From Dysidea avara (Eukaryota; Porifera; Demospongiae; Dictyoceratida; Dysideidae): a DNA stretch of 64,000 nt. The stretch's first letter is position 1; every line of letters begins with the position of its first letter. Below are positions 1 through 64,000 of this stretch, one piece after another. The translations under genes were made by a program, and so were the position numbers. The notes beneath the pieces were generated by a model that saw nothing but the letters and a program-made list of their open reading frames with translations, was not told where the DNA came from and searched no databases. The DNA lies in the NCBI RefSeq assembly GCF_963678975.1, contig NC_089274.1:19865133-19929132 (forward strand). The letters are read 5' to 3'.

Positions 1-312
1 GTTCACATCGATAATGGAACCTATATATTTAATCCCAACAGCAAGCCAAACACGAGGTCACGATCAACGATTTTTGCAGCCACACTCCAGAATTGATTCT
101 TACCTTTATTCTTATTACCCCTCTACAATTAAATTATGGAATAACCTATCTAGCAATACTGTGGAATCACCTACCTTAAACACATTTAAACAATGTATTA
201 ATTATAGCTAAGTACAATCACTACAATTTTATTCTTAATTTAATCTGTTGTACTATATACTCCATATGGAGGTTTCTGTACAGTAAACAAATAATAATAA
301 AATAATAATAAT
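1..312 (+). mobile_element. 3' end of an L2/CR1-type LINE
   Basis: The first 211 bases read as the C-terminal tail of a LINE reverse-transcriptase protein, with the family-typical stretch YSYYPSTIKLWNNL before the stop. About 70 bases of 3' UTR follow, ending in an (AAT)-type microsatellite at about 285-312. The same ending (a 'stat-x-LWN-L' tail, a GTTTCTGTACAGTAAACAA-like UTR and an AAT tail) recurs in the LINE at 40.1-41.0 kb, so both belong to one broad group. The 5' part lies outside the window. The clade call (L2/CR1/Jockey group) is inferred from tail type and protein flavour. Confidence 0.7.
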
Positions 313-473
313 AATTCTCTCTCTCTCTCTTCTGAGCTTATCGCGCTCCCTTCTTCTTTTGAGCCTTTCTTCTCTCTGTTCTGCACTTTCAACACTCGCC
401 ATGGTCACATCGCGCCACGTGCAATAAAAGTGACCACTGTAAATTTTTGGAAACTGAATGTGACGGTCCCGAC
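313..473. other. CT-rich unannotated stretch
   Basis: A short (CT)n run is followed by pyrimidine-rich DNA between the LINE tail and the tandem repeat. No gene or element end is recognised here. Confidence 0.4.
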
Positions 474-715
474 TACCAACAGTGTGGGATTTTCCGTGTT
501 CTTTGCGTAAACGTTTGGGAATGCGACGATCGTACGGTCCAATGGAGTACTAACAGTGTGGGACTTTCCGTGTTCTTTGCGTAAACGTTTGGGAACGCAA
601 AAGTCGTACGACGGTCCAATGGACTACTAACAGTGTGGGACTTTCCGTGTTCTTTGCGTAAACGTTTGGGAACGCGACGATCGTACGGTCGAATAGAGTA
701 CTGCAATTGTGGGAC
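474..715. repeat. Tandem repeat, about 75-bp unit, 3.2 copies
   Basis: Units start at 474, 548, 625 and 699, giving periods of 74, 77 and 74. Each carries the phrases CAACAGTGTGGGA, TTCCGTGTTCTTTGCGTAAA and CGTTTGGGAA, then a GTACGGTCCAATGGA-like end. The last copy is partial. Open frames across this stretch are by-products of the repetition. The array lies immediately left of the A/B segmental-duplication breakpoint. The end of each unit faintly resembles the GTACGAGTCGAATGGAGT stretch upstream of ankyrin genes A and B. Confidence 0.85.
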
Positions 716-727
716 TCGCTCAGGCTC

Positions 728-2025
728 ACCCCAAATAATACTAAATGGTTTATGATATTTATCTCTGTGTGTCTCCAATGTGTCTCTCGGCAGTTCTTAC
801 ACATGGGAGGTACTTCAGAGCCACACACACATAAATGCATGTACATGCACATACAACATACACCACATGCACATCCAGAAAGCAGAGAATCCATTGTTAC
901 AAAGTCTTAGCTGCCACCACCATCCTTTGTGTGAATTTACAATGAGAGGCTTACAAAGTTGGTGTGTACCAAGTGATACCATGCACGTAGAAGAGTCTAA
1001 CCTTATTGACCCTAATCTGTATAGCTAGCCATTGCACCATTAGAAGGTGCTGACCATCAATATATTATGCTAACCCGGACACAAACATGGCTTTATTTTT
1101 AAAAATGACATAACTGATACACCTATAGTAGACTTCATGATGTGTAGGAATTGAAGACTCATTTATCAGTTATTTTGATGACAAGCTTAAATTATTCTCC
1201 ATACCCATGCAGACTTCACATTCAACTTTGTCTGTTGTATTTCTTCTGACAGGTTTCAACGTTACACACAGATAAAATATTTCTCTACATTTGCAGATGA
1301 TGTGATTTCCAGAAGAAGTTCAATACTTTTTGAATTTATACTCACATCACATCAATGTATAATGATAGTTATTTATTTTTTAAAACTTTCACAAAAAAAT
1401 TGCTTTCATAAATTGTTTACGTATTTCTCCATTAGGGAACCTTATTATTATTATTATATTTTATAATTGTAAGACTCATGTGCATGAGCATAGTACAATG
1501 ATTAGTTACAAATTAAATTAGAATGTAAGTAAATAAGTAAGTAAATTAATTAAGTATAAGTAATTAAGTAAGTAAATTAATTACCTTTCTAAAATGTCCA
1601 TGATCATTATATTCTAGCATAATTGTTTTAATTGGCAATCCATTAATGGTTAATTAATGTTTAGCAGTTAACACTCAGAAACAATGAACAGTCTGATGTC
1701 CACAATTGATCATGCATTCCATATATTTGTGATATATTGTTGATAGCTTATCACTCACTTGATGTTTATCTGACATTAACCAGGTGTGGTTGAGTAGTTA
1801 CCACTGCTGATGTTTTATATGACATCTCCTTTATAGGTTATGCTAGACTAAATTCTGACAATTGTCTCAAGGTATATGCATGTCCACACATCCTACATTA
1901 CATAACCTTACTTAGAGTAGCTAGTATACAGTTTTGTGTGTATATACAATGTATGATGTTGATGTTAGCTATTAGTGTACAGAGGCCACACATGTGAGTT
2001 AGTTACACTGAAATTGATGTACATT
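728..2025. repeat. Segmental duplication, copy A, left part
   Basis: From about 728 the sequence matches 33626-34762 almost base for base. It starts at ACTAAATGGTTTATGATATT and includes the run of AC-rich words, the GATCATGCATTCCATATATT stretch and the GTACAGAGGCCACACATGTG stretch. The match resumes at 4484 after an inserted element and runs to about 5730, inside ankyrin gene A. Copy A differs mainly by two insertions (1440-1581 and 2026-4483). No protein-coding content is recognised in this upstream part. Confidence 0.9.
1440..1581 (-). mobile_element. Short LINE 3'-tail insertion, absent from paralogous copy B
   Basis: Copy B reads straight through at this point (GGGAACCTTTCTAAAATGTC near 34319), while copy A carries about 140 extra bases. 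Read on the minus strand, the insert has a TGTACTATGCTCATGCACATG-like LINE 3' UTR ending in an ATAATAATAATAA tail. That resembles the LINE endings at 1-312, 3.9 kb and 41.0 kb. It also carries degenerate AAGT/AATT simple sequence. The short duplicated site is about ACC or TACC. Confidence 0.65.
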
Positions 2026-2539
2026 CGAGGGGTCCGCCACTCAGGATTATGATCGACGTGATTCGGAATCACCGCGTAATTCCAGTTGATTCCTAAATTC
2101 CGAACGTTGAATCCTCTGATTCCTCGCGATTCCTTTATTCCGTCTAATTCCAAAAGGGATTCCTATAATTCCATATGATTCTAATAATTCCGGCTGATTC
2201 CAAGGCTGATTCTGTAATTCCAAGTTGATTCCACGATTCCCTAGAATGGATTCTGTACTATAGGCGAGCCAGAATGGTGAATATCACAGTGTATCACTTT
2301 AGCTACCTCTGCTGAACCTACTGGTGAGTATTGAAGTCATGTTAAGTTCCACCCGGCATGGACTCTAGCCGCTGCGAGCCGCTAGAAATTCGCTGGCAAT
2401 AGCCTATTTTTATTTATTTGTTTTATCATTACTGGGCAGGCAGCTCTATATTTCTGCGTCTGGCAAAAGTGTCAGTGGACACCGTCACAACACTAGCTAA
2501 CCCTGATGAAAGACCTTAAACTGGATCACATCTTTCCTG

Positions 2540-3965
2540 ACTGGACGTACACAGAGTGTTGTGTGTGGTGGTTGCACTTCCACCCCCTGTGATGTTTTGA
2601 GTGGTGTCCCACAAGGTTCTGTACTAGGGCCTCTGCTATTTTTTACATACATAAATGATATCAATATGCTACTCATACTACACAGCTATTTGCACAGCCA
2701 CCAAGATGTAGAGTTTCTTTTACTCAAAAGCATTTTAGATCTCAAGCTGCCCACTGGTGGAATGCAGTTCCTAACGACATGTTAATATCTCCAACTTTTC
2801 AGGACGATTTATTTTCTTATTTGTGTAAAATTTGTTGATGAATTTTATGTTTATAAATTATTTGCTTAATTGTTTTGTATGTGCTGTGTGTGTGTTGTAA
2901 TTTTTTGTTCAGTGTTTGTGTGTGTGCAGTTGTAATTTATATGTGTATATGTATGCTATTATTGTGTTTCCTCCTCAGTCAGGGAAGAATGGCATTGCCG
3001 ACTGACTTGAGGCTAATTTAAAAGTCAAATCGATATCACTAACGAATTAAGTTCTATTTGTCGCTTATACGCTGATGACTGCATTCTATATAGGAGAATT
3101 GATAGTTTAACAGATGTTAAAGATTTGCAAGATGATTTACAGATATTGGAGCTATGGGAGAAAAAGTGGAAAGTGTCTTTCAATGTTGACAAATGTGTGG
3201 TTGTATCTATACCTCTTAAACGAAACCCTATATACTCCAGTTACCTGCACCTTCATGGAGAACAACTTACTGTGGTTCAGTGTGCCAAGTACCTGGGAGT
3301 CTCAATTGATTCAAAATTATCTTTTAACCAACATGTGGACAATGTGTGCAAAAAGGAAAACTCTGTATTAAGTTTTGTGAGGAGAAATTTTGCAAACTGC
3401 TCCTGTAAAATCAAAGAATCGACCTGTTTCTTACTTACGTCAAGCCCACAATGGAATATGCAGCTGCAGCATGGGCTCCTTACAGCAGACGGTCAAAAAA
3501 CAAACTTGAGTCTGTGCAAAGATGTGCAGCTCGCTTTGTAATGAATGTTTAATATCAAACCAGCAGTGTATCAAACATGTTATCACGTCTTAACTCGAGC
3601 ACCATTGAAACTCATCTCAAACATTTAAGGCTTCAGATGTTCCATAAAATTATTCATAGCATTGCGGATGTATCACTTCCTGATTATATAGCTCATAGAT
3701 CAAGGTATACCAGAAGCAGTGAACTTAAATTTATACAGCCAGACACAGCTATTGATTCTTATAAATACAGTTTCTTTCCTGCTTCAATTTGATTGTGGAA
3801 CACTCTACCTAGTGATATAAATTGTGACAATATAGATACTTTTAAGGAACTTCTGAAACATATTACATTGTAATTTATTTTTATAGCTTATATTTGTAGC
3901 CTCATGATTTTACATCTATATTGTAATATACTCACCCATATGAGTTCTGCAATAATTATAGTAAG
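2540..3965 (+). mobile_element. Decayed LINE reverse-transcriptase fragment (L2/CR1-like)
   Basis: The segment at 2561-2663 reads as reverse-transcriptase motif B ([14 protein letters not shown], then YINDI). After an inserted block, translation resumes at about 3038 with CRLYADDCILY (motif C, YADD). It then runs through a D/E region containing KYLGVSIDSKLSFNQHVD. The C-terminal tail at 3577-3860 reads DSYKYSFFPASI and is followed by a 3' UTR. The frame is broken several times, so it is a fossil. It lies wholly inside the hAT-like element at 2026-4483 and lacks the endonuclease and first half of the RT. Confidence 0.8.
2664..3031 (+). mobile_element. Truncated LINE 3' end inserted into another LINE
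   Basis: This block interrupts the reverse transcriptase between YINDI and CRLYADD. It is flanked by GATATCA at 2657-2663 and 3032-3038. Its left part reads as a LINE C-terminal tail (a 'WWNAVPNDM' phrase, then a stop). A GT-rich 3' UTR follows, ending GACTTGAGGCTAATTTAAAA. The insert is therefore a 5'-truncated LINE of another family, with a 7-bp target duplication. Confidence 0.7.
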
Positions 3966-4595
3966 AATGTATTGCAATTCATTAACAAGCTAGTTAGCTA
4001 AGGGTTAGTATAAGTCTCGTTGGGAACACCGGATCCGGGCCCCACTGAGAACTTGTAGGAGCTGTTATTGAAAATTGTTAGATTACAGGATGTTCTGGAA
4101 TCCGGGTAACCTCGATCCAACAGCCAGCCGACGGAGAATGAATTAGCTAGTATATAGTGGCTGTAGTTGGCTGCTTCTGCGACGGCTCGCACTCACTCGC
4201 GAAGACTTAAACCTCACTAGAAACGCACAGGAACACGCACTGTAATACACGTAGGCGTATACACAAAGTGTAAAACCAGGTGCAAAACAAGTGAGAGTTA
4301 GCGCCTTTAGCTTATGAGTGTGTTAACGGTAATTTACGATATAATTTTCATAACATTTATTTCAAAATATTTCTAATTACAAAGTTGATTCCGCTTCAGA
4401 TTCCCATAATTCCATGATTCCTTGATTGATTCCAGTGATTCCTGAGGTCTTCGACGTGATTCCGAATCGTGGCGGACCCCTCGTGTACATTACATGCCTG
4501 TGTAGTTATTGTCCTCCACATGATTACGATCCTGGGATAGCTATACCTATAGCTAGCTACGCACGTGCAGTGACTGCTTTAAACATTCAAAAGGG

Positions 4596-4720
4596 TACAG
4601 CGGATTTCTCTTGCGTTCGAATCTTCGTATTCCGTATTGTGCACGTGCCTTCACTTTAAAAGCCTGACACGTGCACAATACGGGCTACGCAAAAGTCGAA
4701 CGCAAGAGAAATCCGCTGTA
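4596..4720. repeat. Inverted repeat upstream of ankyrin gene A
   Basis: The outer arms are TACAGCGGATTTCTCTTGCG and its inverse, CGCAAGAGAAATCCGCTGTA. An inner pair is CCGTATTGTGCACGTG and CACGTGCACAATACGG. A perfect CACGTG E-box sits in each inner arm. The block lies about 220-340 bp before the start codon of gene A and is repeated unchanged at 34874-34998 before gene B. It is absent before gene C. It could be a small MITE or a promoter-proximal regulatory palindrome. Confidence 0.8.
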
Positions 4721-4851
4721 CGAGTCGAATGGAGTTTCTCGTTGATGTATTTGTAAGAAACTGCTGATTCTAGATTATAGATCAAGCTCGGCAGTGTATC
4801 TAAGAAGCCAAAACCTTAGACTAAGCAGTATGGCTTTGATGGTATAATAAG

Positions 4852-4894
4852 TGACGTCATATATGATTGGGTTCTGGTATTCGCAGTATAAAAA
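4852..4894 (+). promoter_or_regulatory. Core promoter of ankyrin gene A (CRE, inverted CCAAT, TATA)
   Basis: A full palindromic cAMP-response element, TGACGTCA, lies at 4852-4859. An inverted CCAAT box (ATTGG) lies at 4866-4870 and a TATA box (TATAAAAA) at 4887-4894. The first ATG is 44 bases after the TATA box, so the 5' UTR should be very short. The same arrangement is present before gene B. Gene C keeps the CRE and a TATA-like box in an otherwise different promoter. Activity is inferred from motif order and spacing. Confidence 0.65.
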
Positions 4895-4937
4895 CGTGTC
4901 GGATCATTATTAGCTAACTCTTTTTTTGACGAAGATA

Positions 4938-5744
4938 ATGATGGAAAATGTGCATAAATGCAAGAACTACTCCAGCGGAGCGCTGAGTGGGAAGTTTAAA
5001 GCTTTAACCTCAATGAAGAGCGCCAAGGCTAAACGAAGGGTCACTTTCCCAGTCAACGTCATGTTGCAACAAGCCATCACTGATGGAGACAAAGAAGAGA
5101 TCAGGAAAATAATCACTAAACACGGCAAGAGTGTCTTGGATCTTAAAGACCCGACTGGAATGCCGCTGTTGCACCGTGCCATCTTTGAGGATCAATTTGA
5201 GTGTTTTGAACTGATGGTAAATGAGGGTGCAGATTTGTTTGCAGCAGACGAGGAAGGATGGAACGCGTTGCACGTGGCTATCTCGTTTGAAGACATGGAC
5301 GCGGTTGAGCTGCTACTCCAACACAAGCCAGAGCTGATCAATACTCGCACCATGGACAGTTTGAGACCGATCAATGTTTGCGAGTCAAACTGTGAACTTT
5401 GTGCTTACCTTCTCCAGGCAGAGGTGAAACATCTGAAAACAAGATCAGTTACACACTGGGATAGTGCCAACTGCAAACGAGAAGAACTAGAACTATTGAA
5501 CATTGTAATGAGAGTGAATGAAGAAGACGAGAGGAGCACTAGACAAGTACGACAAAGTGCCCTACACCTGTCAGCAGCTAAGAACTACCTTGGACTGGCT
5601 TACTACATGTTGGAGAACCAGTTAGTAACAGTAGACTGTGAGGATTATGAACATTGGACGGCACTTCACTTAGCTGCTCTACATTCCAGCATGGACGTGT
5701 TGGTACTACTCATCCAATATGGTGCTAATGTGGATAAAAAATAA
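4938..5744 (+). CDS. Ankyrin-repeat PP1-regulatory-subunit-like protein, copy A (3'-truncated)
   Basis: This single-exon reading frame encodes about 268 residues from the first ATG of an ATG-ATG pair. It encodes the same protein as genes B and C: a lysine/serine-rich N-terminus, then RRVTFP at about residues 33-38 and ankyrin repeats. RVTF fits the PP1 docking consensus, and a docking motif followed by ankyrin repeats is the layout of MYPT/PPP1R12, R16 and R27. Function as a PP1 targeting subunit is inferred. The protein ends at YGANVDKK: after base 5730 the sequence diverges from B into A-rich DNA with stops. The last 28 or so residues of the family, holding the final partial ankyrin repeat, are therefore missing. 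The promoter is intact, so it may be expressed as a short form or be a recent pseudogene. Confidence 0.8.
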   Translation: MMENVHKCKNYSSGALSGKFKALTSMKSAKAKRRVTFPVNVMLQQAITDGDKEEIRKIITKHGKSVLDLKDPTGMPLLHRAIFEDQFECFELMVNEGADLFAADEEGWNALHVAISFEDMDAVELLLQHKPELINTRTMDSLRPINVCESNCELCAYLLQAEVKHLKTRSVTHWDSANCKREELELLNIVMRVNEEDERSTRQVRQSALHLSAAKNYLGLAYYMLENQLVTVDCEDYEHWTALHLAALHSSMDVLVLLIQYGANVDKK

Positions 5745-5878
5745 ATAAATAAAAAATATCCACATGCTTTTTATAAGTTGCTACTTAATTTCTCTACAAC
5801 ACAATAAAAATAGTCTATTAGCTATCAGTTCCTCCCTGAGAGAATTCCCCGTATACTTCCAAGGACGACATCCATGTC
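5745..5878. other. Unassigned DNA after truncated gene A
   Basis: An A-rich junction (AAATAAATAAATAAAAAA) is followed by unique-looking sequence. It does not match the 3' region of genes B or C, so the duplication ends at about 5730. A short open stretch at 5825-5878 is not recognised. Confidence 0.5.
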
Positions 5879-6291
5879 CAGTGGTGGATCTAGGTGGGTT
5901 TCTGATGAAACCCTCTTTTTAAATTTAGCTCATGGCAGTCTAACTAACTTTGTTATTGCTGTATTGACAATTTATTATAACAAAATATCCGGTTATACCA
6001 CTGTATTTCAGTAGCATGTATGTAACTTCTTATATACCACTGCATTAAAAACAATCACAATACTCTAATAGACCAGTCGACTGATTACTCTAACAATAAA
6101 GCAATCAAAACTACAGATTAATAACAACTTTTGTTCTACAGTTAGCTCGTTGTAATTGCTAACTAAAAGTAGCCAATTCTGATTTCAGAGTTTTTAAAAT
6201 CTCAAAATTTTCTGGAGGCATGTACTCAGACACCTTATTATACATTTTTTATTAATCTTAACACCCTTTTTAAATCCTAGATCTACCACTG
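5879..6291. mobile_element. MITE with CAGTGGTGGATCTAGG ends (hAT-like)
   Basis: The left end is CAGTGGTGGATCTAGG and the right end is CCTAGATCTACCACTG, giving 16-bp inverted termini with one mismatch. The ends are close to the CAGGGGCGGATC family at 16.6, 23.7 and 43.5 kb. A diverged CTCTAATAGA motif lies inside at about 6061-6075. I see no clear target duplication. There is no coding capacity. Confidence 0.7.
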
Positions 6292-6405
6292 AAGCTCCAA
6301 CTTGGGAATTTTATTGGTAGTGAGACTTGTTACCAACTTGAAATACCAACTGATGATGATGAAGATGAGTCCTTCAGCCACAAACATGTAAATAAATTCA
6401 TTTTG
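6292..6405 (+). other. Possible acidic exon fragment, nucleoplasmin-like flavour
   Basis: Directly after the MITE, an open stretch reads LGNFIGSETCYQLEIPTDDD and continues with DEDESFSHK. A GTAAAT that could serve as a splice donor follows at about 6390. The pattern (hydrophobic strand, then an acidic tract) recalls the core start of nucleoplasmin-fold proteins, but the stretch is too short for a firm call. The phrase may be a captured exon or chance. No partner exon was found nearby. Confidence 0.2.
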
Positions 6406-6751
6406 TATATTATTAAACCATTCAATTCACAGAAATCCTCCATGCAAAAAAAAACAGCTTGGCTATAAAAGAGGTGTATCCATGGAAGTAAAATAGAGGC
6501 TGATATCTTAAGCAGCCAAAAATAAATGCTAATACAACCAAGGCCACTTGTTGTTGATTTTATGTTTCAGATCCTCCCACTGCCCAAATTTGGTCATTAT
6601 TGTGACATCATCTCAAAATGGGAAGAATAACTAGATAAGCTGATGACTCAACTCATATTGGGAAGTTCAGACAGCAGGGTAGTGATTAGTAACAGATCAA
6701 AATAATCTAATAGAGCATTCAGCCAGCTCTAATAAAACAGTCACGTGCATA

Positions 6752-7010
6752 TCAAGACACACGGTAGTGTGTCGTGCGGCCGGTGTGTCGTGCGGCCAAG
6801 AAAGCCGGCGACCACACCGTGAGTATATTTACAGGAAGAAAGAAAACAGCCTTTTCACGCATGCATAGCTCCATGGCCTCTTCTCCAAAGCACACTATTT
6901 TTGCATTATAGCTGTCCCCCAGGTAGGGTACGCCACACAGCAAGTTAGACTAAATTCGCAACAGCCATTTGCGAGATATGGGCGTCCAAAATTTCGTTTT
7001 AATTGCTTCG
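6752..7010 (-). mobile_element. Stem-loop-ended element, terminal part (copy 1)
   Basis: Bases 6752-6785 are the reverse complement of the end at 63582-63616. A hairpin with arms ACACAC/GTGTGT and loop GGTA lies at 6757-6772, next to GTGTGTCGTGCGGCC, which is itself locally duplicated. Similarity to 63350-63616 continues inward to about 7010 (CCGTGAGTATATTTACAGGA). The rest of this copy lies at 10561-10910, beyond an inserted retrotransposon. No coding sequence is seen in the element itself. Confidence 0.75.
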
Positions 7011-7061
7011 TTTTTTTCTTCTTATGCCGTACGGGGGGCTACGGCATAAGAAGAAAAAAAC
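7010..7061. repeat. Perfect 22-bp inverted repeat at the 5' junction of the retrotransposon
   Basis: The arms are 7010-7031 (ending CTTCTTATGCCGTA) and 7040-7061 (starting TACGGCATAAGAAG), separated by CGGGGGGC. Another TACGGCATAAGAA follows at 7077-7089. The left arm overlaps the target-like sequence GCTTCGTTTTTTTCTT (7005-7020), which reappears imperfectly as GCTTCGATTTCTTTT at 10561-10575. This structure probably arose by snap-back or template switching during 5'-end integration. Confidence 0.8.
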
Positions 7062-7122
7062 AATTCAATAATTCCCTACGGCATAAGAAATATAACAATT
7101 CCCTTCGATTGTGGGAATCGTA

Positions 7123-9633
7123 ATGGTCGATTCTCTCCCTGGTTTTCCGGAGAGTCGCTCAACTCTGGAGGCCGTCGACATAGTATGTGGGACTTTGCAA
7201 GCGAAGTTGATAACCAAGGAACTGTCCAGTGGCACCAGTCGTTGTGTTCGGCTCAATGGGGACCTTTTGACTCCATGTGACCTTCAACGCAAAGCGGGTA
7301 AAGCTTCTTCTAAGAACTGGAAGACAACCATTCGCTACCAAGACCAGCCCATATCGAAGTTTTTGGTGTCTTATCGTGATGAGATGGGCAGGCGTCGTTG
7401 CCGTTTTGAACCAAATGCGACACTCCAGGCCAGCTCGAGGGCCAGTTTGGATCCGCAGAGTTCAATTCTCCGGGAAGAAAGTCCCTCATCCGTCGCGCAG
7501 GTTGACGAGGAGGAAGAACCTAACGCCCCCTGCTTGACTTCTAACAACTCCAACGACATTCTAATGAACAATTCGTCAGTTGTTGATCTACCTGATTTTC
7601 AACCTGTAGTTCAGCCTAACTTTCAGTGGGGGAATCTTGATGGAAGCTGTTTTATCTCAGAATTGGATAAAGTTTATTTGGAAGTGATACATTGGAAGAA
7701 GAACAGTTTTACAGTTCCACGGGGTTCAGCTGGTAAGGCTTTTGTACTTGAACTGGCTCGTTTGTTTCGTGCTGTAGGTGAGGGTTCTTCCCTGGAATCT
7801 GTCGCCCTTAAGGCAATTGTTGTGGTTTGTATATTACTGCTCCAGAAGCCAAGCCGCACATCTAAGGACAAGGATCACACTCTCCTATTGGAGCAGCGGC
7901 TGAAACAGTGGAAGGATGGGAATCTACTTGAACTGGTTACTGAGGGAGGAGCTATACAGGGTCGTCTCAAGAGCCATTTACCAAAACTAAGTGAGGCACA
8001 ACTTGTACGTAACTTTTCTAAGCTAATGTTTGAGGGTAAAACCAAGGCTGCTTTACGATTGGTCTCAGGTTACCAACGTGGTGGAGTTCTAAACTTGGAT
8101 GAGATAGCTGATTCTGCTTCTCCCGGCCATTGTGTTCGCGATGTTCTGCGGGCTAAACATCCTCCAGCTCAGCCTTTGGATCCTAAGTGTCTTCTACAGC
8201 ATTGGGTTGACCCACCATCCGTACACCCTGTTATATTCTCTTCTCTTAATGCTGCTGTTATCAGGTCTGCTGCTTTGCGAACATCTGGTGCGGCTGGACC
8301 CTCTGGGATTGACGCTCGTGGTTGGCGTCGACTTTGTACCTCATTCCACTCTGCTTCAGGTGAATTGTGTGTTGCAATGTCCTCATTTGCTCGTCGTTTA
8401 TGTACTGTTTTCCTCTCCCCAGATTTGCTCTCGCCTTTTTTGGTGTGTCGCCTCATTGCTTTGGATAAAAATCCTGGGGTGCGGCCTATTGGTGTGTGCG
8501 AGGTTATGAGACATATTGTTGCTAAGGCTGTGCTGGTCATCCTGCGGGATGACATTCAGGAGGCAGCTGGTTCACACCAACTTTGTGCGGGGCAACTTTC
8601 TGGGGCAGAGGCTGCGGTTCATGCTGTCCGAAAGGTTTTTGAGGAAGGAAGCACTGAGGCTGTGTTGCTGGCGGACGCCTCCAATGCCTTTAACTCGCTG
8701 AACCGTTTGGTGGCTCTACACAACATCAGACAACTGTGCCCGCCACTTTCCACTATTCTGATCAATATTTATAGGTCTCCAGCCTCTTTGCTTGTTTCTG
8801 GGGAGGTTATTTTATCAGAGGAGGGTACTACACAGGGAGACCCACTAGCTATGCCTATGTATGCCCTTGCTACAGTGCCTTTAATCAATCAACTTCATGG
8901 GACAGTGGACCAGGTCTGGTATGCTGATGATGCTTGTGCTTGTGGCAGTATACAGGACTTGCTCATCTGGTGGAACCAGCTCTGTATTAAGGGACCTGCT
9001 TTTGGCTATTTTGTGAATGCTCCTAAAACTTGGTTAGTTTCTAAGGAAAGGTTCCATTCAATTGCTACTACTCTGTTCTCAGATACTGATGTTCAAATTA
9101 CTTCCGTGGGCCGTCCCTACCTTGGGGCTGCCATTGGTTCAAACGCTTATGTCCAGGAATTTGTGAGGGACAAGGTTACTGGTTGGTCAGCAGAGGTTAC
9201 ACGGCTTGCCAAGTTCGCACAAGTTCAGCCGCATGCTGCTTATTCCGCTCTCACTCATGGCTTGTCAAGCCATTGGCTCTACCTTTGTCGCACTACTCCA
9301 AACATATCAGAAGCTTTACAACCCCTTGAGGACAACATCCGGCTGGTACTTATCCCTACTTTGATGGGTTGCTCTCCACCAAATGACACAATGCGTAAAT
9401 TATTTGCCCTTCCACCTCGATATGGTGGTTTGGGTATCATAAACCCAACTCTTATTGCAGCTGAGGACTATTCAGCCTCGTGTCACATTACTGAGCCTCT
9501 TTCACAATTCATTCTGGACCGGGGTATCAATTCGCTATTGTTAAAACAGAACAGCTATCTCGCAAGTCCGCAATCCGCAATTCCAAATCTTCCAACTATT
9601 CGGATAGATCTTCCAGTTTGCGTACCCACTTAG
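7123..9633 (+). CDS. Retrotransposon protein: SAND-like domain + reverse transcriptase (836 aa)
   Basis: The first ATG at 7123 is chosen; an upstream in-frame GTG at 7111 is not needed. Residues 20-81 fit the SAND fold signature: VCG at 21-23, RCVRLNG at 40-46, TPCDL at 50-54 and AGKASSKNWKTTIR at 58-71. The last corresponds to the DNA-contacting KDWK motif (here KNWK) of DEAF-1/Sp100/AIRE proteins. A low-complexity linker follows. The reverse transcriptase covers about 350-720: AGPSGIDARGW, motif A LLADASNAF (Asp518), motif B TTQGDPLAMPMYALA (571-585) and motif C YADD (600-603). All three catalytic aspartates are present. The frame ends early at 9633; homologous coding continues in another frame from about 9565, so a one-base indel lies near 9.56 kb. 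Confidence 0.85.
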   Translation: MVDSLPGFPESRSTLEAVDIVCGTLQAKLITKELSSGTSRCVRLNGDLLTPCDLQRKAGKASSKNWKTTIRYQDQPISKFLVSYRDEMGRRRCRFEPNATLQASSRASLDPQSSILREESPSSVAQVDEEEEPNAPCLTSNNSNDILMNNSSVVDLPDFQPVVQPNFQWGNLDGSCFISELDKVYLEVIHWKKNSFTVPRGSAGKAFVLELARLFRAVGEGSSLESVALKAIVVVCILLLQKPSRTSKDKDHTLLLEQRLKQWKDGNLLELVTEGGAIQGRLKSHLPKLSEAQLVRNFSKLMFEGKTKAALRLVSGYQRGGVLNLDEIADSASPGHCVRDVLRAKHPPAQPLDPKCLLQHWVDPPSVHPVIFSSLNAAVIRSAALRTSGAAGPSGIDARGWRRLCTSFHSASGELCVAMSSFARRLCTVFLSPDLLSPFLVCRLIALDKNPGVRPIGVCEVMRHIVAKAVLVILRDDIQEAAGSHQLCAGQLSGAEAAVHAVRKVFEEGSTEAVLLADASNAFNSLNRLVALHNIRQLCPPLSTILINIYRSPASLLVSGEVILSEEGTTQGDPLAMPMYALATVPLINQLHGTVDQVWYADDACACGSIQDLLIWWNQLCIKGPAFGYFVNAPKTWLVSKERFHSIATTLFSDTDVQITSVGRPYLGAAIGSNAYVQEFVRDKVTGWSAEVTRLAKFAQVQPHAAYSALTHGLSSHWLYLCRTTPNISEALQPLEDNIRLVLIPTLMGCSPPNDTMRKLFALPPRYGGLGIINPTLIAAEDYSASCHITEPLSQFILDRGINSLLLKQNSYLASPQSAIPNLPTIRIDLPVCVPT

Positions 9634-10446
9634 ATCCCTCCTCTCAACGCGCTTTAGATCTAGCCTCAGCCAAAGGGGCCTCCAACTGGCTTACCACCCG
9701 GCCCCTACAGGAACATGGCTTTGCACTGCATAAGTCCGCGTTTCACGATGCCGTGGCACTACGTTATGGGTGGTCTCCTCAGCGGACTCCTGCTCACTGT
9801 GCATGTGGGACTTCCTTTTCAGTGGAGCATGCTTTATCCTGTCCCAAGGGTGGCTTACCTTCTATCCGACACAATGAGATCAGAGATCTAACTGCTACCC
9901 TGTTGACTGAAGTATGCTCTCAGGTAGCTGTTGAACCAGAGCTCCAGCCGGTTTCACAGCAGGACTACCCTGCTTCTGCCAATATCCAAGATGGTGCCCG
10001 TCTTGACATCGCCATGAATGGTTTTTGGGGTGGAAAAAGTGAAATGTTTTGTGGATGTGCGGGTGTTCAACCCTCTGGCTGCTTCTAATGCGTCCTCATC
10101 ACTGGCCTCCTGTTATCGGAGGCACGAGAACATTAAGAAACGTGCGTATGCTCAGAGAATTCGTGAGGAGGAACATGCCTCTTTTACCCCCCTGGTAATG
10201 TCTGCCTCTGGTGGTCTAGCTCATGAGGCTTCTGTTTTTTATCAACGCTTGGCTCATCAACTTTCAAACAAGTGGGGCGATGATTACTCTGTTGTCATGG
10301 GGTGGTTAAGGTGCTGTCTATCTTTTTCTCTCTTGCGGTCCTCCATACAATGCATCCGCGGAGCCCGCTCATCCATCGGTCACTATGTTAAGACTCCCCC
10401 AATTGTGGAGCTGATTCGGGCAGAGTCTCAGTTTGCCGTGGACTAA
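9570..10446 (+). pseudogene. C-terminal part of the retrotransposon protein, frame-shifted (CCHC + endonuclease-like)
   Basis: Up to about 10050 the frame reads LASAKGASNWLTTRPLQEHG, a region shared by sponge and coral members of this family as I recall them. It then gives a zinc-knuckle-like CACGTSFSVEHALSC (C-x1-C-x7-H-x3-C). Next is a RLDIA...FVDVRVFNPLA stretch whose spaced acidic residues recall the PD-(D/E)xK-like endonuclease of R2-type LINEs. A second indel near 10.04-10.05 kb returns the reading to the first frame, which runs to the stop at 10444-10446 through AYAQRIREEEHASFTPLV and LRCCLSFSLLRSSIQCIRGA. Only two frame changes and no other stops suggest a young but inactive copy. The endonuclease call is the least certain part. 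Confidence 0.7.
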
Positions 10447-10560
10447 GAAAGTCCCGGTTTGTCCAGCACAGGCCATTTATGTGCTGGGGGTGGTAGGCAA
10501 GGGCAGTCCATCAAGCCCGGGTAAAAAAAACAACTTATAATTATACAGGGGGCTACGGGG

Positions 10561-10910
10561 GCTTCGATTTCTTTTCGCACACTTTGCAAAAATTGCTATA
10601 AAATGCAAACCTGTAACTCGATTGCCTCGATCTTTGGCACAAATTAAGAACGTGTAACGGTGGATTCACGTACCAAGTTTGTTGTAAGTCTGAGTAGTAT
10701 TCAAGGAGTTATGGACGTTTATTCACGTAAAAACAGATCAAACTTCTGTCACGGCTACAGGGTAAACCAAGTATAGAAATAACTTGAAAATTGGTGTGTA
10801 GATAGGCTGATCATCGTAGCAGTGCCTTTTGATAGTTTGAATAAGTTATAAAGTAAAAACTAAGCAAGTGTAAAATCGCGGGATCGAGATACTCTAATAG
10901 AGCAGTCACC
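10561..10910 (-). mobile_element. Stem-loop-ended element, second half of copy 1
   Basis: This resumes the element interrupted at 7010. CTTTTCGCACACTTTGCAAA and the following bases match the reverse complement of about 63300-63350. It ends at 10882-10909 with the GATCGAGATACTCTAATAGA motif, as the 62.8-kb copy does at its opposite terminus. Copies 1 and 2 thus share both boundaries. No open reading frame is seen. Confidence 0.65.
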
Positions 10911-11030
10911 ACGGGGTAAAAAAGGTGTGCAAAAAATGTCGAAAAAAACAACTTACCAGAGTTCGAACCATGGAACTCCATACCTAACACCTCCATCCTT
11001 AACCACTGAACCACTGCTACCTTGACTGAT
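10910..11030 (-). repeat. tRNA-derived SINE fragment
   Basis: Read on the minus strand there is a good RNA polymerase III A box, TGGTTCAGTGG (11003-11013). A B box, GGTTCGAACTC (10959-10969), lies 33 bases on. The T-arm is nearly pairable, but the acceptor stem does not pair, so this is not a working tRNA gene. After the B box come T-rich sequence and then the CTCTATTAGAG motif. The element abuts the end of the stem-loop-ended family. Confidence 0.6.
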
Positions 11031-11372
11031 CACCTTACTTAATTTCTGCTTTATAAATGAAATTTCTAGTTGAAATCTGCTTATAGTCAAACGTTTGAAA
11101 TTTCATAGATCTACCAATAGAAGTTCTAGACTGTTCTAGAACATTCTATGTATGTTCTATTAGAAGTCCTCAAAAAAAATGTGTACTCTATTAGAGTAAT
11201 ACAATAATATTATCAAATATTGAATTAAATCATGCAATGAAATACATTTATAAGTCTGTCTTCAATAATCATCATTGTATCTACATAGAAAAGAAGAAAT
11301 GTGAGTAAAGACAAACCTCAAAGTCAGCCATAGGCTGGTTTTGGGGCCTTGTAAAGTACAAAAAGGAGTGAA
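11031..11372. other. Unassigned AT-rich DNA, right part a palindrome flank
   Basis: Nothing is recognised up to about 11320. From there, the reverse complement matches the flank that follows the palindromes at 59.7 and 63.95 kb (AGCCTATGGCTG, CTTTTTGTA). That flank is therefore part of the same composite repeat, here in inverted orientation. Confidence 0.5.
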
Positions 11373-11645
11373 ATCCACACAAAAACAGCCAAGCTGTGAA
11401 AAAATGGTGCGGCCTTAAAAAGCCTGGGTGAAAAAAGTTGTGAAATCAAAGGTGGCGGCCAAGAAATGGCTGCAATGATGTTAATGCTAAAAATTTTAAT
11501 AATGGCTGTGTGCATTGTTAAAATTTATTAGCATTAACATCATTGCAGCCATTTCTTGGCCGCCACCTTTGATTTCACAACTTTTTTCACCCAGGCTTTT
11601 TAAGGCCGCACCATTTTTTCACAGCTTGGCTGTTTTTGTGTGGAT
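11373..11645. mobile_element. Palindromic MITE, copy 1
   Basis: Long near-perfect arms begin ATCCACACAAAAACAGCC and end with the inverse, GGCTGTTTTTGTGTGGAT. They run through CAGCCAAGCTGTGAAAAAA, TGCGGCC, GTGGCGGCCAAGAAATGGCT and GATGTTAATGCTAA, with a centre near 11510. The core words recur in the palindromes at 38.2, 59.4 and 63.6 kb. Open frames here are only mirror reads of the arms. The superfamily is unknown. Confidence 0.85.
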
Positions 11646-13269
11646 AATGTTGTAATGAATTCTAAATAATGAACTACCCTTGGTAGCTTTCCTGATCTGT
11701 AGTGTAAAATTAAACATAAGTGGCCTAACTAAAGTTTTAACTATGCACCTTGTCAGTGACCTGTGTTCTTGTGTTTGATGTAAACACGGGTCAGTGATAA
11801 AAGTCCATCATTCTTGGATATTAGTCCTTTTGGTTACCATTTTTTTAAACTTTCATAGACATGCATTTTATAGCCAAGCTGTTTTTGAGTGGAGAAAATA
11901 TATATTGAAGTCAGGTCACCATCACTGACCCAGATGACCCACTGACTACTGACTAGGATAGCAATCCAGGTCAGACCTGAATTTGACCCAGATGTGACCC
12001 GGATTAAAGTTGAGGCACATGCTAAACTTTTATTTTGAACACTATGAATTGCTTCTATGTTATAGTTGCAGGAGCCAAAGTTAAATGTATAGATGTATTA
12101 AACATACAGTAATACAGGCAAGCAGTATTCATCAGTACTCAAGTGAGCATAGCTCCAAACTGGATGGCATTTATCTTACTGTGTTAATGCTTCCCCAATG
12201 AGTGATCATTGAAAAAGTAGCAATAAAATTGTATATGGATGATATGAAAGTGGTTGTCTGCTAATGCTTTCAAGATAATTATCTGTGTTGTCCCATAGGT
12301 AGGGTTTTCCAAGCACTAAATGATTGAAATACTCTAATAAAGCAGTCACATAGTTTGATTTGAAAATGCTCCCATGCTCTTGCTTCCTTTTTACTTCTTC
12401 AGAATATACTCATTTTTGCAATTGTGCAAGATGTTATAATCAGAAGTTAGGGCTGTTAGTGATGATTATTAATTAAGGCTTACTGTATGACAATGGTAGC
12501 ACTTGCAGTGTGCAAGGCCATGATGCATTTATCACCTAATTTATTTATACCATTGTGGAAGGTAGAACTGTAGAATCAATAACCACAATCATGGCTACAT
12601 CTTATTGACAGAATTTCAGTGCAAATGTACATGCAATGCATTGAAGCTTCATTTGGCATTGACCTCATTAACAAGACCACTTCATTATTGAGACAATGTA
12701 GCTAAAGTAGGCTTCTAACTAAGTAACTATGAGTAACATAATTACCTACAGAGTTTTTGTGTGCAGCACTTGATAAATACTGATTTGGTGTCGTTTATAA
12801 CCAGTAATGTCCGGCAGTGTTGTCTCTGTTATGTATGAACTAATATTTTCCTGGAATACTGGAAAGGTAAATACGTAAAGTGATGATATGAAACTCTATA
12901 CCAGGTAACATCATCAGATTATGAATATGCTTAGTGCTGTCAGTTATAGGATCAACTATCCAGTGAGATCACCATTGGTATGTCAAATGTGTTGACAACT
13001 GACATGGTATAACAATACTACTGCGGCCAATGAATATATATAATTATATTGATAATACAGATGAAGAATCAATTTAGCTATAGCACCCATCCTCCATCCA
13101 TTAGTGTGGCATGTGTTAAGAAAATTTTCATATTAACAAAGCCTTAACATCATTGTTCAGGTTACTTATCGTTCCATATAGTTTATGAAATTTGGAGGGA
13201 GGACAAATAGGTTCAGTGTATAATGGTAAGACCATTTTCACCTGATGTGTTTATACCATTGTGTAAGGT
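11646..13269. repeat. Non-coding block with duplicated segments (12.4-13.2 kb)
   Basis: Bases 12440-13260 share diverged similarity with 25.9-26.4 kb and 42.1-43.0 kb. A shared anchor reads CAGTAATGTCCGGCAGTGTT near 12805 and CAGTAATGTCTGGCGATGTT near 26150. Relics of CCTCATTAA-type MITEs occur near 12660. A CTCTAATA motif sits at 12326-12350. No conserved reading frame links the copies, so I treat the block as duplicated non-coding DNA. Nothing is recognised in 11646-12300. Confidence 0.55.
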
Positions 13270-13903
13270 AAATCCCATCCAAAAACAGCTTATAGCTGTA
13301 AAAAAAGTGCGCGTCCAAGCAAAGCAGAGTTAACTGCGACAAAAAGTAATGATATCATAATGTGGCCATGTGCGAGGTGTGCAAGTTGTAAAATTAATAT
13401 TAGCTAATCAGATAATACAATGTTATTGTTAAAGTGTTAATGAGAACTATGTGATGCTGCTAGTTTTTAAGTGTGTGAGCATCTTCATAAATGCCACATA
13501 AATTTAATTCTCAATAAAGCAATGTGTATAGATTCTCTGATAGTAATAAATAGTTTGAGTTTGGCCACCTTTCCTTTGTTTGTAGCATTGCTGTATACAG
13601 GAAAGGCGGCCAAACTCAAACTATTTATTACTATCAGAGAATCTATACACATTGCTTTATTGAGAATTAAATTTATGTGGCATTTATGAAGATGCTCACA
13701 CACTTAAAAACTAGCAGCATCACATAGTTCTCATTAACACTTTAACAATAACATTGTATTATCTGATTAGCTAATATTAATTTTACAACTTGCACACCTC
13801 GCACATGGCCGCATTATGATATCATTACTTTTTGTCGCAGTTAACTCTGCTTTACTTGGACGCGCACTTTTTTACAGCTATAAGCTGTTTTTGGATGGGA
13901 TTT
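13270..13903. mobile_element. Very young 634-bp palindromic element
   Basis: The sequence from AAATCCCATCCAAAAACAGC to GCTGTTTTTGGATGGGATTT is one palindrome centred near 13587. Its arms of about 300 bp differ at only a few bases. The central loop is about 30 bases (between GGCCACCTTT and AAAGGCGGCC). The outer words CAAAAACAGC and AGCTGTAAAAAA relate it distantly to the 11.4-kb palindrome family. The mirror-image 72-codon frames on both strands are a trivial product of the symmetry. Confidence 0.9.
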
Positions 13904-14024
13904 CAATACTTTTTGTTAGAATAAGCAATGCACTGTTGATAACAGTAGGTGAGTTTCCATGGTTTTGACAGAAACCCCAGATTACAGTGACAGAATATTA
14001 AAATATAACTGTAATTTTAGTGGC

Positions 14025-14215
14025 CAGGGCCGCCCACATTGGGGGTAACTGGGGTATTTTGCCCCCTACCACAGCCCGAAAGGGGCCACTTGAATACCTG
14101 TTTAAAGAAAGATCGATATACTCTAATAGAGCAGTCAGGATCTAGACCCTTCCTTGCCCCTGGGCCCCTCTTTAACTCTTTTCCCTGGGCCCTCTAATTT
14201 CTCTGGACGGCCCTG
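14025..14215. mobile_element. 191-bp hAT-like MITE with perfect 8-bp target duplication
   Basis: The ends are CAGGGCCGCCCA and, on the right, GGACGGCCCTG. Flanks are TTAGTGGC on both sides (14017-14024 and 14216-14223). The interior is G/C-rich with GCCCCT runs and carries the motif GATCGATATACTCTAATAGA (14111-14130). Typical CAGGG termini plus 8-bp duplication place it in the hAT superfamily. Confidence 0.9.
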
Positions 14216-14710
14216 TTAGTGGCATGCAACTGCAGTCAACTAACACCCATTTTAACTAGTAAACCCTTAACAACACTTTGCCTTTCATCTTGTACTACAT
14301 TGAAACGATCAAGATACTCTATTAGAGCATTCACAAAACAGCTGTAACACAGCAATCAATATTTAGCATAGTTACAACTTCTGCTTAGCATCGGATTGTA
14401 TGGGATGGGGTAAAACCGGGACGGGGACGGGGACAATAGGGGTAAAACCGGGACGGGGACGGGGAAAATAAGGGTAAAACCGGGACAGGGACAGCCAACA
14501 GGAGTAAAACCGGGATGAGGACAGCCGAGGTATAGGGACCACTGTTAGAGTAAGCGATTTTCTCTGAAGGGATTGAATCTTGGATTGGATATAAGTTATG
14601 TATGACTAAGCAAAATATCAAGTAGCTTTGAGGTAATTTAATCTTTAAACTGTCACTTAAGGTTTGAGAGATTTTGACGTCCTTATAAGCTAGTGCATGG
14701 CTTAGCTAAG

Positions 14711-15033
14711 CGAACCTGCAGCCATCCGATTTACGCTCGAACGCTTACAGGAGTCTACCAGGTGGTCAGGATGTTTTCTCCTTGTTATTTTCATGTAATT
14801 ATATCCATAGGAATTCAAGAGTCGAGAGTAACTCAATATTTCTAAGTACCCCAAGTAGAACCTAATGGACACTAGTTTATTTATTAATGCTTTACAGCAC
14901 AAGTGCTGAAGGTCTGTAGGACACCTGGTCCTACAGCCTGCTCAAAGACTTTAGCTACATAAGGTGTGTTTGAAAAGTTGGAGAAAGGAGAAAAAATTCA
15001 TGACTGGACCTAGGTAGCCTCGAACCTGCAGTT
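14711..15033. mobile_element. Block inserted in the left foldback arm
   Basis: Relative to the right arm, the left arm is interrupted between GCTTAGCTAAGC and TTTCAAATGGATTG. The block begins and ends with GAACCTGCAG (14711 and about 15023), a likely 10-bp target duplication. It contains a double hairpin motif at 14892-14938. It replaces about 150 bp that in the right arm hold the TATA box and leader of the small gene. Confidence 0.55.
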
Positions 15034-15039
15034 TTTCAA

Positions 15040-15297
15040 ATGGATTGTGAAGTGGAAGATCAAATCATTTCGTGCCCAGATTGTAATTATTGTCTTTGTG
15101 CATACAAGATCCCCCCAGGAAGCCTGCACAGTATTAAAAAATTACTTTCTAGCGATTTGAATGTAGCTCTGGACTATAACCAAGTTGTAGATCACTTGGA
15201 GAATTCTGACACAACGTATAAGGAGTACATCAACACTTTGGATGCTAATTCTCCCATCCAACCTATAAAGGAGGGACAGTGTTCCTTTATGATCTAG
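15040..15297 (+). CDS. Small cysteine-rich protein of the foldback element (85 aa)
   Basis: The frame starts MDCEVEDQIISCPDCNYCLC. The C-x2-C-x2-C-x1-C cluster suggests a metal site. It ends PIKEGQCSFMI. The same protein is encoded in inverse orientation in the right arm. Conservation between arms may reflect arm homogenisation rather than selection. In the left arm the leader is disrupted by the inserted block. I do not recognise the family; it could be a 5' exon of a lost transposase. Confidence 0.45.
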   Translation: MDCEVEDQIISCPDCNYCLCAYKIPPGSLHSIKKLLSSDLNVALDYNQVVDHLENSDTTYKEYINTLDANSPIQPIKEGQCSFMI

Positions 15298-15599
15298 GCC
15301 TTTAGATAAAGCACAGTAGGAAGTTAAGAAAAAGAAGCTAAGGCAAGTGGAATTATTTAGCTCAAGCCGCCGTGCAAGCTGAAAATTAGTTTACTCATAT
15401 GCTAGGCAAGAGTTCATAATATAGTAGTGGAGGAGAGTGTCTAACTGAAATACTTCCATGGAACACACTGTGTTAAGTTACACCTGAGTCTGATCAAAGA
15501 ATAAAGACTTGACCTTATCAGCACCAATTAATGCTAATCAAATCAGTGTTCTCTATCACCAGTGGAGGTAGTTTTCTGTTTATATCCACAGGTATTTTC

Positions 15600-16569
15600 A
15601 GCATACAATAAGCCTGCCAGAATGGAGCTTTACTGTCATGCTGGAATTTCTGTCCGCACATAAGTTCAGTTAGCTCTTGCTTATCACACATCAGTCCAGT
15701 GCTTTAACACTGATTATGCAGATATCATTACAGCAGTGCTGCTAATTGTAGCTTGTATGGATGAACACCTAGACCTGGCCAATATTGAATTGGACAACGA
15801 AGCTGCTACAAAAATGCCGCATACAATTTCCTTTCTTTGAAAGAAGCCAATGATAAAATATTTGATCTTTCTTCCTCCTCAAAGGATCTTTATCAGTCTG
15901 AGAAGGATGAAGTTAAACTTCATTGTTTTTGCTTGACTCCTTGGATTGATGGATCATATTTCCCATCCCAGGCCCTGTCATGGCTTATTGTGGAACTGAA
16001 TTTCCCAGCATGCCACCTTGAAAGGCAAAATATATCATTGCTGATTGAATTGCTGCTACTGCCTGTACAGCAAACAGTTTAAGAAATCAGTTTTATGAAT
16101 GCAAAGGTAAATCAAAAGTTTTGTCATGCCTGTTTACCAATAAAAGTCCATGGGTAATTCTGATCAGCATAGAATCAACTGGCCTCAAAGAAATCAATAA
16201 CTTAATTGTTATTGTTACTCATCATTATTCTATCAAGATATTGTGGCATGGACGTCCCTAATATTATGATGGTATGAAGTCAACAAAACAACAGTCATTT
16301 GTAAAATATTCCTCTAACATGACCACAAAGTTGAAAATTTCAACTGGTTCACATACTAATCAGTTACCTTTTGTAGATAATAACTCTATGTTTTGCATGC
16401 CACACATTGTTATGTCTATGATTTTTCTTAGCATTTGTTTTATTATACTGTATAGGTACTGAGCTTCATTTTTAATTCATGATTTTAGTGTCTTAAATAG
16501 CTAATCCGATAATTATTTTCAGTGTTATCATTTGTCTTATCAGTATAGCTAGCTAGTGGCAATCTTATA
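15600..16569 (+). other. Spacer of the foldback element with decayed coding-like sequence
   Basis: Between the arms, reading frames at about 15700-15840 (phrases like LIVACMDEHLDLANIELDNE) and 15837-16082 look protein-like but are broken. They may be remains of the element's own transposase or of a captured gene. No family was recognised. The remainder to 16569 is AT-rich. Confidence 0.35.
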
Positions 16570-17199
16570 CATAGGCGGATCTAGGAGGTGGCCAAGGAGG
16601 GGCAAGGAGTTTTAGTATACAACAGTGTTTATTCCACTAAGAGGAATTCTAGTACACAAGTTATATTTAGTTGCATAACTTTATTCAGTATGGCTGGATG
16701 AATGATAGACATACAGTTGTAAGACTGTAGTTAGAGAAAAAATTTTAAAATTAGACCTCCTATAGGTTTGAATTTGGGAGCATTTTTGATAACATTTAGC
16801 TAACAAAGTGTATGCTTGCAATGCATATAAAGATTAGTTAGCCTATTTGAGATAAAACCTGTTTGATGGTAAAGTGTACTAAATCTAAAATAAGGTACAG
16901 CCATAGTATTGTTATACTGACATTAGAATTGTGACTGTTCTATTAGAGTAGTGACTGCTCTATTAGAATATCTCGATCTTAGCACAAAAATCAAACTTAT
17001 TTGTCTCACTTTCTTTACAATGTACAGCATAACTGTAAAGTGTACTTATAACTGTTGTCTTCTATTTGTCCATTAGTTTTCTATACTTTTGAACAGTATG
17101 AATGCATGATTCCAGTTTCTGGTATCAATATAGTGCCGTAGGTCCAAGGAGGGCCAGGGGGGCACAGCACCCCTTGCACCACCCTCAGATCCGCCTATG
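16570..17199. mobile_element. hAT-like MITE of the GGCGGATCTAGG family
   Basis: The ends are CATAGGCGGATCTAGG and AGATCCGCCTATG. Flanks ATCTTATA (16562-16569) and ACCTTATA (17200-17207) form an 8-bp target duplication with one mismatch. The interior contains a doubled CTATTAGAG motif at 16931-16978. The right 100 bp resembles the isolated fragment at 36990-37086. It sits inside the foldback spacer. Confidence 0.8.
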
Positions 17200-17540
17200 A
17201 CCTTATATATTACTAAGTATAGCTATATTATCCTGCATGAAAATACCTGTGGATATAAACAGAAAACTACCTCCACTGGTGATAGAGAACACTGATTTGA
17301 GTAGCATTAATTGGTGCTGATAAGGTCAAGTCTTTATTCTTTGATCAGACTCAGGTGTAACTTAACACAGTGTGTTCCATGGAAGTATTTCAGTTAGACA
17401 CTCTCCTCCACTACTATATTATGAACTCTTGCCTAGCATATGAGTAAACTAATTTTCAGCTTGCACGGCGGCTTGAGCTAAATAGTTCCACTTGCCTTAG
17501 CTTCTTTTTCTTAACTTCCTACTGTGCTTTATCTAAAGGC

Positions 17541-18097
17541 CTAGATCATAAAGGAACACTGTCCCTCCTTTATAGGTTGGATGGGAGAATCAGGCCTGCC
17601 AACCTGGAAAGTAAAAAAATCTTGAGATTTCTGTACCTTTATTGTAGTATTGCAGTGTGTAGTAAAAAAAAAACTGGTAGATGCTATGCTGAGGTCTCGA
17701 CTTTTTAAACTTGAAATCCGTGACATTCGCGCTACAAACCGTGAGATTCTATCCGACGAAGGTTAGTGAAACCGTGAGAGTTAGCAGGCCTCAAAAACCG
17801 TGAGATTCGATCTGCTGCCCTTGAGCAGGGTAGTGAAACCGTGAGACTCACGGTAAACCCGTGAGAGTTAAATTGGCAGGCCTGGAGAATTAGCATCCAA
17901 AGTGTTGATGTACTCCTTATACGTTGTGTCAGAATTCTCCAAGTGATCTACAACTTGGTTATAGTCCAGAGCTACATTCAAATCGCTAGAAAGTAATTTT
18001 TAATACTGTGCAGGCTTCCCGGGGGGATCTTGTATGCACAAAGACAATAATTACAATCTGGGCACGAAATGATTTGATCTTCCACTTCACAATCCAT
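17541..18097 (-). pseudogene. Mirror copy of the small cysteine-rich gene, interrupted by a MITE
   Basis: On the minus strand the frame starts at 18097 with MDCEVEDQ and would end near 17541 with CSFMI. It is split after the codons for an asparagine-serine phrase by the MITE at 17591-17884. It also has a small change near 18000 relative to the left arm (KNYFLAI against KKLLSS). A TATA box (TATATAAA, minus strand) lies at 18138-18145, about 40 bp before the ATG, so this arm kept its promoter while losing its frame. Confidence 0.6.
17591..17884. mobile_element. hAT-like MITE with CAGGCCTGCCAA ends
   Basis: It starts CAGGCCTGCCAACC and ends ATTGGCAGGCCTG, with GAGAAT (possibly GGAGAAT) duplicated at the flanks. 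The uninterrupted left foldback arm (GGATGCTAATTCTCCCATCC near 15240) is the empty site. Several ACCGTGAGA words repeat inside. The ends are a well-known animal hAT type. Confidence 0.85.
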
Positions 18098-18137
18098 TTG
18101 AAAAACCACTGAAGAGTGTCTTAGTGTGAGGTCTGGG

Positions 18138-18145
18138 TTTATATA
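18138..18145 (-). promoter_or_regulatory. TATA box of the right-arm foldback gene
   Basis: TATATAAA on the minus strand lies about 40 bases upstream of the ATG at 18097. It supports transcription of the element's small gene. The left arm lacks it. Confidence 0.45.
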
Positions 18146-18480
18146 GCTAGCTGAGGATGTCAAAATCTCTCTAACCTTATACGGTAGTTCAAAGGTTACT
18201 CGAGAAAGCTACTCGATTTTTTCTTAGCTAAGCCATGCACTAGCTTATAAGGACGTCAAAATCTCTCAAACCTTAAGTGACAGTTTAAAGATTAAATTAC
18301 CTCAAAGCTACTTGATATTTTTGCTTAGCCATACATAAGTTATATCCAATCCAAGATTCAATCCCTTCAGAGAAAATCGCTTACTCTAACAGTGGTCCCT
18401 ATACCTCGGCTGTCCTCGTCCCGGTTTTACTCCTGTTGGCTGTCCCCGTCCCTGTCCCCGTCCCGGTTTTACCCCATCCC

Positions 18481-19076
18481 GATTGTATAGTTTAAATTAC
18501 TAGCTACTTACAGACTTTACAATATAAAAATATGGCACTTGTAGAAATGTGACTGTTCTATTAGAGTATCTCGATCTACTTCAAGCATTGACTAATTCAA
18601 GTGAAGAAGCTACGCCCCTGTCAAGAGATCTTGTGAAATGAAATGAGAATAGTAAGCAAGTATGTACAGAGACAATAGAGGGGCGCGTAATTATGTCCTG
18701 TTGTAAATAAACGCTTTTAAAATTTATATTACTACTATATAAACGCACCAGAATAGGCTTGTGTGGCTGTTGTCTCCAAGGTTGTCTCATTACTTGTCTT
18801 TTCGTGTTGAAGGGATTTAGCCGCAATTGGTGAGTTTAACTATACATGTATTTGTGTTGTAAAACTTAATTGTAAAAAGGCGATTAGCACATATCATGAT
18901 AAACATGTATTTGTCACAGTAGAGTCTCTCACGAAGTCACGATTATTACGAGACATTGGACCAGGGTAAAAAATTTACTGCTATATTTAGAGGTTGTAGC
19001 GTTTGTATATCTTAGTATCTTAATAAATAATCCCCCATGATCACTAATCACTAATAGTACAGTGAAAACTGGTCAT
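18481..19076 (+). promoter_or_regulatory. Gene-poor stretch with a possible promoter and first exon
   Basis: A CTATTAGAG motif lies at 18549-18577. A TATA-like TATATAAAC occurs at 18736-18744. A splice-donor-like GGTGAGTTT follows at 18829-18837 after an 85-base stretch that could be a non-coding first exon. No downstream coding exon was found, so this is a weak call. The rest of the stretch shows nothing recognisable. Confidence 0.2.
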
Positions 19077-19567
19077 TATAGACGGGTTGCCTTTTTAAGG
19101 CGTGGTCGTTTTGCCGTAAATTTTCCACATACTTTCCGAGTTTGCTAAGTCAAAAATGTATTACGGCTATTGGAGAAAATGAACGTTTCGGTTAACTTTA
19201 GCAAGCAAGAGTTAGCCAGCCTTCAGAACAGAAAGTATGTTATAGAGAAAAGATCGAGCTATAACATATCCAGCGTGTAAGGTGAAGGCTGAGCGAGAAG
19301 ATGATTTTCTCTCAATCTCGGGTTTTTGGAAAGCGATAAAACTCGCTGAAAACATTCTTTGTAAGACTTTGCTACTACTTAGAATGATAGACTGGCTGAT
19401 TTTAACTCACCTTGTACCTTTGAAGAATCAAAAACGTTTGTCAAACTATTTTAAAAAATGGGTTTTTTGTTGACTTCTTGACCAACATTGTAATCATGCG
19501 TAAAACGGAAAGTCGCGTTTTCTCGCGTTACACAAGGGACACGCCCTAAATAGGCAACCCGTCTATA
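19077..19567. mobile_element. MITE with perfect 15-bp TATAGACGGGTTGCC termini
   Basis: The left end TATAGACGGGTTGCC and right end GGCAACCCGTCTATA are exact inverses. A TA duplication would be built into them. A further match, TTTAAGGCGTG against CACGCCCTAAA, extends the termini. The interior has no transposase. The TA target and length suggest a Tc1/mariner- or related-type non-autonomous element. Confidence 0.8.
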
Positions 19568-19854
19568 GACCTTATTCACTGAATTAATTTCATAGCGCTT
19601 ATAACCCGTTGCGAAGGAGTTGTCCGCCAATATTTGCCATTTGCAATACCAAAACCATAGTAACATCACAATTCTCCGCCAAATTCGCCATTTGCAGTAC
19701 CATAACTATGGCAACATGATAGCAACCATTGTGCTCGCCCAGTTTTAGAACTCAAAATGGCGTCTGAAAGACCATCACCATGGCAAATAGAGTGCCTTGT
19801 ATGGCTTCGCGTGACATCAGAGGGCGCTTACTGTTCTAAATGAATAAGGTCTAT
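19565..19854. mobile_element. MITE with ATAGACCTTATTCA termini
   Basis: Inverted termini ATAGACCTTATTCA (19565-19578) and TGAATAAGGTCTAT (19841-19854) bound 290 bp. The first bases overlap the end of the previous MITE, so the two are directly abutted and share TATAGAC. The interior includes two ATTTGC.ATACCA.AACCATAG-like direct repeats near 19635 and 19690. There is no coding sequence. Confidence 0.75.
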
Positions 19855-20697
19855 TCAGGCTGTAGGGACAAAATTTTCTAACCTTGCCTCAGTTTTATAG
19901 AGGTGGCTGCATTATGCGGCCTTAAAAAAAGGTAAGAAGCATGCTGTTCTAACTGGCTATAGAGATGGATTTAGTGTATGACAGCGTATGAGACAGTGAG
20001 TGCTGGCAGCAAGGGGGCAGCCAATCTGTTAGAGCACCAAAAGCACTGCTTCAGACATAGGCAGTTGACTGTCAGCCCCAAGTGTAAAAAGTTTCACTAT
20101 TGGTCCTTATAAGCTCCTGATGAAGAAAGTGATGAAGTCATTATCCATAGGATATATTTTTCAGAGTATCCATTTCAGTTCTACAATATAGTAGCCAAGC
20201 ATAAGATGAACATAACACAGCATTCCAGTAGTTTAGTGGTGAACACAACACTGCCTGAGTTAAACTGTGGTGAGATTTGAGACTACCAGAAGCCCTGGAA
20301 TGTCTTCAACACATGAAATACCAAATATCTAATGCCTGGCTTTCATCCACAGTGGACCTGTCTTGGTGGCCACTTGTACAGAAGGGAAACAGCTGCCACA
20401 CAGTCTTGCGAGCGAAACAGCTAGTTGCCACACCCCTTAATTATCAATTTGTAAAATCTTTAGCAAAATTGTGTGTGCGAGCAAGTGCGATGTGGCAGTG
20501 CCGTGTATATGGTTGCTGCCTAGCAGTGACACATCACGAGTATTGAAGTCACAGTGTGTTACTGTATCATCCATCTAAATACAATCTCTGAATGTGTCAT
20601 TTTGTGTAGAGAGCAATCTTCCACAAGAAGTGACCTGCAAGTTTCAGTGTATATTGTTAACCATTAATATTGTTCACAATATTGTGAACTATATGTA
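19855..20697. other. Unassigned non-coding stretch
   Basis: No gene, repeat end or conserved frame was recognised. A single open stretch at 20277-20546 has no domain features. Confidence 0.4.
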
Positions 20698-20873
20698 CAG
20701 TGAAACCTCACTTAGTGGCCACCTCTTTAATAAGACCACCTCATTATATTGGCCACCTCTAGTAGGTCCCAAATATAGCTAAGCATTACTTATGACCTCA
20801 TTAATAAGGCCACCTTGTTATTCAGGCCAAATTTTTTGGTCCCACAGCCTGCCATATTAATGAGGTTTCATTG
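20698..20873. mobile_element. pogo/Tigger-like MITE (176 bp)
   Basis: The ends CAGTGAAACCTCA and TGAGGTTTCATTG are inverted, and both are flanked by TA. Internal words such as GGCCACCT and CCTCATTAATAAGG are repeated in both orientations. The terminus is typical of Tc1/mariner pogo-group non-autonomous elements. Degraded relatives occur near 12660, 25900 and 42600. Confidence 0.8.
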
Positions 20874-22450
20874 TACTTATGTGAATTTTTATTTTTCGTA
20901 ACTTTTCTTCAGGTTTGCTGATGGGCACTATGAAGCATTGTTGACTGGTACGTGTATAATGTGGTGACTTGAAATGCTAAAACAATACGTAGCATGTCTT
21001 GTATGTACATGTAATGTGTTGTAATGTGTCCACACATCCACACATCTTAGAAATAAATATAATTGTATTCTCTATAAATAGTCAGTTCCATTGTGCCACT
21101 GGGTCATAAGTTGGTTGAGTATGGATCATCCAGGGCACTTGAGTCACATTTTGTCCTGGCCAAGTGGATCTCATCCACTGACAGAATATACAGGATCAGA
21201 TCACGTGTATAAATTCACTCATTCAGCAGGTAACAGTGTATAAATTCTCAATTGGAATTGGCTTTTCAAGAGTGGTTGTCTTTCTATACTAGTGGCCATT
21301 AAGATAGGTTGTACTGATAGAGTGTACATACTAGAGATGCAACAATATCCTCCACTTAGTGTCGTTTGATAGTGATGCAATGGAGACTATGTATTATTGC
21401 ATTTAAATACTATACTATTATATTGCAACTCTAGCACGTATTTATAACAGGAATGTTTGTTAACTGTTTAGACATACTGGAGCCACACCCACTCATCTGG
21501 ATTCTACAAATGGAGTCATACCATCTTGTTGTCATCATACTTACTCGTTACTCCCATTGTGTTTGGATGAATATACATGCCGTCATGTGAGACTTGCTAC
21601 CATGGCGGGCCACTGGAAAACATTTGCATAGCAGTTATATTATTGTACAATTCTTACATTATTGTTGTGAAAAGTGTTTGGTATTCATGTGTCTCCTCTG
21701 TATGTTGTATTTACATGTGTAATTATGGTGTGGGGGTGCTATAAAATGCAATAATGCATGGTGACAATTGTATTAGGCGATTTTGCACACTTCCTTTACA
21801 TGTGCTAATTACTCACAGCTTGTGTCAACAACTGGTAACCGCAGTTGTACTCTTGTGTCATTCTTTAAGCCGCGCCCTTAGAGGACAAATTATGTGGGGG
21901 CGACTAATTTCAAAACGAAGGATGGTATGCAGCACCATAGATTATATCTATGGACTATAATCTATGGCAGCACACTTCTTGGTGGCTATATGTACTGATT
22001 AACTAAATAGAGCGCCAGTTCATCAATACCCAGTGACCGCAGTTGTGCTCTGCGTCATTCTTTAAATTCCGAGTAAAATTCTTAGAGAGCAAATGACGTG
22101 GGGGCGACTAAATTCAAATTTCAAACTAGCCATTCTCGAAAACAAATGTTTCAATCTGAACGAAACTTTCAGAACAGTTTAAAGACACATTGCCCTACAT
22201 GCCAAGCGAGTATTGCGGAAAACAACAATCTGGGATTTGTATTTGGCCTCGAGGACGACTGAAACTTCGTTTGGTGCTGAAATCACGACTGTAGGGTAGC
22301 TAATCATGTATGGTGAAATCGATGATGTGAATCTTGAGGTGATTGAGTGAATACTGAAGCGATAACAGGGCGATCAATGTTCGGAATGCACAAAGGAACG
22401 CAAGGCATACACCTGCGGTTGCGTCTAACCGCATGCGATAAAAAAAAAAT
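20874..22450. other. Non-coding stretch with direct repeats and a small hairpin
   Basis: A direct repeat of about 80 bp occurs at 21838-21920 and 22025-22125 (CCGCAGTTGT, TCATTCTTTAA, TGGGGGCGACTAA). A perfect 12-bp inverted repeat, CCATAGATTATA/TATAATCTATGG, lies at 21935-21967. From about 22060 the sequence probably belongs to a stem-loop-ended element whose other end is at 25825. No gene was recognised. Confidence 0.5.
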
Positions 22451-23099
22451 AAGGTAAATGAGGGTAATTCCGGACACTCTTTGATAAAATCGATCTAACA
22501 TTGGACTCACAACGAGTTAAGACAAACTCTAGGAATCGTTGTAAAGCCTATCTTATGGTGCATCTGCAGTACAAGTTTCGTTTCGATACGATGAACTGCT
22601 GAGGAGTTATGAACCAAAATTTAACAGCATGTAAAAATGCAAAGTGCGGCTAATTCCGGTGTCATAGTGATATATGTTTCCCCGGGTAACGTGTTTCCCG
22701 CACACATATCCCTAGGGATCCGTGTTTCCCCGCACACATATCACTAACTCGCTAGCGACCTATAAGTCACAGTGATATGTGTTTCCCCGGGTAATATGTT
22801 TCCCCCTTATAAAGGTCATGTGCAACGTACGTAGTGTTAGCATAGGCGCGCATGCACTTTTAATAATCATAGCTAGCCATATACCTAGACACAACTAATA
22901 CTATAATTTATGTATGTTGATGGAGGAAATCAAGCCATTCACTGGCATTCAACTATATATATATAACTGCTAAACTGTGCTGTGATTTAGCTATGTAGCT
23001 ATAGCATCAGTTTAATAAAACAGTAGCTACAAGTACATGTATACAATAAAATATTATCTCTAGCTATATAGAGTAAATCATGTGATTGCAGCTATGTAT

Positions 23100-24560
23100 A
23101 ATTAATCAATGTAGCTACAGCTTTGGCATGCAGTCAGTCATTATCTACCCCCTTGCCGGTTCTATCTGGGGTTCCCCAAGGGAGTATTTTGGGACCTCTA
23201 CTCTTCATTATTTACATGAATGATTTACCATCTTGTGTTACCATCAGTAAAACTTTACTATTCATTGACGACACCAAGATTTATAATACTGTTTGTAGTC
23301 CTGGAGATATTTCACTATTTCAAAATGATTTAGACTCAGCAACTTTGTGGAGTATGACATATAATTATGTTCTTTAATCCAAAAAAGACTGTCCACCTAT
23401 ATTAATGCAAAAGTCATCACTAATTACAAAATAGCTGACACACAGGTTTTAACAAATAGTTCACATAAAAATCTCGGTATTATAATATCATCAGACCTAT
23501 CTTGGGATCAACACTACAAAAACATAATCCCTAAGACCTACAGAATGCTAGGACTGCTCCATCGCAGCTTTAGCAAGCATCAAATAGTGACAGCCAAGAG
23601 AACTTTGTATATTTCCTTAGCGAGATCGCAAGTTATATACTGTTCAGTGATTTGGAAACCTAACCATATCAAGCAGGAGAGGATCCAGGGGGGCGACTTT
23701 ATGGGGGCTGAAGCCCCCCCTCATATTTATAGGCTTTACTTGATCAATATGATGCTGAGAATTATAATGAAATTTTGTCTTAGCGTAATTATATAATCAC
23801 TAAATACTCATAAAACCACCTTATAAACATCTTTCCAAGGTATTATCAGTGGATTTATATGCTAAAGTTTTTGCAACAAGGACCTGGAGGTGTACAAGAT
23901 CGAGATACTCTAATAGAGCAGTCAGCTAATTACTCTAATAGAACATTCACTGGAAGCATATAGTTGGTTCTGTTATGAAATTTTTCCAAATCTGCCTGCA
24001 CCTATACATACAACGAAGTGCATTGGTCTGTTTAAAGGGCTTCATTCATCCACTTGTGTAGTTAATATGTATGGCAATACTTAATTCAGGTACACAATTT
24101 CCATTGAAAATGCTCTCAGATTCAATCTTGTATTGTTCAAATTTTCCACTTTCAACATTATTTTTCTAACATGCACCTATTCAGTGTTGTGCAATTGTGA
24201 GAGGGGTGCATCACGTACTTGGTTGTCTGTACCTACCCAAACTTTTCCATTAGCAAAATGCTTCAGAGAGCCATACCTATAATCTAAAGGCAGTATATAT
24301 AATCTACAGGCAGAAAATATTATGAATTTTATGTGGCCAAATTGCAGTATTTTAGCATCTATTTTTCAACATTTCCTGGGGGGCATGCCCCCAGACCCCC
24401 CTAGTTCCAGCATGCTCTCTACCCAAGAGATTAGTACCTTGAGTTAGCCCCCCCTTTTATAAATCCTAGATCCGCCCCTGTTAAGGACATCACACTTATT
24501 GAGCAGGTCCAGAGAAAAGCAACAAAGTTTATTTTAAATGACTATATAGTTATCATTATT
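23100..24560 (+). mobile_element. Decayed CR1/Jockey-like LINE fragment, split by a MITE
   Basis: The segment at 23150-23377 reads [20 protein letters not shown] (motif B) and FIDDTKIYNT (motif C, with YADD changed to FIDD). The thumb region follows at 23400-23670 (LSWDQHYKNI, GLLHRSFSK, SQVIYCSVIW) in broken frames. After the MITE at 23674-24480, LIEQVQRKATKFILNDY continues at 24490-24545. The 5' half and 3' tail are absent. Confidence 0.8.
23674..24480. mobile_element. hAT-like MITE inserted in the LINE
   Basis: The left end CAGGAGAGGATCCAGGGGGG and right end CCTAGATCCGCCCCTG are the GGCGGATC family. It splits the LINE codons around NHIK/DITL. Only TCAAG/TTAAG is shared at the flanks, so the 8-bp duplication has decayed. 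A doubled CTCTAATAGA motif lies at 23898-23950. The interior near 24370 is rich in GGGGGGC/CCCCCC. Confidence 0.8.
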
Positions 24561-25825
24561 AGTATAGCTAGCTATAGTATAATTATTGTATTAGCTTATA
24601 TAGTAGCTTTATAGCTAGTTAGCTAACTATAGCTATATACACCTGCATGCAATATGCATGGGTGTCTATTAGCTAGATATCAATAATATCTACTGAATGG
24701 TTGGATCGCGTGCTGTTTGCAACTAGCCATAGGACCTTGGAGTTACTGCACGATGGCTATATCTTAGTGGGAAACACGGATCCCTGGTGATATATATATG
24801 TGCGGGGAAACACGAATCCCTAGGGATATGTGTGTGCGGTGAAATATTTAAAAAATCGCTACGGGAAACACATATCACTGACAGCTTTTGGTGGGAAACA
24901 CGGATCCCTAGTGATATGTGTGCGGGGAAACACGGATCCCTAGGGATATGTGTGCGGGAAACACGTTACCCGGGGAAACATATATCACTGTGACACCGGA
25001 CACTTCGAAAAACAAGCAAGTAGAGCCTTCCACAGGTTACCAATTCTCTTTTACAAGTATGCAGACTAAAGTACCACTCATCTGCAGCTTATAAATCAAG
25101 TAGAAAGTTCATACCATTTGGGAGAAAGCAGCAGTGCGTATTTTTAAAAGTTTATGTAATTCGCGAATATTTTCTTTGTATTTCAACCGAACAGCTGCTG
25201 ATAAATCGACTGCCACTCCGCCTGTGCTGCATGGATTCTTACGGTTTTTGGTGTGCAATTAGCTGAGGGTATGGTCTTTCTATAAATCTTTGAAAATCGA
25301 AAATATGAGCTTGGGCTGACATAACATTTTCAAAGTTTTTGAACAAAATTACCCGTGATTTCGCTACAAATTCGCGTCAAACTTCGCAATGGAATAACGG
25401 ATTCGCTTCAATTTTGGTTTGTAGATAGGCCATAGGACACTGCATTAGCATACCAAATTATAGGCCGAGGGATTCTACCATTGTTGAGAACGATCTAAGT
25501 GTCCGGAATTAGCAGCTGTCCGGAATTACCCGCACTTACCTTAATAATAATTAAAAAAATGAAACTTCCCCTTTGATGTCGGCAACCTCGATCACGAAAC
25601 AATCGGCATGGATTTGCTTCACTGCTTGTGTGGTAGTTACTAGTGACACGATGAGTTCAACTCCAGAGTTTCAGAGGGATAGCGTAAGTGACGGGTGGAT
25701 TACAGGAAGGCCGAATTTGACAACGTTCGTTCTTGTAAAATCCTCACGTAGTGGTCGCGTCATTTATTGTCTGCGGCGCGCGTTTCTGCTTTACTGGCCG
25801 CACGACTCACTACCGTGAGTCTTGA

Positions 25826-28800
25826 CTGTACTACATACAATGAGGGATCATCTCAATATTGTAACAATGTGAAGCTCCAAACATAGCTAAAATGTATTTT
25901 CATGACCTCATTAATAGTTATTGAGGTAAATGTTGAAGGTGACCAAATTACTGAGGCTATTCGATTCTTCTTGTTGGTTGAAGATTAACCATGAAATGAA
26001 ACAGTAAAAGTAGCCAATGAAATTCGATACATTTTCTACGTAATTAGGGGATGACATTTCTCATGAAGTCACTTATTTCAGGTAATTGTGGATAGCATAA
26101 TATTCTGCAGGATTTCTGTGTACAGTACATGACCTGATGTTTGTAGCCAGTAATGTCTGGCGATGTTGTCTCTACTATATGAACTATCATGTTAACATTT
26201 TTACTGGAATACTTATTTGTGCAATGAGTGAAATTCTAGATGAAGTTAGTAGATTATGATCATGTCTATATGGGCCCACCACACTAATGGATGTCAGTAA
26301 TCCCACTGAGGCATCTGGTCCACACTAACTGACTGCACTGGTGTAATTGTCATACTTGCATGGATTCTACTGAACTCATTATTGTTGCATCCACAAGAGG
26401 TAGCCTTAATATGGTGGATAGACACACTATACTATACATACACATATTGGGATATTAATTTAGTAAAATGTTCTGGAGTAGTGAGGCTATTATTCTATGA
26501 TGAAAAATAGGTAGTAGCTATAGGCTGAGAACATGCCTTTTTCCTCTTCAACACAAAGATTCCTAAAACTTTACTGTGTTTAGGTGGAGAAGATTTTATC
26601 TATTGTTTCTGTTGCCACCTATAATTCAATGCTTTTGGACTGGCAAGAGATTAACAAGTGTACTCACTGAGCTATAACACACATCAACAGCATCACACAA
26701 CTGAAATGTTTGATGTGTTTCCCATAATTATATAGCTATATATGGAAATTACGTTAGTGAGTTTTCCCTTATCTGGTCAAACATGGATGCCCATGCACAC
26801 GATATGATCTATCATGTGTGCTTACTGAAAATGGCAACAGGAGTCACAACCCAGGGAATTCTTTGTGAGCTTATTACTACCATAACCCTGATGTGCTCAA
26901 AGCTTAAAGTGTGTCTTTATTTAGGAGGCGCTCTATTCCTTACTTTGTCAATTGTGTGAATGATTTTTGTTTTGTTGTGTTCAGAATGTGCAACAAAGTA
27001 CTAAGAAAATAGCATTAATTATTACTCCAGAATAATCATTTAGTCCTATATCCTTTAGCAATACTCTAGTAACATTGTCGTAGTGAGGGTTAGTAGTGTA
27101 GAGTGCCTTGATACTCTTCTGAGAAACTGAGGAATGTTGTAATCAACAGTCACTTTGTTTCTTGCCAGTATTACTTGAAGTGTTGTATTACAAGGGAATC
27201 CTGTAAATTTGTTGTTGAAGATGGTATCCAGCTAAAATCAAATGTCAAAAGCTTTATTTTGTTGCTAAGTAAAGAGGAATACATATGTACCTAAAGGTTT
27301 CATTACAGTGTGTACACTTATACACATGACTGATGATACCCATACTTGGTGATTGAGTCACTGGTGATGTGTGTTTAAGTAATAGATGTGCATTAATACG
27401 TAGGTGGTAGATCAGGTATCAATGCTACTATCATGTAGCTCCTCATTAGACTCCATAGTGACTATAAGTCTCTTTACACCAACAAACAGAGTCAGTGATA
27501 ATGCAATTACAACATTAAACTACATATCAGAATACTGGCTGATAAACACATTACTTGTAATAAGTGTTCAGTTATATGTTGATAGTGAGGCATGTACATG
27601 TATTGAGTATTGGTCATATACCCTTAGCCATCATGTGCCAGTTGTTGAATGTGCTGTAACATACCGATTGTACAAAAATGTACTGAATTGATAATGAAAC
27701 AGTTACAATTAATTTGAATGGTGGTCTCACATCATATTGTTGATGCTACAATCAAAGGCTGCAACAAAATACGGTATACAGTGTGCATGAACTATGAGTT
27801 ATGTGTATTGAACATCTAGTCTCTATAACATAAGAATCCTTGACCTGCACAACACCAGGCAGGTAGCCATTATAAAAGAGGTATCAGTTGTAAAGTATGT
27901 AAAAAGGATGACTATTCTATACCTGTGTTAAGTGAAATGTGATTGTGTGTCAATCATCTCATCAGTGTTTTAATACAATAGTGTTATGTACATATGCAAT
28001 ACCATGGAATTGTGTATAGCCGCTACTGTGAAATTTTAGCAACTACACTGACGTATTGTGCCGAATGTAACCCAGTAGTTACAACCTTGTCATAAACTCT
28101 TGTGTCGCAGTTGTTAAGGTACTACTAATGCCCAAGGTCTAAGACATTATTAACAGAACACAATGAAAGCAAGTAATACCAGCCTTATATGCATAGCACA
28201 TGTAACATGTCATATCAAATAAAGCCCATGCTACTTTAAATCAAACACTGATACTGTGAAAAGGTATTCCATGTTTGTATTGTTACTGGAATAATGTGAT
28301 AGTAATGATCATTGATTTGTACCATATTCTACTGTGTATGCATCAGAGGATCATCCTCAGTCTTCATATTGGAGTAGTGTTTGATAACAGTGAAGCTTTC
28401 CCTAGTATGGAAGACTGATGATAGTCTTCTAGTGAAGAGGGACATACTGAGTTTCTTTGGTAGTACTGGTTCTAGTACATTGAAGTTGGAAATTTATTCA
28501 AAAACTGTATACATAGCCTGAGGTAGTTATAGCCATCACATTTATATGTGATGGTACACACTATAGCTGTGCATCTTGGACTTTTAATAGAAGAAGAATT
28601 TCTTGCAAGTCTCTTTATAGCATATATAGAATAACTGCTGAAGTTTTTGATCCTTGAATATGTACATAGGAGACTATTAAGGATTAATTATACAGTGTGA
28701 TGCTGATCATTTATGAAGTGTACTGTGTTTTGTTAGTCTTCATTGGCTTTACCACTGGTGACAAATGTTCTGATTTATTAGATCGTTATTGTTACACCTA

Positions 28801-30837
28801 TTTGTAATGTCCATATAATAGTTTAGTGTGTACAGAATACACAAAGATTTGTGTGCTGACATTTCAGTGTTCTCATGTATCGTTTACAGATTACCAACAG
28901 TGTTCATCACAGAGTGTGTACTGGTGTATGTTGTGCCAAAAATTGTCATCGCAACTGATTGAATGGGCAGGGAAACATTTCTCAACATTAATGTTCTTAA
29001 ACTATGAGCCTGTAAATCATGATGTGATTACGTATTTCTTGTAATTTTCCTCATAATAACAGTGCAAGTTTGACACTGGTAGTCTTCAATCATCATTTGT
29101 GTCTAATAGTATTACACTCTATTAAGTATATATGAGAAAGCAGCTGGTACATTTGCATTCTTGTGTACGTATATATTTACAGAGGTGAATCCATACGTAG
29201 TTTAAACAGAGAGATTCCACTCTGAAGCATGACAATGCTGGTAGTAACTTCTAGCATTTCGTAGCAAATAATCACTCTCCAGCAATGCTTCACTGTTATG
29301 CCTTACTATTTACACCTTTAGAAATGCAACTTTTTCAGAGCAAAATGTGTAGAAAATAAGTGATTTCTACATTAAACTTCAACAATCTTTGTTGGTTTCT
29401 ATCTATCTGGGTAAAAGACTTGAAAGCTTGTACATATAGTTGTTGTAGTATGGTTCCAATTGTCATTTGCTAGCTGTTTTCACCTAACATGGGACAACTT
29501 CGTAGCTATTATAACCAGTTGGTCTAATCAGTGGCTTATTAGTTTGCAAAACTCTGTTGAGGAACAGTAAATTATTCAAAGTATATGTGACAGGATTGCC
29601 TACGTTTTAGTACAGGCCTGTTCCTTCACTATACTACACTATTGATTTCTGACTTTCATAGTTAATAAGTCTGTTTTCAGGGGTTACTTTCTCCTGAGTG
29701 CGCCACATTTCTCCTGAGTGTGCCACAATAATTCAGCCTGGTTTACACTCTATGGCTTGCTCTTTCATTCTGATTGTCACTCACCCACCAACCATCAGTG
29801 ATACTTCTAACCTCATAAAACTAAAATGGCAGGAAAATCTGTACATATACCGTATTCTGTACATACGTAGTTGGATCACATGCTGAATTAAATAGTACAA
29901 ATCAATAATTTTCCTTGTGCATGGAAGACTTCTTTTTGCAAATTCATGCAGTCACATATCATACTGTATGGCATCAAAGTATCATTACCAATTTGTTTTT
30001 GTGTCCATTTCAATGGTATAACATATCTTAATCTTATTCTATGAAACTATCACATTTGCTCTAGTGTTTCTCATTCCACTCAGGCAGCATTGTTTAGTTC
30101 AGTTGCTATGACAACACTATGTCATGATGTATCCAGTTGTTCAAGGTGTAGTTGTATGGGGATCCTGTTTAGGTAACTCAAAGGCTGCAGCATAAGTTGC
30201 TGTCAGACCTTCACTGCTGGTGACTGTAAAGCAGTAATAACTTAAACCCTAACCTGTACACCAAGTAGAACATATTGTGGTTGTTGTTCAGGACATTACT
30301 TAGTGAATTCTAATGATGATATCTTCTAGAGAATAGAATTATTAGTAAGCTACAACTATCAGAAAACTTCTTATAGTAGTTTGTACAATATAAGCATATA
30401 CTGTTAATATGCAACAAAGAACAATGATGTGTAGAGCACCACTAAGATGTATTTTTGCTATTGTATGGGGCATGAAGCTTCAAATGTCATCACTACTATA
30501 CATCAGTAACATTAGTACATAATGTGTTATTGACTGCAGTCATGATCATAGAGGGTAGATGTGTAGTGTCCATCTCTGTTTTTTACTAATTTTTTGCAGT
30601 TTAATACTAATACAATATTGGTCAAGTGATGAAGAAGAACATCAAAGTAAACATACAACATGTCACCATTGCTGTTTGTCACATTCCTGTTAGGCTAGAG
30701 GATGTTCACTGTTGGGGATTGATGCTTGTCCAGATCTGGAGTCACAGATATGATGGTAGTGATCACACTACACTAACTCCTACTAATCATCCCATCATCA
30801 TCCACTTTTGATCATATGTGGGTCATTGTATGATTAA
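25826..30837. repeat. Large duplicated non-coding block 1 (homologue of 42.1-46.6 kb)
   Basis: Diverged but collinear matches to the 42-46.6 kb block occur throughout. Anchors include CAGTAATGTCTGGC (26150 with 42846), CCAACAGTGTTCATCACAGA (28893 with 44707) and ATGTGTTATTGAC (30520 with 46447). Parts are also present in reverse at 55.2-56.4 kb. Short frames such as 27404-27691 are not preserved between copies, so I call no gene here. Confidence 0.65.
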
Positions 30838-30838
30838 T

Positions 30839-30910
<72 letters not shown>

Positions 30911-30935
30911 TGTGTGCGTGTGAGAGAGAGAGCGA
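30838..30935. repeat. (GT)n microsatellite
   Basis: About 80 bp of nearly pure TG repeats end in a (GA)5-like run. It is a simple sequence. Confidence 0.95.
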
Positions 30936-33625
30936 GTAAGCATGAACAATCAGAATTTCTAAACATGTTGATTTATTTTAAGTAAATTCTGCTAATCAAA
31001 AATAGAAATAGTATGTATATTCATCATTTCCAGTAGCGCATGGAACATTATAACAGTCAGAGACCAGTATTACATTGTTGTCACTATTAATGATTGTTAT
31101 TCGTTCTCAATGCCCACTCTTGATTTTGTACAACTGGGAAATATTATAATGTTTGGTTATTTGCAACAACAGAGATCATTGGGAAAATGTGGTACTATAC
31201 CTGTTGTACTAGTGGAATAGTAGGGTAGTGTCAGGATGCATCACCTTTCTCAGCTGTAATGTAAGGCTCAAGCTACTCTATCCTAAAATACATAGTGGTG
31301 ATGTGTAAATGATTATACTAATGACTGTATAATGTAATTTATTGTATCACAATAAATTGAAGTTAACATGCCTGCTGTGGGCTGTACCTGCATGCTTATA
31401 GTTATAACCTAAACGCAGTGATGTTAAATTAGTCACCAAGATATGCAACTCATAAGTTACGTAGTTTAACAAATTTCGGGTCACGTGAGATGCCATTGCT
31501 TTAAAGATTGAATGTACAAAAAACTCCTATGCCATTTTCAGCATGTGCAGTGGAATCTTGCTATATTGAACACATGCCCTGCATCCCAGACGCAAAATTT
31601 GTGGCATGTGTACTATCATGTCAGTATAGACTCACTTAGCTGCATGTTTATTTATGCCTGTATGTCTATTTACATGTTTGCTATCTGCTACTATAACTCC
31701 ACCCCTGAACTTAGTGTGTGCATGCGTGCATGTGTCCGAATGTGCCATTTGTGCCGCATGTGTATTGGTGTTATGTATATTTATTCCTGACATTGTAGGT
31801 GTTAAATCTATTAGTATAGTCAGTGTACCATCAAAAATTTTTATTCTGGTAGGGTAATGCAAGCTTGGGCAACTGAGGAAATTTGGAGGAATTTGGGCAA
31901 GTTAGATGTTAGTTATGTGCTTGTAAAGCTTCATCAAACATTAACTTGTTTGACATAGCAGCTTTCAATGGTTATGTGTTATGTTTGACTTACTGTTGAT
32001 AAAGTACTGCGGTTTGATGTGACTTAGCAGTTTGCTATCATCAATTGTTTTGGAAGACCATTCTAAGCTGTAAATGTAATGTTTACCTGCCCTCTTTGTG
32101 GAGGAGGCTATTGCCCATCCTATGACTTCCTCAGTTGCCCATTATTCATCCAAACTCATTGTCTTAATGTAGTAACGGTATATCTACAATGTGTAACCAA
32201 TATCAAAATATTATTGTGTCATAATTATATTGTTACTTGTTGTGTATTGTTGTGTATTGTTATGTACACTTACTGCATGGCTTTACAAAAAATGTTACGT
32301 GCTTAGCATTAGGACAAAGTAGGTAATAGAGCTAGGTGTGGTGGAAGGATGGTGTGTATAGCTAGGCAAATATGCTAGACTGTGTATATACGAGCACATA
32401 CATGTGTGTGTGTATGTAGAATGGAGTCCTGAATGGGTGGTGGCATTGCCATTACCCCCTGGAGTACATCACAGCAACCAACATGTTAAGTGAAGAACAT
32501 GTATGCAATGATATCAGTTGTACACTATTAGGAATTATATGTATACTCACGAGATGGTTAATGAAGGCCTTAGATTCTATTAAACTTCTATGACTTTTAA
32601 GTAACTAAAATGTGTCGTCAACAGTATATATGGTAAGGATAGTGTGTTGCCATTTGACCTTGTGTGGCCTCATTACTTTTTGAATGTCAAATGGTCATAA
32701 TGGACAGCTCCACAATACCAGTGTGGTGAGGTAACTACATTATTAGTTTTCTGAAGACTGTAAGAGGAGAATTCCTATGGCACATGTCTCTTATGTGATG
32801 TTCACACCTAATTCCTGATTTCATCCATAGCTGTAACTTTAGATTTCTTTTTTTAATATAACATTTTCAGTGATTACAAAACTGATACTCAAAGCATCAA
32901 TAAAATTCCTTTTGTACATTGATGCTGAACATCCAATAACAAGATAAGAAGTGCTCAATAATAGCCACAAGTATAGACTTAATAATGGTATTGGGATTCA
33001 ACTGTTGTGTTGAATGATGCACCATCTTATTCGAGACAGTCTAGTAATTAGATGATCGAATGTTTCCTGTGCAGATGGCTAAAGCCAGAATATAAACAAG
33101 ACAAGCTAAAAAATTCTCTACTCCAGCATTATTAGAATAATATACTTCACAGCTGCAGTGAGACAAGATTATCATGCAAGCATGTAGTGGATGTCTAGTT
33201 TCTTGTAACAAATGAAATATTGAAATGATGTTAAGGTTGCTTCATGGCTCCAATTGTATGTGTGTTTCCATACTGTTTAGTTTTTAACAGTTTCTTGATC
33301 GGCTTTGATTCAGCCAGTAAAGATATTACCTAAAATCAGTACAAAATCACACTCTTTGGGTGAGCTAAAATGCAACACTGTTGTAATTGTATATCAATAA
33401 CAAGACCTTTAATAGTAATTCCTTTTATATGTCAAGCTTTTGTGATACCTTTTGCGATACAGAGTTGAAAGGTTGGAGTTTCTCAATGAGGGAGACCTGT
33501 TAACTCAACTGTTAAGACACTATTGTATCAGTGTTGGTTATAATGACAAGAATGATGTAGGTCAGTAATGTGTGGTGTACATTGTGACTACCCATTACCA
33601 TACACTATGATGGGACTATTAATAA
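30936..33625. other. Non-coding stretch with partial duplication
   Basis: Bases 32640-32900 match 57640-57880 in direct orientation and 47070-47220 in reverse. A shared anchor with the 57.8-kb copy is TCTCTTATGTGATGTTCACA at 32784. Short frames at 31512-31862 and 32079-32306 show no recognised domain. Nothing else is identified. Confidence 0.5.
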
Positions 33626-34873
33626 CACTAAATGGTTTATGATATTTATCTCTGTGTGTCTTTAATGTGTCTCTCTGCAGTTCTTACACATGGTAGGTAC
33701 TTCAGAGCCACACACCGGCATAAATGCATGTACACATACAACATACACCACATGCACATCCAGAAAGCAGAGAATCCATTGTTACAAAGTTTTAGCTGCC
33801 ACCATCCTTTGTGTGAATTTACAACTCATGAGAGGCTTACAAAGTTGGTGTGTACCAAGTGATACCATGCACATAGAAGAATCTAACCTTATTGACCCTA
33901 ATCTGTATAGCTAGCCATTGCACCATTAAAAGGTGCTGACCATCAATATATTATGCTAACCCGGACACAAACATGGTTTTATTTTTTTAAATGACATAAC
34001 TGATACACCTATAGTAGACTTCATGATGTGTAGGAATTGAAGATTTAGTTGATTTCATTTATTTTGATGACAAGCTTAAATTATTCTCCATACCCATGCA
34101 GACTTCACAACTTTGTCTGTTGTATTTCTTCTGACAGGTTTCAACCTTACACACAGATAAAATATTTCTGTACATTTGCAGATGATGTGATTTCCAGAAG
34201 AAGTTCAATACTTTTTGAATTTATACTCACATCACATCAATGTGTAATGATAGTTATTTATTTTTTTAAACTTTCACAAAAAAATGCTTTCATAAATTGT
34301 TTACGTATTTCTCCATTAGGGAACCTTTCTAAAATGTCCATGATCATTATATTTTAGCATAATTGTTTTAATTGGCAATCCATTAATGGTTTATTTGATG
34401 TTTAGCAGTTAACACTCAGAAACAAGGAACAGTCTGATGTCCACAATTGATCATGCATTCCATATATTTGTGATATATTGTTGATAGCTTATCACTCACT
34501 TGATGTTTATCTGACATTAACCAGGTGTGGTTGAGTAGTTACCACTGCTGATGTTTTATATGACATCTCCTTTATAGGTTATGCTAGACTAAATTCTGAC
34601 AATTGTCTCAAGGTATATGTCCACACATCCTACATTACATGACCTTACTTAGAGTAGCTAGTATACAGTTTTGAGTGTATATACAATGTATGATGTTGAT
34701 GTTAGCTATTAGTGTACAGAGGCCACACATGTGAGTTAGTTACACTGAAATTGATGTACATTACATGCCTGTGTATAGTTATTGTCCTCCACATGATTAC
34801 GATCCTGGGATAGCTATACCTATACTATAGCTAGCTACGCACGTGCAGTGACTGCTTTAAACATTCAAAAGGG

Positions 34874-34998
34874 TACAGCGGATTTCTCTTGCGTTCGAAT
34901 CTTCGTATTCCGTATTGTGCACGTGCCTTCACTTTAAAAGCCTGACACGTGCACAATACGGGCTACGCAAAAGTCGAACGCAAGAGAAATCCGCTGTA
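34874..34998. repeat. Inverted repeat upstream of ankyrin gene B
   Basis: Identical in structure to 4596-4720, with the CACGTG boxes in the inner arms. It ends about 220 bp before the gene B start. Confidence 0.8.
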
Positions 34999-35129
34999 CG
35001 AGTCGAATGGAGTTTCTCGTTGATGTATTTGTAAGAAACTGCTGATTCTAGATTATAGATCAAGCTCGGCAGTGTATCTAAGAAGCCAAAACCTTAGACT
35101 AAGCAGTATGGCTTTGATGGTATAATAAG

Positions 35130-35172
35130 TGACGTCATATATGATTGGGTTCTGGTATTCGCAGTATAAAAA
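35130..35172 (+). promoter_or_regulatory. Core promoter of ankyrin gene B (CRE, inverted CCAAT, TATA)
   Basis: TGACGTCA lies at 35130-35137, ATTGG at 35144-35148 and TATAAAAA at 35165-35172. The ATG follows 44 bases later. The spacing equals that of gene A. Confidence 0.65.
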
Positions 35173-35215
35173 CGTGTCGGATCATTATTAGCTAACTCTT
35201 TTTTTTACGAAGATA

Positions 35216-36115
35216 ATGATGGAAAATGTGCATAAATGCAAGAACTACTCCAGCGGAGCGCTGAGTGGGAAGTTTAAAGCTTTAACCTCAATGAAGAGCG
35301 CCAAGGCTAAACGAAGGGTCACTTTCCCAGTCAACGTCATGTTGCAACAAGCCATCACTGATGGAGACAAAGAAGAGATCAAGAAAATAATCACCAAACA
35401 CGGCAAGAGTGTCTTGGATCTTAAAGACCCGACTGGAATGCCGCTGTTGCACCGTGCCATCTTTGAGGATCAATTTGAGTGTTTTGAACTGATGGTAAAT
35501 GAGGGTGCAGATTTGCTTGCAGCAGACGAGGAAGGATGGAACGCGTTGCACGTGGCTATCTCGTTTGAAGACATGGACGCGGTTGAGCTGCTACTCCAAC
35601 ACAAGCCAGAGCTGATCAATACTCGCACCATGGACAGTTTGAGACCGATCAATGTTTGCGAGTCAAATTGTGACTTTTGTGCTTACCTTCTCCAAGCAGA
35701 GGTGAAACATCTGAAAACAAGATCAGTCACACACTGGGATAGTGCCAACTGCAAACGAGAAGAACTAGAACTATTGAACATTGTAATGAGAGTGAATGAA
35801 GAAGACAAGAGGAGCACTAGACAAGTACGACAAAGTGCCCTACACCTGTCAGCAGCTAAGAACTACCTTGGACTGGCTTACTACATGTTGGAAAACCAGT
35901 TAGTAACAGTAGACTGTGAGGATTATGAACATTGGACAGCACTTCACTTAGCTGCTCTACATTCCAGCATGGACGTGTTAGTACTACTCATCCAATATGG
36001 TGCTAATGTGGAGAAGTTGACCAGTTGTTACAAGAGCCCAGTTGATCTGGCTGATGATGAACTGACCTTAGAGTTCTTGAAGCGAGGTTCTGAATATATT
36101 GAACAAGTAGTGTAA
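35216..36115 (+). CDS. Ankyrin-repeat PP1-regulatory-subunit-like protein, copy B (299 aa, intact)
   Basis: This is an intact single-exon gene. The N-terminus is short and basic. RVTF at residues 34-37 is followed directly by FPVNVMLQQAITDGDKEEI, the same docking-motif-then-helix layout as MYPT/PPP1R27 proteins, which recruit PP1 catalytic subunits. Ankyrin repeats lie at about 70-100 (GMPLLHRAI...GADLLA), 103-133 (GWNALHVAISFEDMDAVELL), a degenerate one at 134-165, 208-237 (SALHLSAA) and 242-275 (HWTALHLAALHSSMDVLVLL). There is a final half repeat, SPVDLADDELTLEFLKRG. No signal peptide or membrane segment is seen. PP1 binding is inferred from the motif only; RVxF motifs are short and can arise by chance. 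CDFC at about 155 is a private change; A and C have CELC. Confidence 0.9.
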   Translation: MMENVHKCKNYSSGALSGKFKALTSMKSAKAKRRVTFPVNVMLQQAITDGDKEEIKKIITKHGKSVLDLKDPTGMPLLHRAIFEDQFECFELMVNEGADLLAADEEGWNALHVAISFEDMDAVELLLQHKPELINTRTMDSLRPINVCESNCDFCAYLLQAEVKHLKTRSVTHWDSANCKREELELLNIVMRVNEEDKRSTRQVRQSALHLSAAKNYLGLAYYMLENQLVTVDCEDYEHWTALHLAALHSSMDVLVLLIQYGANVEKLTSCYKSPVDLADDELTLEFLKRGSEYIEQVV

Positions 36116-36219
36116 ATAATGTAACACATAGTTTGTTTACTGTAAATTTTTAAAATCATTTTCGCTGTCGTTTTTAAATTCTGTGTTTGTGTTGTCGTAT
36201 CTACTGAAAATGTTCATCA

Positions 36220-36225
36220 AATAAA
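36220..36225 (+). terminator. Poly(A) signal of gene B
   Basis: AATAAA lies 105 bases after the stop codon in a T-rich 3' UTR. It is the first canonical signal after the gene. Confidence 0.6.
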
Positions 36226-38230
36226 TTATAATCAATAGCAATTATCGGCAGACTTCTTCCTTATTTGTGCAGCGCTTATGATAAATGCATGCCTTCACAG
36301 AAAGGGTCTAGAGTCTCAAGTATATGTGCGTATACCACACCTCACCTATATGTACTATACTTACTACATGACACCCTCAATATCATATCAAAGCAACTGA
36401 AGCAGCACTTATGCTATTGTAAATTTTGCATATGCACACACCTGATGTGTAAACAATATAAAGAAGTCATAAAGATGAGTTTAAAATGAATTGATAAGCA
36501 TTCACACTTAATATAGCTATATTCAGTAAATACACTACCTGCAGTTTAATGTGGTTGTCATGACAATATACTTCCAATGTAGTGACACAACACGTGAATG
36601 TTCAGCATAGGGATGTATCAAGGCAGATAGATAGTAGTGTGTCATGTGATCCACAATAGAGATCAGTGCATGTGGGTGTTATTAACAAGAGCAGCAATAT
36701 TCTATATATCTTACGCATTTGTGACACTTTCAATCTTGCATAATTTCACATGGAAATGCCAGGTCTCATCCCTTTTTTGCATGCTTACAAAAAACTTGAT
36801 AGCTATATCTATGGCTTTGATATCAAGTATGATATAAAATTGTAAGGCAGTCATATAAATTGATGGACGATACCAACTTTTTCACCTTGGCATCTTCAAG
36901 GACACACTTAGTTTTCTGGCATTGCCCACAACCATAACTTATTTGCCTCAATTTCTTCACAGTGCCCATTGGCCTTCTGTGAATGATTTTTGGTTTTAGT
37001 GTCAATATAGTCCTGTAAGTCCAAAGGGGGCTAAAGAAGGGCCAGGAGAGGCAAAGCTCACCTTGTCCCCCACTCAGATCTGCCTATACCCACAACAGGA
37101 GTGCATATAATGCTGATCAATTTGATCAGGTGCCCGTAAGCACAGCAAGGCACACTACTTTTATCATTGTTTTTTTTTTATAGGTGGAATTAGGCCTCAC
37201 AGTCCACCCTTCTGAACTTCAAGACCTCATCTTTTGTGATACTGGAACAATAAATTTCATATAATGTACAGCACAATTTAAGAACACATGCCACATCAAG
37301 ACCACTGCTATGAATTTGATCAGTTTTGATAGGACACATTTTCTAGTGATGAGATGTCATTGTTGTTGTGAAGGATAACCTGTGCACCTGTTGGGAGTAC
37401 TCACCACTAGTCTATAAATATAATACTTTAATTTCCCATAGCATAGTTGAGCTAGTATTGTAAACACGACAATTGAGAAGGTTGGTATGCTTTAATAAAT
37501 ATTGCATTTAACACCATAATCAACTAATGCTGTAAATGACAATCAAAATTTGTAGTGCATTATGATGTGATAGACACCTCTGTGTAACAGATCTTGTGGA
37601 GTGTGGATGTACATAGAGGTGTCCTCCAACATAACATAGCTGGAATAAGACAATTAATAGCAACAGAAATTCCATGATATGTATCATGTTTGGCAGTTAG
37701 CTTCATGACAGCACATTGTAACAAAAAGGAAAGCCCAAATTTTATAGTTCAATGTGATTGTTTATAATCTATTACTAGTGTGTAAATAAGTCCCAGAAAC
37801 TTGGAAAGCTGTTAAGTAAATTGTACCCCTCTTGTGATAGTGGCCATATCATGACTGCGATTTTAACAGGATAACTATATATGACAGTGTTTGAGGTCGC
37901 ACAATTGCTCTAGGTATAAAATTGGATAGACCAATTACTTATGTATGTAAAGCATTTCTGTGAGTTTGATTTGTTGTCTGTTCATGTTCCTTCTGAGTCA
38001 AAATGTTCACTGTATACATAGTAGCTAATTTGTGTTTATTATGTGCCAGTATGCTATAGCATAGGCATTTAATTGTACAGGAAGTCGCACTGTTTATAAT
38101 TTATTGTTCTGAGACTTCTTTAGTCCTTTCATGTGTATGTGCTTACAAACTGTCCTATTGGTACTCATATGTGACTGTTAATTGTGGCATGGCAGTCATA
38201 GCTACACAGTATATCCATGAAAATAATAAG
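36226..38230. repeat. Duplicated 3' flank of gene B (homologue of 52.5-54.1 kb)
   Basis: The sequence is collinear with the DNA after gene C. One shared anchor is GGTTGTCAT.ACAATA.ACTTCC (36552 with 52771); another is ACTGTCCT..TGGTA near 38150 with 54008. Within it, 36990-37086 resembles the right end of the hAT-like MITE at 16570-17199 (CCACTCAGATCTGCCTAT) without a clear left end. No reading frame is shared between copies. Confidence 0.6.
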
Positions 38231-38912
38231 CTAATCCAAAATAGCCAAGCTGTAAAAAATAGGGTGCAGCCCCCAAAAAAAGCCATGGTGAAAAAAGATG
38301 TGAAACCCAAGGTGGTGGCCAAGAAATGGCTGTGATGGTAGGTTAATGGTAAACATTTTAATGGCAACAATTCACGTTAATTCGGTGCGACTTAGTCTTG
38401 GTACCAAATTCACCTGAATTGTTGTTATTAAAATTTTTACCATTAACCTACCATTACAGCCATTGCTTGGCCGCCACCTTGGATTTCACATCTTTTTTCA
38501 CCATGGCTTTTTGGGGGGCTGCACCCTATTTTTACAGCTTGGCGTATTTGTATACACCAAAGTGGGACTTTTTTTACCTGTCTGTTTCTTTACCACAGAA
38601 AGAAGAAAAAGAGTTAAAGTAGATTTTTAATACTTGAACTAATTTTGATTTTTTATCAATAATTATGCACATTTTGAATATTTATTAGCTACATGCTAAT
38701 TCTTCTCTGCAGGATAACTGGATTGCAGCTGATCTATCTACCAGCTGACTTGAAATGTAGCCAAACTCTCCACAGGGTGACTTGTTTGTGTCTACAGGTG
38801 TCTTGTTTGTAGCTGAACTCTCTACAGGGTTATTTGTTTGTAGTTGAACTTTCTACAAGGTGATTTGTTTGTAGTTGAACTCTCTACAAGGTGATTTGAT
38901 CTCTCTACCAAT
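38231..38912. mobile_element. Palindrome-plus-minisatellite composite element, short copy
   Basis: A palindrome at 38233-38545 (CTAATCCAAAATAGCCAAGC to GCTTGG.GTATTTG) is followed by about 200 bp of flank with a GAAGAAAAAGAGTTAAAG stretch. Four minisatellite units of the TGAACTCTCTACAGGGTGAT type follow at 38775-38905. The paralogous sequence after gene C (54090-54160) passes from the CACAGTGTATCC anchor to the TAGGCACAT anchor without any of this. The whole 0.68 kb therefore came and went as a unit. The long version is at 59.4-62.8 kb. Confidence 0.75.
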
Positions 38913-39511
38913 ATAGGTACATGCCCTGGTATACTTGACTTATTTCATGTGCGCCACCCATGCACACATCCATGCATAGTGTTTGTGCTGTCTGTATGTT
39001 GCATAAACTCCTTGCAAGGTGATATCTCATTTGAATAATGTGACACATTCTGCGCAATGTTGACAGTGTTGTTAGTGTTGCGTTCTGATAGTGTAAATTG
39101 ACCAAACCACGCACTGTAACAAAACGTGATTGGGTTGGCCCATGTAAGGATAGCTACAATGCAAATACTTTCTGGTACTGTAATAAATGAAAATAATTGT
39201 GTACATGAAATGTTCCATATGTAAACATTGTCGATTTTCTCTAGTTCGTCCCATGCATAACATATATCATGGTCTCTGTAGTGTAATAATGATGTAATGA
39301 GGTAGAGGCCATCACTCTACTGAGCTCTGGGCAGTATGACTGGCTCATGTGGGTGTAATTTGGACTATTAAAAAATATGTTGTAGTTCTGACTAACTAAT
39401 AGTCTGATAATCGAAAAAATTGTAATAGATGATTAATATGCAATCTTTCATAAACAGAAAGTCGCAGCAATGTACTATGTAGAACCTATCAGATCAGGTA
39501 GCTATATTCTA
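38913..39511. repeat. Continuation of the duplicated flank (homologue of 54.16-54.5 kb)
   Basis: Matches to the C side include TAGGTACATGCCCTG, AACTCCT.CAAGGTGA.ATCTC and TTGGGTTGGCCCATG. No gene was recognised. Confidence 0.55.
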
Positions 39512-39607
39512 CAATGAAACCGGTCTCTATATAATGTCTTATTGGTGTGCACTAAACAATGTTAGATTCTGGATTAAGAGGGGTATCGAATTAGAGAGGT
39601 TTCAGTG
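39512..39607. mobile_element. Short pogo/Tigger-like MITE (96 bp)
   Basis: CAATGAAACCGGTCTCTATA on the left and AGAGAGGTTTCAGTG on the right are inverted, with TA on both sides. It is similar in type to 20698-20873. Confidence 0.65.
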
Positions 39608-40104
39608 TAGTCCCTATTGATATATAATATAGTCCATATGTGTGTGGCATTGTCTATAGCCTAATGTGAGCTGCTACTTCTGCTGGTAACTATGCAGTTG
39701 GCTTATGTTATAATGTATAAGCTAAGTGTAGGCTGTGGAATATAGCTGAGCTGACTCAGTAGATCATGAAGTGGACTGTACTTATAGCAAAGTTGTACAA
39801 TTGGTAAATCAGCTGCAGCATCAATAACATTGATTGTGTGCTGGTATGGCTCATTCATATGTACAATATTAGAAACTGCATAGTGGCATATCATCAATTC
39901 ATCATGATATTGCATGCACATTATGTTGTTAGAAGTATGTAATGTACATAACTACTGCTACGACTTGTATATTACTGCATCTATTACATTATAGTACCTC
40001 CTATGTTCACCGATAGCTATATATTACTAGGTAGTCAGAAATCCCTACAGTTTTCCTTTTACTGGCACTTATAGCCCCCTTTTTACTTCAAGTGTTTGGA
40101 TATT
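39608..40104. other. Unassigned AT-rich stretch
   Basis: No gene or repeat end was recognised before the LINE starts. Confidence 0.4.
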
Positions 40105-41030
40105 CATGGCAATATAAGATTATATGCAGATGACGTCATTCTGTACACCCCTATTAACTCAAAAGAAGACCGTTACCAACTTCAGAAAGATCTAACTATT
40201 TTGGAAAATGGGCAAATAAATGGAAAATGACATTTAATGTTCAGAAATGTGAATTCATCAGAATGACACACAAGAAAAAGCCTATATTTTGCCATTACAC
40301 TTTGTATGACACTGTTGTGCAGGAGGTAACACACACCAAGTACCTAGGTCTTACTATTGACTCGAAGCTATGCTGGTCTGAACACATTAGATAAATAACT
40401 AACAAAACTAACAGTATCAAAGGATTTTTACAACGTAACCTTCATAGCTGCCCAATCTCGGTCAAAGTGAGTCGTTACAAGTCACTTATTAAACCAATCC
40501 TAGAGTACGCCTGTGTGGTCTGGGACCCTTATACGCAAAAAGACATCTTAGCTACTGAATCAGTTCAAAGACGGTGTGCGAGGTTTGTGTACAATAATTA
40601 TTCTTCATATGCAAGTGTCACAAATATGTTGCAAAATTTGAATTGGCTACCTCTGGCTCACTGCAGAAACCAGTTGAAAACGATCACAATGTTTAAGATC
40701 GTGCATCAATTAATAGATATACCGACTGATACCATACTCATACCAGCTCCATCTAACTACTCTCTACAGGCCATTCAATGAGGCTGTTACAGCCAAACAC
40801 AAGAGTAAACCCATACTTTAACTCATTCTTCCCTTCAAGTATGAAGATCTGGAATAATTTACCCAATGACCTCATCACCTGTTCAGGTTTAGAGCAATTT
40901 AAAGCAAGGCTAGCTGAACATCAATTAATCATATAATTAATTTTGTTGATTCATTATCTGTGCTTGTATTATACTCTTTGTAAGAGGTTTTGCACAGTAA
41001 ACAATAATAATAATAATAATAATATACAGC
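40105..41030 (+). mobile_element. 5'-truncated L2/CR1-like LINE with (AAT)n tail
   Basis: The element begins inside the reverse transcriptase with IRLYADDVILYTPI (motif C). It continues as WANKWKMTFNVQKCEF and HTKYLGLTIDSKLCWSEHI. The intact stretch at 40467-40781 contains LIKPILEYACVVWDPY and ESVQRRCARFVYNNYSSYAS, the LINE thumb and connection region. Several stops and frameshifts are present. It ends in a UTR and an (AAT)n tail at about 41000-41023. It is a typical dead-on-arrival copy. Confidence 0.85.
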
Positions 41031-43499
41031 ACAAAAAGTACTTACTTCAAACAGTATGTGTATCCCGGTCTCAGGTTAGGGATAGTTGTAAAAAATAGTT
41101 TTTTTTAGCCACTGCACTGTTATGATCGGTGTATTCCTCAAACAATAATAGCACTACACTAATGTGCTTCATGAAATCTCTTATTCACCACTACTCTCCT
41201 ATTCATTTCTTTGTGTCAAAATGATTATTGTATGCTAAATTATAAGATAATAGCTAATACGTAATAGCACAAAAGGAAACATTACATCATCACTGATTAT
41301 GACAGGAAGGAACCTCTCACAGTCTACTGACAGGAAGTGGAGAAATACTACTTTATTCTGAACTATTATATCATTTTTGACATGACACTAATATAACAAG
41401 ATCAGATCCACTGGAATGTAATCTCTTCGTATATGTAACACTATTATAAATGGCCACCAAAACTTTAGTGGTTGTGTAGAGGTTGCCATGGACTAGTGTT
41501 GTGTAGTGGAGAAGTTTAAAGTTGAAGGAAAAGATAATTGTGATTGTTATGTGAGTTTAGAAGCAAATTGAATTAAACACATGCAATTTACAACACTATT
41601 ACTGCGCAATCTGATAATTTTGCTGAAACTTGGAGCAAGGAGCCTTGCGAGAAGATATCACCTTAAGGAAACATTATAAATAGATTTTTCCCTGGAATAT
41701 TAATACCCATTGTAGTACTTCCATTTGTATTTGTTCATGACTTGTAATCATTGTTTAGCATCATAGACGATGCTAAACAATGTAGATTGCAGTGCTTTTA
41801 TATTTATTTGTGTTGTAGACATACTTCATTTATTAAGTCTTCAGGTGACTTTGTGGTGCAGTGTTTACTAGCCACACTTGAGATAAAAAATTGAAAGGAG
41901 AACTTTTGTGAGTATTTGGTGAATTTATGCTACTCTTCCAGAGATAACATGTAAGGTCTGTGTTAGCAAAGTTTTAACACCATGTATTGTTCAGTGATCA
42001 CAGTATATTCCACAGTTCAAAATGAAGTCAAAGCTGTTAATCAGTGTTAACAAGTGTTAACTAGTGCTAATAGAGATTCAGTGTAATGGTACCATTTGCA
42101 GTATGTAAGGCCATGCTGTGACTAATGTGTTTATTCCATTGTGAAAGTGTAGACCTACAACTACAATTCAAAGCATTCATGTAAGTCTTAAATCTAACTA
42201 CACAGTGTATTTATACCTCTTGCAAACATGAGCTTCACTCAGCATTAACATTTTTATGCACTTATCAACTTATCAATGTCAACTTCCATGGTCCCCATAT
42301 ACTGACATGAAGATTTCATATCTATGTCTTGTCCTACATGGGGCTTTTTACAACAGCAGTTTAGTGGGCCAAAAATTGTTTATATAGGTTGATCAAATCC
42401 CTTATAGAAACCTTGCTTAGGATGTGGAGACATGCATAGTGGGGATTTGACAAGCTTCTTTGCCCCAGTACTGTAGCTGGGAAATCTGTCACTAGAATTA
42501 TCAAGTACCCTTGCCCCATATAACCCTGGGGTGGTGAGGTGGGACATGAAAAATTGATAGGTCAGTGCAATAATAAGTCCACCACTTTATTGTGGTGACA
42601 ATGTAGTTAAAGTATGACTCAATTATGCTAGTGTTACTCTGATAAAGATTTATCCATGTAGCAGATGTGGAGTCCTCTTATTGGTGTATCATTATAGTCA
42701 ATTAACCATGAAAATGAAATTTAACGCACTTTCTACCTATTTTTGAATGACACTGTCAATCAGGTAGCTAATTGTGAGTAACATAATATCCTAGCTACAG
42801 GATTTCTGCGTCAACACCTGAGCAACCTGCATGGTGTCTGTAACCAGCAATGTTTGGCTGGTGATGTTGCCTCAGTAACAATTTATGTATGAACTAATTG
42901 TGTCGACAATTTTACTGGAGCACATCATTGCATTGAAGTAGAAATTCTAGCCGAACGATGAGATAGTAGCCATGTTGGTAGATCAAACACCTCAACTATT
43001 CAGTGAAATCACCATCAGTAGACTATAACTGTGTGTTTTTACTTGCAACTGGTGTGGTATTACTGACAAATATTGATAGTGGAGGGGTCTGAGGTGCAGC
43101 CCCCAGAAGCTGTAAGATGCTTAATAGTTATAACACAAAAATGTGCAACATTGTAACTATTCATTTTCATTGGTAGTGGAGAGTGGAAGAACATCAGGAG
43201 TTTACTTGAAAGGGATTTTAACTGCTTACATTGATAAAAACTATTACAGCTCAGGTGCATCTGCATGACTGTTTTATTACATGACTGCAGTATTAGAGTG
43301 ACTGACTGCTCTATTAAGGTAGCTAGTTGACGAAAATCCACAAAGCCCTGAGTGACACTACATTACCTTATTGCACAGTTCAAAATCAAGCTAGAACTGT
43401 TAACCACTGCTGATAAGTGTTATTAATGGTAACTGACACCTGCAGTGTGTAATTGCAAGATCATGCATTTCCTGATGATATGGTATGAATATGTATATA
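41031..43499. repeat. Non-coding block, part of the gene C duplication unit
   Basis: Bases 42090-43040 are a diverged copy of 12480-12990 and 25.9-26.4 kb. A perfect 14-bp hairpin, CATTGTTTAGCATC/GATGCTAAACAATG, lies at 41749-41782. A CTATTA motif relic lies at about 43300-43320. No gene was found. Confidence 0.5.
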
Positions 43500-43986
43500 C
43501 AATGGCGGATCCAGGATGGGGCATTTGGGGCAAATGCCCCCCCCCCCAACCCACACACACACACACCTTGTGGAGGAGCCAGCCATAGCTACTTCTGATT
43601 AAAATAGCCACTAAACTTTATGTCAGCTAGGCCAAGATCAGTTTATAAACTTATGAAAATATGCACATTTTATTAACATTTATTACAAATTCACCTGAAA
43701 CTAAAGCGAAACTTGTCACCCAGCACCTTCGTGCGCATTAAGCGCCTCTAAAAATAATTATAGTATTGCTGTTTTTAGACATTTGGAGCCTTTTAAACCG
43801 CTTTTAAGGCTTCACAACCATCTGAAAACGCCAAAATGGCACAAATCAACAATGAGACACTACTAAGAGGTGATTATTTGCTGCTTCAAAAATGCAGCAC
43901 TGAACTAGAGAATTTGGCTCTCCCCAACCACCTACAACTTAGCCTGTTTGTGCCCCTCCCCTTGCCAGCTCCTGGATCCGCCCCTG
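43500..43986. mobile_element. hAT-like MITE of the GGCGGATCC family
   Basis: The left end CAATGGCGGATCCAGGATGG and right end TCCTGGATCCGCCCCTG are inverted with few changes. There is a C-rich run after the left end (GCCCCCCCCCCCC) and GCCCCTCCCCTTGCC before the right end. No clear 8-bp duplication remains. Confidence 0.75.
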
Positions 43987-46920
43987 GGATTCTACATTGA
44001 TATCACTCAGCTCATATCAGAATTTATTTTATATTCTATGTAACAGTGAATAGTTTACAATGCAAGATATCTCTCGGAATGTTTTAAGCACTTACAGTTT
44101 GGTGGGCTATTACTTTATTTGTATCTATAAGATGGAACATGCATTTCCTGCAAAGATCCCAGTCTGGCTGGTGACACTTCACTGTGTGAAGGAGGAGAAA
44201 ATCATTTCATCTACCATTAATGGTTTCTGTTGCTTCCCATAGTTCTACACTTTGGACTTGAGCCCTGAAATTGGCAAGAGTATACTCCTTGAGCTAACAC
44301 ACATCAATAGTATCCCGCAACTGAATTTCCATATGCAACTGGGAAGGTGCATTGCTATAAGACACTCCTTTATCTGGTCAAATATTGTGTATTACCATAC
44401 ATGTATACCACATTATTGTCCTATTGAACTTATGTGTGCTACTTGGAAATGGAATTTGAAGCCTAAAGTGGATAGTCATGGAAATTCTTTGTGAGGTGTG
44501 ATAGTCATCTTGTGTGATGTGCTCAAAGCGGGTCCGCTTAAAGGAGTTATTAGATACTAGCCACTGGCATGCTCAGTGATACCTGTATGTAACACTGATA
44601 ATGACTGGATCATTATTGATCATATATAGCTAACTGTAATGTCTTTGTACATACATATATATCCATACAGGCATACAAAAGGGCTTGTGTGTCACATACC
44701 TGTATTACCAACAGTGTTCATCACAGAGTGTGCACAGTGACTGGTATATGTTGAGCCAAAATTGTCATCACGACTGATTGAATGAGCAAGAAACATTAAT
44801 TTTCTCAACATCAATGTTCATTTTAAACTATATGACCCTGTAAGTCATGTTATTATTCGTAATACGTATATCTTCTTCATTATCAAGCAGTACAGTAGTG
44901 CTGTTTAGTAGGGTTCCCCACAAAAATGAACATGCATGGCTAACAAATGCTGCCACTAAACCACACATGAGCCAGCTTAGAACATGTCAACTTTGCACTC
45001 TGTATATACAACGATGTACAGAAACAGGACAAAATGGTTCAGTTTGAAAGCAAAATTGTATGATCTCCAAATTAAACTGCAAAAATCTTTGCTTCCATCC
45101 ATCTGGCCAAAAGTTTGCTGAAAGCTTGTACACTATGTTAATGTGTTTCCTGATTGATTTGCTGTTTTAGTTACCTTAAAACTAGCTGTTATCATACAGC
45201 AGGGAATATCGCAGTATATTTGTGATGCAGTTTGCCATAATCTACAACATGCACAAAACCAAAAGCTTACCTTTCAGTCTGCATGCACAACACAGGCACA
45301 TTTCTTCACTTCAAAATTATTTCTATCTCACAGTTATGTATGCTTTTGGGAACTGGCTGTACCATGCTGCCAGGGATGGTTTGATGCTGCCTTACCTACA
45401 TGGCATAGGGTGATATTATCTTGGATTCTTCCTTCAGCTCACTAGACAAGTGGCACATACTATGTTTTGGTGATACAGAGGGCTATGACAGTTCATAATT
45501 TGGCTTTATGACACACTATGGCTTGCTCTTTCATTTTGCCACATTGCTATTGTTTGTTCATCCACTCCTCCTATGTGAGCATGCCTAATACTGAAATGGC
45601 AGGAAAATCTACTGGTACAGTTGAATACTTTGCACAGGGCATAAGTTTCTTTTTCCAACACAATAAGTAACATTGGTTACACAACACTATGTCATTGATG
45701 CATAAAAAGTGTGCCCAGTAGTTGTCAGAGGGGTATAGTGGTATTGATAATTTTTAATGTGCATAATATTATATGCATGCTCATATTTTAAAACTATACA
45801 AATGAATGGCTTACTCCTATGGCACTCACAAACCATATCTGCACTTTTACATTTATAGGTTAATATTATCGTATAAGATATTCTATGTATATATGTAACA
45901 GGAATAGCACAACTTTAACCCTAACTTGTGCACCCAGCAAAGGATAGTATGGTTGTTGTTGTTTAGGAAGTTACATAGTGAATTATACTGATCTAATGAT
46001 GATATCTTGTAGAGAATAGAACCTTGTAGAATCAGTGCCTCAAGGTGCAAAGGAGCATAGCACTCAGGAAATAGCTGTATTTTGACCATTGTGAAATGCC
46101 TTTGCTAGCAAAAGTCCTTATAGAGAGAGCAGTAATTGCCTGGGCTGTACCTGGTTATGCCACAAGACACTAACAGTTAACAAGCAGTCATTGAGTGTTA
46201 ATACTGGTGTGGTATTTAAAAGAATGGTGATTTCAGTAAAGTTTTGTTTCTTGTCCTAGACATCCCATACAGCAGAGAGATCTTACAATAGTTAATATCA
46301 TAAGCAGCTTAAAGGTGATGGTGCAACAAACCACTGAGCAGCAGCTATGAACTTGAGGTATATGAATAGTGGTTGGAACCACTAGTATCATGCTCCTTCA
46401 TTCCTTTGGCATGAGGCTTTCCCTCACTATGTGAGTGACACATGATGTGTTATTGACGGCAGCCATGGGAAGCAAATATATAGGGACGAGTCTATTTTGT
46501 CTTTTTTCACCTATTCTTCTTTCTAGCAATTCTTTTATTTTTCACCAATTATGCACCATATTTTACTCAGAAATATCTATTTTGTTCAGCATTAACTGAC
46601 CATTTTCAAGTGCAAAGCTACAATTTCACCTTACAGTGACTGTTCTATCAATCATTTGTGCAATGTTTATGTCCACCATTGTCCACTTCACAAAAATTGT
46701 ACCTATTATGCTGGCATTTGCTCATTGCTACTTTCTATTGATATTATTATCCTCCATGGTAATCTTCATGAGCCATTCTTCCTTACCAGAGCTCGAAGAT
46801 ATGCAACATGAACAGATACAAAAACAAAACAGTTTTAAAAATAACTATACACGCATACACATACAGTAATTATTAACACCTATCTCATTACATAAATAGC
46901 TACAATTAATAAGTTCAGGA
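43987..46920. repeat. Large duplicated non-coding block 2 (homologue of 26.4-30.6 kb)
   Basis: Collinear with block 1. Bases 44100-44250 also match the reverse of 55960-56130 (TCTACCATTAATGGTTTCTG with TCTACCATTGATGGTTTCTG). The open frames at 44060-44494 are broken in the other copies and are not called as genes. Confidence 0.6.
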
Positions 46921-48910
46921 TGAGTCATTGCCCACCTATTATACAATTATGCCAAAAATTTTGCCAGCAAAATTGACGCATTCCTAGAAGAAAAAGCCAT
47001 AGTAAAATTGTACTTATGGAGATGAAATCAGCATGCAGTTCAGTAGTACAAAGGTGTGTACATCAAAGAAAGACATGTGCCATAGGAATGCTCCTCTTGT
47101 GGTGTTCAGGAAACTAGATAAGTTAATATTGTAGTTACCTCACTACACTCATATGGTGGAGCTATGATTATGGCATCAGACCAGTCAACATTTCAAAGCA
47201 TATAATGAGGCCACGCAAGGTTAGATGGCTCATACCACACACTAAAGTCTGCTTCCTTACCAAATACACTGTCAACTACATAGTTTATTTAAAATCATAG
47301 AAGTTTAATAAAAATTTAAGGCTTTCAATAACCACCATGTGGGCATGCACACAACTCCCTATAGTGTATGTACAACTTCTCATCTTCACTGACACGCCAC
47401 ACAGCAATATATTGAGCACGACATAGCACATGTACACTGAGTGGTCAGTGCAATCAATTCCACTTCACCATGCAGCTGGTAGGTGAGAGGCTACTATATA
47501 GAGTCACTGGTACAACAAGTAATACATACATACCGTGGTAACTCTATGGGTCTCTGATGGTCTCCTGTTGTATAAACAGCCAAGCAATACAATATTCCCC
47601 AGTTCTATAATATCAAGTCTGGTACCTACTACATATCATAATGGCAAATATATGAATTTTGATTTTGATCTGGAATTAGTGGCATCACATCTGATGGGTT
47701 ACAATCATGTGTAGGACAAGGTTTATTTCATCACAACTACTACACACATAACTACTGAGTGATACTCTCACATGATGTGTGGCCTCTGTACACTAATAAC
47801 ATCAACATCAAAGTACATTTGTATACACTCCATACTCTTTGAGGAAGGACAAGTAATGTAGAAAGTGTAGAGCCTTAAACGTTGTCTGTGCATTACTGAG
47901 TCTAGCATAACTTAAAGGAAATGTCATATAAAACATCAGTAGTGGTAACTATACTCAACTGTATGTTATAATTCCTGATTAATGTCAGGTAACTGATCAC
48001 AAATATGGTGCAATCAAACATAGATATCAAGTGTAGATGACGTGGTTTCTACTTCAACACTTTTTGTATCACATCAATGTGTATAGATGTGTATAGTGGT
48101 TGTTATTATGACAGTTAATTTAATTAGTGTACCACATGCGTAGCATAATCCATTAATGGTTAATTCGATGTTTTGCAAATGTATACAGAAGCCAACAGAA
48201 GCCACCAAATTGTATTTTATCTGTATACAGTCCCTTGTAAGTTGACACCAACCTGTTATGACACTAAGCACAAAGTGGTCATGCAGATTGTAGTTTGTAT
48301 AGGTACAAAATGATTTAAGTTCATCTCCAAACGTGTGACGATTGAATATAACACATCTTTAAATTCTAAGAACATTAGCTACATCATAGCATGATGTTTG
48401 TTTGCACATCTGGCTTGTTGACATTATGTCGGTTAGCATCTCCTAATGATTGCTGGCAATAAAAAGGCACTGATTTTGGCCAAAGAGGTTGGCCCCTTGT
48501 GTGCCAAGTGCAGGATGCAACCTGATTGTATTGCTTGCAACATACTAACTTTTGTAAACCTCTCAAAAAGTCAATTGTAATCAGTTGCACAACGAGAATG
48601 GCGGCAGCTTGGCATATAGTCTTTGTAACAATGGCTTCTCTGATTTCTGTATGGCAGACAAGTGACACTTCGTCATTATTCAGTGATTAGACTATGTATG
48701 CACTTACAGTGTAACTTAAATCAGGCAGTGAAGAAGTGTGGTGCATGTATGTGTGTACTTTGTTTGTGCTTGTGTATGGTTCTGAAGTACCTCCCATGCT
48801 GTAGAGAGACACATTGGAGACACACACAGATAAATATCATAAACCATTTAGTATTATTAATAGTCCCATCATATAGTGTATGGTAATGGTAGTCACAATG
48901 TACACACATT
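46921..48910 (-). repeat. Inverted duplicated segment (homologue of 32.6-34.7 kb)
   Basis: Read on the minus strand this follows 32.6-34.7 kb with gaps. The block at 48720-48905 matches 33550-33750 in reverse (ACTAAATGGTTTATGATATT). The block at 47770-47820 matches 34660-34730, and 47070-47220 matches 32640-32800. The segment is inverted relative to its neighbours in the duplication unit. No gene was recognised. Confidence 0.65.
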
Positions 48911-49123
48911 ACTGACCTACATGCATCAATATACCATCTTCAAATTAAACTGCTAATTCATACATGCTTGAAGCTATATGAAGCACACTCTAAAATCGCT
49001 TCAATACTTCATTATATAGGACTGAGAAATGGGTATCCACTAGCTACATATGTACATGACTCTGTGTAGGTTAAATGTTAACATGTAAAAGGTTACTGTG
49101 ATCTTACCTGATAATCTTGTCTT

Positions 49124-49630
49124 CAGTGTTGGGCAAGTTACTTTGTAAAAGTAACTAGTTACATATTACATATTACTTGCAACTGAACTATTTAGTTACA
49201 GTTACATATTACTCATAAAATAAAGTAACTATAATAATATTACATATTATATTACTTTGTGTCCACAGCCTTAAGCTGCCACGTGTGAAACTACCACTTT
49301 ATCACGTGACATGATTGTGTTGTTGGACAATGTGCAAATCTTGGTTTTAAGTAAGAAGCTGGTGAATAAGTTTCATTCAGTAGGCTTCGTTACTTCGTTG
49401 TGGCTACGCGTTACTCAGAAGATAACTAACGAGATTAGTAACTTCGCTAATAATATTACGTAATAATAGACTCGTTACAGTAACTATAGGTAACGCGTTA
49501 CATATGTAAATAAAATAACTTGAGTTATATTACTCGTTTTTATAGCGTACTTCGGTATATTACTTAGTTGCCACAAAAGTAATAATATTACGTAACGCAT
49601 TACTTATGTAACGCGTTACTCCCAACACTG
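49124..49630. mobile_element. 507-bp hAT-like MITE with perfect 8-bp target duplication
   Basis: The ends are CAGTGTTGGG and CCCAACACTG. The flanks are CTTGTCTT on both sides (49116-49123 and 49631-49638). The interior is dense in GTAAC/GTTAC words (AAGTAACTAGTTAC, ACGTAACGCATTAC), so each strand can fold extensively. This terminus is widespread in animal non-autonomous hAT-like elements. Confidence 0.9.
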
Positions 49631-51472
49631 CTTGTCTTATACCTGATAATCTTATCTGGTACACTGTGCCCATATACCACATGCAGTACAGTAGTGTATA
49701 CTGTATAAATACAATGTACTTACAAATGTACGTATACTGTTGTGATAATGTGGAGGCATCGTTACAGGGTAACATATATCATACAGGACGCTTAACTGTG
49801 ATCATAAGTAAGATTGGTTTACTGAATTTGTCGTTTAAATTCTTATCAATTGTATTGGAAGTTTTTTTTTAATTTTTAAAAATAAATTATTAAGGCATTA
49901 CAGCACAAGTGCTGAAGGTCTGTAGGACACCTGGTCCCACAGCCCGTGTAAAGTTGTTACAGGAAGTAAAGGTGAGTACTCAGCTGTCTCAGATAAGATG
50001 GCAATGAATTAGGTATAATTGTATGGCCTCATATTTATTGACCATAACTACAAATATTGAATTGTCAGCAGGACTGGTTTAAACATTCAAAAAGATACAA
50101 CTATATGAATTGAATGGAATCGCAAGGTAGAACTGATTGAGAAACTGATTTTTTGAATATATGTATGCTTGCTCTTATCACATTGTAAGTGCATGCTATT
50201 TCACAAGGGACCTGCAGGAAGTCATAATCAACACTTGCCAAGATGTTGGATGTAGAAGAAAATCTCAGTGGCGCTCGATCCTACACTCCAGCATGGCATA
50301 ACATGCATGGCATGCACAAAAGAAGCTACACAAGAGAGAGAACTATCATTATTAAAACAAAGAAACGCATAAAAATTGTGATCTTGGTCTCATGACTAAT
50401 CAGATCTGTGTGGACAAGGCAAGGTAGCTATATAAATTAAAGCAAAAGAAATGTTATACGTTGTCAATTCATTGTAGTTTTAGGCCAAGAAGTATTGTGG
50501 AGAGTCTTATGGAAGACTTGATGGTTACAGATGCACACACTGAATTAAGCTTTGATATATATTGTGAACATACTGCTAGGCTGATATATAGTGGCCTAGC
50601 ACACTAATTTCAACCATATATTAGCTACAATTGATAGTTGTATAAAATTAATACTTGAGCATGATGCTCCAAAAGAATTTAAGGGTCATATCAGGTCCAT
50701 TTAAGGATGCATGCAGTGATTATACTGGCATAATTTTGGGGCCAAATAAAAGCAAGCAGCATTTGAGCAAGAAAATATATTGTTGTACTACTCTAAGAAA
50801 GCATTCACATGCATATAATGATACTCTAACATATAGCAACCAGCTAAAAGAATAGAAGACTATAATTTTGAAACTGAAAAAAAGTCAATTTAAATGGTCT
50901 GATATACAGTAATAAACTATGGCCAAAGATGGTAACAGAATAATGATGGGAGGTTTTCAAAGACATAGCTATTAGGTGAATTTGAGTACTGCTCAAAAAT
51001 ATAATGCTCGATTATGTGAGCATAATATAGTTCCAGTAAACAACTACATGATTCAGAGTTGTAGACAACAATATCTGGCCTGTAAGAGGTGATTATAACA
51101 TATATAGGTTTGAAGAGACAGTTGCCGTTGCTTAAGATGCCCCAAGCCATGCAGGAAAATCAGCATATGCACATTGGTAGATAAATAGCTAGCTATGGAA
51201 CATATCCACAAGCATAGAATCCAGAAGATGGAGACTGGTTTAGTATCACTGCAGGGCAGCTCCCCAAGATGTGGGTATAGCCATAGATATGTCGGTATAG
51301 CTTAATATCCATTGTGTAAGGCAGGAAGAACCACACAAAGTATATCATATTGTCTATAGATGGTAGGTGAAAATTAAAAAAAGCAGCACATTGCGTAAGA
51401 CAGGAAAAACTTGTTGGCGTCGGTCTAGTACGGGTTTGGGTGGTTTACATGTATTAAAGGTATATATTACCA
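49631..51472. other. Unassigned stretch before gene C
   Basis: A 50-bp double-hairpin motif lies at 49898-49944, shared with 14892-14938. The rest is AT-rich without recognised genes. It does not match the DNA upstream of genes A and B. Confidence 0.5.
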
Positions 51473-51528
51473 TGACGTAACAAGCTTGCTCGTTGACGTC
51501 ACGGCTTCCGGTACTCATCGTTTAAAAA
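51473..51528 (+). promoter_or_regulatory. Core promoter of ankyrin gene C (two CRE-like sites, TATA-like)
   Basis: TGACGTAA lies at 51473-51480 and a full CRE (TGACGTCA) at 51494-51501. A TTTAAAAA box lies at 51521-51528. The ATG is 72 bases further on. Apart from these motifs the sequence is unlike the A/B promoter. Confidence 0.6.
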
Positions 51529-51600
51529 GCGAACGAGTGTTACCATCGAACATGAGTTCTTTTAATTACCGTTTGGAAAAGAACGAACAGAGTTATAACG

Positions 51601-52491
51601 ATGGCTGAAACTGTATTTAAATGCAAGGGCTACTCCAGTGGACTGCTGAGTGGAAAGCTTAAAGCTTTAGCCTATAACAAGGCTAAACGAAGGGTTACCT
51701 TCCCTGTGAACGTCATGCTGCAACAAGCCATCACTGATGGAGACAAGGAAGAGATCAAGAAAATAATCACCAAACACGGCAAGAGTGTCTTGGATCTTAA
51801 AGACCCGACTGGAATGCCGCTGTTGCACCGTGCCATCTTTGAAGATCAATTTGAGTGTTTTGAACTGATGGTAAATGAGGGTGCAGATTTGCTTGCAGCA
51901 GACGAGGAAGGATGGAACGCGCTGCACGTTGCCGTCTCGTTTGAAGACATGGACGCAGTTGAGCTGCTACTCCAGCACAAGCCAGAACTTATCAATACTC
52001 GCACCATGGACAGTTTGAGACCAATCAATATTTGCGAGTCAAACTGTGAACTTTGTGCTTACCTTCTCCAAGCAGAGGTGAAACATCTGAAAACAAGATC
52101 AGTCATACACTGGGATAGTGCCAACTGCAAACAAGAAGAACTAGAACTATTGAACATTGTAATGAGAGTGAATGAAGAGGATGAGAGGATCACTAGACAA
52201 GTACGACAAAGTGCCCTACACCTGTCAGCAGCTAAGAACTACCTTGGACTGGCTTACTACATGTTGGAGAACCAGTTAGTAACAGTAGACTGTGAGGATT
52301 ATGAACATTGGACGGCACTTCACTTAGCTGCTCTACATTCCAGCATGGACGTGTTAGTACTACTCATCCAATATGGTGCTAATGTGGAGAAGTTGACCAG
52401 TTTTTACAAGAGCCCAGTTGATCTGGCTGATAATGAACTGATCTTAGAGTTCTTGAGACGAGGCTCTGAATACATTGAACAAGCTGTGTAA
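51601..52491 (+). CDS. Ankyrin-repeat PP1-regulatory-subunit-like protein, copy C (296 aa, intact)
   Basis: This is an intact single-exon paralogue of B. It starts MAETVFKCKGYSSGLLSGKL, so its first 30 residues are diverged and three residues shorter. RRVTFP then follows at about residues 30-35, and the rest is nearly identical, with the same ankyrin repeats and an intact C-terminus (SPVDLADNELILEFLRRG). Private changes include ICESN, SVIHWD, CKQEE and ERITRQ. The internal coding identity is much higher than that of the UTRs or promoter, which suggests gene conversion or strong constraint. As with B, a PP1 targeting role in the cytoplasm is inferred from the RVxF-plus-ankyrin layout. Confidence 0.9.
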   Translation: MAETVFKCKGYSSGLLSGKLKALAYNKAKRRVTFPVNVMLQQAITDGDKEEIKKIITKHGKSVLDLKDPTGMPLLHRAIFEDQFECFELMVNEGADLLAADEEGWNALHVAVSFEDMDAVELLLQHKPELINTRTMDSLRPINICESNCELCAYLLQAEVKHLKTRSVIHWDSANCKQEELELLNIVMRVNEEDERITRQVRQSALHLSAAKNYLGLAYYMLENQLVTVDCEDYEHWTALHLAALHSSMDVLVLLIQYGANVEKLTSFYKSPVDLADNELILEFLRRGSEYIEQAV

Positions 52492-52569
52492 CTTATGTAG
52501 CTTATATACTTATATAGCTATACGGGTTGTTTACTATAAAATTTTTAATCATTTTTACTGTTTTTTTAA

Positions 52570-52575
52570 AATAAA
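52570..52575 (+). terminator. Poly(A) signal of gene C
   Basis: AATAAA lies 79 bases after the stop codon in a T-rich 3' UTR. Confidence 0.55.
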
Positions 52576-54800
52576 TTTTTGTAATTATTGTGTTTGCTGT
52601 ATTTTGTGAAAAATAAGCAAATAACATCATCGTCAAGTCAAGTCAAATTCTGGTGGGTTACAGCCCTTACAGGTATAGTGCAGTGCTTGTAACTGTATCT
52701 CCAATCAATAAGTGCCTTTGCAGAAAAGGTGAGGCAAGTAGATTTAGTGGCTGTTTTTTTTATGCAGGTGGTTGTCATCACAATACACTTCCGATATAGT
52801 GGCATGTGTATTAGTGATACAGCACATCAACGTGTTCTGTTAGAATAGTTGCAAGCTATATAGCATAAAGACAAAGACTATATGTATATACGTAGCCATT
52901 AAGACACACATGTATCACCAGTCATGTCAAAAGTGTTATTAACAGGAGCAACAGTGACATACAGCACCTGATACATTTTTATACCATGTCGGTTGTTAGC
53001 CCTCGTAGAGTTAAGTCCCTCAGGCTCTTGTATACACTTAGCTACAAAATATACTCTAAACTGACATAGCTAAATGTATAGCAGATAGCCTTGACATTTG
53101 GCACAGCAATTGTCCACATAAAGCAACCATTCAGTTTAATGGACCACTAACCCCATGGGGCTGCCATCTGATTTCACACCTTTTTTCATCCTGGCTAGCT
53201 ATATGTGAGTGTTTAGCTATAATGTTAAAGAGTTAGCGTTAATGTTAAAGGTCCCCATAAGCACAGCAAGGTGCCTTGCAGTAGTTTTTTCGAGTAATTA
53301 GTTGTCCTTTTGGCATGCATAATTGACAATTGGAAACTTTCTTCCCACCAGTTTGTATTTTTCTTTTGTCATTTCATCAGGAAAAACCAAATGGCATACA
53401 GGCTGGTGGGCAACACTACTTTCTTCCTTACTGGAACAATAGCTATAATGTAAAATACATGAATTTGAGCAGTTTTGATTTTTTCCTATGAAGGATAATC
53501 TGTAGCTACACCTGTTGGGACTTGGGAGCTAGTCTATAATATAATACCTCATTAATTTGTATTTTCCAATAAGTATAGTGGAGTATAAGAATTAAGCACT
53601 GTAGAAAGTACACCTATCACGATAGTGGAAAGACCAAGTATCATGATTACAATTTTTTGAAGATTTCAGATAAACTATTATACTATAATAACTCTGGATT
53701 TCTGTGAATTCAATTTGTTGTTGAGCCACACTGCTCACTGTATACATAGTTTATAGTTACCAGGATTTGTGTTTATTATTTAGTAGCATGCTACGTATTG
53801 CCTTATCCTTCATACTGCTGCCATAGCAACTACCTTTTATGAAATTGTACAGTATCGGGAGTACTGTTATCCTACTATTGTTATTGACATGAAATTGTCA
53901 CTAGTTCAGGAAATTACATTCTAGCTGGTCAGTGTGGCATCGTTTATAATTTAATGTTTTCCAATATACTCTTTAGTCCTTTCATATATGTGTATGTGTT
54001 TATAAACTGTCCTGTGTGGTATATGTGACATCATCAGTCTACCTGTTAATTGTGGCCATACATGGTAGTTGTAGCTACACAGTGTATCCAAAATAATAAT
54101 AATCTTACAAGACTAGATCATTTTACAATACTTCCCTTGTAAATGTTTTCTTTCCAATGTAGGCACATACCCTGCTTGATTCATGTCCTTGCATGTAATA
54201 TATTGTTTATCCACATGACTGTGTACATGTTCATGCTGTTTGTGATGTTCGTGTGCCAAATAAACTCCTCACAAGGTGACATCTCGCTGAATAATATGAA
54301 ACATTCTGGGATGAATTATTTCCATGCACTTTTGTATTAACCTTTATGTACTGCTGGTTAGCCTCATGTTTGTGAATTGACCAAACCATACCTATAGGTG
54401 GATCCAACCTGACACTGTAACAGCATATGTTTGGGTTGGCCCATGAATATAACATGAATACTTTATGGGACTGTCATCTTGAAATAAAGCATTGAATTTT
54501 TGATGGATGCATTCTCAATGACCTACAAGAGAACTAACTATAGATCTGTGAAAAAGCTAAACCTGTAAATGAAGAGATTCAAAATCTTGACACTAAAACT
54601 AGACTGAGTCTCCAACTAGCTAGCCAGCAAAAGCAGCAGAATTTGGATATGTCAACTCAGGACACTTGAACTGAAATGAGGATACCTGTGTAATCTGGAC
54701 ACTTGGTAATCGTCCCATAGTAAATAGTACAAGTGGTTATCACTGAGAAATTTGTCACATCAGCAAGCCTTAATCACCATTGTTCAGATTACCTCCTGAG
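52576..54800. repeat. Duplicated 3' flank of gene C (homologue of 36.2-39.2 kb)
   Basis: Collinear with the DNA after gene B and serving as the empty site for the composite element at 38231-38912. No conserved reading frame was found. Nothing else is recognised. Confidence 0.6.
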
Positions 54801-54870
54801 TTCAATGTACACACACACACACACACATGCACGCACACACACACACTGACACACACTGACTGACACACAC
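54801..54870. repeat. (AC)n microsatellite
   Basis: ACACAC runs are interrupted by TGCACGC and CTGAC words. Confidence 0.9.
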
Positions 54871-57800
54871 ATTCCACAAAGTTTAAAATGAAGGCTATTA
54901 ACCAGTGTGCACATTCTATAATAATAGCTGATCAAATGACAATCAGGATCACGCAACCGACATTGCATGTGTACAAGGGACATTTTTTTGATGAAAGCAA
55001 AGATTTTTGCATTGAATTTAAGCACCATTTGTTTTCCACAGATTTTGCTCTGTTATAATATTATACAGTAACGCAGAGTGGAAAGTTGATATTGCACGTC
55101 CTAAGCCGTTGCATGTGTGCATGAACATAGCAGTAAAGTTATTTACAACTAGGAAAGTCTCACAAAGGAGACATGCACCTGCTCCATTTCATCTATCACA
55201 TGCTTGATTGGTGATTGAAGACTACTAATGTAAAACTTGTGTTAAGGAAGATGACAAGTAGGAAGATGACAAGTAACATGTGATCACAGCATGACTTACA
55301 GGCTCATAGTTTAAGAACATTGATGTTGAGTGAGAAGTGTACCCAAGTTGTGATGACAATTTACACACTCTTGTGATGAACACTGTTGGTAGCCTATAAA
55401 CAATACAATACATGTGTATGTAATGTAACCGTATCTGTAATGTTTTTATTATTCTGTACATGTTTCTAAATACATAGCTATGCGTGCACAAAGACATTAC
55501 AGTTACCAGCCAGTGCTATACAGTACGTATCTATGACTCACTTACTTTAAAAGCATCAGACAAGGTGACTATAATACCTCACAGAGAATTTATTGCTTAC
55601 TAACTTTCATGACCACTTTTACAGTCCATTTTCAAGTAGCATACACTATATTTAGTGTTGGTATATATATATATATATATACAATTATAGCCATATGACC
55701 AGGTAAAGGAGTATTACCTATGCGCCTTCACTACATGTAAAAACGATTTTGTCATTTTAACAAATGTTTTGTTGCCACCATTACATAATTTCTTGTTTGG
55801 GTGCAAAAAATTGTTCAAACAAGTAATCGCAAAATGGCAGCACCAAATTATTTGTTAAGATGACAAATTAGATTTTACAGTGTTATTGATTGCACAAAGT
55901 TGTGTGATACTATTAATATGCGTTAACTCAGTGATTATTCTTGCCAATCTCATACCTTGAGTCCAAAAGTGTAGAACTATAGGAAGCAACAGAAACCATC
56001 AATGGTAGATGAAATTTTCTCCACCTCCACACAGTGAGGTGTCACCAGTCAGACCAGGATCTTCGCAGGAAAGGCATGTTCTAAGCAATCTGTACCATTT
56101 CCCATCATAGATACAAATAAAATAGTAGCCTCACTACACCAAACCATGCTTACAACATTCCAGGAGGTATGTGCATGGATGATTGATAATGAAGATGATC
56201 AGTTTCAGCTGTGGCACGTATCTTAAACATCGTAATCATCCATTAGATGGTGTTTGTATTAATGTGGCTTTGGTATAGTCATCATACATGACTTGCCCAT
56301 CAGCCATGATTCTACATTGATTACTGAGCTCAGGTCAGAACTGAGTTTATATCGGCAAAAGGCAATGCTAACATATGCATGCTGAACAGTTTACATTGAT
56401 ATACTGCTTAAGACAAGGTAGAAATAGAAATTTCCGTATAAGGATTTAAGTTAGCTATTTGTTTTATGCAATACATTGTTTTCTTGATAAAATCATCGTA
56501 CATCATTATTTTGTCTTGAAATATTTTCTATTTGTAGGTGTATATATGTGAAATAACAAGGTTGCAAAAACCCCTCAGAATTTTAACCATGGTAAAAACT
56601 CGTTTTATATATTGCATAATTCTGTGTAAACCAGAATGTAATGAAAACTCCATTACAATGTAGAGAAGTACAGCTGAAAATTTTCATGATGATAACTCAT
56701 GTACTCATGTTCTGAACTTATGCACTTATGATCCATGCACACTTTACAGTTAAAACTGAATGTAGCACCTAAAAGTGTTACTATTGACTGCTCCAGTCAA
56801 AAAATAGCACCTCTAAGTGCTACCGTAGCACTTCAGTTTTAGTAATAGGTTAAATGTTTATGTATTGTTTAGGATATTTTATGTATATAAAAAGAATAGC
56901 ACACATGCAGCTTTGACCCTAACCTAACCTATACACCAAACAGAGCATAGAGTGGTTGTAGGACCTATCACATAGAATCATCCATAAACTGCTTGTTGTA
57001 ACTTGAGCATGTCAGCAAATTCATTAATTGTTTGTTTGTTAATATGCAACCATGCAACAAAGCATTGTTGATAGATAAAGTGCAGCTAAAGTGCTACCTT
57101 ATTATTATTATTTTGTTTATTATTATACTATAGTACAATAGGTAGTGCCACATTAACACTACAGGTTTGTAATGATCTTCTGTTGCTATACACTGGTCTC
57201 ATGTAAAAAAGCTACAAGGTAATTATTACAAGGTACTTATTACAGTGTGCACTATTCCACTACTACGTATAGGAATGATGAATTTCCTTGTAGGTTTAGT
57301 GGTATTTTTATACAATGTAAATCAACAAGTTTAGGAATTCCAGTAGTGCTCATATGCATGCATACATGCACACACACACACACACATGGAATTGATCATA
57401 TATTGACTGTGCATGCACTGAGAGGCACCGAGTGTAATGTGTTGTTATCAATACATTGCATGCTGTGTGGCCTGTAGTGAAAAAACATAATCACTGATAT
57501 CGCTTGATGAGAAGTTGAATACATTATTAAGAAATACCAACAAGTTTTTTAATGAATGCTCCTATGACTTAATAACAGATTTAGAGTCAAAAATGTAGCC
57601 AGCAGTATATTTAGTAATTAATGAAAGCGGTCATTAATGTTTACCTGCTCTTGTGTAGCTTCATTACTCTTTGACATGTTGATAGTCTACTGTCATAAAT
57701 GGACAGCCCCACCATATGAGTGTAGTGAGGTAACCACATTATTATCTTGTCTAGTTTCCTGAATCCTGTAAGAAAAGCATTCCTTTGGCACACGTCTCTT

Positions 57801-58750
57801 ATGTGATGTTCACACCTTTGCACTACTATCTGCTGATTTCATCTGTGACTACTATGGGTGTTAATTTATTTTTTCACAAATATTCATATCAAGCCTGCAT
57901 TATGAATTGCTCGCTGTTACAAACATTTATAAAACTCACTTTGTACACTGGTGTTACATGGTGGAATAAAAGTGTGATTACTTGTATATATCTTCAAGAG
58001 TTGATGCCACACAATTTATATAGCAGGACTTGAACTTTGTCTCACCATCTTATTTGAGACTGCATTCTAGTAGGTATACATGATGGAGTACTTCCTGTGC
58101 AGATGATTTAAGATTATAAGCCAGTAAAATCCCTAATCCAGTATTTATTATGATCACAGTTAAGGCGTAGTATATGATAGTATGAGTCAGTAAAAATGTC
58201 CCACACATTGTCACAACATAATTTTTATTTTTATGTACATTGTGTGTATACAGTGTTTGTATACAATAATTATCACATTTGTGCCATTTTCTGTGAATTT
58301 TACAGTGAAAATACCCCATATAGTTCAACCTTGAAAAGTGTACCTTGTATATATTCATCATATATACGTACGTATGCTCTGGATCACAGGTTTTGTGGCT
58401 CCTCAGGCACCTGCCTTGACTGCAAGCTGTCTCTGAATCAAGTCACTGCCTGGCCTGGGCATTCAGCATAGTTTTCAGTTACAGGTTTCTGACTCCCTGT
58501 TCCACAGGCTACTTTGTTGCCTCCCTGCAGGTCCCTAGAGGGATAGTTGTCTAATATACAGGTCCTCATAGTTTAGTTTTTTTACTTTGCACATTTCCGT
58601 TCAGCTCACCACAAAATGTAAAATGTGCTATCTAAATGTTTTAAATTTTCATGTTTCAAGAGTGTAATCATGCAGGATGTTTCAAAAACGATTTCCAACA
58701 GAATTGCTGATTTATCAGATGGGGATCTGTGGGCTCAACAGATTAGTAGA
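54871..58750. repeat. Mosaic of duplicated non-coding pieces
   Basis: Bases 55200-56420 match 28.9-26.5 kb and 44.9-44.0 kb in reverse. Bases 57000-57100 and 57640-57890 match 30.4 kb and 32.6-32.9 kb in direct orientation. An (AT)n run lies at 55660-55680 and an (AC)n run at 57369-57386. Bases 58380-58560 are locally richer in GC, with an unassigned open stretch. No gene was recognised. Confidence 0.5.
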
Positions 58751-58751
58751 G

Positions 58752-59345
58752 CTGCATTGTGCAAAAATGCATCATTTTTGATACTATTCTGAAACTTTCC
58801 ACACAAATTGCACTCCTTATATTTTGATATAGTGCCATCACAGATTTGACCTTTGCTGACCTTTACTGCATTGAAAATTCAGCCTTTTTCTCTATTAGGA
58901 ATTATTTTACATGGTGGTTTCAAACTAATGGTCTTGCTTAAAGTAACAATGTGATTTTATTTAAAAGTTAATAGGTGATTTTGTTTCAAAGTTATGAGCC
59001 ATGAAATTATATAAGGTTATCTGCTCATTGGTAATTTATACCCCAAGGGTAACTGAGAATTTTGTCACTAATAAAAATGGTTATAACTTTAGAGTAGAAT
59101 GAGCTATTCACTTCAAACAAAAGCCAATAAGTTGTTTCTTAGGTCAACACCTTTAATTTGGAACCATGTTTTAACAGTGTAAAATAATTCCCCAGGGGAA
59201 TAAATACAGAAAATAGCTGTAAAGCTCACCAAAGATCATGTCGACAGTGGCAAAAATATTGTCTCAAGGAGTTTAATTTGTGTGGAAAGTTTCATAATTG
59301 TATCACAAAGTGCACGAAATGCCCATGTTTTGCACAATTCCACTC
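58752..59345. repeat. Degenerate terminal-inverted-repeat element
   Basis: Bases 58752-58820 (TTGTGCAAAAATGCA, GAAACTTTCCACACAAATT) match the reverse of 59275-59340 (AATTTGTGTGGAAAGTTTC, TTTTGCACAA) over about 70 bp with many changes. The interior is non-coding. It lies immediately before the palindrome at 59391. Confidence 0.5.
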
Positions 59346-59390
59346 TACTAGATTGCTATATTTATTTAGATGCTATATATATCTAATCAA

Positions 59391-62300
59391 AAACAGCCAA
59401 GCTGTAAAAAAAGGTGCGGCCCCCAAAAAGGCCATGGTGAAAAAACCAAGGTGGCGGCCAAGAAATGGCTGTGATGGTAGGTTAATGGTTACATTTTAAT
59501 AACGACAATTCAGGTGAATTTTGTGCCGCTTGGTCTTGGCACCAAATTCACCTGAATTGTTGTTATTAAAATGTAACCATTAACCTACCATCACAGCCAT
59601 TTCTTGGCCGCCACCTTGGATTTCACATCTTTTTTCACCATGGCCTTTTTGGGGGCCACACCTTTTTTTACAGCTTGGCTGTTTTTGATTAGATATCACT
59701 TCTTTTTGTATTTGTATACTGCAAAGCCGGCCTATGGCTGGCTTTGGGGCTTTTTTAACCCATGTATTTTTTTCTTCACTACAGGAAGAAGAAAAGAACT
59801 TAAAGAAGAATTTTAATGCTTCAATTATTTTTGATTTTATTAGTAATTATACAAATTATATACATATATTTACTACATGCCCATTATGCCCCACAGGATA
59901 TTTTTTGCAGCTGATCTCTCTACTGGGTGACTTGAAATGTAGCTGAACTATATACAGGATGGTTTCTTTGTAGCTGAACTCTCTACAAGGTAACCTCTTC
60001 TAGCTGGTCTCTCTACAGGGTATTTTGTTTCTAGCTGAACTCTCTACAGGTGATTTGTTTGCAGCTAAACTCTCTACATGGTGGTGTCTTTGTAGCCGAA
60101 CTCTCTACATGATGGTTTCTTTGTAGCTGAACTCTCTATAAGGTGACTTCGTCTAGCTGAACTCTCTACAGGGTGATTTTTTTGTAGCTGAACTCTCTGC
60201 AGGGTGATTTGTTTGCAGCTGAACTGTCTACATGATGGTTTCTTTGTAGCTGAACTCTCTACAAGGTGACTTCGTCCAGCTGATCTCTCTACGGGGTGAT
60301 TTGTTTCTAGCTGAACTCTCCACAGGTGATTTGTTTGCAGCTAAACTCTCTACATGGTGGTTTCTTTGTAGCTGAACTCCCTACATGATGGTTTCTTTAT
60401 AGCTGAACTCTCTACAAGGTAACTTCTTCTCTACAGGGTGATTTGTTGTAGTTGAATTCTCTACAAGGTGGTTTGTATGAGGCTGAACTCTCTACATGGC
60501 GGTTTCTTTGTAGCTGAACTCTCTACAGAGTGATTTGTTTGCAGCTGAACTCTCTACATGATGGTTTCTTTGTAACTGAACACTCTACAAGGTAACTTCT
60601 TCTAGCTGATCTTTCTACAGGATGAATTGTTGTAGCTGAACTATCTACAAGGTAACTTCTTCTAGCTGATCTCTATACAGGGTGATTTGTTTGTAGTTGA
60701 ATTCTGTACAGGTGGTTTCTTTGCAGCTGAACTCTGTACACGATGGTTTCTTTGTAGCTGAACTCTTTACAAGGTGACTTCTTCTAGCTGAACTCTCTAC
60801 GGGGTAATTTCTTTGTAGCTGAACTCTCTATATGATAGTTTCTTTGTAACTGAACTCTCTACAAGGTAACTTCTTCTAGCTGATCTTTCTACTGGGTGAT
60901 TTGTTTCCAGCTGAACTCTCTACATGGTGGTTTCTTTGTTGCTGAACTCTCTACAAGGTGAATTCTTCTACCTGATCTCTCTACAGGGTAATTTGTTTGT
61001 AACTGAACTCTGTACAAGTGCGTTTTTGTGGGTGATCTCACTGCAGGTTGATTTGTTTGTAGCTGAACTCACTAAAGGGTGATTTTGCTTGTAGCTGAAC
61101 TCCTTGCATTGTATCTAGTTTCTAACTGATCTCTCTACAGGGTGATTTGTTTGTAGCTGATCTCTCTACAAGTTGATTTGTGTGTAGCTGATCTCTCTGC
61201 AGGTTGATTAATTTGCAGCCGATCTCTCTACAAGGTAATTTGTTTGTAGCTGAACTGTCTATAGAGTGATTTATTTGTAGCTGATCTCTCTGCAGGTTGA
61301 TTTGTTTTAGCTGAACTCTCTACAGGGTGATTTACTTGTAGCTGAACTCCTTACATTGTGTGTAGTTTCTAGCTGATCTCTCTACAGGGTGATTTGTTTG
61401 TAGCTGATCTCTCTACAAGTTGATTTGTGTGTAGCTAATCTCTCTGCAGGTTGATTAATTTGCAGCCGATCTCTCTACAAGGTAATTTGTTTGTAGCTGA
61501 ACTGTCTATAAAGTGATTTATTTGTAGCTGATCTCTCTGCAGGTTGATTTGTTTTAGCTGAACTCTCTACAGGGTGATTTACTTGTAGCTGATCTCTCTA
61601 CAAGTTGATTTGTGTGTAGTTGATCTTTCTACAGGTTGATTTGTTTGTAGCCGATCTCTCTACAGGGTAATTTGTTTGTAGCTGAACTCTGTACAAGGTG
61701 CTTTTTTGTAGGTGATCTCACTGCAGGTTGATTTGTTTGTAGCTGAACTCACTAAAGAGTGATTTGCTTGTAGCTGAACTCCTTACATTGTGTCTAGTTT
61801 CTAGCTGATCTCTCTACAGGGTGATTTGTTTGTAGCTGAACTCTCTATAAGGTGATTTGTTTGCAGCTGAACTCTCTACATGGTGGTTTCTTTGTTGTTG
61901 AACTCTCTGCAGGGTGTTTTGCTTGTAGCTGAACTCTCTACAGGGTGATTTGTTTCTAGCTTATCTCTCTACAGGTTGATTTGTGCGTAACTGATCTCTC
62001 TACAAGCTGATTTGTTTGTAGCTGAATTCTCTGCAAAGTGTTTTGTTTGTAGCTGACCTCTCTTCAGGGTGATTTGTTTCTAGCTGATCTCTCTACAGGG
62101 TGATTTTTTTGTAGCTGACCTCTCTTCAGGGTGATTTGTTTCTAGCTGATCTCTCTACAGGATGATTTTTTGTAGCTGACCTCTCTTCAGGGTGATTTGT
62201 TTCTAGCTGATTGCTCTGCAGGTTGATTTGCTTGTAGATGAACTCTCTACAGTGTAACTTGCTTGTAGCTGAACTCCTTACTTTTTGTCTAGTTTCTAGC

Positions 62301-62760
62301 TGATGTCTCTACAGGGTGATTTTTTGTAGCTGAACTCTCTACAGGGTAATTTGTTTCTAGCTTATCTCTCTACAGGTAGATTTGTGTTGATTTGTTCATT
62401 GCTGATCGCTCTAAAGGTTGATTTGTTGCAGCTGAACACCCTGCAAAGTGTTTTGTTTGTAGCTGATCACTCTAAAGGGTAATTTGTTTGTAGCTGAACT
62501 CTCTCCACAGTGACTTGTGTGTAGCTGAATTCTGTGTAGCTGAATTCTCTAAAGAGTGACTTAATTGTAGCTGAATTCTCTACACAGTGCATGACTTGTT
62601 TATAGCTGAACTTTCTTCAGTGTGACTTGTAATGTTCTGAATCTCTATAGTGATATATTTGCTTAACTCTCCACATGGTGATTGTCTTCTTGCTGAATTG
62701 TCTATAAGACTAACTGTTTGCAGCTGAACTCCCTACAGAATAACTTGTGATGTAATAAAA
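59391..62760. mobile_element. Palindrome-plus-minisatellite composite element, long copy
   Basis: The palindrome at 59391-59694 (ATCTAATCAAAAACAGCC to GGCTGTTTTTGATTAGAT) has a centre near 59543 within AATTCACCTGAATT-type words. A flank with AAAGCCGGCCTATGGC and a GAAGAAGAAAAGAACTTAAA stretch follows. A minisatellite of about 2.85 kb then runs at 59905-62760. The order is the same as at 38.2 kb, where the array has only four units. The 63.6-kb palindrome has the same flank up to the window end. Confidence 0.8.
59905..62760. repeat. 2.85-kb minisatellite, TAGCTGAACTCTCTACA unit
   Basis: Some 70 or more degenerate units of about 35-45 bp alternate in two flavours: GCTGAACTCTCTACA and GCTGATCTCTCTACA. 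Each is followed by (A/G)GGTGATTTGTTTGTA or a variant. Longer blocks are themselves duplicated, for example about 61080-61330 and 61330-61580, which indicates higher-order repeats. No open frame of note and no CRISPR-like fixed repeat/spacer pattern. Confidence 0.95.
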
Positions 62761-62784
62761 TTCTATAATGGAATAAATAAACTA

Positions 62785-63616
62785 GCCGAATGCTCTATTA
62801 GGGTGACTGTTCTATTAGAGTATCTCGATCTCGCATTTGCTACACGCAGTTGGCTTTCGAATCATAACTCAGTGGTTTGTAATCCGATTCTTCTGTACTA
62901 CTGCAAGAACTTTCTATGAAGATTATTCCAGCTATGCACCGATTTTCAGCTCATTGCTCTAAGCGGTTTGCCTAGTAGGCGTGAAAACTAATACTTTTTT
63001 ATTCATAAAAATCGATCGCGTAATTGTGACACAGGTTGGGTTTTGTGTCATATCTCCGTGGTCTTTATCTCGATTCCTTTCAAACCACCAAAAGGCACTC
63101 CTACGATGGTTACTCCATCTACATAGCAATTTGCAACTCATTCCATGAAGCGGTTTACCCTGTAGGCGTGACAACAAATCGATCTTTTTTTACGCGAATA
63201 ATCGGTCATAACTCCTGAACCATTCATCGGATTTGTACCAAATTTGATGCTAGGATTCGCCTTTGGACTCCCTTTCTGTGTGCCAAAGTTCAAGGCGATC
63301 GGAGCACGCGTTTGCTTGTTATAGCAATTTTTGCAAGTGTGCGAAAAGACGAAGAAGAAGAAGAAAAAAAACGAAGGAAAAAAAACGAAACTTTGGCAGC
63401 TCGTATCTCGGAAATGGCTGGAGCGATTTCCTTCAAATTTGGAATGTAGACTCCCTTGGCTGGCGGGCAACTGTGTAGCAAATTTGGTTCCAATCAGATA
63501 AGTGATCACCGAGATACAAAGGTGTGAAAATGACGTTTTCGTTCTTCCTGTCAATATACTCACGGGTGTGGCGCGCCGGCTTCTTGGGCCGCACGACACA
63601 CTACCGTGTGTCTTGA
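62785..63616 (+). mobile_element. Stem-loop-ended element (copy 2)
   Basis: The left boundary carries GTTCTATTAGAGTATCTCGA (62810-62829). The right boundary is GGGCCGCACGACACAC, TACC, GTGTGTCTTGA (63586-63616) with a 7-bp hairpin at 63595-63612. The interior repeatedly uses words such as ATAACTC and CGAT..C, with a GAAGAAGAAGAAG run at 63347-63390. At the corresponding GAA/TTC tract, copy 1 received the SAND retrotransposon. No coding sequence was found. A non-autonomous Helitron-like element is possible but the expected CTRR end is missing. Confidence 0.65.
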
Positions 63617-63619
63617 TAT

Positions 63620-64000
63620 ATCTAATCAAAAACAGCCAAGCTGTAAAAAAAGGAGTGCGGCCCTTGAAAAGGCTATGGTGAAAAAAGATGTGAAATCCAA
63701 GGTGGCGGCCAAGAAATGGCTATGATGGTAGGTTAATGGTAAAAATTTTAATAACGACAATTCAGGTGAATTTGGTGCCGATTGACCAAGCGGCACCAAA
63801 TTCACCTGAATTGTCGTTATTAAAATTTTTACCATTAACCATCACAGCCATTTCTTGGCCGCCACCTTGGATTTCACATCTTTTTTCACCATAGCCTTTT
63901 CAAGGGCCGCACTCCTTTTTTTATAGCTTGGCTGTTTTTGATTAGATTTCACTTCTTTTTGTATTTGTATACCCTAAAGCCGGCCTATGGCCAGCTCTGG
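63620..64000. mobile_element. Palindromic MITE with downstream flank, copy at window end
   Basis: The palindrome at 63620-63947 runs from ATCTAATCAAAAACAGCC to GGCTGTTTTTGATTAGAT, centred near 63785 (CGGCACCAAATTCACCTGAA). The flank that follows (CACTTCTTTTTGTATTTGTA, AAAGCCGGCCTATGGC) is the same as after 59694. The composite element probably continues beyond the window. Confidence 0.85.

Follow-up and report, generated by a model that had tools for sequence, protein, structure and literature searches.

A non-LTR retrotransposon family with an N-terminal SAND domain in the sponge Dysidea avara

How retrotransposons choose their landing sites is, to our knowledge, understood for few lineages. 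Within a 64,000-nucleotide stretch of the Dysidea avara genome (contig NC_089274.1, positions 19,865,133 to 19,929,132; the window), the segment 7123–10446 had been predicted from its letters alone to be a non-LTR retrotransposon headed by a SAND domain, which raises the question of whether this domain belongs to the element and what it does there. We consider it fairly probable that the segment is a damaged copy of a young family with the order SAND, linker, reverse transcriptase (RT), CCHC knuckle and restriction-like endonuclease (RLE), that SAND tethers the protein, that the N-terminus is replaceable and that SAND has been transferred between clades. The architecture, its conservation, the A-rich tails, the duplications in some copies and the lack of a shared target are read from sequence.

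Architecture of the window copy

The element lies on the plus strand and begins with its 5' end and a very short leader (7105–7122; about 20 nt in complete copies), where most 5'-complete copies share the start (A)nACTCGATTGTGGGAATCGTA ahead of the ATG at 7123. The frame from 7096 to 9633 is stop-free over 845 codons, compared with a longest stop-free run of 202 codons in 300 shuffles of the same bases. It encodes a SAND domain (residues 17–80 from the ATG; 7171–7362), an acidic, Ser-rich linker that evolves fast as judged by pN between families (7363–7587), a conserved block 5' of the RT (7588–8472; alignment A1) that from its LPxF motif on is common to families with SAND, PHD and Cys-rich heads, the RT itself with TQGDPLA and YADD (8473–9039; Pfam PF00078), and a post-RT region (9040–9633) that is uninterrupted in the related copy L002 and here is cut short at 9633 by a frameshift. 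The open frame and the Pfam match to SAND confirm the predicted in-frame fusion.

Downstream, a CCHC zinc knuckle read from the translation (C-x-C-x7-H-x3-C; 9798–9842) and an RLE region running to the end of the ORF (9867–10446, stop at 10444–10446) fall in the frames 9495–10088 and 10018–10446, the second frameshift lying within their overlap (10018–10088). Because these motifs sit in other frames, 7123–10446 represents a single copy of the element, interrupted by two frameshifts, and not one ORF; both features forecast 3' of the RT are present, although split between frames in the window copy. A 3' untranslated region (10447–10522), common to the 26 copies for which a 3' end was located, leads to a poly(A) tail (10523–10530) of eight A, with up to about 33 A in other copies.

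The insertion struck a dispersed repeat. Its left half (6749–7023; 71% alignment to 63619–63358, minus strand) and right half (10562–10841; aligned to 63354–63079, minus strand) together match an empty copy without the element at 63079–63619 on the minus strand. An inverted repeat (7002–7069; arms 7002–7031 and 7040–7069, 90%) lies close to the 5' junction but is not part of the element itself; two other copies, L007 and L016, have inverted repeats that abut the 5' junction. A 15-nt repeat (7030–7044/10544–10558) was considered as a target duplication and rejected as flanking DNA, because, judged by the other copies, the element runs from about 7105 to about 10530. Neither Rfam nor a tRNA scan gave a match in the window.

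The N-terminal match to SAND (Pfam PF01342, E 1.4e-12) reaches 47.5 bits and exceeds the curated threshold of 22, as do those of other families (44.7–64.8 bits), and the nearest solved structures are the SANDs of SP140 (E 1e-4), 1ufn and GMEB1 (both 1.3e-4). The SAND core motif goes by the name KDWK; at this position the element SANDs read KNWK or RNWK, and SP140 likewise reads KNW. A single-sequence AlphaFold2 model of residues 1–101 was too poor to speak for or against the fold (mean pLDDT 39). Between families A, B and C, with synonymous sites saturated or nearly so, pN was 0.20–0.26 for SAND and 0.21–0.24 for the RT, against 0.46–0.50 for the linker, so that by this measure SAND is under the same degree of constraint as the RT, unlike the adjoining linker. 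Profile and alignment evidence show the N-terminus to be a genuine SAND domain that is conserved. Within family A, the pairing of L002 with the damaged copy L011 gave pN of 0.033 for SAND and 0.042 for the linker (pS 0.067) over few sites; in this pair SAND is kept no better than the linker.

RVT_1 matched residues 451–639 of the window protein with 27.4 bits, just below the cut-off of 29.6, and among relatives L002 passed (32.1) while L028 (25.2) and L055 (21.7) fell below it. NCBIfam returned weak similarity to group II intron RTs in three of four proteins, plus one chance-like match, and PDB R2 proteins matched the element non-significantly (E 0.27–0.36). Pfam found only SAND and RT in L002, L028 and L055, with no N-terminal zinc finger or Myb domain. 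A PDB profile search with the endonuclease part alone matched nothing but designed helical repeat proteins (best E 0.018). In alignment A3 (six sequences), the endonuclease residues RH, D, D, K and Y and the C, C, H, C of the knuckle are invariant; relative to RLE LINEs, whose endonuclease residues are given as RH, D, D and KX2KY in PMC5678591, the deviations are the knuckle spacing and the second K of KX2KY. With RT, knuckle, RLE residues and the insertion marks described below, assignment to the non-LTR retrotransposons with a C-terminal RLE is supported.

Genomic copies and sister families

Thirteen 5'-complete copies were found in the D. avara genome, all with SAND and all starting, at separate places, within 13 nt of one point upstream of it; in six (L002–L006 and L008), the whole protein is one uninterrupted frame to the family stop. 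Fifteen of 28 loci are 5'-truncated, A-rich tails occur in all 26 copies whose 3' end could be read, and target duplications of 8–18 bp flank five of the 13 complete copies. Together with the empty site, the A-rich 3' ends, variable 5' truncation and duplications bear the marks expected of target-primed insertion. Genome-wide, a listed RT follows 63 of 107 SAND matches on the same strand, with one lying upstream and none on the other strand; the count becomes 67 of 107 with one further place and three that were read directly.

The proposed comparison of insertion sites revealed no shared target among the 26 copies readable at the 3' end. A post hoc search, made after the fact, found an excess of CpG beside the 3' junctions (79 per 50-nt window where the mean was 52, p 5e-5; p = 0.002 without L007 and L020) that was weaker at the 5' side (p 0.097).

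Members of sister families (L056, L057, L059 and L061) share the RT and endonuclease, lack SAND and have other modules at the same place. The PHD profile (cut-off 24 bits) matched L057 (29.4) and L061 (36.7); L056 scored 22.5 as a whole protein, below the cut-off, and 26.1 as an N-terminal piece. The best PDB match of the sister-family PHD was DIDO1 (E 8.8e-6), and some sister families have a Cys-rich motif in place of SAND. SAND is present in all the complete copies and missing from some RT relatives. The original prediction had taken such relatives as a sign of a chance join; they do exist, and they do not amount to one, because that position is filled by other modules and, among the families with SAND, the domain is conserved. 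A tree of the region after the module unites SAND families A–D as one clade (100/99) and requires two module changes. It conflicts with a shorter RT tree including partial rows, in which A and B are closer to the PHD and Cys-rich families than to C and D (87/94); we rejected the double origin of SAND within clade I suggested by the latter, to which the longer alignment gives no support.

Origin and possible role of the SAND module

A distant clade II combines SAND with finger-like motifs (C2H2 matches of 19.7 and 17.5, below the cut-off of 25.2). Its loci whose N-terminus can be read (L035, L036, L052, L053 and L054) all have SAND, but they were located via SAND matches, so that SAND-free members would be missed. 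Between clades I and II, identity is 45–56% for SAND and 28–33% for the RT, compared with 54–66% and 63–70% within clade I and 51% and 74% within clade II. As SAND is more alike across clades than the RTs are, the module may have passed from one element to another. The trees leave this transfer unsettled: in the SAND tree, the branch that sets off clade I has only 76/88, and a constraint keeping clade II in one group was not rejected (p 0.355). It is rather unlikely, in our estimate, that both clades inherited SAND vertically from a common ancestor, with PHD or Cys-rich modules replacing it in some clade I lineages; the single SAND clade within clade I, the uniformly SAND-bearing N-termini of clade II (bearing in mind how they were found) and a SAND tree that does not reject separate clades all fit this history, which has to explain why a domain evolving no slower than the RT inside each clade is far more alike between them.

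Domain exchange of mobile elements with animal SAND proteins, also raised originally, is not shown by the distances; they point rather to exchange among elements. Element SANDs cluster apart from SP140, SP100 and GMEB1 (93/95) and are 29–44% identical to the three PDB SANDs compared. The sole SAND gene of host-gene look, L031, is only 29–40% identical to the element SANDs.

In the account we favour, the endonuclease would nick target DNA and, by target-primed reverse transcription, the RT would start at this nick to copy the poly(A)-tailed RNA, while SAND would keep the protein on target DNA or chromatin, replacing the zinc-finger/Myb N-terminus of R2-type elements and so providing a different targeting solution. 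The N-terminus appears replaceable by the PHD finger or Cys-rich motif of sister families, the PHD finger may read histone H3 on the model of DIDO1, whose PHD reads H3K4me3, and the SAND module was probably transferred between clades I and II. The occurrence of SAND or PHD at the same spot in related families suggests that elements can exchange a module that may guide landing. Further, and more tentatively, with the chances somewhat against it, these elements may form a cassette system in which one RT–endonuclease chassis takes exchangeable chromatin-reading heads (SAND, PHD or Cys-rich), even across clades with RTs about 30% identical, each head leading to a different kind of chromatin.

SAND could instead be functional without targeting, binding the element's own RNA or DNA leader or host chromatin factors and so regulating expression or escaping silencing. 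Insertion sites with no common sequence would suit such a role, conservation indicates function without saying which, and PHD replacement in sisters is compatible with any chromatin role; the leader ahead of the ORF, at only about 20 nt, also counts in its favour. We judge this reading unlikely, given that the CpG excess would suit a DNA-binding role and that the zinc-finger/Myb part of R2 is a separate globular domain among the nucleic-acid-binding parts, according to PMC5678591. That an ordinary retrotransposon landed next to a host SAND exon, or that the join is an assembly artefact, might be thought from the SAND-less RT families but has negligible probability and is already refuted at the sequence level by the 13 copies with a common start, the empty site that places SAND inside the inserted unit, the conservation of SAND between families and the existence of several SAND families.

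Relation to known elements

No relatives were found in viral contigs, prokaryote genome contigs or plasmids, and a phage collection gave six weak matches only (E 0.09–0.9), to ssRNA-phage polymerases and an integrase; these being viral, prokaryote, phage and plasmid records, they make no statement on other animals. A literature search, with Repbase and most subscription journals outside its scope, found no description of a SAND-headed RLE retrotransposon, though the architecture may well have been encountered already by automatic annotation. A constant catalytic chassis with a changed N-terminal head within one clade is a natural domain-swap experiment: with SAND, PHD and Cys-rich families in one genome, insertion maps would reveal what the module does, and it becomes testable whether host regulators were the source or the recipient of element SAND or PHD domains.

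The element shares its SAND domain with SP140, SP100 and GMEB1, cellular regulators without an RT, and DEAF-1 is also a SAND protein. DIDO1 provides the nearest solved relative of the sister-family PHD finger, for which histone binding is putative. Like R2 and other RLE elements, the element has a single ORF with RT, CCHC and a C-terminal RLE with RH, D, D and KX2KY-like residues. It differs from them in having no fixed target site, in a knuckle of CX1CX7HX3C rather than CX2-3CX7-8HX4C, and in carrying SAND, PHD or a Cys-rich motif where they carry zinc fingers or Myb, N-terminal domains that PMC5678591 places among early-branching LINEs and describes in R2 as a separate globular, nucleic-acid-binding unit. 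Compared by description and not by sequence, it resembles the HERO clade of RLE elements, many families of which are non-specific in target according to PMC4640811. The same paper describes extra N-terminal domains, a Ulp1-like protease and RNase H, in Utopia and NeSL variants; there too a host-like domain is added upstream of the RT in an RLE element, but those domains are enzymes, whereas the module of the present families is of a DNA- or chromatin-binding type and alternates between families.

The SAND domain of the window element and its family

A SAND domain at the head of retrotransposons with a restriction-like endonuclease (RLE) is a real, conserved N-terminal design, for which no description was found in the literature searched. 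In the window copy, 845 open codons lie in the frame 7096–9633 (ATG at 7123), against a longest open run of 202 codons in 300 base shuffles of this frame. The original prediction of an N-terminal SAND was borne out by a Pfam match at residues 17–80 (E = 1.4e-12; 47.5 bits, cut-off 22), with SP140, 1ufn and GMEB1 as the closest solved SAND structures. SAND is in frame with the reverse transcriptase (RT), which matches the Pfam profile RVT_1 at residues 451–639 with 27.4 bits, below the cut-off of 29.6. The CCHC motif and endonuclease-like region that had been noted after the RT lie, in this copy, downstream of 7096–9633 in different frames, so two frameshifts are present. The flanks at 6749–7023 and 10562–10841 match adjoining parts of one dispersed repeat, found without the element at 63619–63079 (minus strand), and the SAND-coding DNA is therefore part of what was inserted. 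The insertion interrupts a CTT-rich tract; next to the element proper, about 80 nt on its left side and 30 nt on its right match nothing in the empty copy.

Searching the genome (550.8 Mb, 108 contigs) with the window protein gave at least 57 match rows (best 54 of 2,056 candidates scored), and those of family A share 86–98% identity with the window copy. When 28 loci of family A were set against one copy, 15 proved to be 5'-truncated and 13 to start within 13 nt of the element 5' end (L001, the window copy, and L002–L008, L010, L011, L016, L026 and L029 elsewhere in the assembly). All 13 have a SAND match, split in two pieces in L029, and 6 of them (L002–L006, L008) keep SAND, RT and endonuclease in a single uninterrupted frame of 1,114–1,179 codons. 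A leader of about 20 nt precedes the ATG, and a 3' untranslated region of about 75 nt follows the reading frame; the 3' end is recognizable in 26 of 28 loci and is followed by an A-rich tail in all 26. Target duplications of 8–18 bp accompany five of the 13 5'-complete copies, namely L002, L005, L006, L008 (by eye) and L011 (~18 extra nt ahead of the element), and are absent or not clear in the other eight. Inverted repeats occur at or near the 5' junctions of L007, L016 and the window copy (7002–7069); a piece of the element 5' end is included in that of L007, as might be left by snap-back of the new strand or a template switch at integration.

Between families A, B and C, where synonymous sites are saturated or nearly so, nonsynonymous difference per site is 0.20–0.26 in SAND, 0.21–0.24 in RT and 0.46–0.50 in the linker adjoining SAND. 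Within family A, a comparison of L002 with the damaged L011, on few sites, lacks this contrast (SAND 0.033, linker 0.042, RT 0.010). Judged by these sequence comparisons, SAND is a conserved N-terminal part between families, which together with its presence in every 5'-complete copy upholds it as a genuine N-terminus of RLE retrotransposons.

SAND and PHD heads across the genome

A genome search for SAND gave 107 matches from 132 candidates, all scored. A listed RT lies on the same strand, overlapping or within 6 kb downstream, for 63 of the 107, upstream for one and on the other strand for none; adding the RT place of L053 and three loci with an RT on reading (L043, L045, L048) gives 67 of 107. 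Six of the remaining 40 were read. L031, the highest-scoring SAND match of the genome (83.8 bits, in a 409-codon frame), lacks an RT over the 1.5 kb of flank and is likely a host SAND gene, which we take to be DEAF1-like. L047 and L051 have no RT within the ~5 kb read, L039 and L040 were read for 1.5 kb beyond SAND, and L050, excluded from the 67, has a short RT piece ~4.4 kb downstream.

SAND also begins families B (L028), C (L055) and D (L032), B being 59% and C 53–55% identical to the window protein. A very distant second clade (clade II: L052, L053, L054, L041) has SAND, then a long stretch of Pro/Ser-rich repeats and C2H2 matches under cut-off ahead of the RT, which reads YLDD; the C-terminus is CCHC/endonuclease-like. 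In L052 all this lies within one open frame of 1,414 codons. RT identity is 63–70% inside clade I (the clade of families A–D), 74% inside clade II and 28–33% between them; the endonuclease region is 22–25% identical between clades, with L052 representing clade II as the L053 frame stops earlier. SAND identity is 54–66% inside clade I, 51% inside clade II and 45–56% between them, and this likeness across diverged RTs suggests that SAND passed between element lineages after the RTs had parted. Clade II loci were located via their SAND matches, a route that selects for members with SAND. Element SANDs stand apart from host-like and PDB SANDs on the tree (93/95; 29–44% identity). Clade I forms one side of a branch (76/88), clade II constrained as one group was not rejected (p = 0.355), and by itself the SAND tree does not decide between transfer and vertical inheritance.

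RT relatives lacking SAND, named in the original prediction as the sign of a chance join, do exist: in its place L056, L057 and L061 carry a PHD finger and L059 a Cys-rich motif. With other heads at this site, and SAND conserved across the families that have it, they do not point to such a join. They came from a family D search, which gave relatives with long frames, many of 975–1,061 codons, matching downstream of SAND only; six of these loci were read. PHD exceeds the Pfam cut-off in L057 and L061, and in L056 scores 22.5 bits for the whole protein (cut-off 24) and 26.1 bits for the N-terminal part by itself; its best solved-structure match is DIDO1 (E = 8.8e-6). L059 has the Cys-rich motif CRCSRTGRCRNCVCCKQGRQCVNCLPGRLGTC and no Pfam match, its copy L060 has the motif in part, and the L058 sequence as read ended ahead of its N-terminus. 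SAND, PHD and Cys families are alignable from an LPxF motif onward. On the post-module tree (10 rows, 957 columns, L032 covering 41%), SAND families A–D are one clade (100/99) and PHD families as one group are rejected (p-AU = 0.0185). Two module changes are required, a count from which gain and loss are indistinguishable. An RT tree from a shorter alignment that includes partial rows conflicts, placing A and B beside the PHD/Cys families (87/94); we trust the longer alignment more. Among the 149 PHD matches listed (150 of 1,909 candidates scored), eight were read as lying upstream of listed RT places at a distance of up to 2 kb. PHD also occurs in equal-length frames of 1,196 codons (C3:25334515, C4:36563031) and 660 codons (C12:4618, C15:5982857, C15:12993233), possibly further PHD-carrying mobile-element families.

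Other features in the window

Three related ankyrin-type genes (4926–5744, 35216–36115 and 51601–52491, the second tested for ankyrin repeats) are a recent duplication as judged by sequence, the first sharing 98% and 96% DNA identity with the others over >700 bp. A piece of another LINE-like RT lies at 3017–3541 (RVT_1 24.7 bits, cut-off 29.6). Long near-perfect hairpins at 11373–11645 (95.6% self-complementary; relatives near 38238, 59388 and 63619) and 13270–13903 (97%) are likely foldback or MITE elements.

Insertion sites and the proposed role of the head

Some SAND domains favour CpG-containing motifs. In a post hoc test on family A alone, with repeats common to several flanks, CpG was enriched in the 50 nt beside the 3' junctions of 26 copies (L002–L025, L027 and the window copy; 79 versus a per-window mean of 52, p = 5e-5; p = 0.002 with L007 and L020 removed), and weakly on the 5' side (28 copies, p = 0.097). 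No common sequence motif was seen in the 26 3' flanks, some of which lie within copies of the same repeats. The 3' excess would suit such a CpG preference in the element SAND.

SAND may have a role in targeting, and N-terminal heads may be cassettes swapped between families, each directing its element to different chromatin. The six aligned CCHC/endonuclease ends share, without variation, the RLE active-site residues RH, D, D, K and Y (PMC5678591). By analogy with R2 (PMC5678591, PMC4640811), the endonuclease would nick target DNA, the RT would prime on the nicked target and the N-terminal module would bind nucleic acid.
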